Of a stretch of DNA of 64,000 nt, positions 1-64,000 are shown piece by piece; the stretch's first letter is position 1, and each line of letters opens with the position of its first letter. The notes under the pieces were generated by a model that saw only the letters and a program-made list of their open reading frames with translations, was not told where the DNA came from and did not search any database. The stretch is from positions 124,131 through 188,130 of the forward strand of contig NZ_FKBR01000009.1 in the NCBI RefSeq assembly GCF_900078335.1, given 5' to 3'. Position numbers and translations under genes: made by a program. This DNA comes from Bordetella trematum (GTDB taxonomy: Bacteria > Pseudomonadota > Gammaproteobacteria > Burkholderiales > Burkholderiaceae_B).

Positions 1-65
1 AGAATTGAACTATAGCGTGAATTTTAATCCGATGCAAGTTGATCGACCTTTTTTATTGAGTACCG

Positions 66-1073
66 ATGAACGATAGTGAGGCAATCATCGTGCTGGAGAC
101 GGCGCTGCTCTGCGCCAGCCAGCCCATGCAGCTGGCGGAGATGCGCAAGCTCTTCGGGGATGAGGATGGCACGCTGGAGGCCGGCGTATTGCGCGGCTGG
201 CTACAGACCCTGCAAGAGCAGTGGGCCGGGCGGGGCATGGAGTTGGTGCAGTTGGCAGGGGGGTGGCGTTTTCAAAGCCGGCCCGCCATGCAGCGCTATC
301 TCGAGCGGCTCAATCCCGAGCGTCCGCCCAAATATTCGCGTGCAGTGCTGGAGACCTTGGCCATTGTGGCCTGGCGTCAGCCTGTGACGCGAGGGGATAT
401 CGAGGATATCCGGGGTGTGTCGGTGTCGTCCCAGATCGTCAAGACGCTGGAGGATCGTGGCTGGATCGAGGTGATTGGTCATCGCGATGCGCCGGGTCGT
501 CCCGCCCTGTTCGGGACCACCCGCCATTTTCTTGATGACCTCGGCTTGCGGGCGCTGGATGAGTTGCCGCCGCTGGAGTCGTCGCAGGCGGCCGCGGCGT
601 TGGCTGGTCTGGACCTGGGCGGCACCGAAATTCAGCTTGAGGAAATCGCCGCTGCGACAGGGGAAACGATGCCGCCAGCGACCGATTCCGCGTCATTGTC
701 GGTGTCCGGCGCTGACGCGGGGGCGGCGGATGGCGTAGAATCCCAACTCTGCCTGGAAGAGACGGCGCACGCCGATGCTCCCGCAGAAGCGTTGCCAGAG
801 GCCGCGGATACCGCCGGCGGCCCCGAAGGTGGGACCGAGTCCCCGGTCGAGGCGCCCCACGAGGTGCCAGATCTGGAGCCGGATCGGATTCATCCGCCCG
901 CCGAAACTGATGAGGCGAACGCGCCTTCGGCTCCCGAATGGGAGCCCCTTCAGTCCGAACCCGAAATAGTGCCGCCGACGCGGCTGGCTGCCGTCGAGCA
1001 GTTGGATGCGCCGCAGCGTTCCCAAGACGACGAAAACGATGGGCTTGCGCAAGGCGAGCCCGACAAAGTTTGA
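66..1073 (+). CDS. scpB: Segregation and condensation protein B (ScpB)
   Basis: The 335-residue protein is the kleisin-associated subunit of the SMC-ScpA-ScpB complex, which compacts and segregates the chromosome. The first ~185 residues form the conserved tandem winged-helix region, with family-typical segments such as [18 protein letters not shown] and the following [12 protein letters not shown] stretch. The remaining ~150 residues are an acidic, Ala/Pro/Glu-rich low-complexity tail, so the protein is longer than the usual ~200-residue family members. The ATG at 66 has a weak GAG upstream. The scpA partner would lie before the window. rluB follows after 17 bases, so the two are probably co-transcribed. 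Confidence 0.93.
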
Positions 1074-1090
1074 AATCCGGAGCTGTCCCA

Positions 1091-2788
1091 GTGACAACCA
1101 ATACAACGATAACGATGCAGGACGAGAATTCCACCGTTGAACCGGCTGGCCAGCCTGCCGCCCAAGCTGCGGCAGAAGGCGAGGGCGCCGGCCGCAGCCG
1201 CGGGCGCAAGCTGCGCACGCCGTTCCGACGTCGCCGCAATGAGGCTGCTGCCGCAGACGAGCCTGCCCAGGCTGCGACGCAAACCGAAGCGCCGGACGCC
1301 GGCCGGGGTGCCGAACGCGAAGCGGATGAGGCGTTGTCCTATCTGGAGCATGCCGAGCGCAGCGAACAGCGCCTGGGCAAGTACTTGAACAGCGATGCCA
1401 TCATGCCCAAGCTGCACAAGGTGCTGGCCGATGCCGGCATCGGGTCGCGCCGCGAGATGGAAGAGCTGATCGTCGCCGGCCGGGTGTCGGTCAATGGCGA
1501 GCCCGCCCATATTGGTCAGCGTGTGGCCGCCAACGATCAGGTGCGTGTCAATGGTCGTCTGATCACCCGCAGCAATGCCAAGAAGCCGCCGCGCGTGATT
1601 CTGTATCACAAGCCGGCGGGCGAGATTGTCAGCCACGATGATCCGGGCGGGCGCGCCAGTGTGTTTGCACGGCTGCCCAAGCTGCGCACGGGAAAGTGGC
1701 TGTCGGTCGGTCGCCTGGATCTGAATACCGAAGGTTTGCTGATCTTCACGACGTCGGGCGACATGGCCAATCGCATCATGCATCCCCGCTATGGCACCGA
1801 GCGCGAATACGCTGTGCGTGTGCTGGGCGAGATGGATGAGGCGCAACGCAAGTCGCTGGTCGAAGGAATCGACCTGGACGATGGCAAGGCCTCCTTCGGT
1901 TCGTTCGAGTACCTGGGTGGTGATGGCAGCAATCGTTGGTATCGCGTCACCCTGCAGGAGGGGCGCAACCGCGAAGTGCGTCGCATGTTCGAGGCGGTCG
2001 GTGTGACGGTCAGCCGGTTGATCCGCACTCGTTTCGGTGATCTGGTGCTGCCCCGTTCGCTGCGCCGTGGCCGCTGGGAGGAGTTGGATCCTTCCCTGGT
2101 TTCTGCGCTGATGGTCCAGCTGGGCCTGTTGCGCGATGACGGCGAGGCGGGTGGCGGGCGCGGCAAGTCGCGTCAGCCGCAGTCGCACGACAGCGCGCTG
2201 CCTCCGGGATTTGGCACGATGGAGCGCAATGGCATGAACGGTGCGCGCATCGGTCGTCGCGGCAAATTGCAGGGCGGTCGGCCCGGCGGGCCGGCCCAGG
2301 CCTGCCCGTCCGATCCTTTCGGAACCGGCCTGATGTTCACGGGGGGGTATGCCAATGGGCACCCGCTGGGCAACGATGCGCCGGGCAAGTCCCGAGGCAA
2401 GCCTGAGGGCGCACGCCGGCGCAAACCCACCGGTGATGCGCCGGCAGCGGGCGGCAAGGCGGGCGGCGCCAAGCGCGCGGCCGGCGGTCGCGGCAAGCCG
2501 GCGGCCGCGGGTCAGGCGGCGGCCGCCGCCAAACCGGGTGGTCGTGCCGGCAAGCCGGCCGGGGCGCCGAAGTCGGCCGGTAAGCCGGCCGGACGTCCCG
2601 CATCCAAGGCCGGGGGCAAGCCGGCGGCCAAATCGGCGGCCAAACCGGCCAATGCCGCCAAGCCTCGTGCGCGTCGCGCTGCCGGTGGCAACACGGCGCG
2701 TGGGGACGACTGGCAACCGAAGGGCGCCTCGGCGCACGAGTCGCGCCTGGGCTTTATGGGGGGCCGCGGGGGTCGCGGCGACCGTTAA
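1091..2788 (+). CDS. rluB: 23S rRNA pseudouridine synthase RluB with long basic C-terminal tail
   Basis: Predicted to isomerise a uridine to pseudouridine in 23S rRNA (position 2605 in E. coli numbering, from family knowledge). I chose the GTG at 1091, preceded by GGAG at 1079-1082 with good spacing; ATG 1115 is the alternative. Residues ~105-150 are an S4 RNA-binding domain (starts MPKLHKVL). The synthase domain carries the motif GRLDLNTEG with catalytic Asp ~210 and the family segment [14 protein letters not shown]. From about residue 345 to 565 the protein is a Lys/Ala/Gly/Pro-rich, highly basic repetitive tail, far beyond the ~290 residues of a minimal RluB. The first ~100 residues are also low complexity (Ala/Glu/Arg-rich). 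Confidence 0.92.
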
Positions 2789-2813
2789 GGCGGGCGGGCG
2801 CCAGCCTGTCTGA

Positions 2814-2837
2814 GCGAGGCGATTGCCGTCGCCTCGC
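2814..2837 (+). terminator. Perfect 9-bp stem-loop after rluB
   Basis: GCGAGGCGA (2814-2822) pairs with TCGCCTCGC (2829-2837) around the loop TTGCCG. It lies 25 bases after the rluB stop. No T-tract follows, so termination here would be weak or factor-assisted; it may instead protect the rluB mRNA 3' end. Confidence 0.45.
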
Positions 2838-2855
2838 GTAAACCTCGGATGGGGC

Positions 2856-2884
2856 AGGAAAAAATCCGGGTTATCTGTTAAAAT
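2856..2884 (+). promoter_or_regulatory. Candidate promoter of the rimP-nusA-infB leader
   Basis: TAAAAT at 2879-2884 (in GTTAAAATC) is a good -10 hexamer. The -35 region around 2856-2861 (AGGAAA) matches poorly. It is the only reasonable sigma70-like site in the leader, and would give a ~350-base leader to rimP. Confidence 0.4.
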
Positions 2885-3215
2885 CTCTCGTTTTCATAGC
2901 GCGCCTTTGTGTGGCTGCTCTGTGGTCTTCATCGGTTTTCCAGGGTTTTTGCGGCAGGCACGTCGTCAGGCGTTGCGTGCGGCAGAGGAGGCGATGTGGG
3001 CCGCGTAAGCAGTGGGCAAGGGGATTTTGGCGCCGGCATCGATCTGCATCGAATGCGGCAAATCTGAATCAAGCGCTGCGCGGTTGCCCACTCGGCTATG
3101 GAGCGCGCCCGGCGAATGCCTGGCCGCGGGTAACGGCGAAAAGGTCGCAGAGCGTTCGTTCCACGCTTCCCGAGCAGTTTGCATGCGGCATCGGGAGGGG
3201 GTTCGGGCAACACAG

Positions 3216-3243
3216 TGGGCTGGGCATGCAGCCCATTTTTTTT
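3216..3243 (+). terminator. Intrinsic terminator immediately ahead of rimP (possible attenuator)
   Basis: TGGGCTG (3216-3222) pairs with CAGCCCA (3229-3235) around a 6-base loop, followed by eight T (3236-3243). The rimP ATG is at 3250, leaving no room for a promoter, so RNA polymerase serving rimP must read through it. The 5' arm overlaps AGTGGGC (3214-3220), which can also pair with GCCCACT at 3086-3092. Confidence 0.8.
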
Positions 3244-3249
3244 GAGCGT

Positions 3250-3729
3250 ATGGCTGATTTATTCGCACTGACTGAAGAGGCTTTGGCCGGCATGGACATC
3301 GAATTGGTCGATGTGGAGCGTGCCGGGATGGGCTTGTTGCGCGTGACGATAGACCGTGAGGGCGGTGTTCGCATTGAAGATTGCGAACAGGTGTCCCGGT
3401 TGCTGTCGCGCGTCTATGAAGTCGAGAACGTCGACTACAAGCGCCTTGAGGTGGGCTCGCCGGGCACTGATCGCCCCTTGCGCCACGAAGCGGAGTTCCG
3501 TCGCTTCGCGGGCGAGCGGGTCGAGGTCAAGCTGCGTGAGGCCGTCGACGGGCGCAAGGTGTTTACCGGGGTCCTGCAGCTGGCCGAGTCGCCGGCTGAA
3601 GGCAAGGCCGTATTCGGTCTCGAATTTGAGGCAAAGAAGGACGATATTCAGGTGCTGAGCTTCACGCTCGATGACGTCGAGCGCGCCAAGCTGGATCCCG
3701 TTCTGGATTTCAAGGGCAAAAAGCGATGA
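3250..3729 (+). CDS. rimP: Ribosome maturation factor RimP
   Basis: The 159-residue protein is the 30S assembly factor RimP (formerly YhbC/P15a), acting in the cytoplasm on late 30S maturation. Family-typical segments are visible: MDIELVDVE near the N-terminus, [19 protein letters not shown] in the middle, and [12 protein letters not shown] at the end of the N-terminal domain. The start at ATG 3250 gives the canonical MADLF N-terminus. An in-frame ATG at 3226 lies inside the loop of the terminator and is unlikely. The gene overlaps nusA by 4 bases (ATGA), so the two are translationally coupled, the usual rimP-nusA-infB order. Confidence 0.95.
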
Positions 3730-5204
3730 GTCGCGAAATTCTTCTGTTGGTTGACGCTCTGGCGCGTGAAAAGAACGTAACGCGTGAAGTCGTGTTCGGC
3801 GCGCTTGAAGGCGCGCTGGCGTCGGCAATGAAAAAGCGTTTCAAGGAAGACGCCGATATCCGCGTCTCGATCGATCGCGAAACCGGGGGCCATGAGGGTT
3901 TCCGTCGCTGGCTCGTCGTGCCTGACGAGGCCGGTCTGCAAGAACCGGACAAGCAGGAAATGCTGTCCGATGCGCTCGAAATCGATCCCGACCTGGAGGT
4001 TGGCGATTACATCGAAGAGGCGCTCGAGCCGGTTGAGTTCGGTCGTATCGGGGCGCAGGCGGCCAAACAGGCCATTCTGCAGAAAATCCGTGACGCCGAG
4101 CGCGAACAGGTGCTCAACGATTTCCTTGAACGTGGCGAGAACATCATCTCGGGCACCATCAAGCGCATGGACAAGGGTGATTGCATCATCGAAACCGGCA
4201 AGATCGAAGCCCGTCTGCCGCGTACCGAGATGATCCCCAAGGAAAACCTGCGCATCGGCGACCGCGTGCGCGCCTTCGTGCTGCGTGTTGACCACGCTGC
4301 GCGTGGCCAGCAGGTCATCCTGTCGCGTACGTCGCCCGAATTCATCCGCCAGCTGTTCGAGAACGAAGTTCCCGAGATCGAGCAGGGCCTGCTGGAAATC
4401 AAGGCCGCTGCCCGTGATCCGGGCGTGCGCGCCAAGATCGCCGTGGTGGCCTACGACAAGCGTATCGATCCCATTGGCACCTGCGTGGGCATGCGCGGCT
4501 CGCGTGTGACCGCCGTGCGCAATGAGCTGGGCGGCGAACAGGTCGACATCGTGCTCTGGTCGGAAGACCCGGCGCAGTTTGTCATCGGCGCGCTGGCGCC
4601 GGCCAACGTCGAGTCCATCGTGGTCGACGAAGACAAGCACGCCATGGATGTGGTGGTCGACGAGGAAAACCTGCCCAAGGCGATTGGCGCCAAGGGCCAG
4701 AACGTGCGCCTGGCTTCCGAGCTGACCGGCTGGCAGATCAACATCATGACGCCGGAAGAAAGCCTGAATCGCCAGGAAAACGAACGTGCCGGGCTGCGTG
4801 CCACCTTCATGGCCAAGCTGGACGTCGACGAAGAAGTCGCCGACATCCTGATCGATGAAGGTTTCACCGGGCTGGAAGAAGTGGCCTATGTTCCCCTGCA
4901 GGAGCTGCTGGAGATCGAGGCCTTCGATGAAGACACCATCAACGAGCTGCGTGCCCGCGCCCGCAATGCCCTGCTGACCGAAGCCATTGCCCAGGAAGAA
5001 CGCCTGGAAACGGCGCAGGATCTGCTGGAGCTGGAAGGCGTGACGCCCGAGCTGGCTGCCAAGCTGGCCGAGCGCGAGGTGCATACCCGCGATGACCTGG
5101 CCGAACTGGCCACCGATGAACTGGCGGAAATCGCCGGCATGAGCGCAGAAGAAGCCAGCGAGCTGATCATGCGTGCCCGCGCCCACTGGTTTGACGAGGA
5201 ATGA
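3726..5204 (+). CDS. nusA: Transcription termination/antitermination factor NusA
   Basis: The 492-residue protein binds RNA polymerase and RNA and modulates pausing, termination and antitermination. Domains in order: an N-terminal RNAP-binding domain (~1-125, starts [18 protein letters not shown]), S1 (~135-200), two KH domains (~230-345, with [15 protein letters not shown] and [13 protein letters not shown]), and two C-terminal acidic helix-hairpin repeats (~360-492, with [21 protein letters not shown]). The length is normal for proteobacteria. It overlaps rimP by 4 bases and is followed after 74 bases by infB. Confidence 0.98.
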
Positions 5205-5278
5205 ACGCGCCATCTCCTGGCGTAGCAGGTCCGCCGCAAGTTGAAGTTTGTAAATAGCTGCATAGGGAAGAGAGCCTA

Positions 5279-8200
5279 ATGTCGAGTAATACTGTCGCCC
5301 AGTTCGCTACCGAGCTGAAAATGCCTGCCAACGTGCTGCTGGAGCAGTTGCGTGCGGCCGGCGTTGACCTCAAATCGGTTGACGATGCTGTCACCGACAG
5401 CGACAAGGCGAAATTGCTCGACTCGCTGCGTCGCGCCCATGGCGCGACCGATGGCAAGAAGATCACGCTGACGCGTCGGCAAACTTCCGAGATCCGCCAG
5501 GCGGACGCCACCGGGCGTTCGCGTACCATTCAGGTCGAAGTGCGCAAAAAGCGCGTCTTCGTCAAGCGCGACCCGGCCGAGCTGGCCGCGGAAGCCGCAG
5601 CCGAAGCCCGTGCTGCTGCTGAAGAGGCGGTGCCGCCCGTGGCCCAGGCCCCGGTTTCGACGACCGAGGCCGACAAGCCTGCTGCCGTCGAAACCCCCAA
5701 GGTCGATGCCGCAACGGTGGCGCAGGCTGAGACGCCGGCTGAGCCGGCGGTGAAAGAAACGGCTGCCAAGCCGGTGGAAACGCCGCAAGCCGCCGAGGCT
5801 GCAACGCCCGCAGAAGCTTCCCCCGCGCCTCAGGCGCCGGTGGCCTCCGATGCGGCCGCGCCTGAAACCTCCACCCCGGCACCGGCAGCGACGCCGGAGC
5901 CTGCTCCTGCGGTCGAGCCCGAAGTCCAGCCGCAGCCCGTCCAACCCGCCGCTTCCAGCAAGCCTTCCGATGCCGCGTCGGCCGAGCCTGAAGCCAAGAA
6001 AGAATCCGTTGTCGCGTCCCAGACTCAAAAAGCCGGGGCCGAATCTGTTGTGCAAGCTCAAACTGAACTGACCCCCAAGGCGCAGACTGCGCCGGCGAAA
6101 TCCGAATCCACTCAACCCGCTGCGGCCCCCAAGGCTGAATCCGGCAAGTCGCGCGTTACGCCGACGGCGCAGCGTCCGGCCGCAGCAGCCGCTGCGCCCG
6201 ACCGTGCCCGCGAAGAGGCGCGTCGCGCCGCCGAGGCCGAAGCCGCCGCGCTGCGCGAGATGCTCAGCCGTCCGCGCAAGGTGCTGCGTGCGCCTGAACC
6301 CGAGCCGGCTGCCGCCAACCCGGCGCTTTCCGGTACGCTGCACAAGCCGGCAGGCAAGAAAGACGCCGCCGCACCGGCTGCTGCCGCCAAGAAGGACGGC
6401 AACAAGCCGGCTGCCCCGGGCGGCAAGAAGACCATCAAGACCGCCGAGGTCTCCTCGACCTGGTCTGATGACGCTTCGCGCAAGAAACCGGCCGACAAGG
6501 GCGGCCCGGCCAACAGCCGCGACGGCTGGCGTGCCGGCGGCAAGGGCGGCGGCCGTGGCGGTCGCAACAACCGTGGCGGCCAGGACCGTCGTCACGAACC
6601 GGCCGCGCAGGAATTCATCGCCCGTGAAATCCACGTGCCTGAAACCATCAGCGTCGCCGATCTGGCCCACAAGATGTCCGTCAAGGCTGCCGAGGTCATC
6701 AAGCAATTGATGAAGCTGGGCCAGATGGTCACCATCAACCAGGTTCTGGACCAGGAAACCGCGATGATCGTCGTCGAGGAACTGGGCCATACCGCCATCG
6801 CCGCCAAGCTGGACGATCCGGAAGCCTTCCTCCTGGACGACGGCCCGGCCGGCAGCGAAGCCGAAAGCGTTTCGCGCGCACCGGTCGTCACCGTGATGGG
6901 CCACGTCGATCACGGCAAGACCTCGCTGCTGGACTACATCCGCCGCGCCAAGGTTGCCGTGGGCGAAGCTGGCGGCATTACGCAGCACATTGGCGCCTAC
7001 CACGTGAACACCGACCGTGGCAGCGTCACCTTCCTTGACACCCCGGGTCACGAGGCCTTCACGGCCATGCGTGCACGCGGCGCCAAGGCGACCGATATCG
7101 TGATTCTGGTGGTGGCTGCCGACGACGGCGTGATGCCCCAGACCCGCGAAGCGATTCACCATGCCAAGGCGGCCGGTGTGCCGCTCGTGGTGGCCGTCAA
7201 CAAGGTCGACAAACCGGAAGCCAACCCCGAGCGCGTCAAGCAGGAACTCGTGGCCGAACAGGTCGTGCCGGAAGAGTACGGCGGCGACGTGCCGTTCGTG
7301 CCCGTGTCGGCCAAGACCGGCGCCGGGATCGACGATCTGCTCGAAAACGTGCTGCTGCAGGCTGAAATTCTCGAGCTCAAGGCGCAGGTCGATGCGCCGG
7401 CCAAGGGGCTGGTCATTGAAGCCCGCCTCGACAAGGGGCGCGGTCCGGTGGCGACCATTCTGGTGCAGAGCGGCACCCTCAAGCGCGGCGATGTCGTGCT
7501 GGCGGGTGCGAGCTTCGGCCGTGTGCGCGCCATGCTGGACGAGAACGGCAAGCAGGTGCAGGAAGCCGGTCCCTCGATTCCGGTCGAGATCCAGGGCCTG
7601 ACCGACGTGCCGGCCGCCGGCGACGAATTGATCTCCCTGAACGACGAGCGCAAGGCGCGTGAAATCGCGCTGTTCCGTCAGGGCAAGTTCCGCGACGTCA
7701 AGCTGGCGCGCCAGCAGGCTGCCAAGCTGGAGTCCATGTTCGACAACCTGGGCGAAGGCACGCAGACCCTGCCGCTTATCGTCAAGACCGACGTGCAGGG
7801 TTCGCAGGAGGCGCTGGTCTCTTCGCTCACCAAGCTCTCGACCGACGAAGTGCGCGTTCAGGTGGTGCATGCCGCCGTGGGTGGCATCTCCGAAAGCGAC
7901 GTCAACCTGGCCATTGCCTCGAACGCGGTGGTGATCGGCTTTAACGTGCGCGCCGACCAGAGCGCCAAGAAGCTGGCCGAGAACAACGGCATCGATCTGC
8001 GCTACTACAACATCATCTACGACGCCGTGGATGACGTGAAGGCCGCCATGTCGGGCATGTTGGCGCCCGAGAAGCGCGAAGAAGTCATCGGCCAGGTCGA
8101 AGTGCGCGAGGTCTACACGATCTCCCGTATCGGCACGGTGGCCGGTTGTATGGTGCTTGACGGCATCGTCCGACGCGATTCGCAAGTCCGCATGCTGCGC

Positions 8201-8374
8201 AACAACGTGGTCATCTGGACCGGTCAGCTCGATTCGCTGCGCCGCTTCAAGGACGACGTCAAGGAAGTCAAGTCGGGCTTCGATTGCGGTCTTACCCTGC
8301 GCGGCAACAACGACCTTCAGGTTGGCGACCAGCTTGAAGTCTTTGAAATCAAGGAAATCGCGCGTACGCTGTAA
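5279..8374 (+). CDS. infB: Translation initiation factor IF-2
   Basis: This 1031-residue GTPase places initiator tRNA on the 30S subunit. The ATG at 5279 is preceded by AAGAGAG. Visible parts: an N-terminal IF2_N module ([15 protein letters not shown]), a very long Ala/Pro/Glu/Lys linker (~85-400), a second IF2_N-like region with [14 protein letters not shown], then the G domain starting about residue 541 ([31 protein letters not shown]), followed by the beta-barrel and C-terminal fMet-tRNA-binding domains (ending [13 protein letters not shown]). The linker makes it longer than E. coli IF2-alpha (890). It sits in the nusA-infB-rbfA-truB series. Confidence 0.98.
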
Positions 8375-8400
8375 TCCAGCCACGTGTAAACTGTTTTCAC

Positions 8401-8799
8401 ATGAGCCGTCACAAGTCCAAAGCCATCCCCGGCCGCAATCTGCGGCTGGCCGAGCAGATCCAGAAGGATCTGGCCGGGATCATCCAGCGCGAGATCGACA
8501 CGACCCGCGCTGGCCTGATCACGCTCTCGGGAGTGGAGCTTTCGGCCGACTACGCGCATGCTAAGGTGTACTTCACGGTGTTGGGCGCCGAGCCCGACGC
8601 CGCGGCCACCTTGCTGAACGAGAAGGCCGGATGGCTGCATTCGCAGCTGTACAAACTCCTGCATATCCACACTGTGCCGACGCTGCGCTTCTTCCACGAC
8701 GCGCAACTTGAGCGTGGCATTGAAATGTCGATGCTGATCGACCGGGCCAATCGCGGCCCGCAGTCGGGCGTTCCCGACGAGCCTGAAGACCAGTCCTGA
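8401..8799 (+). CDS. rbfA: 30S ribosome-binding factor RbfA
   Basis: The 132-residue single-KH-like protein binds 30S near helix 1 of 16S rRNA and is needed for maturation and cold adaptation. Family features are the [13 protein letters not shown] helix, [21 protein letters not shown], and [23 protein letters not shown] near the end. It starts 26 bases after infB and is followed 42 bases later by truB, the standard order. Confidence 0.96.
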
Positions 8800-8841
8800 T
8801 CGGGCTGTCGTCGCTTTTTTCTCTATTTCCGGATTCCGACG

Positions 8842-9593
8842 ATGGCAAAACGACGCGGGCAACCGCTCGATGGGGTATTGCTGCTCGACAAACCCGTGGG
8901 TTTGTCGAGCAATCACGCCCTGCAGCGCGCCAAACGCACGCTGGACGCGGCCAAGGCCGGTCATACCGGCACGCTTGATCCGTTTGCCACCGGCCTGCTG
9001 CTGTGCTGCATGGGGCGTGCCACCAAGATTTCCGGCGCCATGCTTGACGCCGACAAAACCTACCGGGCGACGATACGCTTTGGCGAGGAAACCGATAGCG
9101 GTGACCTTACCGGCAATATCGTCGCCCAGGCGCCGGCTGATTTTGCCGGCGTCCAAGAGGCTGCGCTGCGCGATGCACTGTCACAATTCATGGGCAGCAT
9201 CGAGCAGATTCCGCCGATGTACTCTGCCCTCAAGCGCGACGGCAAGCCGCTGTACGAGTATGCCCGCGCCGGCATCGAACTGGAACGCCCTCCCAGGCAG
9301 GTGACCATACACCGTCTGGAACTGCTTTCCTGGGATTCGGGCCAGGCCGAGATCGAAGTCGCATGCAGCAAGGGGACCTATATCCGCACCCTGGCCCAGG
9401 ACATCGGGCGAGTGCTGGGTTGCTATGGCCACCTGTCCGCGTTGCGGCGCACCGAAGTCGGTCCGTTTTCCCTGGACCGGGCGGTGACGCTGGACGCGTT
9501 GCAGGCCATGCCGGACCCCAAGACCGCTCTGCTTGCGCTCCATGAATTGCCGGCGGGCTTGCTGCCCGCTACCTTGAACCAAAAGGACCTCCT

Positions 9594-9597
<4 letters not shown>
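8842..9597 (+). CDS. truB: tRNA pseudouridine(55) synthase TruB
   Basis: The 251-residue protein makes pseudouridine 55 in the T-loop of all tRNAs. The catalytic motif AGHTGTLDPFATGLL carries the nucleophilic Asp at residue 46; further family motifs are DKTYRATIRFG, PPMYSALKRDG and CSKGTYIRTLAQDIG. It is somewhat short because the C-terminal PUA-type extension is small (family members run ~245-310). Its stop overlaps the typA ATG by 4 bases, indicating coupled translation. Confidence 0.97.
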
Positions 9598-11414
<1,817 letters not shown>

Positions 11415-11437
11415 GGCGTTTCGTAGCCGGTAATCAG

Positions 11438-11470
11438 AACGCCCCTTTCGCTGAAAGGGGCGTTTTTTTT
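11438..11470 (+). terminator. Rho-independent terminator after typA
   Basis: AACGCCCCTTTC (11438-11449) pairs with GAAAGGGGCGTT (11453-11464) around a 3-base loop, followed by six further T. A textbook terminator closing the rimP-to-typA operon. Confidence 0.95.
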
Positions 11471-11496
11471 GCAGTCGACGGATCGCCTGGGGGCAG

Positions 11497-12132
11497 TCAG
11501 GGCTCCAGGCGGGTGATGCGGAAGGTGTCCAGGCGCCCCAGGGAGGCATAACGAACGCGGTGGTCCAGGTAGACGCGCAGGTGCTGTTTGTCGAGCAGGT
11601 ACTGCGCCAGGTTGCGGGCCATGCGGTCATTGGCGCGCACGCAACCGGCAATGATCAGGGTGTCTGCGCGCACAAAGCGTGCGCAGACCTGGTCGTTGCG
11701 GCGGTGCAGGACATCCACCTGGACATTGGAGTACCAGCCTTCGCCCTGGGCGTTGAGCTTGCGTTGCGGCTCGGCCGGCGCCAGGGGGGAATCGAAGGCT
11801 GAGGGAAAGCCGACCGTAGGAAAGGCGGGGTCGGGTATCGCCGGCATGACAGGCTCGGGGAAATTGGGGTCGGGCGGGATGGGCCAGGCCGGTGCGTCAC
11901 CGGGCTGGCCCAGACCGAGGCGCACGGTGGTGGTCTGGGAACTGCCGCTGCTGCTGCTGTGGTGGTACTCCTGTTGCAGGAGTTGCCCGAGCAGGCCCTC
12001 CAGCGCGCCGTCCCAGGAAGGGGCGGCCACGGCCTTGCCGGCCATGCAGAAGGACAAGAGCAGCGTCGCCGGGAGCGCGGCGGCAAGGCGGGGGGCAGGG
12101 GTGCGGCACGGACGCCGCCGGCGCAAGGGCAT
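11497..12132 (-). CDS. Secreted hypothetical protein, Pro/Ser-rich
   Basis: A 211-residue protein I do not recognise. The ATG at 12132 has AGGAAG upstream. It has a basic N-terminus (PLRRRRPCRT), a hydrophobic core (LAAALPATLLLSFCMAG) and a likely signal-peptidase site after AVAA (~residue 37). The mature part has a Ser-rich patch (HHSSSSGSSQTTT), a Pro-rich stretch (~80-115), and a C-terminal domain with WYSNVQVDVLHRRNDQVCARFVRADT-like beta-strand character and two cysteines that could form a disulphide. It is probably periplasmic. Its left neighbour typA is convergent and the LOG gene lies upstream on the same strand. Confidence 0.7.
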   Translation of the reverse strand: MPLRRRRPCRTPAPRLAAALPATLLLSFCMAGKAVAAPSWDGALEGLLGQLLQQEYHHSSSSGSSQTTTVRLGLGQPGDAPAWPIPPDPNFPEPVMPAIPDPAFPTVGFPSAFDSPLAPAEPQRKLNAQGEGWYSNVQVDVLHRRNDQVCARFVRADTLIIAGCVRANDRMARNLAQYLLDKQHLRVYLDHRVRYASLGRLDTFRITRLEP

Positions 12133-12228
12133 GGAACTTCCTGGCTGGGGAAAACATCACCTTAGCGAGGCTGTCCGTGCCCTGTGTTCAGATCTGCAGA
12201 TATCGGTCTGAATAACTTGTGGGCGTCC

Positions 12229-12894
12229 TCAGGCGGGCAGGGACGGGGCGTATTGGGCTTGCTCGGATTGCTGCTTGCGGTGGAACTCGACGATGTGGCG
12301 CACGACTTTTTCGGGGTCGTCTTCAATGATGAAGAGATCCAGGTCCTGGGCGCCGATCATGCCGTTGGCGCGCAGTTGATCGGCCATCCAGTCGACCAGA
12401 CCGTGCCAGAATTCGCTGCCGACCAGCACGATGGGCGCTGGCGGCACCTTGCCGGTCTGGATCAGCGTGAGGGCCTCGAAAAGCTCATCCATGGTGCCGA
12501 AACCACCCGGCAGCGATACATAGGCCATGCTGTGCATGAAGAAGGCCGTCTTGCGCGACGAGAAATACTCGAACGAAAGACAGATGGTCTGGAAGCCGTT
12601 GTGATGCGCTTCGTGGGGCAGGCTGATATTCAGCCCCACGCTGGTGCCGCCGGCCTCGAAGGCGCCCTTATTGGCGGCTTCCATGATGCCGGGGCCGCCG
12701 CCGGCGATCACGGCAAAGCCCTCGCGCGCGAAGGCCGCAGCAATGGCGCTGGCGGTGGCGTAGTATGGTGAGTCACGACTCACGCGGGCGCTGCCGAAGA
12801 CGCTGACGGCCGGGCCGATGTCCGCCAGCTTTTCGGCGGCGACCCGTATCTCTGACATAATCACCGGAATTTGTTTGTCGGCGGGTGTGTCCAT
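12229..12894 (-). CDS. LOG family protein (TIGR00730-type, putative nucleotide 5'-monophosphate nucleosidase)
   Basis: A 221-residue Rossmann-fold protein with the LOG signature PGGFGTMDE and the family segments VSVFGSARVS, VIAGGGPGIMEAANKGAFEAGG and FEYFSSRKTAF. LOG proteins release free cytokinin base from the riboside monophosphate in plants and some bacteria; in most proteobacteria the physiological substrate is unsettled (AMP and related nucleotides are cleaved by some members). I took ATG 12894 (AAGGCAGAG upstream); 12912 and 12858 are alternatives. The gene is divergent from polA with only 16 bases between starts, so promoters must lie within the coding regions. Confidence 0.88.
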   Translation of the reverse strand: MDTPADKQIPVIMSEIRVAAEKLADIGPAVSVFGSARVSRDSPYYATASAIAAAFAREGFAVIAGGGPGIMEAANKGAFEAGGTSVGLNISLPHEAHHNGFQTICLSFEYFSSRKTAFFMHSMAYVSLPGGFGTMDELFEALTLIQTGKVPPAPIVLVGSEFWHGLVDWMADQLRANGMIGAQDLDLFIIEDDPEKVVRHIVEFHRKQQSEQAQYAPSLPA

Positions 12895-12910
12895 CTCTGC
12901 CTTTATAACC

Positions 12911-15631
12911 ATGAAAAAAACCTTGTTGCTGGTAGACGGTTCGAGTTACTTGTACCGCGCTTTCCATGCGATGCCGGATCTGCGCAACGCCCAGGGCGAA
13001 CCGACCGGGGCGCTGTACGGCGTCATCAATATGCTGCGCAAACTGGTGCAAGACCACCAGGCAGAGTATGCCGCATGTATTTTCGATGCGCGCGGCAAGA
13101 CCTTTCGCGACGACCTCTACCCCGAATATAAATCGCACCGTCCGCCCATGCCGCCTGACCTGGCGGCGCAGATCGAACCCATCCATGCAGCCGTGCGGGC
13201 GCTGGGCTGGCCGGTCTTTGCCGTGGAGGGCGTGGAGGCCGACGATATCATCGCCACGCTGGCGTTGCGCGCCACCGAGCAGGGTTGGCACACGATCGTC
13301 TCCACGGGCGACAAGGATCTGGCCCAGTTGGTCAATCCGCAGGTGACGCTGGTCAACACCATGACCAGCGAGACGCTGGACGAAGCCGGCGTGATCAACA
13401 AATTCGGGGTGCCGGCAGAGCGCATCGTCGACTACCTGATGCTGGTGGGCGATACCGTGGACAACGTGCCGGGCGTGACCAAGGTCGGGCCCAAGACGGC
13501 GGTCAAATGGCTGACCGAATACGGCACCATCGACAATCTGGTGGCGCATGCCGATTCCATCAAGGGCGTGGCGGGCAACAATCTGCGCGAGGCCATCCCC
13601 AACTTTCCGCTGACGCGGCAGTTGCTCACCGTCAAGGATGACTGTGACCTGAGCGCTGTGCTGTCCTCGCCGCAAGAGCTGGCCATGGGTACGGTCGATA
13701 CCGCGACCCTGAGCGAACTGTACGACCGCTATGGCTTTCGCACCTGGCTGCGCGAGCTCTCGGGCGATGCCGAACGCGTGCCGGCAGGCGATGCCCGCGT
13801 AGTGGCCGCCGCCCATGCCGCGCCGGTGGCGGCCGACTACGAGATCATCACGGAGTGGCCGCAATTCGAAGCCTGGCTGGAGCGCCTGAATCAGGCCGAG
13901 CTGGTGGCATTGGATACCGAGACCACCTCTCTGGATGGGATGCAGGCGCGGCTGGTGGGCATGTCCATGGCCGTCACGCCCGGGCAGGCCTGCTATCTGC
14001 CCCTGGCGCACCGAGGTCCGGAGGCTGGCGTGCAGCTGCCCAAGCAGGAGGTGCTGGAGCGCCTGCGCGACTGGCTGCAGGATCCGGCGCGTCCCAAATT
14101 GCTGCACCATGCCAAGTACGATACGCATGTCTTCGCCAACGAAGGGGTGACGCTGCGCGGCGTCACGGAAGACACCATGCTGCAGGCCTACGTGCTGGAG
14201 TCGCACCGTGGTGTGGGCCTGAACGACCTGGCGCAACGCTATCTGGGCCGCACCGGCGTCAACTATGAGGACCTGTGCGGCAAGGGGGCCAAGCAGATCG
14301 GCTTCGATGAGGTGGCAACCGAGACGGCCGGGTTCTATGCCGCGGAAGATGCCGATTTCACCTTGCAGCTGCATCATGCTCTGCGTCCGCTGGTGGCCGC
14401 CGACACTGGGCTGGAGCGCATCTATCGCCTGGAGCTGGAGGTCTCGCGCGTACTGGTGGTGGTCGAGCGCAACGGCGTGAAGGTCGACGCCGAAGAGCTG
14501 GGTCGCCAGAGCCATGCCCTGGGGCGCGAGATGCTTGCGCTGGAGCAGCGCGCCTATGAGCTGGCCGGGCAACCGTTCAACCTGAATTCCCCCAAGCAGT
14601 TGGGGGAAATCCTGTTCGGCCGCATGGGAATGCCGGTGGTGCGCAAGACCGCCGGTGGCGCGCCGTCGACCGACGAGGAGGTGTTGTCCAAACTGGCTCA
14701 GGACTACCCTTTGCCGCAGGTGCTGCTCGAGTACCGTGGCCTGTCCAAGCTCAAGTCCACCTACACCGACAAGCTGCCGCGCATGATCAACGCGGACACC
14801 GGGCGGGTGCATACCCATTATTCGCAGACCGCGGTCATCACCGGGAGACTGGCGTCCTCGGATCCCAACCTGCAGAACATTCCGGTCCGCACCGAAGCCG
14901 GCCGCCGCGTGCGGGAGGCCTTCGTCGCGGGCGAGGGGCGGCAGCTGCTATCGGCCGACTACTCGCAGATCGAGTTGCGCATCATGGCGCATGTTTCCGA
15001 TGATGCGAACCTGCAGCGTGCCTTTGCCGCCGGCGAGGACATCCACCGCGCCACGGCGTCGGAGGTGTTCGGCGTGCCGCTGGCCGAGGTCAGCAGCGAG
15101 CAGCGCCGTGCAGCCAAGGCGATCAACTTCGGCCTGATCTATGGCATGAGCGTGTTCGGCCTGGCCTCCAACCTGGGTATTACGCGCGATGCCGCGCAGG
15201 CCTACATCGACCGCTATTTCACCCGGTATCCGGGCGTGGCGCGCTACATGGACGAAACCCGCCTGCTGGCGCGCGAGCAGGGTTATGTCGAGACGGTGTT
15301 CGGCCGCCGCTTGCAGCTGCCGGACATCAAGGCGGCATCCGGCCCGCGCCGTCAGGGCGCCGAACGCGCCGCCATCAATGCGCCGATGCAGGGTACGGCC
15401 GCTGATCTGATCAAGATGGCGATGGTGGCGGTGCAGGACTGGCTCGTCGACGAGAAGCTGCAGACCCGTCTCATCATGCAGGTTCACGATGAACTGGTGC
15501 TTGAGGCCCCTGATGCCGAAGTCGGGCGGGTGCGCGAGATGGTGCCTCGCCTGATGAGCGAGGTGGCCGAGCTGCGGGTGCCGCTGGTGGCCGAAATCGG
15601 CGCGGGCCATAACTGGGAACAGGCCCATTGA
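12911..15631 (+). CDS. polA: DNA polymerase I
   Basis: The 906-residue enzyme acts in Okazaki fragment processing and repair. Three modules are visible: an N-terminal 5'-3' flap exonuclease (~1-290; starts MKKTLLLVDGSSYLYRAFHAM, with EADDIIATLA and STGDKDLAQLV), a proofreading 3'-5' exonuclease with intact acidic residues (ALDTETTSLD, HHAKYDTH, YAAEDADFT), and the family-A polymerase (~530-906; SADYSQIELRIMAH motif A, RRAAKAINFGLIYGMS motif B, QVHDELVLE motif C). Start ATG 12911 gives the conserved N-terminus. All catalytic motifs look intact, so it is full length and functional. Confidence 0.98.
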   Translation: MKKTLLLVDGSSYLYRAFHAMPDLRNAQGEPTGALYGVINMLRKLVQDHQAEYAACIFDARGKTFRDDLYPEYKSHRPPMPPDLAAQIEPIHAAVRALGWPVFAVEGVEADDIIATLALRATEQGWHTIVSTGDKDLAQLVNPQVTLVNTMTSETLDEAGVINKFGVPAERIVDYLMLVGDTVDNVPGVTKVGPKTAVKWLTEYGTIDNLVAHADSIKGVAGNNLREAIPNFPLTRQLLTVKDDCDLSAVLSSPQELAMGTVDTATLSELYDRYGFRTWLRELSGDAERVPAGDARVVAAAHAAPVAADYEIITEWPQFEAWLERLNQAELVALDTETTSLDGMQARLVGMSMAVTPGQACYLPLAHRGPEAGVQLPKQEVLERLRDWLQDPARPKLLHHAKYDTHVFANEGVTLRGVTEDTMLQAYVLESHRGVGLNDLAQRYLGRTGVNYEDLCGKGAKQIGFDEVATETAGFYAAEDADFTLQLHHALRPLVAADTGLERIYRLELEVSRVLVVVERNGVKVDAEELGRQSHALGREMLALEQRAYELAGQPFNLNSPKQLGEILFGRMGMPVVRKTAGGAPSTDEEVLSKLAQDYPLPQVLLEYRGLSKLKSTYTDKLPRMINADTGRVHTHYSQTAVITGRLASSDPNLQNIPVRTEAGRRVREAFVAGEGRQLLSADYSQIELRIMAHVSDDANLQRAFAAGEDIHRATASEVFGVPLAEVSSEQRRAAKAINFGLIYGMSVFGLASNLGITRDAAQAYIDRYFTRYPGVARYMDETRLLAREQGYVETVFGRRLQLPDIKAASGPRRQGAERAAINAPMQGTAADLIKMAMVAVQDWLVDEKLQTRLIMQVHDELVLEAPDAEVGRVREMVPRLMSEVAELRVPLVAEIGAGHNWEQAH

Positions 15632-15711
15632 TGCCTGAACCGGTCCGGCAGGGCGCCGGGCCGGCGGGCTCCTTGCGGGAAGGCAGGCGCATTTGTCCCG
15701 CGCCTCGGATT

Positions 15712-15729
15712 GCAATAATATAATATTGC
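15712..15729. promoter_or_regulatory. Imperfect palindrome, candidate metalloregulator operator ahead of ZIP gene
   Basis: GCAATAATA at 15712-15720 faces TAATATTGC at 15721-15729, matching at eight of nine positions. The site is AT-rich inside GC-rich DNA, 55 bases before the ZIP transporter ATG, where a Zur- or MntR/Fur-type repressor could act. Assignment to a particular regulator is inference. Confidence 0.45.
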
Positions 15730-15784
15730 GTTATCTCCCTGCTCCTCCTCATCCACGGCCCAACGCCCTGCGCGACCCATTCCC

Positions 15785-16633
15785 ATGCTGCTGCTCTGGA
15801 TCATTCTGGCCACCGTCGCCGGCGGCCTGATCGCCGTGTCTATCGCCCACTGGCTGGCGTATCGTGTCTTCGCCCGCTATCTGCACCATATGGTCAGCCT
15901 GTCAGTGGGGGTGCTGCTTTCCGTGGCGCTGCTGCATCTGTTGCCCGAGGCCTTCGAGGCGGCGCAGGCCAGCGCCCATACGCTGTTCGGCCTGATGCTG
16001 GCCAGCCTGATCGGCTTTTTCGTGCTCGAGAAGATAGCCCTGCTGCGCCACAGCCATCACCATGAGCACGATGGTCATCACCATCATCATGGGCATGATC
16101 GTCACGAGGCCGGCCGGGGCGGGGTGCTGATCCTGGTGGGCAGTTCGCTGCACAACCTGTGCGACGGTGTGCTGGTGGCGGCGGCCTTCCTGACCGACCC
16201 CATGCTGGGGGTGCTGACAGCGGCGTCCATCATCATTCACGAAGTGCCCCACAAGCTGGGCGATTTCGTGGTCCTGATCAATGCCGGATTGACGCGCCAG
16301 CGCGCCTTCGGGCTCATCCTTTTCACCAGCCTATGCACTGCCATCGGTGGCGGTGTAGGATACTTCGTGCTGCAGGAAGCGCAGACACTGGTGCCTTACG
16401 TGCTGGTGGTCGCAGCCAGCAGCTTCCTTTATATCTCGGTCGCCGATCTCATCCCGCAGATGCACGAGCGCGTGACCCTGGCGGACGCCGTGCCGCAGCT
16501 GTTGCTGGTCGGACTGGGAGTGCTCGTGATCTATGGCGTGACCTCTCTGCTGCACCATGGCCATGTCCATGAGCACGATCACGACCATGCGCAGGAAACG
16601 CCGGCGCTTCACCCGGGGCATTCGCGGCACTGA
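15785..16633 (+). CDS. ZIP family divalent metal (zinc) transporter
   Basis: A 282-residue inner-membrane protein with about eight predicted TM segments. ZIP features are the conserved polar helix HNLCDGVLVAAAF (after SSLHNL), and TAASIIIHEVPHKLGDFVVLINAG, whose His/Glu/Asn residues build the transport site. Between TM3 and TM4 there is a His-rich cytoplasmic loop (~residues 93-115, repeated HHHH/HxH), and the C-terminus is again His-rich (HEHDHDH), typical of zinc-handling ZIPs. It probably imports Zn2+ or other divalent metal ions. An AT-rich palindrome upstream suggests metal-dependent repression. It is separated from polA by 153 bases. Confidence 0.9.
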   Translation: MLLLWIILATVAGGLIAVSIAHWLAYRVFARYLHHMVSLSVGVLLSVALLHLLPEAFEAAQASAHTLFGLMLASLIGFFVLEKIALLRHSHHHEHDGHHHHHGHDRHEAGRGGVLILVGSSLHNLCDGVLVAAAFLTDPMLGVLTAASIIIHEVPHKLGDFVVLINAGLTRQRAFGLILFTSLCTAIGGGVGYFVLQEAQTLVPYVLVVAASSFLYISVADLIPQMHERVTLADAVPQLLLVGLGVLVIYGVTSLLHHGHVHEHDHDHAQETPALHPGHSRH

Positions 16634-16672
16634 AACCGGGAAGCGGCGGCCGGTCTTTCGGAGACTGTCCCC

Positions 16673-17467
16673 ATGTCCTTTGCTGCCGCTGCCGGCACCC
16701 CGGCTTCCACGACCCTGCATACCGACACTGAAGGCCTGGTGCACGGGGAGTTTGCCCTGCCGGTCCATGACGGTACCCAGGATGCCTACTATGCCGCGCC
16801 GCAAGGGGTGCAGGGTGCGCCCGTCGTCCTGGTGGTGCAGGAGATTTTCGGGCTGCACGAGCATATCCGCGATCTTTGCCGGCGTCTGGCCAAGGCAGGC
16901 TACTTCGCCGTGTCGAGCAACCTGTATCAGCGCCAGGGCGATGCCTCCAAATATCACGATATTCCGACGCTGGTGGCCGAGATCGTGTCCAAGGTGTCCG
17001 ACGAGCAGGTCTATGCCGACCTGGACGCAGCGGTGGCCTGGGCCCGTGCGCAGGGGGCCGATGTCTCGCGTCTGGGCGTGACGGGCTTCTGCTGGGGCGG
17101 GCGGGCCACCTGGATGTACGCGGCTCACAATCCGCAGGTCAAGGCGGCGGTCGCCTGGTACGGCAAGCTCTCCAGCGGCCACGGCCCGCTGATCAAGGCG
17201 GTGCCGCTGGATATTGCCGGCCAGGTGCATGCGCCAGTCCTTGGGCTGTATGGCGGCCAGGACAGCAGCATCCCGCTGGCCGATGTCGAAGCCATGCAGG
17301 CCCGCCTGGCCGAAGGCAACGCTGCGGCGCGGGCGTCGCGCTTCGTGGTGTATCCCGACGCCGGCCATGCTTTCCTGGCCGATTACCGCCCCAGCTATGT
17401 GGCGGCCGATGCCCGCGATGGCTGGGCGCGCATGCTGGAGTGGTTCGAGCGCTACCTGAAGGCCTGA
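16673..17467 (+). CDS. Dienelactone hydrolase family protein
   Basis: A 264-residue alpha/beta hydrolase. The nucleophile elbow is GFCWGG with Cys140, the Cys-type nucleophile of dienelactone hydrolases; an Asp (GGQDSSIP) and His (DAGHAFLADY) complete the triad. The segment VLVVQEIFGLHEHIRD is also family-typical. No catechol/chlorocatechol pathway genes flank it, so the substrate cannot be deduced; many housekeeping DLH-like proteins are of unknown role. It starts 39 bases after the ZIP gene and is convergent with the Na/Pi transporter. Confidence 0.9.
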   Translation: MSFAAAAGTPASTTLHTDTEGLVHGEFALPVHDGTQDAYYAAPQGVQGAPVVLVVQEIFGLHEHIRDLCRRLAKAGYFAVSSNLYQRQGDASKYHDIPTLVAEIVSKVSDEQVYADLDAAVAWARAQGADVSRLGVTGFCWGGRATWMYAAHNPQVKAAVAWYGKLSSGHGPLIKAVPLDIAGQVHAPVLGLYGGQDSSIPLADVEAMQARLAEGNAAARASRFVVYPDAGHAFLADYRPSYVAADARDGWARMLEWFERYLKA

Positions 17468-17483
17468 GCGCCGGCGCGCGGCC

Positions 17484-19148
17484 TCACACCGAGGTGGCGT
17501 CGCGCAGCCGGCTGGGCAGCAGTTCCCCGTGGCGGGCCAGCAGCGGATAGGCCGAAGCCTCGACCAGATAGGTATTGATCCCCTTCATGTCGCGCAGGAT
17601 GTCCAGATAGAGGGCGCCGGCTTCGGCGGCGTCGACCTCGCCGCTTTTTATCTTTTGCAGATGGGATTCGGCCGCCTCGGATTCCAGCATGCGAAAGCGC
17701 GTCTTCTCACCGGCCAGTGCGCGGGCCTGGCGCAGGTCGTCGTTGACGAACAGCGCGGCGGCCTGACGCTGATTGGCGATCAGTTCCCCAAGCGTCTCGT
17801 CCACGTGGGTGCGTTGTTCGGGCGCAAGCTGCAGACTCAGCTTGCGCAGCCGCGCCACGTGGCCCAGCAAACCGTGATAGGCGACATCGGCGGCGTGGCC
17901 GATATTGCTGACATAGGCGAGGACGGCATCGAGCTGCTGGCGGTCGGCCTGGGTCATGTTTTCCTGGTCCAGCGTGGCCACGTAGGTGGTGATGGCCGTC
18001 TCCAGCTTGTCGATGGCCTGATCCAGCTGGCGGGCCTGGATCAGGCGATGCCGGTTATCCCGCTTGAAACCTGCGCGTGAATAGAGCAGCAGGGTTTGCA
18101 GCATGTCGGTCATGCGCAAGGCCTCGCGACGGGCGTTGCCCAGCGCCACGGCCGGCACGTCGTGAGCCGATTCATCGAGGTATTGCGGGCGGGCCGGGTC
18201 GTTGGGGTCCACGCGCTTGGGCAGCCAGCGGGTCAGCAGCGCGCCATAGGGGGTGAGCAGCGGCAGGAACACCGCCGCCACGGCGATATTGAAAATGGTA
18301 TGGAAATTGGCCACCGCGTGGCCCGGATCGCTGGCCATCCCGCTCAGGAAGGGCGTGACCCAGGGCAGCAGCACCAGGCCGGCGAGCACGCCGGCCACGC
18401 GGGTGAGCAGGTTGCCCATGGGAAGGCGCCGCGAGGCGGGATCATCGCCGCTGACGCCTTCGAGCATGGGGTTGACGGCTGTGCCGAGGTTGGCGCCCAG
18501 CACCAGGGCAAAAGCCAGCTCCATGTCGACCACGCCATGGCTGACGAGTGACATCACCAAGACAACGACCGCGACGCTGGAGTGGGCCGCCCAGGTGATC
18601 GCCGCCGAGATCAGTACCGCCAGCACGGGTTGTGAGCTCAGGGACTGCAGAATGGTCGACAGCAGCGGGTCCTGTTCTATCGGCTCGAACAAGGCCACCA
18701 GCGAGTGCAGCGACAGCAGCAGCAGGCCCAGGCCGATAAACACCCGCCCGAGATCGCGTGCCCGTCCGGGCGGGTAACGGCGGAACATCCACACGCCTGC
18801 CAGGATCAGGATGGGGGCCAGGGAGGTCAGATCGAATGACAGCAGTTGAACGATCAGGGTCGTGCCGACATTGGCCCCCAGCATGGCGGCCAGCGCGGGC
18901 ACCAGCGCAACGGCTCCGGCCGCGGCGAAGCCGGTGATCATCAGCCCGGTGGCGGTGCTGCTTTGCAAGGCCGCCGTGATGCCCAGCCCCGCCATGAACG
19001 CTCGCGCCCGGGTGCCCAGCGTGCGGCCGAGAAAGGCGTTCAGGGCGGACCCGAAGGCGCGCTGCACACCGGTCTGCACCATGTGGACGCCCCAAAGCAG
19101 CAGGGCCACGTAGCCTGCAAAATCGAGCATGGACAAAACACCTGACAT
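17484..19148 (-). CDS. Na+/Pi cotransporter family protein with PhoU-like C-terminal domain
   Basis: A 554-residue membrane protein of the NptA/YjbB type. The N-terminal ~310 residues hold two inverted Na_Pi_cotrans repeats with the QSSTATGLMITGF and AAHSSVAVVVLVMSL motifs. The C-terminal ~220 residues are helical and PhoU-like, with no membrane segments. YjbB-type proteins are linked to phosphate export or uptake (established for the E. coli homologue as export). The ATG at 19148 has GAGGAG upstream. It stands alone: divergent from sdaA and convergent with the DLH gene. Confidence 0.93.
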   Translation of the reverse strand: MSGVLSMLDFAGYVALLLWGVHMVQTGVQRAFGSALNAFLGRTLGTRARAFMAGLGITAALQSSTATGLMITGFAAAGAVALVPALAAMLGANVGTTLIVQLLSFDLTSLAPILILAGVWMFRRYPPGRARDLGRVFIGLGLLLLSLHSLVALFEPIEQDPLLSTILQSLSSQPVLAVLISAAITWAAHSSVAVVVLVMSLVSHGVVDMELAFALVLGANLGTAVNPMLEGVSGDDPASRRLPMGNLLTRVAGVLAGLVLLPWVTPFLSGMASDPGHAVANFHTIFNIAVAAVFLPLLTPYGALLTRWLPKRVDPNDPARPQYLDESAHDVPAVALGNARREALRMTDMLQTLLLYSRAGFKRDNRHRLIQARQLDQAIDKLETAITTYVATLDQENMTQADRQQLDAVLAYVSNIGHAADVAYHGLLGHVARLRKLSLQLAPEQRTHVDETLGELIANQRQAAALFVNDDLRQARALAGEKTRFRMLESEAAESHLQKIKSGEVDAAEAGALYLDILRDMKGINTYLVEASAYPLLARHGELLPSRLRDATSV

Positions 19149-19334
19149 AGCACTCCTCTGCCCGCTGCATCCGATGCATTCGCGGGAATGGTCAGAGATT
19201 GAAACAACCCGTCCATCATCGCATGGCCGCGCGCCGGAAGGGAAATCTCGCGCTGGCAGGCGCCTTGCGCCCGCGTATCATGCATTCCATCGCCGCTGAC
19301 ACTGGCGTTGGCGGCTTCTTCCCGGGAGCCCAGC

Positions 19335-20726
19335 ATGGCCGTTTCAGTCTTTGATTTGTTCAAAATTGGCATCGGCCCGTCCAGTTCGCATACGGTTGGG
19401 CCGATGCGGGCGGCGCTGCTGTATGTGCAAGGTCTGGAACGCGATGGGCTGTTGCCCGATGTGGCCACTTTGCGCTGCGAGCTGTATGGCTCGCTGGGGG
19501 CGACAGGGAAAGGGCACGGCACCGACAAGGGGGTCATGCTGGGCCTGATGGGCGAGGCGCCCGATACGGTCGATCCCGCCGCCATCGCCGGCATGCTGCA
19601 AGCCGTGCGCGCCAGCCGTTCGCTGCCGGTGCTGGGGCGTCATCCGGTGCCGTTCATCGAGAAGGATCACCTGCTTTTCTACCGCCGCGAGGCCTTGCCC
19701 GAGCATCCCAATGGCATGAAGTTTCACGCCTTCGACGCGCAAGGGGCCTGTTTGCGCGAAGCGCGCTATCTGTCGGTGGGCGGCGGCTTCGTGGTGACCT
19801 CGGGGGCGCCCAACAGCCAGGTCATGGCCGCCCACGACCAGATGCCGTTTCCATTTCGCAGCGGCCGCGAACTCCTGGCCATGTGCCAGGAGAGCGGGCT
19901 GTCCGTGGCTGGGCTGATGATGCGCAATGAGCTCACCTGGCGCAGCCGCGAGGCGGTCGAGGCGGGGCTGGACCGGATCTGGGCCGTGATGCAGGCATGC
20001 GTGAACCGGGGTTGCGGCATCGGCCACCCGCAGGCCGATGGCGAGTTGCCCGGGCCGCTGAAGGTGCGGCGCCGTGCGCCGGAACTCTATCGCAGCCTGA
20101 CCCTGCGCGCCGAGCGGGCGCTGTCCGATCCCTTGTCGGTCATGGATTGGGTGAATCTGTATGCCATGGCGGTCAACGAAGAGAACGCCGCGGGCGGCCG
20201 GGTCGTGACGGCGCCCACCAATGGCGCAGCCGGCATCATTCCGGCCGTGCTGCATTATTACGATCGTTTCGCCCCCTCGGCCAATCGCGATGGCATCCAT
20301 GAGTTCCTGCTCACGGCAGCGGCCATCGGGCTGCTCTACAAATACAACGCGTCGATCTCGGGGGCTGAAGTGGGCTGTCAGGGAGAGGTGGGCGTGGCCT
20401 GCTCGATGGCTGCCGCGGGGCTGGCTGCCGTGCAGGGCGGCTCGGTGGCGCAGGTCGAGAATGCCGCGGAGATCGGCATGGAACACAACCTGGGCCTGAC
20501 CTGCGATCCGGTCGGCGGCTTGGTGCAGATTCCGTGCATCGAGCGCAATGCGATGGCTTCGGTCAAGGCCGTCAACGCTGCGCGCATGGCTCTGCGCGGC
20601 GATGGCCATCATTACGTTTCGCTGGATTCGGTCATCAAGACCATGCGTGAAACCGGCGCCGACATGAAAACCAAATACAAAGAGACCGCCCGGGGCGGTC
20701 TCGCGGTCAACATTGTGGAGTGCTGA
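19335..20726 (+). CDS. sdaA: L-serine ammonia-lyase (serine deaminase), single chain, Fe-S type
   Basis: The 463-residue enzyme converts L-serine to pyruvate and ammonia. The beta-like N-terminal domain (starts [20 protein letters not shown]) is fused to the catalytic alpha domain with [15 protein letters not shown]. The oxygen-sensitive [4Fe-4S] cluster cysteines are present: [20 protein letters not shown] and QIPC. The ATG at 19335 yields the canonical N-terminus. Its end is unusual in carrying a perfect hairpin (20682-20702) that reads as a terminator for the opposite gene queH, whose stop is only 6 bases away. Confidence 0.97.
20671..20702 (-). terminator. Terminator of queH embedded in the 3' end of sdaA
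   Basis: GAGACCGCC and GGCGGTCTC form a perfect 9-bp stem (20682-20690 with 20694-20702) with loop CGG. Read on the minus strand it is followed by TTTGTATTTGG (20681-20671), a T-rich tail, whereas the plus-strand continuation is not T-rich. It would therefore terminate queH transcripts while encoding the sdaA residues ETARGGL. Confidence 0.65.
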
Positions 20727-20732
20727 ACCCGG

Positions 20733-21407
20733 TTACAGCGACTCTTCGTTGATGAGGTCTTCCTTGCCGTAGAACTTCACGCCGATATGGATGCGCTCGC
20801 GCCCCTGCGAGCGGCGGTGGCGGTTGGTGTCGCGCAGCGAGTATACGCAGCCGCAGTACTCCTGCTGATAGAAGTTCTCGCGCTTGCTGATCTCGATCAT
20901 GCGCTGCGAACCGCCGCCCTTGCGCCAGTTGTAGGTCCAGTAGACCAGATCGTCATAGCGGGCCGCTGCGCGTTCGCCGCAACCGTTGATCTGGTTCATG
21001 TCTTTCCAGCGCGAGATCCCCAGCGAGCTGGTGATCGTGTCGTAGCCATGCTCGTGGGCATAGAGGGCGGTGCGCTCGAAACGCATGTCGAAGCACACGG
21101 TGCAGCGTTCGCCGCGCTCGGGTGCATCTTCCAGGCCTTTGACACGGTCGAACCAGTTGTCCATGTCGTAGTCGGCGTCGATGAACTCGATGCCGTGGGC
21201 TTCGGCAAAGCGGATGTTTTCCTGCTTGCGGATCTCGTATTCCTTAACCGGATGGATGTTCGGGTTGTAGAAATAGATCGCGTAGTCGATGCCCGAAGCC
21301 GTCATGGCTTCCATGACTTCCCCAGAACAGGGCGCGCAGCAGGAGTGCAGCAGCACCTTGCGGCGGCCGGTGGGCAGTTGCAGTTGGGGACGTACGAGTT
21401 CGGACAT
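20733..21407 (-). CDS. queH: Epoxyqueuosine reductase QueH
   Basis: A 224-residue protein of the former DUF208 family that reduces epoxyqueuosine to queuosine in tRNA (GUN anticodons). The cysteine pattern fits Que[12 protein letters not shown] near the N-terminus, [15 protein letters not shown] in the middle and YCGCVYS at the C-terminus, the likely [4Fe-4S] and auxiliary Fe ligands; [14 protein letters not shown] is also characteristic. QueH is non-orthologous to the cobalamin-dependent QueG. It lies 38 bases downstream of glnE on the same strand and is convergent with sdaA. Confidence 0.93.
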
Positions 21408-21445
21408 GGCTCCAGGGAGGTAGAAATGGGCGGAAAAGCCCTATT

Positions 21446-24220
21446 TTACGCTGCAATGCCGGCAGGCGGGACATCATCGCCGAAGACCGCCTGCCACAGG
21501 GCCAGCACGGTGGCACGTTCGTCCTGCAGGTCTTCGGGCGGTACGCGCGCGCGGTCCATGCCCTTCAGGCGCATCTGGTGTTGAATGCGTCGCAGGGTGC
21601 GATAGGCGTCGCCGGCGGCCAGCGCGTGCCCGGCCGGGATCAGGCCGGCCTCGCCAGCCAGCCGCAGCAAAGCGATGTTGCCCAGGTTGTGGACCAGCAC
21701 GCGATGCTGGCCGGCATGGCACAGCACCAGGTACTGGGTGACGAACTCCACATCCACCATGCCGCCACGGTCATGCTTGAGGTCGAACAGCTCGCTGCGA
21801 TTGGGGTGGCCGGCGCTGATCTTCTCGCGCATGGCCAGCACTTCTTTGCGCAGGGCTGCCGGGTCGCGCGGCATCACCAGGATGTCGGCGCGGATGCGCT
21901 CGAAGGCCGCGCCCACGTCCGTGTCGCCTGCGGCGTAGCGCGCCCGCGTCAGGGCCTGGTGTTCCCAGGGCCAGGCATGATGGCGCTGATACTGTTCGAA
22001 GGCCTCCAGCGAAACGGCCAGCAGACCCGCGTCGCCGTCGGGGCGCAGGCGCAGATCCACTTCATAGAGCCGGCCTGAGGAAGTCATGGTGGACAGCCAG
22101 GATGTCATGCGCCGCGTGAGCTTGGCATAGACCTCGGCGGCATCCTCGCGTTCGTCGTCGAACATCAGCACCAGGTCAAGGTCGGAGGCATAGCCGAGTT
22201 CTTTGCCGCCCAGCTTGCCGTAGGCGATGATGGCCAGCTTCGGTTCGGCCTGCGGCAGGCGGTTGACCAGTGGCCAGACCTGTCGGATGGTTTCTGCCAG
22301 CAGCAGATCGGCCAGCGCCGACAGCTGATCGGCCAGGGCTTCGACGGTCAGGCGGCCTTCGAGGTCCTGGGCCAGCAATTGAAAGCTTGCCTGACGCTGG
22401 ACGTCGCGCATCAGGTTCATGCGTCGTTCGATGTCGGGCGTGCCGTCGGGCAGGCGGCATGCCTGCAGGTCCGCGCTCAACTGACGCGCGACCTGGGCGA
22501 AATCGAGCGGTTCGAATAGCGTGCGCCAATCGATCAGGCTGTCGAGCAGCAGCGGATGCTGGGTCAGGCACTGGGCCGCCCAGGGGCTGGCTGCCACCAT
22601 GCGGGCCACGCGCGCCAGGGTGTCGGGATACTCGGCCAGCAAGGCCAAGTAGGCGCTGCGCTGGGCGATGGCTTCAATCAGGTCGAACAGGCGCGTGGCC
22701 GCTTCCAGCGGTGAACCCGTCTGGGCGGCTGCGTCGATGGCTGCAGGCAGCAAGGCGTCCACCCGCCGGCGGCTGCTGTCGGGCAGGCTGCGTATGCGAT
22801 GGCTGGTCAACAGCGAATCGGCCCGTTGGCGCAAGGCCTCGGCCTGGTCGCCGAAACCCTGTGCGATGCGGCGTTCGAGCTGTTCGTCGGCATCGGCCAG
22901 CGGGCCTGCGCGCGGCGGTTCTTCCTCGCCCATGCCGGCCAGCCGGAAGGCGTTGCGGAAGGTCTGTGACACGAACTCGCGGTGGCCGGCCAGTTCGTCT
23001 TCGAAGGCCTGGGGGGCATAACCCAGTGCCTGTGCCAGGGCCTCGCGCTGAGGGCCGGGCTCGGGCAGCAGATGGGTCTGTTCGTCCTCGCGGTATTGCA
23101 GGGCGTGCTCCGTGCGGCGCAGGAAGCGGTAGGCGGCTTCGAGCCGCTGGGCATCTTCCTCGGGCACCAGACCGGCCAGGCGCTCGGCCCGAAGCGCGGG
23201 CAGCAGGCCCCGTTGCTGGAGGGCCGGCATGCGCCCGCCGCGTACCAGTTGCGACAACTGCACCACGAATTCGATTTCGCGGATGCCGCCTTCGCCCAGC
23301 TTGATGTTGTTGGCGCAGTCCATGCCCTGGCGCGCCAGCGCGCGGCGCTGCCAGTCCAGGCGGATGCGTTCGCGCAGTGCGCGCAGGGCGGCCAGGGTGT
23401 CGAAGTCGAAATACTTGCGGTATACGAAAGGCGTACGCAGGCTTTCCAGCTGTTGCGCCTGATTGCGGCGATGACTGCCGGGGAAGGCCTGACCCGGCAG
23501 CAGGCGTGCCTTGAGCCAGGCATAGCGCTCCCACTCGCGGCCCTGGCCGATCAGGTAGTGCTCAAACGCGTCGAGACTCCAGGCGAGCGGTCCGGCGTCG
23601 CCATCGGGGCGCAGGCGCAGGTCGGTGCGAAAGACCCGGCCATCGGCGTCCTGCTCGGACAGCACCGGCATCATGCGGCGGGTCAGGCGGCCATAGAACT
23701 CGTGGTTGCTGATGCGGCGCGGCCCATCGGTTTCACCCTCGTCGCCGTAGAGCATGACCAGGTCGATGTCGGAGGACACGTTGAGTTCCTGCCCGCCCAG
23801 TTTGCCCATGCCCACGATCAGCATTTCCTGTGGCTGCCCGTCGGCATCGCGAGGCAGCCCGTGCGCCTGCATCATGTCGGCCGCCACGCTTTCATAGGTG
23901 ACGGCCACGGCCAGATCGGCCAGCTCGCTCATGGCGTGGACCACCTCTTCGAGCGGCGCCTGTCCGCCCAGGTCGCGCACGATCAGCAGCAGGAACACCC
24001 GCTCGCGCAATTGGCGCAAGGCGCGTCGCGCCACCTCCACGCTCAGCGGACGGGGCGAGGCGGCCAATTGATCGAACCAGCCCTGGATCTGGGTGGCATC
24101 GATGGCCCTTGCGGCATGTTGCTGCAACCAGTCTGCCAGCTCGGGCCGGGCCTGCAGGCGGCGACGCAGATGGCCGGACCAGGCCAGCGCCGATTCAAGG
24201 GGAAGGGGAGAGATCGACAT
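21446..24220 (-). CDS. glnE: Bifunctional glutamine synthetase adenylyltransferase / adenylyl-removing enzyme
   Basis: The 924-residue protein attaches or removes AMP on GlnA in response to PII. There are two nucleotidyltransferase domains. The N-terminal AR domain (~120-320) has [18 protein letters not shown] and [17 protein letters not shown]. The C-terminal AT domain (~620-880) has [19 protein letters not shown] and [16 protein letters not shown]. The paired Asp residues of both active sites are intact. The CAT at 24218-24220 is the start, with GGGGAAGGGG-like purines on the opposite strand downstream, so the ribosome site is not distinctive. It is divergent from the YhdP-like gene. Confidence 0.97.
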
Positions 24221-24295
24221 GGGGCAGCAGACGGCGGAGCGGGATTTCGAGTATAAGGGGACGATACTCGAGATGTCCCGATCACCGATAGCCCT

Positions 24296-27200
24296 GTGTC
24301 ATTGCCCACCAAACTTCTTCGTTGGCTGTTCTGGGGCCTGCTGGCCCTGTATGGGGCAACAGCGATCGGCTTTCTCGCCTTGCGCTACTGGGTGCTGCCG
24401 CAAGCCGACCAGTGGCGCCCGCGCGTCGAGGCCTATGCCAGTCAGGCGCTGGGCAAGCCGGTCACCATCGCACGCCTGCAGGCCGACTGGAGCGGTCTGC
24501 ATCCCCGGTTGCGTTTATGGGGGCTACGGGTGGACGATGCGGCATCGGCCACGCCCATTCTGGAGATTCCTTCCGTCAGCGCCGTGATCGCATGGCGCAG
24601 CCTGTTCACTCTCTCGCCACGCCTGCTCTCCTTGCGAGCCGATGGCGCCGACATTCGTGTGCGTCGGGACGCACAGGGGGCAATCTGGGTCGCGGGCCAG
24701 CGTGTCGACAGCAATGCTGCGGCGGACGACAGCCGGGACGGCGCGCTACTGGCCTGGCTGGGCCGCCAGCGGGAACTGGCTTTCAGCAACATAACGGTGC
24801 GCTGGCAGGATGAATTGCGCCAGGCGCCCGAGTTGGCTTTCACGCAATTGCAATTGCGTCTGCGCAATGGCTTGCGCTCGCACCGCCTGGCGTTGCAGGC
24901 TAAGCCGCCGACGGCCCTGGCCGCAGGCATGACGCTGCGCGCAGACCTGCGGCGCGGCCTGTTCTCCACCGATGCCGACGAGCGTGCCAACTGGAGCGGC
25001 GAGCTGTTCGTGCAGGTGGACAATGCCGAGCCCTCGGCCTGGCAACCCTGGCTGGACGTCCCGCCTGTGGCAGGCCGTCTGGCGCTGCGGGGATGGCTGC
25101 AGGTACAGCAGGGCGAGTTGGGCGAGGTTGATTTGCAGGCGCAGACGCGCGATCTGGCGTGGCAGGCTCCGGGCGAGGAGGGCTGGTCGGCTTTGGTCCG
25201 ACAGGCAAGCTGGCAGCTTGCCGGCCTGCCGGGGGATTTCCTGCCGCAGGTGCGGGGGCTGGCGAGCCGGCACGAGGGTGAGGCCGGGCTCAGGGTGGCG
25301 GCACAGTTGAAACAGGCCGAACTCCGTCTGCCCGGGATTTTCGAGACCCCTGAGATGCGCGCCGATGAGCTTGAATTCGAGGCGCGTCTGCTGCAGCCCG
25401 AGGCAGGTCAGCCGCTGCAGGTGGCGCTGACCCAATTGCAGTTGAGCAATGATGATTTGCAGGCCCGTCTTCACGGTCGGTGGCGTGCCGTAGGACAGTC
25501 GTCGGCCGGTACGGCCGATTTGAGCGGCGAGCTGGTGCGCGCGCGCGCCAATGCCATCCATCGCTATCTGCCGCTGGAGGTCAATGCCGACGCCCGCCAG
25601 TGGTTGGCGAGCGGTCTGCCCAAGGGCGATATCGCCCATGCCGCGGTGACCCTTCAGGGCGATCTCTACGACTTCCCGTTCAGTGGGCCGCAAGCCAGCG
25701 GCGCGTTTCGTATTGCCGGCGCCTTCAGCGACCTGACCGTGGACTATGCGCCCCCGGAGAAGGGCCGCAAAGGCTGGCCCAAGCTGCAGGACATGCGTGG
25801 GCAGTTCGCGGTCGACAAGGTCAGCCTGACGATCGACGGCGCGCCGGGCGGCACGATAGAGACGGCCCCCGGCCAGCATGTGGCGCTTGGCGAGGTCAAA
25901 GCGCAGATTCCCGACATGGAGGAGGGGGCGGAGCTTTTCGTCGACGCCCAGACCTCGGGGCCGGCCCCTGCCTATCTGGCGCTGGTGACGAATTCGCCTC
26001 TGGGCGAGCTGCTCGACGACGTGCTGAACGAGGCCAGCGGCACGGGCAACTGGAGTTTGCCGCTCAAGTTGCAGGTGCCGCTGCTCAACGTCGATGACAC
26101 ACGCGTACAAGGCAAGGTGGTGTTCGACGGCAATCGTTTCCGCTTGATGCCGGAGATCCCGGTCATGGAGCAGCTGCGCGGAGAACTGATGTTTTCCGAG
26201 CTGGGGGTGCGCACGAGCGATCTGACGATGCAGTTTCTGGGCGGGCCGGCGCGAGTGAATGGGCGGCTGGAAAAGGGCAGTCCGCCCCTGAACGTGGAGG
26301 GCACGCTGGCCGGCGAGGCGCTGACTCAGATTGCCAACGTGCGCGCCATGACGCGCTTTTCCGGCAGGACGGCCTATCGCGGACAGCTCAGCTACGCGCC
26401 GGGCGGCACGCTTGAAATACATGGCCAGAGCAATCTGAAGGGGCTGGCCATCGACATGCCGGCGCCGGTGGGCAAGCGTGCCGATGAACTGTTGCCCCTG
26501 ACGGTGCACTGGGGGCCGGCCACCGACCGAGGCAGCAAGGCCCGGCGCTGGCTGAGTGCCGGCCTGGGAGAGAACACCAATGTGCTGCTGGAGCGCGATC
26601 CGGATGATGCGTCGCCGAGCTATTTCGCACGCGGCGCGCTGGGCGTTAACCGGGCTGCGGCTTTGCCGCAGCAGGGCCTGAGCCTGGCGATGACCCTGCC
26701 CGAACTGGATGGCGAGGGCTGGGATACCGTGATTGAAGAGTTCGATGTTCCCGCCTCGCCGGGCGTATCGTCGCGCGGAGGACAGCCCACCTTGCCACCC
26801 CTGGAACGGGTGGCGCTCAAGACGGCACGCCTACGTCTGCCGGCGCTGGATCTCACGGATCTGGCGCTGTCGGCGCAACGGCCGGCGCCGGCTCAATGGC
26901 GTGTCGAACTCGACGCCCGCCAGGCGGCCGGCACCCTGGAGTGGGCCGAAGCCTCAGGGGCGATCGCCGGGCATGTCGTGGCGCGCCTGAAGCACCTTGC
27001 GCTCGGCGGCGAGCGTGATGCGGGCGCAGCGGGGCAGGCCGGCCAGGGCAATGAGCTGTCCGACATTCCGGGCATCGATCTGCGTGTGCAGCAGTTTTCG
27101 CTAGGCGGCAAGGCCCTGGGAGCCTTGCATCTGGTAGGCATCAATCAGGAGAGGGGCCGTTCATGGCGGCTGGAGACGCTCACCCTTGAGAATGAGGATG

Positions 27201-27958
27201 CCTCGCTGCAGGCGGTCGGCCAATGGCGCTTGCACGGCGCCGAGCGCGGTCTCTCGGTGCAGGCCAAGGCGCAGTTCCAGAATCTGGGCAAGTTTCTCGA
27301 CCGCGTCGGGGCGGGCCAGGTGGTGGCCGGCGGCTCGGGCAAGATCGACGCCGACCTGACCTGGCGCGATCTGCCCTGGAGCCGGAATCTGCTCGACATT
27401 ACTGGCAAGGCCGACGTCAGCCTGGACAAGGGGCGCTTTCTGAACGTGAACTCACGCACTGCGCGGGTGCTGGAGGTCCTGTCCTTCCAGTCCTTGCAGC
27501 GCCTGGCGCGTCTGGACCTGAATCCTGCCAATCTGCTCAAAGAGGGCTTCCCCTTCGAGCAGGTGCGCGGTGAGATGGCCCTCGACCGGGGCGAGATCAA
27601 GACGCCGGGCTACAAGATCAGTGGGCCGGTGGCTGACATCACGCTCAGCGGAAGCACCAACATCATCAGCGAACGCTGGGACCTGAAGGCCGTGGTGGTG
27701 CCCAATCTGGACGCCAGCGGGGCCGCCGTGGCGACCGCTGCCCTGGTCAATCCCCTGATCGGCCTGGGCGCTTTCGTGACCCAATGGCTGCTCAAGCACC
27801 CGCTTGAACGCGCCATGACCCTGGAGTACCAGGTGCAGGGTTCCTGGGATGACCCCAAGGTGCAGGCCATGGGCGAGAGCGAGGTCCAGGCCCGCCGTGA
27901 CAGCGGGCCCCGGACAGTTCAGCAGAAGAATCCTTTCGAGTTCGAGGGCGGGCGCTGA
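24296..27958 (+). CDS. YhdP family protein (AsmA-like, DUF3971), giant inner-membrane-anchored
   Basis: A 1220-residue protein with one N-terminal membrane anchor (~7-32, [20 protein letters not shown]) and a long periplasmic beta-rich region. YhdP belongs to the AsmA/Vps13-like bridge proteins that move phospholipids from inner to outer membrane (with TamB and YdbH in E. coli). Typical elements are [15 protein letters not shown]-like N-terminal sequence, [19 protein letters not shown], and the C-terminal [19 protein letters not shown] and [19 protein letters not shown]. The start appears to be GTG 24296 (MSLPTKLL), with no strong ribosome site, so the N-terminus is less certain. Confidence 0.9.
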
Positions 27959-28001
27959 GGCGGCCGGGCGGTCGCGCCCATGGCGCTGGCCTGCAGGCGT
28001 A

Positions 28002-28877
28002 TCAGGCCGTCGCGCCGCGCCGGGAAGCGCGGTGTTCCCGATAGGCCGCCGCCAGCGTCCGCAGCGCATCGCGGGAGCGTGGATCCGTGAGCGTGGAATG
28101 CAGCATGATTCGTGACGCAGGCAGCCCGGGCAGACCCAGGCGCTCGCCCACCTCGATGGTGTCGGCGGGGGCCAGCCGGCACGAGAATGCGGCCACCGCC
28201 AGCCCTGCGGAAACGGCAGCCATGACTGCGGCATGGCCACCGCCCACAAACACTTCGTTCCATTCGATGCCGGCGCCTGCCAGCGCACGCGTGGCCACAT
28301 CCCGCACCCCGCAACAGGGGGCCAGGGCAGCCAGGCGCAGCGGCTTGCCGGGCTGCTGATGAAAGCCGGGGGCGGCGAACCAGCCGAAATGCTCCGGTCC
28401 CAGGTCTTCGCCGTCCCGGCGGTCGTCCTCCTGACGCACGATCACAGCATCCAGGTCACCCGCGTCGAAGGCATCGAGCAGGCTGCGGGAGTTCTCCAGG
28501 CGGACTTCGATGGTCAGGGCGGGGTCGCGTTCGTTCAGGCGCGCCAGCAAGGTCGGCACTTCGGGCCCGGCGACGTGTTCGGCCACGCCGAGCCGGAAGC
28601 GCCGGCACTCGCAGGACAGTGCCGCCACGGCACGATCGTGCGCCGCGATGAATTCGCGCGCGGGATTGAGAAACGTCGCCCCCTGCGCTGACAGGCGGAC
28701 CAGGCGGGGCGTGCGCTCGATCAGCTTGCAGCCCAGGCGTGCTTCCAGGCGCTTGAGCTTTACGCTGATGGCCCCCTGCGTGGTGCCCAGCGCTTCTGCC
28801 GCCTTGGTGAAACTCTGGAACTCGGCAATGGCGACGAATGATTGAACGGATTCGAGATCCAGCACCGGTCGGCCCAT
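28002..28877 (-). CDS. LysR family transcriptional regulator
   Basis: The 291-residue protein has an N-terminal winged HTH (~5-65: LDLESVQSFVAIAEFQSFTK, ALGTTQGAISVKLKRLEARLG) and a LysR substrate-binding domain (~90-280). It is divergent from an MFS exporter with a 167-base gap holding a TTGA-N5-TCAA site, so it most likely controls that exporter and itself. The effector cannot be read from sequence. Confidence 0.93.
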   Translation of the reverse strand: MGRPVLDLESVQSFVAIAEFQSFTKAAEALGTTQGAISVKLKRLEARLGCKLIERTPRLVRLSAQGATFLNPAREFIAAHDRAVAALSCECRRFRLGVAEHVAGPEVPTLLARLNERDPALTIEVRLENSRSLLDAFDAGDLDAVIVRQEDDRRDGEDLGPEHFGWFAAPGFHQQPGKPLRLAALAPCCGVRDVATRALAGAGIEWNEVFVGGGHAAVMAAVSAGLAVAAFSCRLAPADTIEVGERLGLPGLPASRIMLHSTLTDPRSRDALRTLAAAYREHRASRRGATA

Positions 28878-28899
28878 GATTTATCCATATTTGTTGTCT

Positions 28900-28912
28900 T
28901 TGATATATTCAA
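28900..28912. promoter_or_regulatory. LysR-type T-N11-A operator between LysR gene and MFS exporter
   Basis: TTGA (28900-28903) and TCAA (28909-28912) flank TATAT, a perfect dyad with T-N11-A geometry, the standard LysR box. It sits 22 bases upstream of the regulator's ATG in an AT-rich patch, a position suited to autorepression and divergent control. Confidence 0.55.
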
Positions 28913-29044
28913 TCATACCGTTTACGGATGATGGGCGGATCCCTAAGATGCCTCAGGTTGCCGCGCGCGGTCTGTGATGGCGCACGGCGCGACTTCGGCA
29001 CGGCTGTGGTCCGGCCGTGCATTCCCGTCTTTTGGAAGAGTTTC

Positions 29045-30595
29045 ATGATTCCCTCTCGTTCGCGCCAGGGCTGGTTTGCCCTGTCCGCCGTTTGCCTGTC
29101 CGCCCTGATGCTGGGCCTTGAGATTTCCAGCGTGCCGCCCATTCTGCCGACAATCGAACAGGTCATGGGAGCCAGCTTCCGCCAGCTTCAGTGGGTCATG
29201 GTGGCCTACACCATTGCCATGACGACCATTCTGATGGGCGTTGGCACCTTGGCCGATCGTTATGGCCGCAAGCGGGTCTTCACCGTCGGTATCGTGGCCT
29301 TCGGCGTGACGTCGCTGGTATGCGGCCTGACGCAAAGCGCCGCCGTGCTGATCGCGGCAAGGTTTTTTCAAGGCCTGAGCGCGGCCATGATGCTGATCTG
29401 CCAGATTGCCATTCTGTCCACCCAGTTCCGGCAAGGACGCGCGCGTGGGCAGGCCTTTGCCTGGTGGGGCATCGTTTTCGGCGCCGGCCTGGGTTTTGGA
29501 CCCATCGTGGGCGGGGCGATTCTGGCGCTGGCCAGCTGGGAGTGGGTATTCCTGATCCATGTGGTGCTGGCGATGGTCACACTCGTGCTCAGCCATGCCG
29601 GTGTCCTGGAGTCGCGCGATCCGCAGGCCACCCGGCTGGACGTCGCCGGCATGGTGACGCTGTCGGTGGCGGTTTTCTGCCTGGTGCTGTTCGTCACGCA
29701 AGGGCCTGTGCTGGGCTTCGGCAGCCCTGCGGCCCTGGGCATCATCGGCCTGTCGCTGCTGAGTTTTGCGGGCTTCATCGTGGCCGAGCGTGTCAGCCCC
29801 AGGCCGATGATCGAGTTTTCGGTATTCCGTGTGAGGCGTTTTTCGGGCGCGCTGCTCGGATCGATGGGGCAGAACTTCAGCTTCTGGCCGTTCATTATCT
29901 ATCTGCCGATCTACTTTCATAGCGCCCTGGGGTATGACAGCGTGCAAACCGGCTTGGCGCTGCTGGCCTACACCTTGCCCACGCTGTTCGTGCCGCCGCT
30001 GGCCGAGCGCCTGGCCTTGCGGTGGCAGCCAGGCATCGTGATCCCCCTGGGCATGGCCACCATTGGCCTGGGTTTCGTACTGATGAGGATAGGCAGCGTT
30101 TCCGCACAGCCGGGCTGGCTGATCCTGCCCGGTTGTGTGCTGGCCGGCATCGGGCTCGGCCTGGCCAACACAACCACCACCAATACCATCACCGCGTCCG
30201 TTGCGGTGGAGCGTGCAGGCATGGCCTCAGGCGCAGATACCAGCGCCCGGATGATTTCGCTGGCGTTCAACATCGCCGTGATGGGCTTCGTGCTGGTTCA
30301 GGGCATCATGGCCTATCTGCGCGACACTCTGGGACTGACAGATTCAGCCGAGCTTCGGCTTCTTGCCGAAAGAATTGCGGCAGGCGACGTGACGCTCGCG
30401 CAGCACGGCGGTCTGCTGGCGAACATCGCTGCCCTTCAGGATGAGATCCATGCCGCACTCGTGACGGGATTCGGCTGGGTCATGGTGTACGGGGCCAGCA
30501 GCGCTCTCGTGCTGGCAGCCATCAGCTTTCTGGTTTTCTCCCCGGCCCGGCCGGGGCAGTGCGGCGGGGATGCCTTGCATCGCCCTTCGGCATGA
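29045..30595 (+). CDS. MFS transporter, DHA2-like (14 TM) drug/metabolite exporter
   Basis: The 516-residue inner-membrane protein has the MFS motif A-like segment GTLADRYGRKRVF between TM2 and TM3, the exporter motif-C-like GAGLGFGPIVGG in TM5, and roughly 14 hydrophobic segments, as in EmrB/QacA-type DHA2 exporters. The ATG at 29045 has GGAAGAG upstream; an upstream in-frame start at 28928 would add a non-hydrophobic, Arg-rich extension and is rejected. It is divergent from the LysR gene that probably regulates it and convergent with rho across a bidirectional terminator. Confidence 0.9.
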   Translation: MIPSRSRQGWFALSAVCLSALMLGLEISSVPPILPTIEQVMGASFRQLQWVMVAYTIAMTTILMGVGTLADRYGRKRVFTVGIVAFGVTSLVCGLTQSAAVLIAARFFQGLSAAMMLICQIAILSTQFRQGRARGQAFAWWGIVFGAGLGFGPIVGGAILALASWEWVFLIHVVLAMVTLVLSHAGVLESRDPQATRLDVAGMVTLSVAVFCLVLFVTQGPVLGFGSPAALGIIGLSLLSFAGFIVAERVSPRPMIEFSVFRVRRFSGALLGSMGQNFSFWPFIIYLPIYFHSALGYDSVQTGLALLAYTLPTLFVPPLAERLALRWQPGIVIPLGMATIGLGFVLMRIGSVSAQPGWLILPGCVLAGIGLGLANTTTTNTITASVAVERAGMASGADTSARMISLAFNIAVMGFVLVQGIMAYLRDTLGLTDSAELRLLAERIAAGDVTLAQHGGLLANIAALQDEIHAALVTGFGWVMVYGASSALVLAAISFLVFSPARPGQCGGDALHRPSA

Positions 30596-30669
30596 GCCAC
30601 GAGATCGTCGTCTGGCAGCCAAGGGCGGCTTTTCAGGCTTGGCCCGCGCCGCCTTTGTGTCGGGGCCGC

Positions 30670-30706
30670 ATGCTAAAAGCCCGTCTCTGGGACGGGCTTT
30701 TAGCAT
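30670..30706. terminator. Bidirectional terminator between MFS gene and rho
   Basis: A perfect 16-bp stem: the 5' arm at 30670-30685 (contains AAAAGCCCGTC) and the 3' arm at 30691-30706 (GACGGGCTTTT then AGCAT), loop TCTGG. With A-runs on one side and T-runs on the other it serves both convergent genes. Confidence 0.92.
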
Positions 30707-30721
30707 GGCAGGACTGCCGCC

Positions 30722-31978
30722 TTATTTCTTCATCATGTCGAAGAATTCGGCGTTGGTCTTGGTGGCGCGCATCTTGTCGAGGATGAACTCCATCGACTGG
30801 ACTTCGTCCATATCGTGGATGAACTTGCGCAGCACCCACACCTTCTGCAGCAGTTCGGGCTTGATCAGCAGCTCTTCGCGGCGGGTGCCCGACTTGTTCA
30901 GGTTGATGGCCGGGTAGACGCGCTTCTCGGCCAGGCGGCGCTCCAGGTGGACTTCGGAGTTGCCGGTGCCCTTGAACTCTTCATAGATGACTTCATCCAT
31001 GCGGCTGCCGGTTTCGATCAGTGCCGTGCCCAGGATGGTCAGCGAACCGCCTTCTTCGAGGTTGCGCGCGGCGCCGAAGAATCGCTTCGGGCGTTGCAGG
31101 GCGTTGGCGTCCACGCCACCGGTCAGCACCTTGCCGGAAGCGGGCACCACGGTGTTGTAGGCGCGCGCCAGACGGGTGATCGAGTCCAGCAGGATGATCA
31201 CGTCCTTCTTCATTTCGACCAGACGCTTGGCCTTCTCGATCACCATCTCGGCGACCTGCACGTGGCGGGTGGCCGGCTCGTCGAAGGTCGAGGCCACCAC
31301 TTCGCCGCGCACGGTGCGCTGCATTTCGGTGACTTCCTCGGGGCGCTCGTCAACCAGCAGGACGATCATGACGGCGTCCGGATAGTTGGTCGTGATGGCA
31401 TGCGCGATGTGCTGCATCATCACCGTCTTGCCCGACTTGGGCGGTGCGACGATCAGGCCGCGCTGGCCCTTGCCGATGGGCGCAAACACGTCGAGGATGC
31501 GGCCGGTCAGGTTTTCTTCGCTCTTGATGTCGCGTTCCAGACGCATGACCCGGTTCGGGTGCAGCGGCGTCAGGTTCTCGAACATGATGCGATGCTTGAT
31601 GGTCTCGGGCGTCACGCCGTTGACCTTGTCTACCTTGACCAGCGCGAAGTAGCGCTCGCCATCCTTGGGCGTGCGGACTTCACCTTCGATGGAGTCGCCG
31701 GTGTGCAGGTTGAAACGTCGGATCTGCGACGGCGAGATATAGATGTCGTCGGTGCTGGCCAGATACGAGGTCTCGGGCGAGCGCAGGAAACCGAAGCCGT
31801 CGGGCAGGACCTCCAGGACGCCGTCGCCGAAGATCTGCTCGCCTTGTTTGGCGCGCCGCTTCATGATGGCGAACATCAACTCCTGCTTGCGCAGACGGTT
31901 GGCGTTCTCGATTTCCAGGCCAGCGGCCATTTCCAGCAACTGCGAGACGTGCAGCGCCTTCAGTTCATTGAGGTGCAT
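30722..31978 (-). CDS. rho: Transcription termination factor Rho
   Basis: The 418-residue hexameric RNA helicase has an N-terminal Rho_N helix domain ([18 protein letters not shown]), a cold-shock-like RNA-binding domain ([22 protein letters not shown]), Walker A APPKSGKT, Walker [17 protein letters not shown], the Q-loop and the R-loop region [10 protein letters not shown]. It is full length (E. coli 419). No Shine-Dalgarno is visible; instead a C/T-rich, G-poor stretch precedes the ATG, consistent with a rut-like site for autogenous control. trxA lies 115 bases upstream on the same strand. Confidence 0.98.
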
Positions 31979-31981
31979 CGC

Positions 31982-32013
31982 TGTGAATTAGGGGGAGAGA
32001 GATGAGATGGGGT
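31982..32013 (-). promoter_or_regulatory. Pyrimidine-rich, G-poor rho leader (possible rut site)
   Basis: On the minus strand this stretch reads as CATCTCATCTCTCTCCCCCT-like sequence just ahead of the rho ATG. It has almost no G and no purine-rich ribosome site. Rho is known to autoregulate by termination in its own leader, so a C-rich unstructured RNA here is plausible as a Rho loading site. Confidence 0.4.
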
Positions 32014-32053
32014 CTGGCGGCGAGCCTCGGACGGGCTCGCGCGGTACTCGCTA

Positions 32054-32074
32054 AGCGCTGCCGCGGGCAGCGCT
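32054..32074 (-). terminator. 9-bp hairpin in the trxA-rho gap
   Basis: AGCGCTGCC (32054-32062) pairs with GGCAGCGCT (32066-32074), loop GCG. There is no T-tract on the minus strand, so it may be a weak or Rho-assisted terminator of trxA or an mRNA-end stabiliser. Confidence 0.45.
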
Positions 32075-32093
32075 GGGGTCCGCAGCGCGTAGT

Positions 32094-32420
32094 TTACAAC
32101 GCGCTGTCCAGAAATGCGGTGAGCTGGGACTTCGACAGCGCGCCGGTCTTGGTCGCGACGGCCTGACCATCCTTGAACAGCATGAGCGTGGGAATCCCGC
32201 GGATGCCGTATTTGGCTGCGCTGGCCTGGTTCTCGTCGATGTTGAGTTTGGCGATCGTCAGGCGGCCGGCGTACTCGGCGGCCGCTTCTTCCAGGATGGG
32301 GGCGATCATCTTGCAGGGACCGCACCAGGCCGCCCAGTAGTCGACCAGCACGGGTTGGCTGGACTTCAGCACGTCGCTGTCGAAGCTGGCGTCGCTGATG
32401 TTCTTGATTTGCTCGCTCAT
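32094..32420 (-). CDS. trxA: Thioredoxin 1
   Basis: The 108-residue cytoplasmic dithiol reductant has the active site WCGPC at Cys33/Cys36, the buried Asp (VLVDYWAAW), the cis-Pro segment RGIPTLMLF and FKDGQAV. It is full length and of normal thioredoxin-fold size. It precedes rho, an arrangement conserved in many proteobacteria. Confidence 0.97.
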
Positions 32421-32690
32421 GATGGGGATTTCCGACGAGGTCTAGGGCCGCGCAGGCCATAGCCTTTGTTACTTGTTCGATGGAAGGATTAAAGCATACC
32501 ACTGTCAATAACAACAGGGTTTGCCGGTTTTGTGTGGCATGATGCGGCGCAACCGGCCTCGGTAGCATACCGATCTGATGATCCTACCGAATTCCGGCCT
32601 GCTCAGGGTGTGCGCAACCCACTAAAACCCGCGCCACATATGGGCTTATCCGTAAAATGTAGGTTTTTTTCCACAGATGTTGGGGATAAC

Positions 32691-34652
32691 TTGGCCACAC
32701 CACGTTACACCGAAGCGTCGATCCGCGTTCTGAAGGGATTGGAGCCCGTGCGGCAGCGCCCGGGCATGTATACCCGTACCGAAAATCCGTTGCACATCGT
32801 GCAGGAAGTGATCGACAACGCCGCCGATGAAGCCCTGGCCGGGCATGGCCGGCAGATCCAGGTCACGCTGCATGCCGATGGCAGCATTGCCGTCGAGGAC
32901 GACGGCCGGGGCATTCCGGTCGGCTTGCATCCCGAAGAGCATGCGCCGGTCGTTGAGCTGGTATTCACCCGGCTGCATGCCGGCGGCAAGTTCGACAAGC
33001 AGGGCGGCGGCGCCTACGCCTTTTCGGGCGGGCTGCACGGCGTTGGCGTGTCGGTCACCAATGCCTTGTCCAAGCGCATGGAAGTGGTGGTCTGGCGCGA
33101 CGGCGGCGTGCATCGTCTGGTGTTTGCCGGCGGCGAGGTCGAGGAAGCGCTCGCACCTTTTGCGGCCGGCGGGCGCAAGAAATCCGGCACCCGCGTGCGG
33201 GTCTGGCCGGATCCCAAGTATTTCGACAGCGCCAATATTCCGCAGGGCGAGCTCAATCACTTGCTGCGCAGCAAGGCCGTGCTGCTGCCGGGCGTGAAAG
33301 TCACGCTGATCAACGAAAAATCCGGCGAAACCAAGACCTGGCAGTACCAGGACGGCCTGCGCGGTTATCTGGCCGAGGCGCTGGCGGGCGCCGAACTGAT
33401 GGTGCCGTTCTTCGAGGGCCAGCAGTATGCCGGCGCCGATCACGAGCACTTCGCCGAGGGCGAGGGCGCGCAATGGGTCGTGGCCTGGACCGAGGATGGC
33501 GCCGTGGTGCGCGAGTCCTTCGTCAACCTGATCCCCACGTCGGCCGGCGGTACCCACGAGTCCGGGTTGCGCGAAGGCCTGTTCGGTGCGGTGAAAAGTT
33601 TCGCCGAGCTGCACAGCCTGTTGCCCAAGGGCGTCAAGCTGCTGCCCGAGGATGTGTTCGCGCGCGCCAGCTTCGTGCTCTCGGCCAAGGTCCTGGATCC
33701 GCAGTTCCAGGGCCAGATCAAAGAGCGCCTGAACAGCCGTGACGCCGTGCGATTGGTAGGCGGCTTCGCCAAGAGCGCGCTGGATCTCTGGCTGCACAGC
33801 AATGTCGAGTTCGGCAAGAAACTGGCCGAACTGGCCATCCGCCAGGCCCAGGCGCGCGCGCGCTCGGCAGCCAAGGTCGAAAAGCGCAAGAGTTCGGGCG
33901 TCGCCGTGCTGCCAGGCAAGCTGACCGATTGCGAGGCCAGCGACGCCAGCCGCACCGAGATCTTTCTGGTCGAGGGCGACTCGGCAGGCGGGTCTGCCAA
34001 GATGGGGCGCGACAAGGAATTCCAGGCCATCCTGCCCTTGCGCGGCAAGGTACTGAATTCCTGGGAGGTCGATCGCGACCGGCTGTTCGCCAATAACGAG
34101 ATCCATGACATCGCGGTGGCGGTGGGTGTGGATCCGCACGGCCCGGCCGATACGCCTGACCTGTCGGGCCTGCGTTATGGACGCATCTGCATTCTGTCGG
34201 ATGCTGACGTTGACGGTTCGCACATCCAGGTGCTGCTGCTCACGCTGTTCTTCAAGCATTTCCCCAAGCTGGTCGAAGCCGGTCATGTGTATGTGGCGCG
34301 TCCGCCCCTGTTCCGTCTGGACGTGCCGGCGCAGGGCAAACGCCCGGCGCGCAAGATCTACTGCCTGGACAGCGGCGAACTCGAAGCAGCCCAGGACAAA
34401 CTGCGCAAGGAGGGCGTGCGCGAGGGCGCCTGGAGCGTCAGCCGATTCAAGGGCCTGGGCGAAATGAATCCCGAGCAGCTCTGGGAAACCACCATGAATC
34501 CGGATACGCGACGCCTGCTGCCGGTGGCCTATGGCGAACTGACGCCGGAAGACACCAAGCGCATGTTCGACATGCTGATGGGCAAGGGCGAGTCCGCCCA
34601 GCGGCGCGCCTGGATCGAAGAGAAAGGCAACCTGGCGGAACTGGACATCTGA
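32691..34652 (+). CDS. parE: DNA topoisomerase IV subunit B
   Basis: The 653-residue ATPase subunit of topoisomerase IV decatenates daughter chromosomes. I place the start at TTG 32691, preceded by GGGGA at the right distance, giving an N-terminus LATPRYTEASIRVLKGLEPVRQ that aligns with known ParE proteins; upstream in-frame ATGs give a non-homologous extension. GHKL ATPase motifs are DEALAGH, EDDGRGIPVG and GGLHGVGVSVTNA. The Toprim motif EGDSAGGSAK and DADVDGSH are present. It overlaps the next gene by one base, in the parE-ycxB-like-parC unit. Confidence 0.95.
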   Translation: MATPRYTEASIRVLKGLEPVRQRPGMYTRTENPLHIVQEVIDNAADEALAGHGRQIQVTLHADGSIAVEDDGRGIPVGLHPEEHAPVVELVFTRLHAGGKFDKQGGGAYAFSGGLHGVGVSVTNALSKRMEVVVWRDGGVHRLVFAGGEVEEALAPFAAGGRKKSGTRVRVWPDPKYFDSANIPQGELNHLLRSKAVLLPGVKVTLINEKSGETKTWQYQDGLRGYLAEALAGAELMVPFFEGQQYAGADHEHFAEGEGAQWVVAWTEDGAVVRESFVNLIPTSAGGTHESGLREGLFGAVKSFAELHSLLPKGVKLLPEDVFARASFVLSAKVLDPQFQGQIKERLNSRDAVRLVGGFAKSALDLWLHSNVEFGKKLAELAIRQAQARARSAAKVEKRKSSGVAVLPGKLTDCEASDASRTEIFLVEGDSAGGSAKMGRDKEFQAILPLRGKVLNSWEVDRDRLFANNEIHDIAVAVGVDPHGPADTPDLSGLRYGRICILSDADVDGSHIQVLLLTLFFKHFPKLVEAGHVYVARPPLFRLDVPAQGKRPARKIYCLDSGELEAAQDKLRKEGVREGAWSVSRFKGLGEMNPEQLWETTMNPDTRRLLPVAYGELTPEDTKRMFDMLMGKGESAQRRAWIEEKGNLAELDI

Positions 34653-35245
34653 TGAGCGATACCGACAAATCGACGCCGTCCATCACGGTCGACCTGACCG
34701 TGGCGGATTACGAAGCCTTCGTCACGCAGGCGCACAAGCGTCCGGAGCTCAAGCGACGCCGGCTGCGCAGCCATCTGCGTTTCGGGACCATCATGGTGCT
34801 GGGCCTGCTGCTGCTGGTGGTGGCGCGTACCCGTGACGCGGATGGGGCCATGGACTGGGGCGCGGCATTGCCGGCCTTCTTCGAGGCCGCCGTAGTGGCG
34901 GCGGTGGTGCTGCTGCTTCTGGGCCTGACCTTCGAGCGTCTGGTGCCGGCGCTCACGCGCGCCAATGTGCGCCGCGCGCTGGGCCGCGATCCGAAGAACC
35001 CCTTCCTGGGGCGGCATCAGCTGGACTTCGCTCCGGAGGGTGTGCTGGACACCGGCGAGCAGGGCAGCGGCACGCTGCCCTGGAACCTGGTTCAGCAGGT
35101 CCAGGAAACCAGCGACTATCTCTTTCTTTTTATCGCTCCGTTGCAGGGGGTCATTGTCCCCAAGCGCGGTCAGCCCGCGGCCGATATCGACGCCGTGCGC
35201 GCCGTGCTGCGCGACCGTGTCGCCAACACTGAACTGAGCCAATAA
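34652..35245 (+). CDS. YcxB-like membrane protein between parE and parC
   Basis: A 197-residue protein with two predicted TM segments (~46-62 and ~73-95) followed by a soluble C-terminal domain resembling the YcxB-like family ([43 protein letters not shown]). Function is unknown. The start codon overlaps the parE stop by one base and parC begins 14 bases after its stop, so it is translated as part of the topoisomerase IV operon. No enzymatic motif is visible. Confidence 0.82.
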
Positions 35246-35259
35246 ACCGATCACTCCCC

Positions 35260-37578
35260 ATGACTGACAGCAATCAAGCAGGGCTGTTCGACGCCCCGGG
35301 CGCGGGCGGAGACGACGCGGCCATCACGCTGGGCCGCTATGCCGAGCAAGCCTATCTCGACTACGCCGTGTCGGTGGTGCGCGGCCGCGCGCTTCCCGAT
35401 GTCGGCGACGGCCAGAAACCCGTGCAGCGGCGCATTCTCTATGCCATGCAGGCCATGGGCCTGGCCAGCGGCGCCAAGCCGGTCAAGTCGGCTCGTGTGG
35501 TCGGCGACGTGCTCGGCAAGTATCACCCGCATGGCGACCAGGCCGCCTATGACGCCATGGTGCGCATGGCGCAGGATTTCTCCCTGCGTTATCCCCTGAT
35601 CGACGGGCACGGCAACTTCGGCTCGCGCGATGGTGACAATGCGGCGGCCATGCGCTACACCGAGGCGCGCCTGACGCCGTTTGCGCGGCTGCTGCTCGAC
35701 GAGCTGGACGAGGGTACGGTCGATTTCGTGCCCAACTACGACGGCAGCCAGCAAGAGCCGCAGATGCTGCCCGCGCGTCTGCCGGTGATGTTGCTCAACG
35801 GCGCCTCCGGCATTGCCGTGGGCATGGCCACCGAAATCCCGGCACACAACCTGCGCGAAGTGGCGCAGGCCTGCGTGGCCCTCATCCGCAATCCCAAGAT
35901 CGAAGACCAGGCCTTGCTTGAGATGGTGCCGGGCCCCGACTTTGCCGGCGGCGGCCAGATCATCACGCCGGCGGCCGACATCGCCCACATCTATACCACC
36001 GGACGCGGTTCGCTCAAGGCACGCGCACGCTGGACTTTCGAGGAAATGGCGCGCGGCCAGTGGCAGCTGGTGGTCCATGAGCTGCCGCCCGGCACGTCGG
36101 GCCAGAAGGTGCTCGAAGAAATCGAGGAGCTCACCAACCCCAAGGTCCGCGCTGGCAAGAAATCGCTTTCGCCGGAGCAGCAGCAAAGCAAGGCCATGAT
36201 GCTGGCGCTGCTGGACGCGGTGCGCGACGAGTCGGGCAAGGACGCGGCCGTACGGCTGGTGTTCGAGCCCAAGACGTCGCGGGTGGACCGTGACGAGTTC
36301 GTCAACACCTTGCTGGCCCAGACCAGCATGGAAAGCAATGTGCCGATCAATCTGGTGTGCATCGGCACCGACAGCCGTCCGCGCCAGAAAGGGCTGCGCG
36401 AGATCCTTGAGGAATGGGTCGCCTTTCGTACCAACACGGTGGTGCGTCGTACGCGCCATCGCCTGGACAAGGTGCTCGATCGCATCCATGTGCTCGAAGG
36501 GCGCATGGTGGTGTATCTCAATGTGGACGAGGTCATTCAGACGATCCGCGACTCGGATGAGCCACGCCAGGCCCTGATGTCCCGCTTCAAGCTTACCGAG
36601 CGCCAGGCCGAGGACATTCTTGAGATGCGCCTGCGCCAGCTGGCCCGCCTGGAAGGATTCAAGATCGAACAGGAGCTCGCCGACAAGCGCCAGGAGCAGG
36701 TACGCCTGCAAGACCTGCTGGACAACCCCAGTTCGCTCAAGCGCCTGCTCATCAAGGAAATCGAGGCCGATGCCAAGCAGTTCGGCGACGACCGCAGGAC
36801 CCTGATCGAAAGCGCCGAACGGGCCGTGCTGGAGACCAAGGTGCTGGACGAGCCGGTGACGGTCATCGTTTCGCAGAACGGTTGGCTGCGGGCCCGCCAG
36901 GGGCACGGACATGATGCCGGGCAGTTCAGTTTCAAGCAGGGCGATGCGCTGTATGGGGCCTTTGAGTGCCGAACCACCGATACGCTGGTGGTCATCGGGG
37001 ATAATGGCCGGGTCTATTCGGTTGCCGTCTCTGGGCTGCCGTCGGCGCGCGGTGACGGCCAGCCCGTGACCACCATGATCGATCTGGAAGCCGGCTCTCG
37101 CATCGTGCATGCCATCGCGGCGGCTGCCGACAGTCGCTGGTTGCTGGCCACGCGCTCCGGCTATGGCTTTGCCACGCGCTTCTCCGACATGTGCACGCGC
37201 CAGCGCGCGGGCAAACAATTCATCACGGTCGAGAAGGGCGATGCGATTCTGCCGCCGGTGGCTTTGTTTGCGGGGGCCGTGCAATTGGCTCTGGTCTCGG
37301 CCAAGGGGCGCATGCTGGTGTTCGGGCTGGAAGAGGTCAAGACGCTGTCGGGCGGCGGTCGCGGCACCATTCTGATGGGGCTGGACGACAGGGACACGCT
37401 GGCTCAGGTCGTGCCAGCCGGGCCTGCCGGGGTGCGCGCAAGCGGCATTTACCGCAACAAGCCGACCGAGGATATCCTGGTGGGCGAGGCGCTGGCGGTG
37501 TATGTCGGCAAGCGCGCGCGCAAGGGTCGCCAGCTTGACGTGCGGCCCAAGCAGCCGGTGCTGTCTTCGGTGCGCTGA
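35260..37578 (+). CDS. parC: DNA topoisomerase IV subunit A
   Basis: The 772-residue DNA breakage-reunion subunit has the catalytic Tyr in [10 protein letters not shown] (about residue 133). The quinolone-determining region reads [15 protein letters not shown], so the position of E. coli ParC Ser80 is Gln94 and that of Glu84 is Asp98. The C-terminal part has ParC-type blade repeats with a degenerate GyrA-box-like region. It is the last gene of the parE operon and is closed by an intrinsic terminator. Confidence 0.97.
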
Positions 37579-37602
37579 CAGGCGCGCCAGCGGACTCTTA
37601 CC

Positions 37603-37628
37603 AAGGCGGCCGGCAGGCCGCCTTTTTT
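37603..37628 (+). terminator. Rho-independent terminator after parC
   Basis: AAGGCGGCC (37603-37611) pairs with GGCCGCCTT (37616-37624), loop GGCA, and the T-run continues to 37628. Confidence 0.93.
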
Positions 37629-37646
37629 CAAACGCCCCTGAAGCTC

Positions 37647-38852
37647 ATGATGTCTACTTCGGCCCCTGATCGGCTCACCCATCTCGATGCCTTGCGCGGC
37701 TTTGCCTTGATGGGTATCGCCCTGGTCAATTACCAGGTTTTCGCCTCGGCCTACTATGGCAGCGGTTTTCCCCAGCCAGGCTTTGACACCGTCTGGGATC
37801 GGGCGACGCTCCTGGCATTGGCGGTTTTCTTCGAGGCCAAGTTCTATCTGTTGTTTTCTTTCCTGTTCGGTTACAGCTTCTATCTGCAGATGCAGGCCGC
37901 CGAGCGGGCGGGGGCTGCCTTCGGCGCACGTATGGGGCGTCGTCTGGCGGGACTGGCGGCGCTGGGGTTGGCCCACGGGCTGCTCTTTTTCCAGGGCGAT
38001 ATCCTGCTGGCCTACGCCCTGTTCGGCCTGGTGCTGCTGGCATGCCGGCACTGGCCGCCGCGTCGTGCGCTGCGGGTAGCCCTGGCGCTGATCGTGCTGG
38101 GCATGCTGCCCTGGTTGCTGCTGGGTTTACTGAGTAACCCGGAAGAAGCCGATCCGCTGAGCTGGCAGGAGGCGTATGCCCATATCCAGGCGCAGATCGC
38201 CGCCTACCGCGGGCCGGTGAGCGAGGTCATCGCGCAGCACTGGCACGACCTGAGTCGCGAAGTCTGGCTGGCCGAACTGTTCGGCCAGGGGCCCGGCGCC
38301 ATGGCCATGTTTCTGGTGGGCCTGGCGCTGGCCAAGCGCCAGGCCCTGCATGCGCCCTGGACGCATCGGGCCGCCCTGCGCGCGTTGGCCTGGCTGGCCC
38401 TGCCGCTGGGTCTGGCGGGCGCCGTGTTCTATGGCGTGGTGTCTGCGCCGGGGGCCACCTGGCAGATGACGCTGCTGGCACTGGCCATCGGCATGCTTAC
38501 GGCGCCCTTGCTGAGCCTGGCCTATGTCTGCCTGTTCATGCTGGCCTGGGGCCGTCCGCGGGGCGCGCGCGTGCTCGGGTGGCTCGCGCCTGCCGGGCGC
38601 ATGGCCTTGTCGAACTATCTGCTGCAGTCTGTGGCCGGCGCCTGGCTGTTCACCGGCTGGGGCTTGGGGCTGATCGATCGGGTAGGGCCGCCGGCGGCGT
38701 TGGGGCTGGCGCTGCTGGTGTTTGTTGCCGAGCTGGCCGTGTCGGCCTGGTGGATGCGGCGGCACGCCTATGGGCCGGTAGAGTGGGGGCTGCGCTGCCT
38801 GACTCAAGGCCGTCGCGTGCCCTGGCGCCGTCAGGGCGCGGCAGCATCCTGA
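37647..38852 (+). CDS. DUF418 domain-containing membrane protein
   Basis: A 401-residue polytopic protein with about ten hydrophobic segments. The N-terminus (DRLTHLDALRGFALMGIALVN) is typical of the YeiB/DUF418 family and related to heparan-alpha-glucosaminide N-acetyltransferase-like membrane acyltransferases. The C-terminal DUF418 region includes LAPAGRMALSNYLLQSVAGAWLF and ends with WGLRCLTQGRRVP. The family's biochemical role is not established. It has its own transcription start, being flanked by the parC terminator and the ect promoter. Confidence 0.88.
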   Translation: MMSTSAPDRLTHLDALRGFALMGIALVNYQVFASAYYGSGFPQPGFDTVWDRATLLALAVFFEAKFYLLFSFLFGYSFYLQMQAAERAGAAFGARMGRRLAGLAALGLAHGLLFFQGDILLAYALFGLVLLACRHWPPRRALRVALALIVLGMLPWLLLGLLSNPEEADPLSWQEAYAHIQAQIAAYRGPVSEVIAQHWHDLSREVWLAELFGQGPGAMAMFLVGLALAKRQALHAPWTHRAALRALAWLALPLGLAGAVFYGVVSAPGATWQMTLLALAIGMLTAPLLSLAYVCLFMLAWGRPRGARVLGWLAPAGRMALSNYLLQSVAGAWLFTGWGLGLIDRVGPPAALGLALLVFVAELAVSAWWMRRHAYGPVEWGLRCLTQGRRVPWRRQGAAAS

Positions 38853-38924
38853 GAAAAAATCGTTGCTCTAAGGGTTATCCCTAGATAAACGTTCTTTTTA
38901 TTACATCGTGCACGAAAAATTGGT

Positions 38925-38953
38925 TTGACTTGAATTAGATCGACTCATATCAT
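38925..38953 (+). promoter_or_regulatory. Sigma70-type promoter of the ect operon
   Basis: TTGACT (38925-38930) and TATCAT (38948-38953) are separated by exactly 17 bases in an AT-rich 139-base gap. An imperfect dyad AGAAATTAATTTTCT (38960-38974) overlaps the expected transcription start and could be an EctR operator. Confidence 0.75.
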
Positions 38954-38991
38954 TCGTGTAGAAATTAATTTTCTGAGCATCCTTGTTCACC

Positions 38992-39534
38992 ATGACTAAC
39001 GTCTCCATGACGGACACTTCACAGCAATACGATCTGCGCATCCTGCGCGCCCTGCGTCGCATTACGCGTTCGATTGCACTGCACTCGCGCCAGTTGGCGG
39101 CTGTCAGCCATATCACTGCGCCGCAGTTGATGTGTCTGCGCACGGTCATTGCCAATGGGCCCATGACCGCCACGGCGATCAGTCGCGAGATGCATGTCAG
39201 CCCCAGCACGGTGGTTGGCATCCTGGACCGTCTGGAAGACAAAGGTCTGATCCGCCGCGAACGCGGCACCGAGGACCGCCGCATCGTATTCGTCACCGCC
39301 ACCGAGGCGGGGCGCGAAGTGGCTACGCAGGCGCCGTCGCCGTTGCAAAAGCATCTGGCGGATGCGCTCAACGCCCTGCCCGAACTGGAGCAGGCCACCA
39401 TCACGCTTGCCCTTGAGCGCATCGTGGACCTCATGGAAGAGGAACCCGATGCCGAGGCGGCCGGCGATGTGGCTTCGCCCATCCTGGAGGTTCCGACGGG
39501 TGGGGCGCCACCTGAATCGGGATTGGTTGTATGA
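38992..39534 (+). CDS. ectR: MarR-family regulator, probable EctR repressor of ectoine synthesis
   Basis: A 180-residue MarR-type winged-helix protein ([22 protein letters not shown]; recognition helix region [26 protein letters not shown]; wing [15 protein letters not shown]). Its start codon context is weak: ATG 38992 is preceded by poor SD, with TTG 38983 and ATG 39007 as alternatives. The stop overlaps the ectA ATG by 4 bases, so it is translationally coupled to the ectoine genes. EctR1 repressors of this family control ect operons in methylotrophs and halophiles; the name rests on that context. Confidence 0.85.
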
Positions 39535-40103
39535 GAGACAGCGATATTCAATATTCCACGACGACTTCCCCCTCTCCGGCTGCCCTCGGGGCAGCCCCTC
39601 AAGAACCGCGCCATCATTTGAGGCCTCCCCGCCTCGCCGATGGCGCCGCCATACACCAGTTGGTGGCAGAGTGCCCGCCGCTGGATCTGAACTCGATGTA
39701 CGCCTATCTGCTCCTGTGCGAGCACCACGGCGCCACTTGCGTGGTGGCCGAGAGCCCGGGCGGCAGCATCGATGGGTTTATCTCCGCTTATCAACCCCCG
39801 ACCCGGCCCGATGTGTTGTTCGTCTGGCAGGTCGCGGTCCATGAAAGAGCGCGCGGCCAGCGTCTGGCCCGCGCCATGCTCACCGAATTGCTGCGGCGGG
39901 ATTCGCTCAGCCAGGTTCGCCATCTCGAAACCACGGTTGGTCCTGACAATCAGGCCTCGCGCCGCACCTTCGCAGGCCTGGCGGCCGCAATGGGGGCGCA
40001 TATCGCCGAACAGCCCTATTTCGATCGGGGCGTATTCGGCGGCGCCGACCATGATGACGAGATGTTGTTGAAAATCGGTCCGTTTGCGCCGTCGTCGCAT
40101 TAG
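39531..40103 (+). CDS. ectA: L-2,4-diaminobutyrate N-gamma-acetyltransferase
   Basis: A 190-residue GNAT acetyltransferase that makes N-gamma-acetyl-2,4-diaminobutyrate, the second step of ectoine synthesis. EctA features: [36 protein letters not shown], the acetyl-CoA loop [15 protein letters not shown], and [16 protein letters not shown]. The first ~25 residues (Ser/Ala/Pro) are an unconserved extension. The start overlaps ectR; ectB follows after 116 bases. Confidence 0.95.
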
Positions 40104-40219
40104 CGACTTCAGTCTGGCGGCCACTCAGGCCGATAACACCACAGGATGCACCTTCAGCCGAGCCCGTTGCGGGCACGGTCGGGGGCGTGTTGTCTGTCAA
40201 TTTAGAAAGGGAGGATCAC

Positions 40220-41524
40220 ATGGATTTAAAAATATTTGACCGGATGGAGTCCGAGGTGCGTGGCTACATCCGGTCCTTCCCGGTGATATTCAGCCAGGCT
40301 CGCGGATCTCTGCTCATCGATGAGAGCGGTCGCGAGTACATCGACTTCTTCAGTGGCGCTGGCACCCTGAACTACGGCCACAACAACCCTGTCTTCAAAG
40401 AGAAACTGCTCGAATACCTGGCCAGCGACGGTGTCGTCCATGGCCTGGACATGGCCACCAGCGCCAAGAAGCGCTTTCTCGAAACCTTCGAGCGGGTGCT
40501 GCTCAAGCCGCGCAACTGGCGCTATACCTTGCAGTTCACCGGCCCCACGGGTACGAACGCGGTCGAGGCCGCGCTGAAAATCGCCCGTCAGGTCAAGGGC
40601 CGCCCCAACATCATTTCTTTCACGCATGGCTTTCATGGCGTGAGCGGCGGTTCGCTGGCGGCCACGGCCAACATGAAGTTCCGTGGTGCGGCGGGCTATG
40701 CCCTGGGCAATACCACCTTCATGCCCTATGACGGCTATTTCGGCCCCGACGTCGACACCATTGCCTATCTGGAACGCATGCTGGAAGACCCCAGCAGTGG
40801 TCTGGACAAGCCGGCTGGCGTCATCGTGGAAACCGTGCAGGGCGAGGGCGGGGTCAACGTGGCGACGTTGCGCTGGCTCAAGGAGCTGGAGAAGCTCTGC
40901 CACCGTCACGACATGCTGCTTATCGTGGATGACATCCAGGTCGGTTGCGGGCGCACCGGCAGTTTCTTCAGCTTCGAGTCGGCCGGCCTGCGGCCCGACA
41001 TCATCACCTTGTCCAAGTCGTTGTCGGGTTTCGGCCTGCCGATGTCGCTGGTCATGATGAAGCCCGAGCTGGATGTCTGGAAACCGGGCGCGCACAGCGG
41101 CACATTCCGAGGCAACAACCTGGCTTTCGTCACCGCCGCACAGGCCTTGGACAGCTACTGGGCCAGCGACGCGTTCTCCACCGAGGTGCAGCGCAAGGAG
41201 CGCATCGTGCGCGACTGGCTGGAGAACCTGGCACACAGCTATCCCAACGCCGGCCTGGCCGCGCGTGGCCGGGGCCTGATCCAGGGCCTGGTCAGCACCG
41301 CGACGCCGGAACTGTCCAATCAGATCGCCAGCAAGGCTTTCGAGCGTGGGGTGGTCATCGAGACCTCCGGCGCGCATGACGAAGTGCTCAAGCTGCTGCC
41401 GGCCCTGACGATCGAAGACGAACTGCTGATGCAGGGGCTGGAAGTCATCGAGGCCAGTGTGGCCGACGCCTTGGGCCAAACCCAGCCTTCGGCACGGGTT
41501 CTCAAATTTGGAGGAAAACGCTAA
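40220..41524 (+). CDS. ectB: Diaminobutyrate-2-oxoglutarate transaminase
   Basis: The 434-residue class-III PLP aminotransferase forms L-2,4-diaminobutyrate from aspartate-semialdehyde and glutamate, the first ectoine step. The PLP lysine is in ITLSKSLSGFGLP (Lys266). Other family marks: FFSGAGTLNYGHNNP, FTGPTGTNAVEAALKIAR, ETVQGEGGVNVA and DDIQVGCGRTGSFFSFE. The ATG at 40220 has the excellent ribosome site AAAGGGAGG. It overlaps ectC by one base. Confidence 0.98.
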   Translation: MDLKIFDRMESEVRGYIRSFPVIFSQARGSLLIDESGREYIDFFSGAGTLNYGHNNPVFKEKLLEYLASDGVVHGLDMATSAKKRFLETFERVLLKPRNWRYTLQFTGPTGTNAVEAALKIARQVKGRPNIISFTHGFHGVSGGSLAATANMKFRGAAGYALGNTTFMPYDGYFGPDVDTIAYLERMLEDPSSGLDKPAGVIVETVQGEGGVNVATLRWLKELEKLCHRHDMLLIVDDIQVGCGRTGSFFSFESAGLRPDIITLSKSLSGFGLPMSLVMMKPELDVWKPGAHSGTFRGNNLAFVTAAQALDSYWASDAFSTEVQRKERIVRDWLENLAHSYPNAGLAARGRGLIQGLVSTATPELSNQIASKAFERGVVIETSGAHDEVLKLLPALTIEDELLMQGLEVIEASVADALGQTQPSARVLKFGGKR

Positions 41525-41922
41525 TGATCGTGCGCAATGTAAAAGATGTGATCGGCACCGCCGACGAGGTCCGTACGGACACGTGGATGAGCCGTCGCGT
41601 GCTGCTCAAGAAGGACAACATGGGGTTCTCTTTCCATGAGACCACCATCTTCCCGGGCACCCGCACCCACATCCATTACAAGAACCACCTGGAAGCCGTG
41701 TGGTGCATCGAAGGAGATGGCTCCATCGAAACCGTGGCCGACGGCAAGTGCTACGACCTGGGTCCGGGTGTGGTCTATGCCCTCGATCAGCATGACGAGC
41801 ATTGGCTGTGTGGCGGCAAGGAGCCGCTGCGCGTCATTTGCGTATTCAATCCGCCGTTGACGGGGCAGGAAGTGCATGACGCCGATGGCGTCTATGCCTT
41901 GCCGGAAACCGAGACGGCTTGA
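41524..41922 (+). CDS. ectC: L-ectoine synthase
   Basis: The 132-residue cupin-fold enzyme cyclises N-gamma-acetyl-diaminobutyrate to ectoine. It begins MIVRNVKDVIGT and contains GFSFHETTIFPGTRTHIHYKNHLEAVWCIEGDG-type sequence, with the metal/substrate-binding cupin residues, and LDQHDEHWLCGG. The length matches EctC (~130). It is coupled to ectB by a one-base overlap, and ectD starts 17 bases later. Confidence 0.98.
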   Translation: MIVRNVKDVIGTADEVRTDTWMSRRVLLKKDNMGFSFHETTIFPGTRTHIHYKNHLEAVWCIEGDGSIETVADGKCYDLGPGVVYALDQHDEHWLCGGKEPLRVICVFNPPLTGQEVHDADGVYALPETETA

Positions 41923-41939
41923 AAGAAAGGAGGCAGACG

Positions 41940-42860
41940 ATGATTTCCACTGCACAAGATCCGTATGCTTCACGCACCGATCGGGCCGCGGCCATCATCG
42001 CGCGCCAGGACCCGGTCGTCTACGGCGACGGCAGCTATGCCGATGTCCTGAGCGCCGAACAGTTGCAGGCCTATGAGCGCGACGGTTTTCTCCTGCTGGA
42101 GAACCTGTTCTCGGCCGACGAGGTCGCTCAACTGCTGGCCGAGGTCGAGCGCATGACGCGCGATCCGGCCATCGTGCGTCGCGAAGAAGCCATCACCGAA
42201 CCGGGCAGCAGCGCCGTGCGTTCCATCTTCATGGTGCACGTGCTCAGCCCCTTGCTGGCCCGGCTCACGCGTGAGCCACGGCTGGCGCATGTGGCGCGCC
42301 AGATCCTCGGTTCGGAGGTCTATATCCATCAGTCGCGCGCCAACATGAAGCCGGGCCTCAAGGGCAAGGAGTTCTACTGGCACTCCGACTTCGAGACCTG
42401 GCACGTCGAGGACGGCATGCCGGCCATGCGGGCGCTGAGTTGCTCGGTGCTGCTGACGGACAACAACGAGACCAACGGGCCCCTGATGCTGGTGCCGGGA
42501 TCGCACCGTCAGTTCATCTCCTGCGTGGGCGAGACGCCGGATGATCACTACAAGCAGTCGCTCAAGAAGCAGGAGTATGGCGTGCCGGATCCGGTCAGCC
42601 TGCAGCTGCTGGCCGAGCAGGGCGGCATACGCACCATGACGGCGCCGGCCGGTTCGGTCGTGTTCTTCGATTGCAACACCATGCATGGCTCGAACAGCAA
42701 CATTTCGCCCTGGCCGCGCGCCAACGTGTTCATGGTCTACAACAGCGTGGAAAACGTGCTGGCGCAGCCCAAGTGCGGCCTGACCCCGCGCCCCGAGCAC
42801 ATTGCCACGCGCAAGGGTTTCGAGCCGGTGGAGCCGCTGGCCGAGACGGCGTTCGCCTGA
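41940..42860 (+). CDS. ectD: Ectoine 5-hydroxylase
   Basis: The 306-residue Fe(II)/2-oxoglutarate dioxygenase converts ectoine to 5-hydroxyectoine. The metal facial triad is visible as HSDFETWHVEDG and the later MHGSN histidine; the ectoine-hydroxylase signature region around YWHSDFETWH and the 2OG-binding region RQFISCVG are present. The ATG at 41940 has AAAGGAGG just upstream, which decides the start over an upstream TTG at 41919. It is the last gene of the operon and is followed by a UUCG-loop terminator. It implies the cell makes hydroxyectoine as well as ectoine. Confidence 0.98.
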   Translation: MISTAQDPYASRTDRAAAIIARQDPVVYGDGSYADVLSAEQLQAYERDGFLLLENLFSADEVAQLLAEVERMTRDPAIVRREEAITEPGSSAVRSIFMVHVLSPLLARLTREPRLAHVARQILGSEVYIHQSRANMKPGLKGKEFYWHSDFETWHVEDGMPAMRALSCSVLLTDNNETNGPLMLVPGSHRQFISCVGETPDDHYKQSLKKQEYGVPDPVSLQLLAEQGGIRTMTAPAGSVVFFDCNTMHGSNSNISPWPRANVFMVYNSVENVLAQPKCGLTPRPEHIATRKGFEPVEPLAETAFA

Positions 42861-42888
42861 TCGGCGGCTGTCATCGCGGTATCGCTTG

Positions 42889-42917
42889 CCAGGCGCCTTC
42901 GGGCGCCTGGTTTTTTT
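42889..42917 (+). terminator. Rho-independent terminator of the ect operon
   Basis: CCAGGCGCC (42889-42897) pairs with GGCGCCTGG (42902-42910) around a TTCG tetraloop, followed by seven T. Confidence 0.95.
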
Positions 42918-42970
42918 CTGCCTGCCGGCTCTGCTATGCTTTCCTGCTCCCTCTTTCGTGCATCGACGTC

Positions 42971-43846
42971 ATGCCGCTTACTGTCCGCAGCCTGCACATC
43001 TATCCCATCAAATCCTGCCATGGCATCGACCTGCCGGCAGCCCGCCTGGGGCGCGCCGGTCTGGCGCATGACCGGCGCTGGATGATCCTAGGCCAGAGCG
43101 GGCAGTTCATGACGCAGCGCCAATGGCCGCGCATGGCGCTTATCCGGCCCAGCCTGACGGCCGATGTCCTGCGCCTGAGCGCTCCGGACATGCCGGACCT
43201 GGACATCGCGCTGGATGGCAGCCAGCTGGCCACCCGGGCCGAGCCCGTGGTGGTCTGGCGGGATACTGTGCAGGCGCGCGCCGAGAGCGACGAGGCCGCG
43301 CAGTGGCTCAGCAGGTTTCTGGGCCAGCCCTGTCGCCTGGTCAAGGTCGACGCCCAGGCGCGTCGCGCCGCCAAGCCGCAACGAGTGCAGGATTGGTGCG
43401 AACGTCATCCTGATGCGGCCGGGGCGTTCGCGGGAGATCATCATTTCGGTTTTGCCGATGGCTTTCCCTTGCTGGTGATCAATCAGGCGTCGCTCGACGA
43501 CCTCAACGCCCGTCTGGCTGCCAAAGGCGTGGCGCCGGTGCCGGTCAATCGTTTCCGGCCCAACATTGTGCTGGAAGGTGATGATTGGCAGGCGTTTGAA
43601 GAGGACGTTACCGCCTTGGTCGATTTCGGTGCCTGGCGCATTGCGCTGGTCAAACCGTGCACGCGCTGCAGCATCCCCGATATCGATCAGGAAACCGCCC
43701 AGCAATACCAGGAGCCCGGGCTGACGCTCGCGGCGTACCGGACACTGGAGGAGGGGGTGGTGTTCGGCCAGAACGGCATCATCGACGCACAGGATGAAGT
43801 CATGCTGCGAGTCGGTGACAGCGCTCAGGCCGAGCTGGACTTCTGA
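42971..43846 (+). CDS. MOSC domain protein with MOSC_N beta-barrel
   Basis: A 291-residue protein of the YcbX/mARC type: N-terminal MOSC beta-barrel (LHIYPIKSCHGIDLPAARL, LAHDRRWMILG) and C-terminal MOSC domain with PNIVLEGDDWQAFEEDV and the molybdenum-cofactor-binding cysteine in VKPCTRCSIPDID. The homologues reduce N-hydroxylated bases with Mo-cofactor. Unlike E. coli YcbX, no C-terminal 2Fe-2S ferredoxin domain is fused, so a separate electron donor is expected. The ATG 42971 yields the canonical MPLTVRSL start. Confidence 0.93.
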   Translation: MPLTVRSLHIYPIKSCHGIDLPAARLGRAGLAHDRRWMILGQSGQFMTQRQWPRMALIRPSLTADVLRLSAPDMPDLDIALDGSQLATRAEPVVVWRDTVQARAESDEAAQWLSRFLGQPCRLVKVDAQARRAAKPQRVQDWCERHPDAAGAFAGDHHFGFADGFPLLVINQASLDDLNARLAAKGVAPVPVNRFRPNIVLEGDDWQAFEEDVTALVDFGAWRIALVKPCTRCSIPDIDQETAQQYQEPGLTLAAYRTLEEGVVFGQNGIIDAQDEVMLRVGDSAQAELDF

Positions 43847-43852
43847 GCCGCT

Positions 43853-44170
43853 TCAGCCGCTGGCCAGCTTCAGGCCAGCCAGGCCGGCGGCGATCAGCAG
43901 CACGCTGATCACGCGCAGTGCGCTCAGCGTTTCCCCAAACAGGATGATGCCGGCCACGAATGCGCCGATGGTGCCAATGCCGACCCAGACCGCATAGGCC
44001 GTGCCCAGCGGCAGGGATTTCATGGCGATCGCCAGCAGCCAGAAGCTGATGATCATGCCGCCCACGGTGATCAGCGAGGGCGTCAGCCGGGTAAAACCGT
44101 GCGTGTACTTGAGGCCGACAGCCCAGACGATTTCGAAGAGACCGGCGAGAATGAGGATGATCCAGGTCAT
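43853..44170 (-). CDS. gdx: Guanidinium exporter, SMR family (SugE/Gdx)
   Basis: A 105-residue, four-TM small multidrug resistance protein. The conserved membrane Glu is Glu13 ([17 protein letters not shown]), with the SugE/Gdx-type segments [25 protein letters not shown] and FGETLSALR. The Gdx branch exchanges guanidinium for protons. That function is supported here by a guanidine-II riboswitch in its leader. The ATG at 44170 follows AAGGAG. The longer upstream in-frame start would add riboswitch sequence and is rejected. It is convergent with the MOSC gene and divergent from panD. Confidence 0.95.
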
Positions 44171-44211
44171 GGAGAGCTCCTTGGCGTGAGCCTGGCTGCG
44201 GCCAGGCGCAA

Positions 44212-44290
44212 GGGGCCGTCCCCGGATTTTCGGCAAGCGGCGCGCAGGGCGCCGCAGATCAAATGCCGGCCCCGGGTCGTCCCAGGGCCC
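44212..44290 (-). promoter_or_regulatory. Guanidine-II (mini-ykkC) riboswitch ahead of gdx
   Basis: Two hairpins with ACGR loops lie in the gdx leader. Hairpin 1 (44289-44268): GGCCCTGGG, loop ACGA, CCCGGGGCC, nine pairs with one U-G wobble, at the very 5' end of the transcript. Hairpin 2 (44223-44212): GGGG, loop ACGG, CCCC. These paired ACGR hairpins are the defining guanidine-II pattern. The ~44-base linker is at the long end and contains another GC hairpin (GCGGCGC with GCGCCGC-like pairing). Genetic context (SMR guanidinium exporter) agrees. Confidence 0.87.
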
Positions 44291-44294
44291 AAAG

Positions 44295-44323
44295 ATTATA
44301 AAATAAGCGCCGACCCCAGGCAA
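44295..44323 (-). promoter_or_regulatory. Near-consensus sigma70 promoter of gdx
   Basis: On the minus strand TTGCCT (44323-44318) and TATAAT (44300-44295) are spaced by 17 bases. The expected start (~44290-44287) places riboswitch hairpin 1 at the 5' end of the RNA. On the plus strand the same spot reads TATAAAAT and may contribute to panD. Confidence 0.88.
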
Positions 44324-44412
44324 AAACCGGTGCCGGGGCCTTGCGACCGGCTGAGATGGCCGGCGCGACGAATATTTTTGCGGTCCGGACCGCCTACCCA
44401 GGAATTCTCTTT

Positions 44413-44781
44413 ATGCAACGCATTATGCTGCGGGCAAAGCTGCACCGCGTCACGGTCACCGAAGCCGATCTGCACTACGAAGGCTCGTGTGGCATTGACG
44501 AAGATCTGCTGGACGCCGCTGGTATGCGCGAGTTCGAGCGTATCGAACTCTACAACGTCACCAATGGTGAGCGTTTCGATACCTATATCATCAAGGCTGC
44601 CCGCGGCAGCGGCGCGATTTCGCTCAATGGCGCGGCTGCGCGCCGGGCGCAGGTCGGCGACCTGATGATCATCTGCACCTACGGCCCGATGTCCGAGGAA
44701 GATTCGGCGACTCACAAGCCGACCGTGGTGCTGGTCACCGACGACAATCGCGTCAAGGAAATCCGCCAATTCACCGCCTGA
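44413..44781 (+). CDS. panD: Aspartate 1-decarboxylase proenzyme
   Basis: The 122-residue pyruvoyl enzyme makes beta-alanine for pantothenate/CoA. The self-cleavage site is Gly24-Ser25 within HYEGSCGID, Ser25 becoming the pyruvoyl group. The conserved Lys9, the Tyr-Asn segment ([14 protein letters not shown]) and [20 protein letters not shown] are intact. An exact 14-base palindrome (GCGGTCCGGACCGC, 44380-44393) lies 19 bases upstream. Confidence 0.97.
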
Positions 44782-44848
44782 CGGCGCCGCCCAGGGACGC
44801 CGCCGTTTGGGTGGCGTCCGTGTTCCCTCTTTCTTGATTCGCATCACT

Positions 44849-45898
44849 ATGAGCTTTCAGGTCACCATCCAACCCAGTCTGCATCAATTCCAGGTCGAGC
44901 CCGGCCAGACGGTGCTCGATGCGGCCATGGCCGCAGGCATCATCCTGCCCTATAGCTGCCGCACCGGCGCCTGCTCGACCTGCAAGGGCAAGGTGGTGGC
45001 CGGCGAGGTCGATGCCGGGGTCTATCCGGCGCAAATCCTGTCGCCCGAAGATCTGGCCGAAGGCTATACGCTGTTCTGTCAGGCGCGCGCGCAAAGCGAT
45101 CTGGTGATCGAATCGACCGAAGTGCGCCTGGCCACCGACATCCAGATCCGCAAGCTGCCTTCGCGCGTGCAGACGCTCACGCCGCTGGCGCCGGACGTCG
45201 TTGAGATCAAGCTTCAACTGCCCGCCTCCGAGAAATTTCTCTACTACGCCGGGCAGTACATCGAGGTCATCCTGAAGGATGGCAAGCGCCGCAGCTATTC
45301 GATGGCCGGTGCGCCGCACAAGGGCAGCCCCCTTGAGCTGCACATCCGCCACATGCCTGGCGGGCTTTTCACCGATCACGTGTTCGGCAAGGGCGCCACC
45401 CAGATGAAAGAGCGCGAAATCCTTCGCCTGGAAGGTCCGTTCGGTTCTTTCTTCCTGCGCGAGGATTCCGACAAGCCCATCGTGCTGCTGGCCAGCGGCA
45501 CTGGTTTTGCGCCGGTCAAGGCCATCGTCGAACACATCATCCACCAGGATATCCGTCGGCCTGTCTCCTTGTACTGGGGCGGGCGCCGCCCGCAAGACCT
45601 CTACATGAACGCGCTGGCGCAATCCTGGGCTCAGGCGCTGCCCTCGCTGACCTACATCCCGGTGGTGTCCAACGCCTTGCCAGAGGACGCCTGGAGCGGC
45701 CGCAGCGGCTTTGTTCATGAGGCCGTGATGCAGGACATCCCGGATCTGGCCGGCTATCAGGTCTATGCCTGTGGTGCCCCTGCCATGGTCGACGCCGCCA
45801 GGCGTGATTTCACCCTGCAATGCGGTTTGCCGGAAGACGAGTTCTACGCCGATGCCTTCACGTCGGAGGCGGATCTCGCACGCATCGAGACCGCCTGA
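44849..45898 (+). CDS. 2Fe-2S ferredoxin-NAD(P)H reductase (CDP-6-deoxy-delta-3,4-glucoseen reductase-like)
   Basis: A 349-residue flavoprotein. The N-terminal plant-type ferredoxin domain has the cluster ligands Cys37, Cys42, Cys45 (SCRTGACSTC) and a later Cys in LFCQAR. Then an FAD-binding barrel (RRSYSMAGAP) and an NAD(P) domain (LLASGTGFAPVKAIVEHI; YACGAPAMVDAARRDF). AscD-type names are common for this architecture in Alcaligenaceae, but with no sugar-nucleotide genes around, it more likely feeds electrons to an oxygenase or other unknown partner. Confidence 0.88.
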   Translation: MSFQVTIQPSLHQFQVEPGQTVLDAAMAAGIILPYSCRTGACSTCKGKVVAGEVDAGVYPAQILSPEDLAEGYTLFCQARAQSDLVIESTEVRLATDIQIRKLPSRVQTLTPLAPDVVEIKLQLPASEKFLYYAGQYIEVILKDGKRRSYSMAGAPHKGSPLELHIRHMPGGLFTDHVFGKGATQMKEREILRLEGPFGSFFLREDSDKPIVLLASGTGFAPVKAIVEHIIHQDIRRPVSLYWGGRRPQDLYMNALAQSWAQALPSLTYIPVVSNALPEDAWSGRSGFVHEAVMQDIPDLAGYQVYACGAPAMVDAARRDFTLQCGLPEDEFYADAFTSEADLARIETA

Positions 45899-45935
45899 GG
45901 CATGGCGGCTTTGTAACAAGCAGGGGGAGGCCTCT

Positions 45936-45972
45936 CGGCATTGGATGCCGGCGAAGCTTCCCTTTTTTTTGC
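45936..45972 (+). terminator. Probable terminator after the 2Fe-2S reductase
   Basis: CGGCAT (45936-45941) pairs with ATGCCG (45945-45950), followed by a short GAAGCTTC dyad and eight T (45965-45972). The rest of the 262-base gap to dadA includes a dyad CCACC-N8-GGTGG at 46088-46105. Confidence 0.65.
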
Positions 45973-46160
45973 CCGCCCCCGCAGGCTCCGGCCACGTGGG
46001 TGGCCGCGCTTCGGATAGCCACGGTGAATGAAGGGTTTTTTTACCGTCGTCCCATAGGCGCTCGCACGGGGAGGGGAGTAAACTGCCCCACCAATAAATA
46101 GGTGGTGTCTGACAGGCAAGTTGCCGGGATCTACCGGAGACACACAGGAGCGATTGGCGC

Positions 46161-47417
46161 ATGAAAGTAGCGGTATTGGGCAGCGGCATCATTGGGATAT
46201 CAAGCGCCTGGTGGCTTGCACAGGCCGGCCATGACGTCGTGGTGGTCGACCGCTCTACCGGGCCGGCCCAGGAAACCAGTCTGGCCAATGGTGCGCAGAT
46301 TTCGGTTTCTTATGCCGAGCCTTGGGCCAACCCTCAGGCGCCGCTCAAGCTCCTGAAGTGGATGTTCCAGGATGACGCGCCGTTGCTGTTCCGCCCGCAG
46401 CTGGACTGGCGCCAATGGGTCTGGGGGCTGGCTTTCCTGCGCGAATGCCTGCCATCGCGGCTGGCGCCCAATATCCGCGCCATGGTTCGCATGGCCGAGT
46501 ACAGCCGCTCCACGCTGCGCGCCATGCGTGCCGAGCTGGGGATCGAATATGACCAGCTGGAGCGCGGCATCCTCAATTTCTACCGCGATCCGCATGAGTT
46601 CGAAACGTCGCAGCGCGCCGCGGGCCTGATGCGCGACTTCGGCGTCGAGCGCCGCGTCATCAATGCCGACGAAGTCATCGCCATCGAGCCCGCGCTGGCG
46701 CCGCAGCGTGCGCGCATCGTCGGGGGCGATTACACCCCCGAAGACGAAAGCGGCGACGTACACCTGTTCACGGTGGGCCTGGCGCAGCGCTGCGAGGCGG
46801 CCGGCGTGGACTTCCGCTTCAATACCCGCATCACCCGCCTGATCAGCGAAGGCGGGCAGGTGCTGGGGGTGGAGGTCATCGAGCCGGACGGCCGTTATGG
46901 CCGCATTGATGCCGATGCCTATGTGGTTGCCCTGGGCAGCTACAGCCCCATGCTGGTCCGTCCGCTGGGAGTCCCCTGCAACGTCTATCCGGCCAAGGGT
47001 TACTCGGCGACTTATCCTATACTCAAACCCGAGGCTGCCCCTTCTGTCAGTCTGACCGATAGCAGCCACAAAGTGGTGTTTTCGCGCCTGGGTAATCGTT
47101 TGCGCATGGCGGGGACGGCAGAGCTGTCGGGGTACTCCCGGGAGCTCAACGCAGGCCGTTGCGATGCGCTGACCACGCTGGCGCGGGAGCTCTTTCCCGA
47201 TGCGCTCGATTTCGAACGCGTCAGTTACTGGTCGGGTTTGCGCCCGTCCACCCCCTCGAACGTGCCCCTTATCGGCCGCACACGCATCGCCAACCTGTAT
47301 CTCAATACAGGCCACGGCACGCTGGGCTGGACCATGGGGGTGGGTTCGGGCCGTGCTCTGGCCGATCTGCTCAGTGGACGGCGGCCGGAACCGGAATTTC
47401 CCTTTCTTGGTCTGTGA
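46161..47417 (+). CDS. dadA: D-amino acid dehydrogenase
   Basis: The 418-residue FAD enzyme oxidises D-amino acids (chiefly D-alanine) to 2-oxo acids and passes electrons to the respiratory chain. It has the N-terminal Rossmann motif VLGSGIIGISSAWWLAQAGHDVVVVD and the family segments ETSLANGAQISVSYAEPWANP and YWSGLRPSTPSNVPLIGRT, and C-terminal NTGHGTLGWTMGVGSGR. Length is normal. ATG 46161 is preceded by CAGGAGCG. No alanine racemase (dadX) follows; a solute-binding protein gene comes only 4 bases later. Confidence 0.95.
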   Translation: MKVAVLGSGIIGISSAWWLAQAGHDVVVVDRSTGPAQETSLANGAQISVSYAEPWANPQAPLKLLKWMFQDDAPLLFRPQLDWRQWVWGLAFLRECLPSRLAPNIRAMVRMAEYSRSTLRAMRAELGIEYDQLERGILNFYRDPHEFETSQRAAGLMRDFGVERRVINADEVIAIEPALAPQRARIVGGDYTPEDESGDVHLFTVGLAQRCEAAGVDFRFNTRITRLISEGGQVLGVEVIEPDGRYGRIDADAYVVALGSYSPMLVRPLGVPCNVYPAKGYSATYPILKPEAAPSVSLTDSSHKVVFSRLGNRLRMAGTAELSGYSRELNAGRCDALTTLARELFPDALDFERVSYWSGLRPSTPSNVPLIGRTRIANLYLNTGHGTLGWTMGVGSGRALADLLSGRRPEPEFPFLGL

Positions 47418-47421
47418 ACCT

Positions 47422-48753
47422 ATGAAGAAATTGCAATTGACGGGCATCGCCCGTGCCACGGCCGCCAGCCGGCGCGCCTGGGTGTTCGGCTTGGCCATGG
47501 CTACCATGGGCCTGGCGCATGCCGATCCAGTCAAGATCGAGGTATGGCATACGCTTGCGGGGCCCAACAAGGTCGAGTTCGAGAAGCTGGCCAAGCAATA
47601 CAACAAAGAACAGAAAGACGTGGAAGTCGCGCTGCGCGCCTTTCCCACGCAAGCGGCTCTGACGCAGGAAGCCAGCGCGGCCATCAAGGCCAAGAAGCGC
47701 CCCAACCTGATCCAGCTGGCCGACAATCGCTCCCCCGAAGTGGTGGCCCAGCACCAGGCCATCATGCCGATGTACCAGTTGCTGGCCAAGTATCCGGTCA
47801 AGGACCTGAAGTGGTTCCTGCCTGACACGTCCGGCTTCACGCGCGACAACCGCGGCCGCCTGCTGGCCTTCCCCTGGATGGCCGAAGTGCCGGTGATGTA
47901 CTACAACACGGCGCTTTATAAGAAGGCCGGTCTCGACCCCAAGCAGCCGGCGCGTACCTGGGCCGATCTGCAGGGCGAGCTGCTCAAGCTGCGTGACGTC
48001 GCCGATGTCGAGTGCCCCTATGCCTCCAGCGATCAGGTCTCCGTGCACCTGGAGAATCTCGCGCCGGTGAACAACCAGTTCTACGCCAGCAACAGCAACG
48101 GCCTGACCGCTGCCAAGCAGGCGCCCACCATGCAGTTCGACATCCTGTACATGCGCCATATCTCGCTCATGGTGAGCTGGAAGCGTTCGCTGTTGTTTAC
48201 GGAGTCGTCCAACGACAAGAAGCCGGATCAGAAATTCGCCAAGGGCCAGTGCAGTGTGCTGACCTCGTCGTCCTCGTCTTTCGGCGATTTCCTGAATACG
48301 CGCGGGCTGTCTTTCGGCGTGGCGCCGTTGCCCTTCTATGATCAGGCCACCAAGACGGCCGGCCGTCCTTTTGTCAGCGGTTCGGCCTTGTGGGCGTTGA
48401 GTGGCAACCCGGCTGCCCAGGATAAGGCAACCGCCGATTTCCTGGGCTGGCTGTCCAAACCGGTGGTGGCTGCCGAATGGCATCAGCGCACGGGCTTCCT
48501 GCCCCTGACGGAAGCAGCCTTCCGTGCCTCGGATGTGTCTTTCTACGACAAGGTTCCTGGCCTCCAGCAAGTCGTGGCATCGATGCGCACGCCCCTGCCG
48601 GATAACGGCCGAGGCTTCCGCATCGCCAACTACGAACGCATCGAGCCGGTGCTCAACAGCAATCTCACCGAAGCCCTGAACGGCACCACGCCTCCCATGG
48701 CTGCGCTGAACAAGGCCATCGGCCAGGCACGCACGATCGCAGCCCAGCGCTGA
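47422..48753 (+). CDS. Periplasmic extracellular solute-binding protein (family 1, UgpB-like)
   Basis: The 443-residue protein has a signal peptide (MKKLQLTGIARATAASRRAW followed by a hydrophobic stretch, cleavage likely after AHA ~34). The mature protein begins DPVKIEVWHTLAGPNKVEFEKLAKQYN, which is typical of sugar/glycerol-3-phosphate binding proteins (UgpB), as are FPWMAEVPVMYYN and GRPFVSGSALWALS. The ligand is unknown. It starts 4 bases after dadA, so it is co-transcribed with it, yet no permease or ATPase genes follow, making it an orphan ABC binding protein. Confidence 0.9.
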   Translation: MKKLQLTGIARATAASRRAWVFGLAMATMGLAHADPVKIEVWHTLAGPNKVEFEKLAKQYNKEQKDVEVALRAFPTQAALTQEASAAIKAKKRPNLIQLADNRSPEVVAQHQAIMPMYQLLAKYPVKDLKWFLPDTSGFTRDNRGRLLAFPWMAEVPVMYYNTALYKKAGLDPKQPARTWADLQGELLKLRDVADVECPYASSDQVSVHLENLAPVNNQFYASNSNGLTAAKQAPTMQFDILYMRHISLMVSWKRSLLFTESSNDKKPDQKFAKGQCSVLTSSSSSFGDFLNTRGLSFGVAPLPFYDQATKTAGRPFVSGSALWALSGNPAAQDKATADFLGWLSKPVVAAEWHQRTGFLPLTEAAFRASDVSFYDKVPGLQQVVASMRTPLPDNGRGFRIANYERIEPVLNSNLTEALNGTTPPMAALNKAIGQARTIAAQR

Positions 48754-48770
48754 TCGAAGCCGGGCTGCCT

Positions 48771-48818
48771 CGCCCCCGGAAGGCCGCAGTCACTGCGGTT
48801 GTCCGGGGGCGTTGTCTT
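48771..48818 (+). terminator. Terminator after the solute-binding protein gene
   Basis: CGCCCCCGGA (48771-48780) pairs with TCCGGGGGCG (48802-48811); inside is a second hairpin CCGCAG/CTGCGG. A T-rich tail (TTGTCTTTT) follows. Confidence 0.82.
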
Positions 48819-48935
48819 TTCCGGCATAGGCAGTGTGCGTGAAAACTCCCGCGTACAAGCCGGTCTACCGCTTGGGCCTCGGCCTGCCCATCATCCCTGA
48901 CATACGCCCTGCGCGGCAGACTTCAGAGGTGGGCA

Positions 48936-49748
48936 ATGCGCCATGTCTTTCCTTTCTCGATTTCGCTGGCCCTGGCCGGTTGCGCCACGGCACCTGCGGC
49001 CTGGCAGGCGGGCGATGGCTTGTACCACTTCGACTGGCGTCTGAGCGGCGACGCCGCCGTGGCCCCCTTGCAGGTTTTCGATAGCCCCGAAGGTATCTGG
49101 CTGCAGTTTCCCGCCGGTCAGGCAATTCCCGCCATCTTCGGTCTGGGCGCGCAGGGCGAGCAACTGTTGGCGTATCAACGTCGAGACCCCTACGTGCTGC
49201 TGCCACCTGGCTGGTCGCAGCTGGTGCTGCGCGGAGGGCGTCGGCAGGCGTACGCACAGCGCCAGCGCGGGCCCGGGGACGCCCCAGCCCGCCTGCCCGC
49301 GCCGCCGGCAGACGCCACGTCATCCGGGCAGGCGCCGGCGCTGGCCGAGGCCCCCGTTGCATCTTCTGTTGCGGCTGACTCCGCCCAGGCCGTGCCGTCC
49401 GTGTCTGCGCCGCCTGCGCCTGTGGCGTCCTCCCCGCATCGTCCCGCCTCAGCGGCGTCGCCGCGTTTTTTCGCCGGTCCGCCGGACACCACCTTGCGCG
49501 CCGTGCTCAGCCGCTGGGCACGCCAGGCCGGCTGGGTCTTCGGGGCCGAGCATTGGCTGCCCACGGTCGATATTCCTCTGCAGGGCCAGGCCGGTTTCGA
49601 CGGTGATTTCAAGGTGGCCGTGCGGCAACTGCTGCGCGCCACCGAGCTGGGCGACCGCCCGCTGCAGCCATGTTTCTATGCCAATCGGGTCTTGCGCGTG
49701 CTGCCCCTGGCACAGAGCTGCGACCGCAGCGTGGCGGGGCCGGCATGA
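48936..49748 (+). CDS. pilL: Type IVb pilus lipoprotein, PilL/TcpQ domain
   Basis: A 270-residue lipoprotein with lipobox LAGC (lipidated Cys16). Residues ~25-110 (GDGLYHFDWRLSGDAAVAPLQVFDSPEGIWL...) resemble the VirB9/CagX/TrbG-like beta domain seen in PilL. A Pro/Ala/Ser linker (~115-185) leads to a C-terminal TcpQ domain (TLRAVLSRWARQAGWVFG, FDGDFKVAVRQLLRATEL, ANRVLRVLP). TcpQ-like proteins support secretin assembly in toxin-coregulated/R64 pili. GAGGTG precedes ATG 48936. It is the first gene of the pilus operon, overlapping pilN by 4 bases. Confidence 0.85.
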   Translation: MRHVFPFSISLALAGCATAPAAWQAGDGLYHFDWRLSGDAAVAPLQVFDSPEGIWLQFPAGQAIPAIFGLGAQGEQLLAYQRRDPYVLLPPGWSQLVLRGGRRQAYAQRQRGPGDAPARLPAPPADATSSGQAPALAEAPVASSVAADSAQAVPSVSAPPAPVASSPHRPASAASPRFFAGPPDTTLRAVLSRWARQAGWVFGAEHWLPTVDIPLQGQAGFDGDFKVAVRQLLRATELGDRPLQPCFYANRVLRVLPLAQSCDRSVAGPA

Positions 49749-51337
49749 GGCGCCATATCGGGCTGCGCAGCCTATGCGGATTGGGTTTGTGCCTGATGCT
49801 CTCCGGTTGCGGTTTGCGGGCCCACTGGCAAAGCCTGCGCGACGCCGTCGGCCAGGCGCGCGAGCGCCTCGAAACCCTGCATCAGGCCGAAGCGCGCCAA
49901 CAGGATGCCAAGCTGCTGCGCGCTGCCCGCGAGGCCGCCCAGGAGGTCGAAAAACCCTGGCTGGCGGGCCCGGCCCAGCCCCTGGCCCGCGAAGTGGCCT
50001 TGCCGCGGCCCTTGCAGGCCAAGGTCGACACCACGCTCATCTTCGCCGGCCGCGCTACCCTGCCGCAGCTGGCCGAGCGTCTGCAGCGCGCCACCGGCAT
50101 CGCGGTGAGGGTGCAGCCCGAGGCGTTGCTGCCGCCCGAGCGCTTCCTGCCCAGGGTCGCCGCAGAGGAAACCATTGTCGTGCCGGCACAGGCCGCCATT
50201 GAACTGCAGGAGGGGCCGCGTCCGCTGGCCGATATCCTCGACTCCCTGGCAGCCCGCCTGCTGGTCTGGTGGCGCTATCGCGATGGTGCCATCGAGTTCT
50301 ATCGCAGTGACACGCGTGTGTTCGATCTGCGCATGTTGCCATTGCAGTCGCAGGCCGAAGCCAGGCTGGGCCGAAGCGCCGACGGTGGCGCAGGCTTTGA
50401 CCATGCCATCCGGGCCAGCGCATCGTTGCAGCTCCCGGCGCCGGCCGTGCTGCTGGGGCGTCAGGTCGAAGCGTTTCTGACGCGTTTCGGGCAGGTGTCG
50501 CTGACCGACTCCGGCGCCAGCCTGATCGTGACCGATACGCCCGCTGCGCTGGCGCGTGCGGCAGCCTTCATTGCCCAGGAAAATGCGCGCGCCGGCCGGC
50601 GCGTGAGGCTGCTCTTCGAAGAGCTGACCTTGCGTCTGCGTGACAGCACCGAGGGTGCGATCGACTGGCGGCTGCTTTATGCCGGCGCGCGTGCCGGCAT
50701 CGAGGCGCTGTTGCCACCCGGGGCGTCATCGGCCGGTGCCGCCCTGGGCGTCAATGTTACCCGGGGGGCCGCCTCGGGTTCGCGCGCCATCCTGAAGGCG
50801 CTCGCGCAATATGGCGCCGTGCGCCATCACCGCTCCATTCCCCTGCTGACGCTCAACCGGCGTCCGGTCAGCTACGCGGTGCACAGCACCTTCTCTTATG
50901 TGGATCAGATCGAGCGCAGCCCGGCGGGCGAGAACCCGCGCACGCCGGCAGCCGTTTCGGTCAATCAGCGCCGCGTGACCGTCGGCACCTTTCTCACGCT
51001 GCTGCCCGATGCCCAGGACGACGGCAGCATCCTGCTGTCGATCGGCTATGACAACACTGTCGCCCAACCCTTGCGCGCCCTGGCATTCGGCGACGGCGAG
51101 CGGCCCCTGCAGGTCCAGCAGCTCACCCTGGATGGCAGCGGCAGCGTACAGCAGGTGCGGCTGCGCCCCGGACAGGCGGTGGTGCTCTCGGGCTTTGACC
51201 GCAGCACCGACAGCGTCGAGCGCGAGCGCGTTGCGCCGGATGCGCCGTTGCTGGCCGGCGGTCGCGATCAGGCCAGCCACGAACGTTTGCTGACAGTCAT
51301 CGTGATCAGCGCCCAACTGGAGGAAGCCGATGGCTGA
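49745..51337 (+). CDS. pilN: Type IVb pilus secretin PilN
   Basis: The 530-residue outer-membrane lipoprotein secretin (lipobox LSGC, Cys22) belongs to the R64 PilN/BfpB class. An N-terminal region with NolW/STN-like segments (TTLIFAGRATLPQLAERLQRATG; LADILDSLAARLLVWWRYRDG) precedes the secretin core (SLTDSGASLIVTDTP; VGTFLTLLPDAQDDGSILLSIGYDN; VLSGFDRS). It would form the channel for the pilus. Start ATG 49745 overlaps pilL; the end overlaps pilO. Confidence 0.93.
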   Translation: MRRHIGLRSLCGLGLCLMLSGCGLRAHWQSLRDAVGQARERLETLHQAEARQQDAKLLRAAREAAQEVEKPWLAGPAQPLAREVALPRPLQAKVDTTLIFAGRATLPQLAERLQRATGIAVRVQPEALLPPERFLPRVAAEETIVVPAQAAIELQEGPRPLADILDSLAARLLVWWRYRDGAIEFYRSDTRVFDLRMLPLQSQAEARLGRSADGGAGFDHAIRASASLQLPAPAVLLGRQVEAFLTRFGQVSLTDSGASLIVTDTPAALARAAAFIAQENARAGRRVRLLFEELTLRLRDSTEGAIDWRLLYAGARAGIEALLPPGASSAGAALGVNVTRGAASGSRAILKALAQYGAVRHHRSIPLLTLNRRPVSYAVHSTFSYVDQIERSPAGENPRTPAAVSVNQRRVTVGTFLTLLPDAQDDGSILLSIGYDNTVAQPLRALAFGDGERPLQVQQLTLDGSGSVQQVRLRPGQAVVLSGFDRSTDSVERERVAPDAPLLAGGRDQASHERLLTVIVISAQLEEADG

Positions 51338-52502
51338 TGCCGGCCTGCATGTGGCTCGCGACGGCGTGCGCTGGGTTTACGGCCTGGCCTGGTTTGCGGT
51401 GCTTGGCAGTCACGCAGCAGGGCTGGCGCGTCGCCGTGCACGGCAGATGCGGGCCAACCGATACGTGCTGGGTGGCGTGCGTGCCGTTGCGGCAGGCTGC
51501 GCGCGCCTGCCCTGGCGTGGGCGGCTGTTCTCGGCCGCGCAGCAGGTGGCCCTGCAATGTGCGCCAGGCGCGGTCGCGGCGGTGCTGCCTGTCAGCGGAC
51601 GCTATTGGCTGGTTGCCGTCCAGGATGGTGCCGTGCAGGCTGGCGGGGACCGGCTCTTCACGCAGCACGAGGAGGCCCAGGCTGCGCTTGAGCGCCTGAC
51701 TTCCGCCTGGGAGGTCGCCTCCCATGATCCGGCCGCGGTCGAGCAGGCGCTGGCCGCGCCGCCTTCGCCGGGCGCGCGCCTGCGGCGTCTGTCCCCGGGG
51801 CTGGCCGGCTGCTTGCTTCTGGTCGTGCTGCCCCTGGCTGTGGGGGGCCTGGCGTGGCGCGCAAGCCAGATTCTCGTCATGCCGGCGGCCTCGTCACCGC
51901 CGGTTCAGGCCTCTCTCCCCGAGGCAGAGCCGTTGTGCCTGGGGGCGGTGCTGGACAGTCTGCGGCGTCTGCTCGTTCAGCGGGTTGGCTGGCGCTTGCA
52001 GCAGGCGAATTGTGCTCCTGCCGGGAGGTTATGGGCATGCCGGGCCGACTATGCCGCAATCGACGCGCAAGCCATGACTGCGGCTTTCCAGGCCGGCCTC
52101 GAAGCGGGCTGGCGTGTTTCCACGCCAGGCCTGGATCAAATCCAGCTGGCCTGGACGGCCGGCGGGCAATGTCCGTCGGCCGTCCAGGCGGATGCCCGGC
52201 GCATGCCCCCCGACGCGCTGTGGCTGCGCGCGCTGCAGCCCTGGCGTCAGGCCTTTGCCGAGTTATGGATGGGCCCCTGGGCGGCGGCCTCGGGTGATGG
52301 CAAGACGGCCCCGATGTCGCGAGCGCTTCGTTTCAAGGGGCCGCTGCGCTCTTTCTTCCTGCCCGAGTGGCCCGTTCTGGGCGTGCGTTGGCAGCGCCTG
52401 ATGCTGCAGCTCGATCCGGAGCAGGCAATCACCCTCCGTCACAGTCCTCTCACCGTTCTGCTCGAAGGAGCATTGCATGCCCCGTCCGTGGATATCCCTT
52501 GA
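51330..52502 (+). CDS. pilO: Type IVb pilus accessory protein PilO
   Basis: A 390-residue protein of the PilO2/R64 PilO family. The N-terminal ~155 residues are cytoplasmic (actin-like/PilO N-domain; AVLPVSGRYWLVAVQDGAV), then one TM helix (~158-178, LAGCLLLVVLPLAVGGLAW) and a periplasmic domain. It is thought to belong to the inner-membrane alignment complex. ATG 51330 has GGAGGAAG upstream. It overlaps pilN by 8 and pilP by 26 bases. Confidence 0.88.
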   Translation: MADAGLHVARDGVRWVYGLAWFAVLGSHAAGLARRRARQMRANRYVLGGVRAVAAGCARLPWRGRLFSAAQQVALQCAPGAVAAVLPVSGRYWLVAVQDGAVQAGGDRLFTQHEEAQAALERLTSAWEVASHDPAAVEQALAAPPSPGARLRRLSPGLAGCLLLVVLPLAVGGLAWRASQILVMPAASSPPVQASLPEAEPLCLGAVLDSLRRLLVQRVGWRLQQANCAPAGRLWACRADYAAIDAQAMTAAFQAGLEAGWRVSTPGLDQIQLAWTAGGQCPSAVQADARRMPPDALWLRALQPWRQAFAELWMGPWAAASGDGKTAPMSRALRFKGPLRSFFLPEWPVLGVRWQRLMLQLDPEQAITLRHSPLTVLLEGALHAPSVDIP

Positions 52503-53034
52503 GCCGGCGTCCAAACTTCGGCGCACCGGCCTGTTGATCGCGCTGTGGGTCGCTGGCTTCGATGTGCAGGCCGCGCCGCCCGCCGTCGAGTCCGCGGGTA
52601 CGCCGGACAGCGACGCTGCATTGCTGCAGCAGAGCGCTCCCCCGCAGGTGCCGGCCGACGTTTTGCGTGAGGACATCGACCAATGGCTGCGGCGCGAACT
52701 GGACGCACCAAAGGCACCGGTTGACCCCGGTCCGGGCGTTGCGCCCGGGCCGGCTGCGGAGGCGCCGGCCTCGCCCGAGGCCGCCTCCGGGGGCGCCATG
52801 ATCCGTCTGCACTCCCTCTATGGCGTCGGGCAGCGCCTGATTGCCGAATTCACCGTTGCGGGCCTGCGCATGCGCGCTCAACAGGGGCTGGAGCGGGTAC
52901 GCAGCCAGTACGCCGACCTGGGGCAGCCCGCTTACGTTCTGCATGCCGTGCAATGGCCATGCGTGCAATTGCAGCGGCCCGACGGCACGCTGGTCGAGGC
53001 CTGCCTGCTGTCCCCCGGAGACGACCATGACTGA
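52477..53034 (+). CDS. pilP: Type IVb pilus biogenesis protein PilP
   Basis: A 185-residue protein with a signal-anchor (~18-32, LLIALWVAGFDVQA) and a Pro/Ala-rich linker, then a small C-terminal domain (IRLHSLYGVGQRLIAEFTVAG...) matching the R64 PilP type, which is thought to connect the inner-membrane complex with the secretin. It overlaps pilO by 26 bases and pilQ by 8 bases. SD GAAGGAG precedes the ATG. Confidence 0.85.
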   Translation: MPRPWISLEPASKLRRTGLLIALWVAGFDVQAAPPAVESAGTPDSDAALLQQSAPPQVPADVLREDIDQWLRRELDAPKAPVDPGPGVAPGPAAEAPASPEAASGGAMIRLHSLYGVGQRLIAEFTVAGLRMRAQQGLERVRSQYADLGQPAYVLHAVQWPCVQLQRPDGTLVEACLLSPGDDHD

Positions 53035-54580
53035 CGTGCCGGACTACAGCGAGGTCGTCGCTGTCCAGGCTCTGCAGGAGCTCGATCCTCCGTTTGCGCG
53101 CGTGCTGCGTGACGAGTTCGATCTCGCGGGCCTGACTGGCCACCTGTGTCCGGTACTGCTGGCCGATGGCAGTGCTGCCTTGTTGGCGCAGGCGCGTTAT
53201 GTCCGGGGTGCCTGGGCCGACGAAATGCTGCGGCAGTTGCGGGCGCGGGGCTACATTCTGGCCCATCCAGCGCGCATCCAGGTCGAGGCGGCGCTGCTGC
53301 TCAGCCTGTTGAGCGATGCCGCCAGCCAACCCCGGGCGCGTCTGCTCGATCGGCCCACGCTGGCACTGCTTTTTGAGGATATCGTGCGGGCCGGATTGAA
53401 CGCCGGCGCCAGCGATATCCATCTGAACGCGCTTGAGCCGGGGCCTGCCCAGGTGCGCTACAGCATCGATGGCCGTTATGTCGCCCTGCCCGGGCTGTCC
53501 ACGCTGGCACGCGCGACGCTGCTCGACATGCTGGCGGTGGTGTGGATGGACGTGGCCGGTGGCAATGGGGCGGTTTTCGATCCTCGCATCGAGCAGCAAG
53601 GGAGGATCGCCTGCCGTATCGATGACTGCGATCTCGTGTTGCGTTGGGCGTCGCTGGCGACCGACCATGGGCCCTCGGTCTGCCTGCGTTTGCTCCAGGC
53701 AGAGGAGGGCGGGCGCAGTCTCACCCGGCTGGGTTTCGAGGCGCAACAGGCACGCCTGCTGCGTCAGGCGGCCGACCTGGAGGGGGGAGCCATCGTGGTG
53801 GCCGGCCGGGTGGGTTCGGGCAAGTCCACCACGCTGGCGACCTTGCTGCGTGGTCTGGCCGTCACGCGCAAGATCATCACGCTCGAAGACCCCGTCGAAT
53901 TCCGCATTGCGCACGCCTTGCAGAATACCGTCGGTCGAGGCCTGGAAAGCGGCCATGAAGGCGCTTTCGACGCCAAGCTCAAAACCCTAAAGCGCAGCGC
54001 CATGAACGATGTCTACCTGGGCGAGGTGCGCGATCGCGAAACCGGTCGTGCCTTCATGGACCTGGCCGGTTGCGGAGTCAGCGTCTACACCACCGTACAC
54101 GCCGGCTCGGCCGCGGCCATTGCGGTGCGCCTGGCCTCGGATTTCATCGGTGTGCCGGCAGACTTTCTGGCCTGCGAGGGCGTGCTCAAGTTGCGTGTCT
54201 ACCAGGAACTCTTGCCTTGTCCCTGCCCGGGCTGCGCCTGGCCGGTTCAGGCCTTGCTGCACGGCGCTCAGGCCTCGGCCTGGAACCGCTGGTTGCAGGC
54301 GCTCCCGCAGGTGCTACGGCAGGGCCTGCGCTTGCGCAATGCCCGGGGCTGCGCGCGTTGCCGTCAAGGCCCGCCAGCGCTGCACGGCTATGCCGGGCGC
54401 CGGGTCGCGGCGGAACTCCTGCCCGGTTCGGCTGGCGCGCCGCCGGATGGCTGGCAGTGCAGTCTGGCACGCAAGGCCTGCCGGGGCGAACTGGATGCCC
54501 GGCAATGGGTGGCGCGCGCTGGCGGGCGACAGGCACTGCTGGGTCGGCTGGCCCGTATCGAGGAGGCCCTGCATGGCTGA
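53027..54580 (+). CDS. pilQ: Type IVb pilus assembly ATPase PilQ
   Basis: The 517-residue GspE/PilB-like secretion ATPase powers pilin polymerisation. Walker A is GRVGSGKST (residues ~260-268); the Asp box/ITLEDPVEF, Walker B-like MNDVYLGEVRDRETG and His box TVHAGSAAAIAVRL are intact. The N-terminal segment LFEDIVRAGLNAGASDIHLN is typical of GspE/PilQ. A C-terminal Cys-rich motif (CPCPGCAW ... CARC) resembles the zinc-binding CXXC module. This is the only pilus ATPase in the cluster (no retraction ATPase). Confidence 0.93.
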   Translation: MTDVPDYSEVVAVQALQELDPPFARVLRDEFDLAGLTGHLCPVLLADGSAALLAQARYVRGAWADEMLRQLRARGYILAHPARIQVEAALLLSLLSDAASQPRARLLDRPTLALLFEDIVRAGLNAGASDIHLNALEPGPAQVRYSIDGRYVALPGLSTLARATLLDMLAVVWMDVAGGNGAVFDPRIEQQGRIACRIDDCDLVLRWASLATDHGPSVCLRLLQAEEGGRSLTRLGFEAQQARLLRQAADLEGGAIVVAGRVGSGKSTTLATLLRGLAVTRKIITLEDPVEFRIAHALQNTVGRGLESGHEGAFDAKLKTLKRSAMNDVYLGEVRDRETGRAFMDLAGCGVSVYTTVHAGSAAAIAVRLASDFIGVPADFLACEGVLKLRVYQELLPCPCPGCAWPVQALLHGAQASAWNRWLQALPQVLRQGLRLRNARGCARCRQGPPALHGYAGRRVAAELLPGSAGAPPDGWQCSLARKACRGELDARQWVARAGGRQALLGRLARIEEALHG

Positions 54581-55673
54581 TCCCTGGTGGCGGCTGCAGG
54601 CTGACGCCTGGCGCTTTCGCCGGGTACGCGCGGATTACTACGCTTATCTGGCGGCTTTGTTGCGTGCCGGGCAGGGGCATTTTTCCTTGCGCGACATCTT
54701 TGCCAATGATGCGCGACGTTATGGGGCTGGTCATTATCGTGGCCGCCTCGCTGCGCGCTGGGTGCAGGCCTGCGGCACCCATGGCGGGGAGCTGGCTGCC
54801 CTGTGGGGCGGGGTCGCGCCGGCGCAGGAGTGTCTGCTGCTGGCCACGGCGCAGGCGGCCGGCACGCAGGCGCTGGTGCAGGGGCTGGAGGACCTGGCGC
54901 GCGCCTGCCGGCTTTCGGAGCAGGCTTTTCGGCAGTTGTGGGGCACGCTGGCGAGCGCTATCGCTGCCTTGACGGTGCTGCTGGGTACCTTGTGGGCGAT
55001 ACCGTTATTCACCGTACCCCATCTGCAGCAGGTGTTCGGGCATCTGCCGCCGGCGTACTTTGGCCCGCTCACCCTGCGGCTCTATGCCCTGGCCGCCAAT
55101 CTCGTGTGGCTGGGGCCGCTGGTGGCGCTTGCCGCTGCCTTGGCGCTCGGATTGTGGGTCTGGTCTTTTGGTCACTGGCGCGGCCCGTGGCGGGTGCGCT
55201 TTGACGGCATCGGGCCCTGGAGGCTCTATCGCGATACGCAGGCGATCCGTTTCCTGGGGTTGCTGGAGGTGCTGCTTCGGGACCGTGGCGCGATCGACAC
55301 GCGTCTGCGCGCCGCTCTGCAGGCGCAGCGCCACTACGCCTTGCCCTGGCTGGGCTGGCATATCGACATGATGCTGGCGCGTATCGATCAGGGAGTGGTC
55401 GGCGCGGCGACGTTCCAGACCGGTCTTCTGGCTCGTGAGCTGTGGTGGTTCATGAGCGACATGATGGCCGCTCACGGCATCGAGATGGGTCTGGCGCAGG
55501 CGCGTCAGCGTGTCGAGCAGCGTTGGTTGCCGCGCCTGCTGCGCCAGGCTGCGGGCTGGCGCTGGTTGCTGCTGATCCTGACCGTGCTGGCCATGCTGGG
55601 GTTGACGTTCTGGCACTACGGCGTCATCGACGAGCTGCGACGCGGCCTGACGAGTTTCTATGCTGCGGCCTGA
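54573..55673 (+). CDS. pilR: Type IVb pilus inner-membrane platform protein PilR
   Basis: A 366-residue GspF-like protein with about three TM helices (around residues 130-155, 175-205 and ~330-352), as in platform proteins of type IV pili and type II secretion. Features include [21 protein letters not shown] and the GspF-like repeats around RFLGLLEVLLRDRGAIDTRL. It overlaps pilQ by 8 bases. It should couple the PilQ ATPase to pilin insertion. Confidence 0.9.
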   Translation: MADPWWRLQADAWRFRRVRADYYAYLAALLRAGQGHFSLRDIFANDARRYGAGHYRGRLAARWVQACGTHGGELAALWGGVAPAQECLLLATAQAAGTQALVQGLEDLARACRLSEQAFRQLWGTLASAIAALTVLLGTLWAIPLFTVPHLQQVFGHLPPAYFGPLTLRLYALAANLVWLGPLVALAAALALGLWVWSFGHWRGPWRVRFDGIGPWRLYRDTQAIRFLGLLEVLLRDRGAIDTRLRAALQAQRHYALPWLGWHIDMMLARIDQGVVGAATFQTGLLARELWWFMSDMMAAHGIEMGLAQARQRVEQRWLPRLLRQAAGWRWLLLILTVLAMLGLTFWHYGVIDELRRGLTSFYAAA

Positions 55674-55698
55674 TGCCGCGATTTTCGGAGGAAGCGCT

Positions 55699-56292
55699 AT
55701 GGATTACGTGGCAAGGGCGGCGGCGATCGAGCGCCGCCAGCAGGGCTTTTCGCTGATCGAGGTGTCCGTGGTGGCCGCCATTTTGCTGATGGCGGCGGTC
55801 ATCGGCGTGCCGGCCATTCATGGCTATGTGATCGAAAGCCGCGTGCCCAAACTGGCCGAGGAACTGCAACGCTTTGTCGTGCGCATGCGTATCCAGGCGG
55901 TGTCGGCGGGCGCGGCGCCGTACGCAGGCATGGACAATGCCATTCTGGCGCAGGCCTTGCAGGACTCAAGCGTGGTGTCGATCTCGGGGGAGGGGGCTTC
56001 CCGGGAGGTGAGGCATGGCCTGGGCGACGGTCGCATCACCCTGGCCAGCGCCACCCGGCCAGGCCAGCCTGTTGGCTCTGCCTTTACCTTGACCCTCGAT
56101 AACGTTCATCCGGCGGCCTGCCCATCGCTGGCTTCGGCCTTGCAGCGTTTGGCCTTTCGCGTGAGCGTACAGGGCCGGGCGGCCGCCGTGCAGGTCAAGG
56201 ACGACCTGGCTACCCCTGCGCGGCCCTATCAGCCCTTGTTGGCGGCCGCGCAATGCGGTTCCAGCAATCGTTTTGCCTTCACCTTTCCATGA
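55699..56292 (+). CDS. pilS: Type IVb major prepilin PilS
   Basis: A 197-residue prepilin. A 16-residue leader ends in Gly, and cleavage before Phe17 gives FSLIEVSVVAAILLMAAVIGV, with Glu at +5, the class-III signal of type IV pilins. The N-terminal aromatic residue (Phe rather than Met) and fold length are near TcpA/PilS. Two Cys (~153 and ~188) could form the C-terminal disulphide loop. ATG 55699 with GGAGGAAG fixes the start over upstream in-frame codons. Two dedicated prepilin genes close the operon. Confidence 0.9.
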   Translation: MDYVARAAAIERRQQGFSLIEVSVVAAILLMAAVIGVPAIHGYVIESRVPKLAEELQRFVVRMRIQAVSAGAAPYAGMDNAILAQALQDSSVVSISGEGASREVRHGLGDGRITLASATRPGQPVGSAFTLTLDNVHPAACPSLASALQRLAFRVSVQGRAAAVQVKDDLATPARPYQPLLAAAQCGSSNRFAFTFP

Positions 56293-57308
56293 AGCCGGCA
56301 GCGCAGCGCGGCTTTGCCCTGGTCGAACTGACGGCAGCCCTGGCGCTCAGCCTGCTGCTGGCCGTGTGGGCCGCCAGTCAGTGGGCCCGTCAGGCCGATG
56401 AACTGGCCGCCCGGGCCAGCGGCCAATGGATGGCGCAGGTGCGCCACGCCCTGGAGCAGGCGGTGCTGCTCGATCTGGGCGGCTGGCGTGGCGAGACGCC
56501 GGATAAACCGGTTTTTGCGCGCCCCGCCACGCCTGCGCTAGCCGAGTTACGGCAGGCCGGTCTGCTGCCGGCCGGGTTTCCCGACCATGCGCCACTGGGT
56601 TTTGGGGTTCGTCTGATGGTGCTTGCCGCAGCGGCTTGCCCGGGGGCAGGATGCCGGGTCGATGCCCTGGTGGTGGCGGGGCTGGCCTGGCGTTTGCCGG
56701 ATGGCAGACCAGATGTGGTGCGCCTGGCGCCGCTGCTGCAAGAGCTTGGCGCGCGAGGAGGGCTTGCCGACGATCGCTTGCGTGGCGCCCAGTTCGCGTT
56801 TCCCAATCCGCCTCAGCCAGGCTTGCCGCTGATCCCGGCAGGCACTCCGTTGGCCTGGGCCGGCTCCAGCGGCGGCCTGGATCCTCGCTACGTTCATCGT
56901 GGGGATGCCCGTGATCCGCAATTGCGCGGTTCCTTGAGCGTGGCCGGATCCGTGATGGCGGGCGAGCGTCTGGCCGCAGGCGGGACACTCTGGGCCGGCG
57001 CACGGCGCACCCTGGGCCAGGCCTGCCTGGAAACCGGGGCGCTGGCTCAGGGCGATGCCGGAGAGTTGCTGCAATGCCACCGGGGCCGCTGGCGTCCGGG
57101 GGAGGGGGCGTTCGGCGGGGCTTTTGCACGCAACAACCGTTATGGTTGCGCCCTGTACAGCGGCGAGTCAGCGCGCAACCCCCTGGCAGGGCGTTGCGCC
57201 TGCCCGGCCGGTTTCGCTGCCGTGCCGGTCTCTTCAGGAGGAAAATGGACGGAAACCGAGGGCTGGACCACCGGATTCGTATGCGTAAGGGCGCTGCCGG
57301 GCTCCTGA
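56289..57308 (+). CDS. pilV: Type IVb minor pilin / tip adhesin PilV-like
   Basis: A 339-residue prepilin-like protein. The short leader MKPAAQRG is followed by FALVELTAALALSLLLAVWAAS with Glu at +5. The middle is long and unlike pilS. The C-terminal ~60 residues are Cys-rich (YGCALYSG, GRCACPAGF, GFVCVRAL), a compact disulphide domain that could bind receptors, like the variable C-terminal adhesin parts of R64 PilV. No shufflon recombinase or repeats are present next to it. The start overlaps pilS by 4 bases. Confidence 0.82.
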   Translation: MKPAAQRGFALVELTAALALSLLLAVWAASQWARQADELAARASGQWMAQVRHALEQAVLLDLGGWRGETPDKPVFARPATPALAELRQAGLLPAGFPDHAPLGFGVRLMVLAAAACPGAGCRVDALVVAGLAWRLPDGRPDVVRLAPLLQELGARGGLADDRLRGAQFAFPNPPQPGLPLIPAGTPLAWAGSSGGLDPRYVHRGDARDPQLRGSLSVAGSVMAGERLAAGGTLWAGARRTLGQACLETGALAQGDAGELLQCHRGRWRPGEGAFGGAFARNNRYGCALYSGESARNPLAGRCACPAGFAAVPVSSGGKWTETEGWTTGFVCVRALPGS

Positions 57309-57332
57309 AACCCGGCCCCAGGCCGGCCTCGG

Positions 57333-57361
57333 CTGGCAGGCACGCGCCTAGCCTCTATAAT
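57333..57361 (+). promoter_or_regulatory. Candidate alaS promoter
   Basis: CTGGCA (57333-57338) and TATAAT (57356-57361) are spaced by 17 bases, 35 bases before the alaS ATG and just after the pilV stop, isolating alaS from the pilus operon. Confidence 0.65.
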
Positions 57362-57395
57362 CAACGATTCGCCTAAATCCCCCGATTCATCCACG

Positions 57396-60017
57396 ATGAA
57401 ATCCTCTGAGATTCGCCAGAAGTTCCTTCAATTCTTCCAGTCCAAGGGACACACCATCGTGTCGTCTTCTTCACTGGTCCCGGGCAACGACCCCACGCTG
57501 TTGTTTACCAACTCCGGCATGGTGCAGTTCAAGGACGTGTTCACGGGCAAGGAGCAGCGGCCCTATGTGCGCGCGACCTCGTCGCAGCGCAGCGTGCGCG
57601 CCGGCGGCAAGCACAATGACCTGGAAAACGTCGGCTACACCGCGCGTCACCACACCTTCTTTGAAATGCTGGGCAATTTCAGCTTTGGCGACTATTTCAA
57701 GGAAGAGGCGATCCGCTACGCCTGGGAACTGCTGACCACGGTCTACAAGCTGCCGGTCGAAAAGCTGTGGGTCACGGTGTACCAGGAAGATGACGAGGCC
57801 TACGACATCTGGGCCAAGCAGATCGGCGTGCCGGCCGAGCGCATCATCCGCATCGGCGACAACAAGGGCGCCCGTTATGCTTCCGACAACTTCTGGCAGA
57901 TGGGTGACACCGGCCCGTGCGGCCCGTGTACCGAGATCTTCTATGATCACGGCCCCGAGATCTGGGGCGGCCCTCCGGGCTCGCCCGAAGAGGACGGCGA
58001 TCGCTATATCGAGATCTGGAACCTGGTGTTCATGCAGTTCGAGCGGGATGCCGCCGGCAACATGACTCGTCTGCCCAAGCCCTGTGTTGACACCGGTATG
58101 GGCCTGGAGCGCATTGCCGCCGTGCTGCAGCAGGTGCACTCGAACTACGAGATCGACCTGTTCCAGCACCTGATCGCCGCGGCTGCGCGCGAAACCGGGG
58201 TCAAGGACCTGCACGACAACTCGCTCAAGGTGATCGCCGATCATATCCGCGCCTGCGCGTTCCTGATCGTCGATGGCGTGATTCCGAGCAACGAGGGCCG
58301 TGGCTATGTGCTGCGCCGCATTGTGCGTCGTGCGCTGCGTCATGGCTACAAGCTGGGCCAGACCCAGCCGTTCTTCCATCGCCTGGTGCCGGATCTCGTG
58401 GCTGAAATGGGCGAGGCCTATCCCGAGCTTGCCAAGACCGCCGAGCGGGTGGGCCAGGTGCTCAAACAGGAAGAGGAGCGCTTTGGCGAAACGCTGGAGC
58501 ACGGCATGAAGATTCTTGATGTGGCGCTGGCCGGCATCGAGAAGGGCAGCCTGCTCGACGGCACGACCCTGTTCACCTTGTATGACACCTACGGGTTCCC
58601 GGTAGATTTGACGGCCGACATCTGTCGCGAGCGCGGCGTCGAGATCGATATGCCGGGCTTCGAGGCCGCCATGGCGCGCCAGCGCGAACAGGCGCGTGCG
58701 GCCGGCAAGTTCAAGATGGCCGAAGGCTTGAGCTACGAGGGTGAGCAGACGCGCTTCGAGGGCTATGAGCAGCTCGAACTGAGCGACGTCAAGGTGACTG
58801 CCCTGTACGTCGACGGCACCCAGGTGGATGCCGTACAAGCCGGGCAACAGGCGGTGGTGGTGCTCGATGTCACCCCGTTCTATGCCGAGTCGGGTGGCCA
58901 GGTCGGTGATACCGGCCTGCTGCTGGGGGACGGTCAGCGTTTCGTCGTGGCGGACACGCTCAAGATTCAGGCCGGTGTATTTGGCCATCACGGGACCCTC
59001 GAAGCCGGGGCGCTCAAAGTGGGCGACACCCTGCTGGCCCGTGTGGATGCCGTGCGCCGCGCGCGCACCGTGCGCAACCACTCGGCTACCCACCTGATGC
59101 ACAAGGCCCTGCGTGAAGTGCTGGGCGGCCATGTGCAGCAACGCGGCTCGCTGGTCGATCCCGACAAGACGCGTTTTGACTTCGCTCACGACGCGCCCAT
59201 GACGGCCGAACAGATCGGCCGTGTCGAGGCGCTGGTCAATGCCGAAGTGCTGGCCAACCAGTCGACCCAGGCGCGCGTCATGGCCTATGACGACGCCGTC
59301 AAGGGTGGGGCCATGGCCCTGTTCGGAGAAAAATACGGCGACACCGTCCGTGTGCTGGACATCGGTTCCTCGCGCGAGCTCTGCGGCGGCACGCACGTCG
59401 GCCGCACGGGGGATATCGGCTTGTTCAAGATCGTGTCCGAAGGTGGCGTGGCGGCCGGCGTGCGCCGTGTCGAAGCAATCACCGGCGACAACGCCCTGGC
59501 GTGGGTGCAGGATCAGAATGCGCTGCTGCAGCGTGCTGCCAGCGTGCTGCGCACGCCGGTGAGCGAGTTGCCCGAGCGCATCGCGCTGGCCCAGGAGCAG
59601 ATCAAGGCGCTCGAAAAAGAGCTGGACCAGATGCGCTCCAAGCTGGCGGCCAATGCCGGCAATGATCTGGCCGACAAGGCCGCGATCGAGATCAAGGGCG
59701 TGAAGGTGCTGGCCGCCATCGTCGCCGATACCGATCCCAAGGCGTTGCGGGGCATGGTCGACAACCTCAAGGACAAGCTCAAGTCCGGTGTGGTGTTGCT
59801 GGCGACCAGCGTCGACGGCAAGATCAGCGTGGTCGGCGGCGTGACGGCCGACCTGACCGGCAAGGTCAAGGCCGGAGACCTGGTGGGCTATGTGGCCGGG
59901 CGCATCGGGGGCAAGGGCGGTGGCCGTCCGGACATGGCCATGGGCGGCGGCACGGATGTTGCGGCCCTGGCCGATGCCGTGGCGAGCGTGCAGGGTTGGG
60001 TTCATGAGCGTCTTTGA
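57396..60017 (+). CDS. alaS: Alanine-tRNA ligase
   Basis: The 873-residue class-II synthetase has an N-terminal catalytic core ([27 protein letters not shown]; motif 2 [19 protein letters not shown]; motif 3 [12 protein letters not shown]), an editing domain with the HxxxH zinc motif (NHSATHLMH) and CGGTHV, a coiled-coil linker (~700-750), and the C-Ala oligomerisation/tRNA-elbow domain ([15 protein letters not shown]). Full length. The stop overlaps the next gene by 14 bases. Confidence 0.98.
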
Positions 60018-60255
60018 TCCTGCCGCGCCGGTCTATGACCTGGAGGTCGACGCCAGTGGCCTGAGTTGCCCCTTGCCGATTCTTCGCGCCAAGAAAGCCC
60101 TGGCGCAGATCGAGAGCGGACAGGTATTGCGGGTGATCACCACCGATGCCAAGGCCGAGCGCGATTTCCAGGCCTTTGCCGCCCAGAGCGGCAATGCCTT
60201 GCTGGCGCAGGTCAGCCAGCAAGGCAGCGTCGTGCACTATCTGCGTCGTCGCTGA
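60004..60255 (+). CDS. TusA-family sulfurtransferase
   Basis: An 83-residue protein with the SirA/TusA fold. The persulfide Cys22 lies in the signature [14 protein letters not shown], and it ends with [14 protein letters not shown]. TusA delivers sulfur in tRNA 2-thiouridine synthesis and other sulfur pathways; paralogues of this small family are common, so the symbol tusA is not certain. ATG 60004 overlaps the alaS end by 14 bases, suggesting co-expression. Confidence 0.92.
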
Positions 60256-60439
60256 GCGACGTTGCTGGCCGCCCGGGATGCGTCAAAGGGCAAAGTGGGT
60301 GTATGCTACGCCCCGGCGAGTCTGATGTGCTGCATCGGCTCGCTGCCAGTGACAGCGCCCGGAGTGTTGTTTGGCAGACAGTATTCGACCCCGCACGGCA
60401 TTGTCGGCGGGCTATTTCGTCGGGAAAAAGCCAAGCCGT

Positions 60440-60469
60440 TTGCCATGTGGCCGGTTTAAATGCTAGAAT
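60440..60469 (+). promoter_or_regulatory. Promoter of rpsP
   Basis: TTGCCA (60440-60445) and TAGAAT (60464-60469) are separated by 18 bases, 35 bases before the rpsP ATG. Confidence 0.72.
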
Positions 60470-60504
60470 TTCCCGTTTTTCACATCTAATTCAAGGGATT
60501 ACCT

Positions 60505-60765
60505 ATGGTGGTGATTCGTCTGGCCCGTGGCGGCTCGAAGAAGCGTCCGTTTTACAACCTGGTGGCTGCCGATTCGCGCAATCGTCGCGATGGCCGTTTC
60601 GTTGAGCGCGTGGGTTTCTACAATCCCGTGGGCGGCGAAGGCTCGGAAACCCTGCGTATCGCACTGGACCGCGTGAAGTACTGGACCGACAACGGCGCTC
60701 AGCTGTCGCCCTCCGTGGCTCGTCTGGTCAAGGAATACTCGGCCAAGGTTTCGGCGGCTGCCTAA
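60505..60765 (+). CDS. rpsP: 30S ribosomal protein S16
   Basis: The 86-residue ribosomal protein ([62 protein letters not shown]) is full length. The ATG at 60505 follows AAGGGATTACCT. In most bacteria rimM follows within a few tens of bases; here the gap is 365 bases. Confidence 0.98.
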
Positions 60766-61130
60766 GCTGGCTTGATGCCGCCTTTGGCGGCATTGGACCG
60801 GTAGCGTGGCCTGGCTTGAGCCGGGTGACCGCGTTGGCAGGCTCCCGCAGATGGCTGCTTGGGTCGAGGCCTGAGTGTGGCCCCGTCAAGCGGGTAGCCT
60901 GAGGAAAGATTGGTGTTGTGCCGGCCTGTTTGGCCGGCACTGCCATTTGTGCGGGCGGTTTGTCTGGACGCGCCCGTCGGGTATTGCGCATGGCCTGCCT
61001 GTGTGGTGTGGGCTGTCTGGCCTTGCCGGTGCGCTACATGCCCGGGCCGCCTGCTGTTCGCCGGCGGCCGGTATCTGATCGCCGCCTGCGTGTCGGGTGG
61101 TCGCATTGATTTCAAACTTCAGGGGCTCTC
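60766..61130 (+). other. GC-rich structured spacer between rpsP and rimM
   Basis: No convincing gene. It holds two perfect hairpins: ATGCCGCC/GGCGGCAT (60775-60782 with 60786-60793, loop TTT) and GTGCCGGCC/GGCCGGCAC (60918-60926 with 60932-60940, loop TGTTT), and further GC-rich complementarity near 61050. Neither hairpin has a T-tract. A plausible 63-codon frame at 60918-61109 has unusual Cys/Gly/Arg composition and no ribosome site. Role unknown: processing or regulatory leader of rimM-trmD are options. Confidence 0.5.
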
Positions 61131-61715
61131 ATGTCTGAACGTGCCGGTATGCCGCCTGCCGATCTGGTGGAACTGGGTCGCGTGGCGGGCGCTTATGGCG
61201 TCAAGGGCTGGATCAAGGTGGTGCCGCACTCTGCCCAGGCCGATGTGCTGCGGGCGGCGCGCCAATGGTGGTTGTTGCCTCCGGGGCGAGACCTGCAGAC
61301 CGCGCGCGCCAGCGTCGTGCAGCAGTGTCGCGCGCATGGTGCGACGGCAGTCGCCCAGCTCGAGGGTGTGCAGGACCGTGACCAGGCCGAGGCGCTCAAG
61401 GGCGTTTCGGTTTGGGTGTCACGGGCGGCGTTTCCCAAGGTTGGCGATGATGAGTATTACTGGGTCGACCTGATCGGCTGCGAGCTCTATACCAGCGAGG
61501 CGGGCGAGCCTCAGCGGATCGGGGTGGTGCAGGAGGTGCTGGAAAGTCCGGCGCATGCCATTTTGCGGGTGCAGAGGCTCGATGCTGCAGGCGCGGCGGT
61601 GCTGGATGCCAAGGGGCGTGCCCGTGAAGTGCTGGTGCCATTCGTGGCGGCGCATATTGGCGCTGTCGATCTGGCGGCCCGCCGTATCGATAGCGATTGG
61701 CCGCTGGAAGACTGA
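61131..61715 (+). CDS. rimM: 16S rRNA processing protein RimM
   Basis: The 194-residue 30S maturation factor binds S19. The N-terminal RimM beta-barrel has [19 protein letters not shown] and the PRC-barrel part has [13 protein letters not shown] and [25 protein letters not shown] precedes the ATG at 61131. It overlaps trmD by one base. Confidence 0.96.
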
Positions 61716-62539
61716 TGCGCATCGATGTCGTCACCCTGTTTCCGGAGATGTTCGCCGTGGTGCGGGATCTCGGGGTCAGCGGACGCGCGCACGGGCAGGG
61801 CCTGTGGTCCCTGCATACCTGGAATCCGCGTGACTTCACGACGGATGTGCACCGTACGGTCGATGATCGCCCGTATGGTGGCGGCCCGGGCATGGTGATG
61901 CTGGCGGCTCCGCTGGAGGCGGCGGTGGCGGCGGCGCAGGCGGCCCGGGCGCAGCAGGGGCTGGCGGCGGCGCCGGTGGCGCTGATGGCGCCCGTTGGCC
62001 GGCGCTACGATCAGCAGGCCGCGCAAGGTCTGGCGGCCAGTCAGGGGCTGATCCTGATTTGCGGTCGCTACGAAGGGCTGGATCAGCGCTTTATCGACCG
62101 CTGCGTGACATTGGAGATTTCGCTGGGCGACTTCGTGCTTTCGGGCGGGGAGATTGCGGCCCTGGCGGTGATCGATGCTGCGGTGCGGCTCTTGCCGGGC
62201 GCCCTGGGGGATGGGGATTCGGCCCTGCAGGATTCCTTTCACGAGGCGTCGTCGGGCTTGCTGGACAGCCCCCATTACACCCGGCCGGAGGTCTACGAGG
62301 GCGAGCCGGTGCCGGCTGAGCTGATGAGTGGGCATCATGCCCGGATCGCTCGCTGGCGGCGCGATCAATCATTGCGATTGACGCTGGCGCGTCGGCCGGA
62401 GTTGATCGTTCAGGCGCGCGAGCGGGGGTGGCTGGATCATAACGACGAATGCCTGCTGGCGCAGGAAGAGGGGCGCGCGCCCCCGCCGGATCCGCGTGCG
62501 CGTAAGCGCGCGCGCCGCAAGCCGCCCGAGACGGCCTGA
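61715..62539 (+). CDS. trmD: tRNA (guanine(37)-N1)-methyltransferase TrmD
   Basis: The 274-residue SPOUT enzyme methylates G37 of tRNAs decoding CUN, CCN and CGG. It begins [16 protein letters not shown] and has [13 protein letters not shown], the knot/SAM-binding segments [15 protein letters not shown] and [22 protein letters not shown], and the catalytic Asp region EDSFH-like [22 protein letters not shown] basic extra C-terminus ([14 protein letters not shown]) follows the usual end. rplS, which usually follows trmD, is absent: a terminator and the convergent valS come next. Confidence 0.97.
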
Positions 62540-62541
62540 TG

Positions 62542-62579
62542 AAAAAAAACCGCCAGACATAGTCTGGCGGGTTTTTTTC
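62542..62579. terminator. Bidirectional terminator between trmD and valS
   Basis: CCGCCAGAC (62550-62558) pairs with GTCTGGCGG (62562-62570), loop ATA, with an A-run on the left and a T-run on the right, serving both convergent genes. Confidence 0.94.
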
Positions 62580-62610
62580 TGGTGGCCTGCCAGGGCAGGC
62601 CGATGCCGGA

Positions 62611-64000
62611 TCAGCGGCTGAGCTTGCTGCGCTGTTCGCGCACTTTGGTCAGGGTTTCGTTGAACTGGCCGACGCGAGCCTGCTCCTGCTGGACAACCGC
62701 CGCCGGAGCGCGTTCGACGAAGCTGGGATTGGACAGCTTGCCATTGGCTTTGGCGATCTCGCCTTCCAGGCGGGCGATTTCCTTGTCCAGGCGGGCGCAC
62801 TCGGCCGCCACGTCGATTTCGACGTGCAGCATCAGGCGGGCATCGCCCACCACCTGCACGGGCGCGCCGGCGTCAGGCAGCGTGTCTGCCACGTCCACCT
62901 GGCTCAGCTTGGCCAGCGCTGCCAGATAGGGTGCGTTGCGCTTGAGCATGGTCGCATCGCCCTGGGCGATGAGCGGCACGCGCTGTGCGGGCGACAGGTT
63001 CATTTCGCCACGCAGGGCGCGAACGGCCTCAACCTGTGCCTTGAGCTCGGCGACGGCAGCCTCGGCCTGCGCGTCCACGGCCTCGGGGTTGGCGCGCGGA
63101 TAGGGTTGCACGCTGACGCTGCCCGGCTCATCGGCGCGACGCTTGCCGGCCACCACCGAGACTTTCTGCCACAGTTCTTCGGTGATGAACGGGATGATGG
63201 GGTGGGCCAGGCGCAGCACCGCCTCCAGCACGCGGATCAGCGTGCGTCGGGTTCCCAGTTGCTGGGCCGGCGTGCCGGTCTGGATCTGCACCTTGGCCAG
63301 TTCGACGTACCAGTCGCAATACTCATCCCAGACGTAGCGGTACAGGGCATTGGCGACGTTGTCGAAGCGGTAGTCGGCGAACCCGCGCTCGATATCGCTC
63401 TCGAGCGTCTGCAACTGGCTGACGATCCAGCGGTCGGCAAAGGACAGCTCGCCTGTCTCTTCGCCGTGCAGCGCATGGCCTTCGGTGTTCATCAGCACGA
63501 AGCGGGTGGCGTTCCAGAGCTTGTTGCAGAAGTTGCGGTAGCCCTCGCAGCGCTTGAGATCGAAGTTCATGTTGCGGCCCAGCGTGGCATAGGCCGCCAT
63601 GGTGAAGCGCAGCGCATCCGTGCCGAATGCCGGGATGCCGTCAGGGAACTGGCGGCGAGTGGCCTTTTCGATGGCGCCGGCCTGCTTGGGGTTCATCAGG
63701 CCATAGGTGCGCTTGGCGACCAGCTTCTCCAGGTCGATGCCGTCGATGAGGTCCACCGGGTCCAGGGTGTTGCCCTTGGACTTGCTCATCTTCTGGCCCT
63801 CGGCGTCGAGGATCAGCCCGTGCACATAGACGTGCTTGAAGGGGATCTTGCCGGTCATGTGCATCGTCAGCATGACCATGCGCGCGACCCAGAAGAAGAT
63901 GATGTCAAAGCCGGTCACCAGAACGCTGGACGGCAGATAGCGCGCCAGATCTTCGGTTTTTTCGGGCCAGCCGAGGGTGGTGAAAGGCACCAGCGCCGAG
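62611..64000 (-). CDS. valS: Valine-tRNA ligase, C-terminal part (truncated by window end)
   Basis: The reading frame is open through the right edge, so only the C-terminal ~460 residues are visible. The KMSKSKGN motif of class-I synthetases is present (after [13 protein letters not shown]), then the anticodon-binding domain ([48 protein letters not shown]) and a C-terminal coiled-coil arm ([19 protein letters not shown]...) typical of ValRS. The HIGH motif would lie beyond the window. It is convergent with trmD. Confidence 0.97.

Follow-up and report, generated by a model that had tools for sequence, protein, structure and literature searches.

According to the parts of the published record available here, guanidine-II riboswitches (mini-ykkC; Rfam ID RF01068) are an established class with known loops, a known ligand, and a known association with exporter genes (PMC5486947, PMC7266159, PMC12186494). 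The layout described in the same excerpts consists of two hairpins with ACGR loops (PMC5486947) on a flexible linker, whose kissing in cis has been debated (PMC7544219); in the kissing form, a 14-nt linker must span 49 Å (PMC5486947).

The locus described here lies within the window, i.e., the whole 64,000-nucleotide stretch of DNA that was analyzed. We read it as a translational ON guanidine-II riboswitch that would raise the synthesis of a guanidinium exporter upon guanidinium, with a probability of roughly 0.8. It comprises the following features.

44295..44323, minus strand: promoter TTGCCT, 17-nt spacer, TATAAT (sequence reading and promoter scan)
44268..44289, minus strand: P1 hairpin, GGCCCTGGG-ACGA-CCCGGGGCC, 9 pairs, loop ACGA (sequence reading)
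44224..44267, minus strand: 44-nt linker with its own GC-rich hairpin (predicted fold)
44255-44249 with 44243-44237, minus strand: linker hairpin, with outer pairs 44267-44264 with 44235-44232 (predicted fold)
44231-44224, minus strand: 8 unpaired linker bases between the linker hairpin and P2 (predicted fold)
44212..44223, minus strand: P2 hairpin GGGG-ACGG-CCCC, 4 pairs, loop ACGG at 44219-44216 (sequence reading)
44190..44207, minus strand: further hairpin between P2 and the Shine-Dalgarno sequence (predicted fold and relatives)
44175..44217, minus strand: proposed off-state helix in which the P2 loop and 3' strand (44217-44209) would pair with the Shine-Dalgarno region (44183-44175), leaving one mismatch (predicted fold)
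44177..44182, minus strand: Shine-Dalgarno sequence AAGGAG (sequence reading)
44170, minus strand: start codon of the transporter gene
43853..44170, minus strand: SugE/Gdx-type small multidrug resistance transporter, 105 aa (profile and structure-sequence matches)

The original prediction of a promoter, an ACGA hairpin, a spacing of about 44 bases, and an ACGG hairpin is borne out in every part, each at its expected place. The promoter, of the sigma-70 type, with its -35 element at 44323-44318 and its -10 element at 44300-44295 of the minus strand, matches the consensus in 10 of 12 positions (all six in the -10 element and 4 of 6 in the -35 element) and is the sole promoter-like site between positions 43800 and 44500, where shuffled sequences lead one to expect 0.2. 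All 52 two-hairpin leaders from loci L089 to L143 have TATAAT at most 24 nt upstream of P1; unlike the -10 element, the -35 element is not retained by all of these relatives. The folding energy of the leader (positions 44150-44286; z-score of -1.91, equaled by 8 of 200 shuffles) is by itself modest evidence for a structured RNA. An inverted repeat (CCGG...TCGG) that the terminator scan scores as terminator-like spans the -35 element at 44330-44310 of the minus strand, and a similar one is found at locus L113; the repeat in the window may be an operator or may be due to chance. The reading frame of the transporter gene also extends, without a stop codon, back through the leader to a TTG at 44323 (43853-44323, minus strand; 156 aa), so that a gene finder could absorb the riboswitch into the coding sequence.

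The protein encoded downstream scores 143.8 bits against the NCBIfam SugE equivalog model NF008512 (cut-off, 126 bits) and also matches PF00893. Its nearest solved relatives are 6wk5_B (E value of 3.6e-36) and 8vxu_A (1.5e-35), with EmrE chains far behind at 1.1e-13 or weaker; the 6wk5 series we take to be Gdx-Clo. By the equivalog model and the nearest solved relatives, the transporter is of the SugE/Gdx type and is predicted to carry guanidinium. The further suggestion that an exporter with a strong promoter proves exposure to guanidine in this niche is not supported. Genes for ectoine metabolism are found nearby, at 40226-42860 on the plus strand, and include those for diaminobutyrate aminotransferase, ectoine synthase, and ectoine hydroxylase (NCBIfam).

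The transporter is present in 213 of the 268 genomes of the family. Out of 447 loci in genome contigs, 80 further ones were kept, and additional leaders were added; loci L009 to L178 number 170, one of which (L157) gave no gene match, so that 169 leaders were available. A mechanical rule, requiring stems of at least 4 pairs with at least 3 G-C pairs, recognizes two ACGR hairpins in 128 of these leaders; it overlooks some leaders that clearly belong but have mismatched stems (e.g., L018 and L032), and some start codons have perhaps been set too far downstream (e.g., in L165, L175, and L177). Removal of identical sequences left 122 different two-hairpin leaders for the linker-length and z-score counts. 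For the folding, forced-fold, hairpin-position, and P2/Shine-Dalgarno analyses, four presumed genome copies (L009, L010, L011, and L075) were dropped, leaving 124 leaders. Alignment A1 consists of 38 leaders from loci L089 to L137 with linkers of 29 to 44 nt and excludes the forms of 50 to 76 nt, L143, and six leaders of other genera; A2 consists of 34 leaders and A3 of 30 of these, none of them from the window's genus. The loop motif had been expected to be conserved in homologous leaders, and it is: ACG is invariant in both loops in 38 of 38 leaders of A1, all of which also carry P2 as GGGG-ACGR-CCCC, without variation.

A covariance model (R2) was built from 30 long-linker leaders of two genera other than the window's. 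In the 64-kb window, it ranks the site first, at 36.5 bits (E value of 4.5e-6), with the second match at 17.8 bits (E value of 0.033). Across 15 genomes of the window's genus, R2 matches 12 at an E value of 0.5 or better, 9 of these below 0.01. In four of these genomes, P1 and P2 are separated by linkers of 12 to 14 nt (L090, L092, L093, and L096); these leaders exceed the Rfam cut-off, with scores of 37.5 to 40.4 bits, and match R2, as does the site in the window. Because R2 ranks the site first and the four short-linker congeners pass Rfam, we assign the site to the guanidine-II class. Together with the invariant loop ACG, the SugE equivalog match, and the nearest solved relatives of the transporter, this agrees with the original identification of a guanidine-II riboswitch ahead of a SugE/Gdx exporter gene. 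Judged from its sequence, the site is most likely a guanidinium-sensing RNA switch of this class, with guanidinium as the presumed ligand.

A further model, R1, matched 8 of 399 genomes of the order, of which 3 belong to the family. Inspection by eye of the five genomes outside the family indicated that four of the sites precede SMR-type genes, with linkers of approximately 14 to 22 nt; the fifth match (L208) looked like chance. This search used strict filters and missed two genomes with long-linker leaders (G075 and G076), and as evidence of absence outside the family it is weak. A similarity search against plasmids gave no match.

The long linker of the window is an oddity common to its relatives. 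Among the 122 different leaders, which are related sequences and hence not independent counts, 68 have linkers of 11 to 23 nt and 54 have linkers of 29 to 76 nt, with none of 24 to 28 nt. The long linkers are structured, with a mean z-score of -2.13 against dinucleotide shuffles; 80% of the 54 fall below -1.5, and 6 lie above -1. The linker hairpin in the window has a stability z-score of -2.37, with 2% of shuffles being as stable. The predicted hairpin begins at most 1 nt from P1 in 46 of the 54 long linkers and is followed by an unpaired tail with a median length of 9 nt; both properties together (a start at most 1 nt from P1 and a tail of at least 6 nt) are seen in 45 of the 54, versus 13.5% of base-shuffled linkers. 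Thus, the linkers of this lineage are either short or usually contain a hairpin adjoining P1, followed by about 9 unpaired bases. On a tree of the transporter genes (n = 58), the long-linker label needs 5 changes, 2 of which are forced by well-supported branches. The four short-linker sequences from the window's genus cluster with L111 (support of 96/88) inside a long-linker neighborhood; six long-linker sequences from other genera constitute a cluster of their own (94/85).

In alignment A1, covariation is seen in both P1 and the linker hairpin. For P1, 97.7% of the cells of the 8 pairs counted are paired, and 4 pairs have changed on both sides; for the linker hairpin, 81.3% of the cells are paired and 5 of 8 pairs have changed on both sides; for the hairpin after P2, the figures are 96.8% and 2 pairs. 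Taken as a whole, the structure has a covariation score of 0.190; shuffles give 0.106, and slid partners no more than 0.102. The original suggestion that the linker hairpin could be a third structural element is therefore favored by the covariation of 5 of its 8 pairs, but the unconstrained consensus fold retains only 3 of the 8. The companion suggestion, that it might alter cooperativity, finds no support here.

A single strand spans about 6 Å per nucleotide, so that about 9 nt would be enough for the 49 Å of the kissing form. In our reading, the linker hairpin takes up the extra length and would thus preserve the spacing between P1 and P2, acting as a spacer. A lineage in which the linkers are either short or hairpin bearing is a natural experiment on the geometry of P1 and P2. 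A more elaborate scenario is a three-hairpin form of guanidine-II in which the inserted helix by P1 would set the geometry of kissing and, in part of the lineage, would have become an intrinsic terminator between the aptamer halves, adding transcriptional attenuation to the translational switch; we consider this rather unlikely as a whole.

Alternatively, the linker hairpin could act as a transcriptional pause site or an intrinsic terminator placed between the sensor halves, making control partly transcriptional. Consistent with this, a run of at least five T residues follows the hairpin in 10 of the 54 long linkers, and the terminator scan marks the hairpin in L113. However, such a run is absent from most long linkers, the linker in the window ends in GAAAATCC, and the terminator scan finds no terminator there. 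As an account of the site, this is improbable, although the linker hairpin may serve as a pause or terminator element in part of the lineage.

The translational reading starts from the predicted ligand-free fold of the window leader (-72.3 kcal/mol), in which P1 and the linker hairpin are formed, P2 is open (probability 0.01), and its loop and 3' strand are base-paired to the Shine-Dalgarno sequence. Without ligand, P2 would thus be open, and its loop and 3' strand (44217-44209) would pair with the Shine-Dalgarno region (44183-44175). Guanidinium would then stabilize the kissing of the P1 and P2 loops, P2 would re-form, and the Shine-Dalgarno sequence would be freed, raising exporter synthesis; the linker hairpin would absorb most of the extra length, leaving a short single strand (8 nt here) to lead from the base of P1 and its neighboring hairpin to P2.

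Comparative data bear on this off state in both directions. In A1, 77.3% of the cells of the proposed off helix are paired, and in all 38 leaders the P2 loop contributes its fourth base to a pair with the nucleotide following the Shine-Dalgarno sequence (A-U in 20, G-C in 11, and G-U in 7). The pairing of P2 with its own Shine-Dalgarno region is stronger than that with foreign ones in 10 of 23 clusters, which is not significant (p = 0.50; permutation p = 0.12); this comparison used 107 leaders, 76 of them in one cluster. The unconstrained consensus fold pairs the Shine-Dalgarno sequence with bases just before P2, not with P2 itself. When P1 and P2 are forced in the window leader, the energy is -70.0 kcal/mol with the Shine-Dalgarno sequence re-paired elsewhere and -65.4 kcal/mol if it is kept open. 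Among the 124 leaders, 6 of the 54 with long linkers and 5 of the 70 with short linkers show a drop of more than 0.2 in Shine-Dalgarno pairing when P1 and P2 are forced, so that release by this route is not general in the folding model. On this mixed support from the models, pairing of P2 with the Shine-Dalgarno region likely represents the off state. A further candidate pairing, between the third base ahead of P2 and codon 4 (T-A in 39, C-G in 4, and T-G in 1 of 52 leaders), was set aside, as the protein also constrains this codon.

Some relatives have lost or changed parts of the sensor: L102 retains only a P2-like hairpin, L142 and L144 are without the hairpin pair, and L111 has ACAG in both loops. 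Such cases would fit a riboswitch that is homologous in sequence and has lost its switching, but the window retains intact loops and stems in both hairpins, together with an intact -10 element and gene, and the covariation speaks for upkeep within the lineage. We regard a decayed riboswitch as a very improbable account of the locus, and decay at the window site itself is unlikely.

The altered leaders are of interest in their own right. The L111 leader (1944-1853, minus strand; genome G081, of the window's genus) has ACAG in place of ACGR in both loops, with intact stems, and matches R2 at 28.7 bits. The ACAG leader pattern is found in 1 of 268 genomes, and a backwards control pattern also gave one match, in a different genome. 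The change alters the guanine that, in the available part of the structural account, holds guanidinium (PMC5486947), and it may reflect either decay or a changed ligand. L142 (G105) and L144 (G104) retain the promoter and the transporter gene without the two-hairpin sensor; their remaining hairpin carries ACAGGCGCA in its loop, and, as read by eye, a pairing of GGCGCA with the TGCGCC that immediately precedes the start codon is conceivable. At a distance from its exporter gene, genome G081 also contains another pair of hairpins with ACGA loops that resembles guanidine-II (L209, 479-527; G081:C1:3176478-3176526; 28.1 bits; E value of 0.014), located upstream of a 409-residue open stretch; this pair may be due to chance.

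At the gathering score, the Rfam search of the whole 64-kb window reported nothing. When the threshold is lifted, the family that scores best at the site is RF01068, with 21.4 bits versus the gathering cut-off of 32. The next RF01068 match in the same genome, at 19.5 bits, is barely weaker; this and six still weaker ones were judged from their surroundings to be chance matches. As for the other guanidine riboswitches, which share the ligand class by name and have other folds, guanidine-I (RF00442) gave no match in this genome at an E value of 1, and guanidine-III (RF01763) gave one, at 17.6 bits versus a cut-off of 36. Since the 21.4-bit alignment pairs P1 with the linker hairpin, taking the latter as P2 and leaving the true P2 as a separate RF01068 fragment of 11.6 bits, one might suppose that these two form the functional pair and that the downstream ACGG hairpin is incidental, but the chances of this are negligible, as the loop of the linker hairpin is CCTGC, with no ACGR, and the downstream GGGG-ACGR-CCCC is present in all 38 leaders of A1 and constitutes P2 in R2.

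The original prediction was to fall if no covariance-model hit could be obtained; taken literally, that is the outcome at the Rfam cut-off, whereas R2 does match the site. A scan of the leaders of 60 loci found the gathering score reached by 12 of 14 short-linker leaders but by 1 of 43 long-linker leaders (L177, 34.2 bits); three scanned leaders without two ACGR hairpins gave no Rfam match. Because the pass rates differ in this way, the low score at the site indicates a gap in sensitivity rather than a refutation. The gap is a practical one: among the long-linker leaders of the family that were scanned, the Rfam cut-off would recover 1 of 43.

Set against the described systems, the site has the two GC-rich ACGR-loop hairpins ahead of a sugE/gdx gene that characterize guanidine-II, the SugE equivalog being directly downstream, and it is homologous to members that pass Rfam. 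As in guanidine-II, the second hairpin is close to the Shine-Dalgarno sequence, and no terminator was found in the linker of the leader. It differs from the guanidine-II RNAs recognized by Rfam in falling under the RF01068 cut-off, and its hairpin-bearing linker of 44 nt (up to 76 nt in relatives) exceeds the 7 to 40 nt given for the flexible linker of the class in the available text of PMC7544219, which is a reported range and not a mechanistic requirement. No mention of a hairpin in a guanidine-II linker was found in the excerpts of the literature searched, including work on additional hairpins and linker length (the best 15 of 178 matches), which is no proof of novelty; no literature match was found for guanidine-II together with Achromobacter. 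The leader of E. coli sugE (gdx) precedes the same type of gene and has the same loop motifs, with P1, P2, and a 14-nt linker (L014) but, unlike the site, no linker hairpin. The anti-Shine-Dalgarno sequence, which the E. coli work places in the linker in the part of PMC9094411 available, would lie in P2 at the site. The riboswitch class is known, and what may be new is its linker-hairpin variant, overlooked by the standard RNA search here and in related bacteria.
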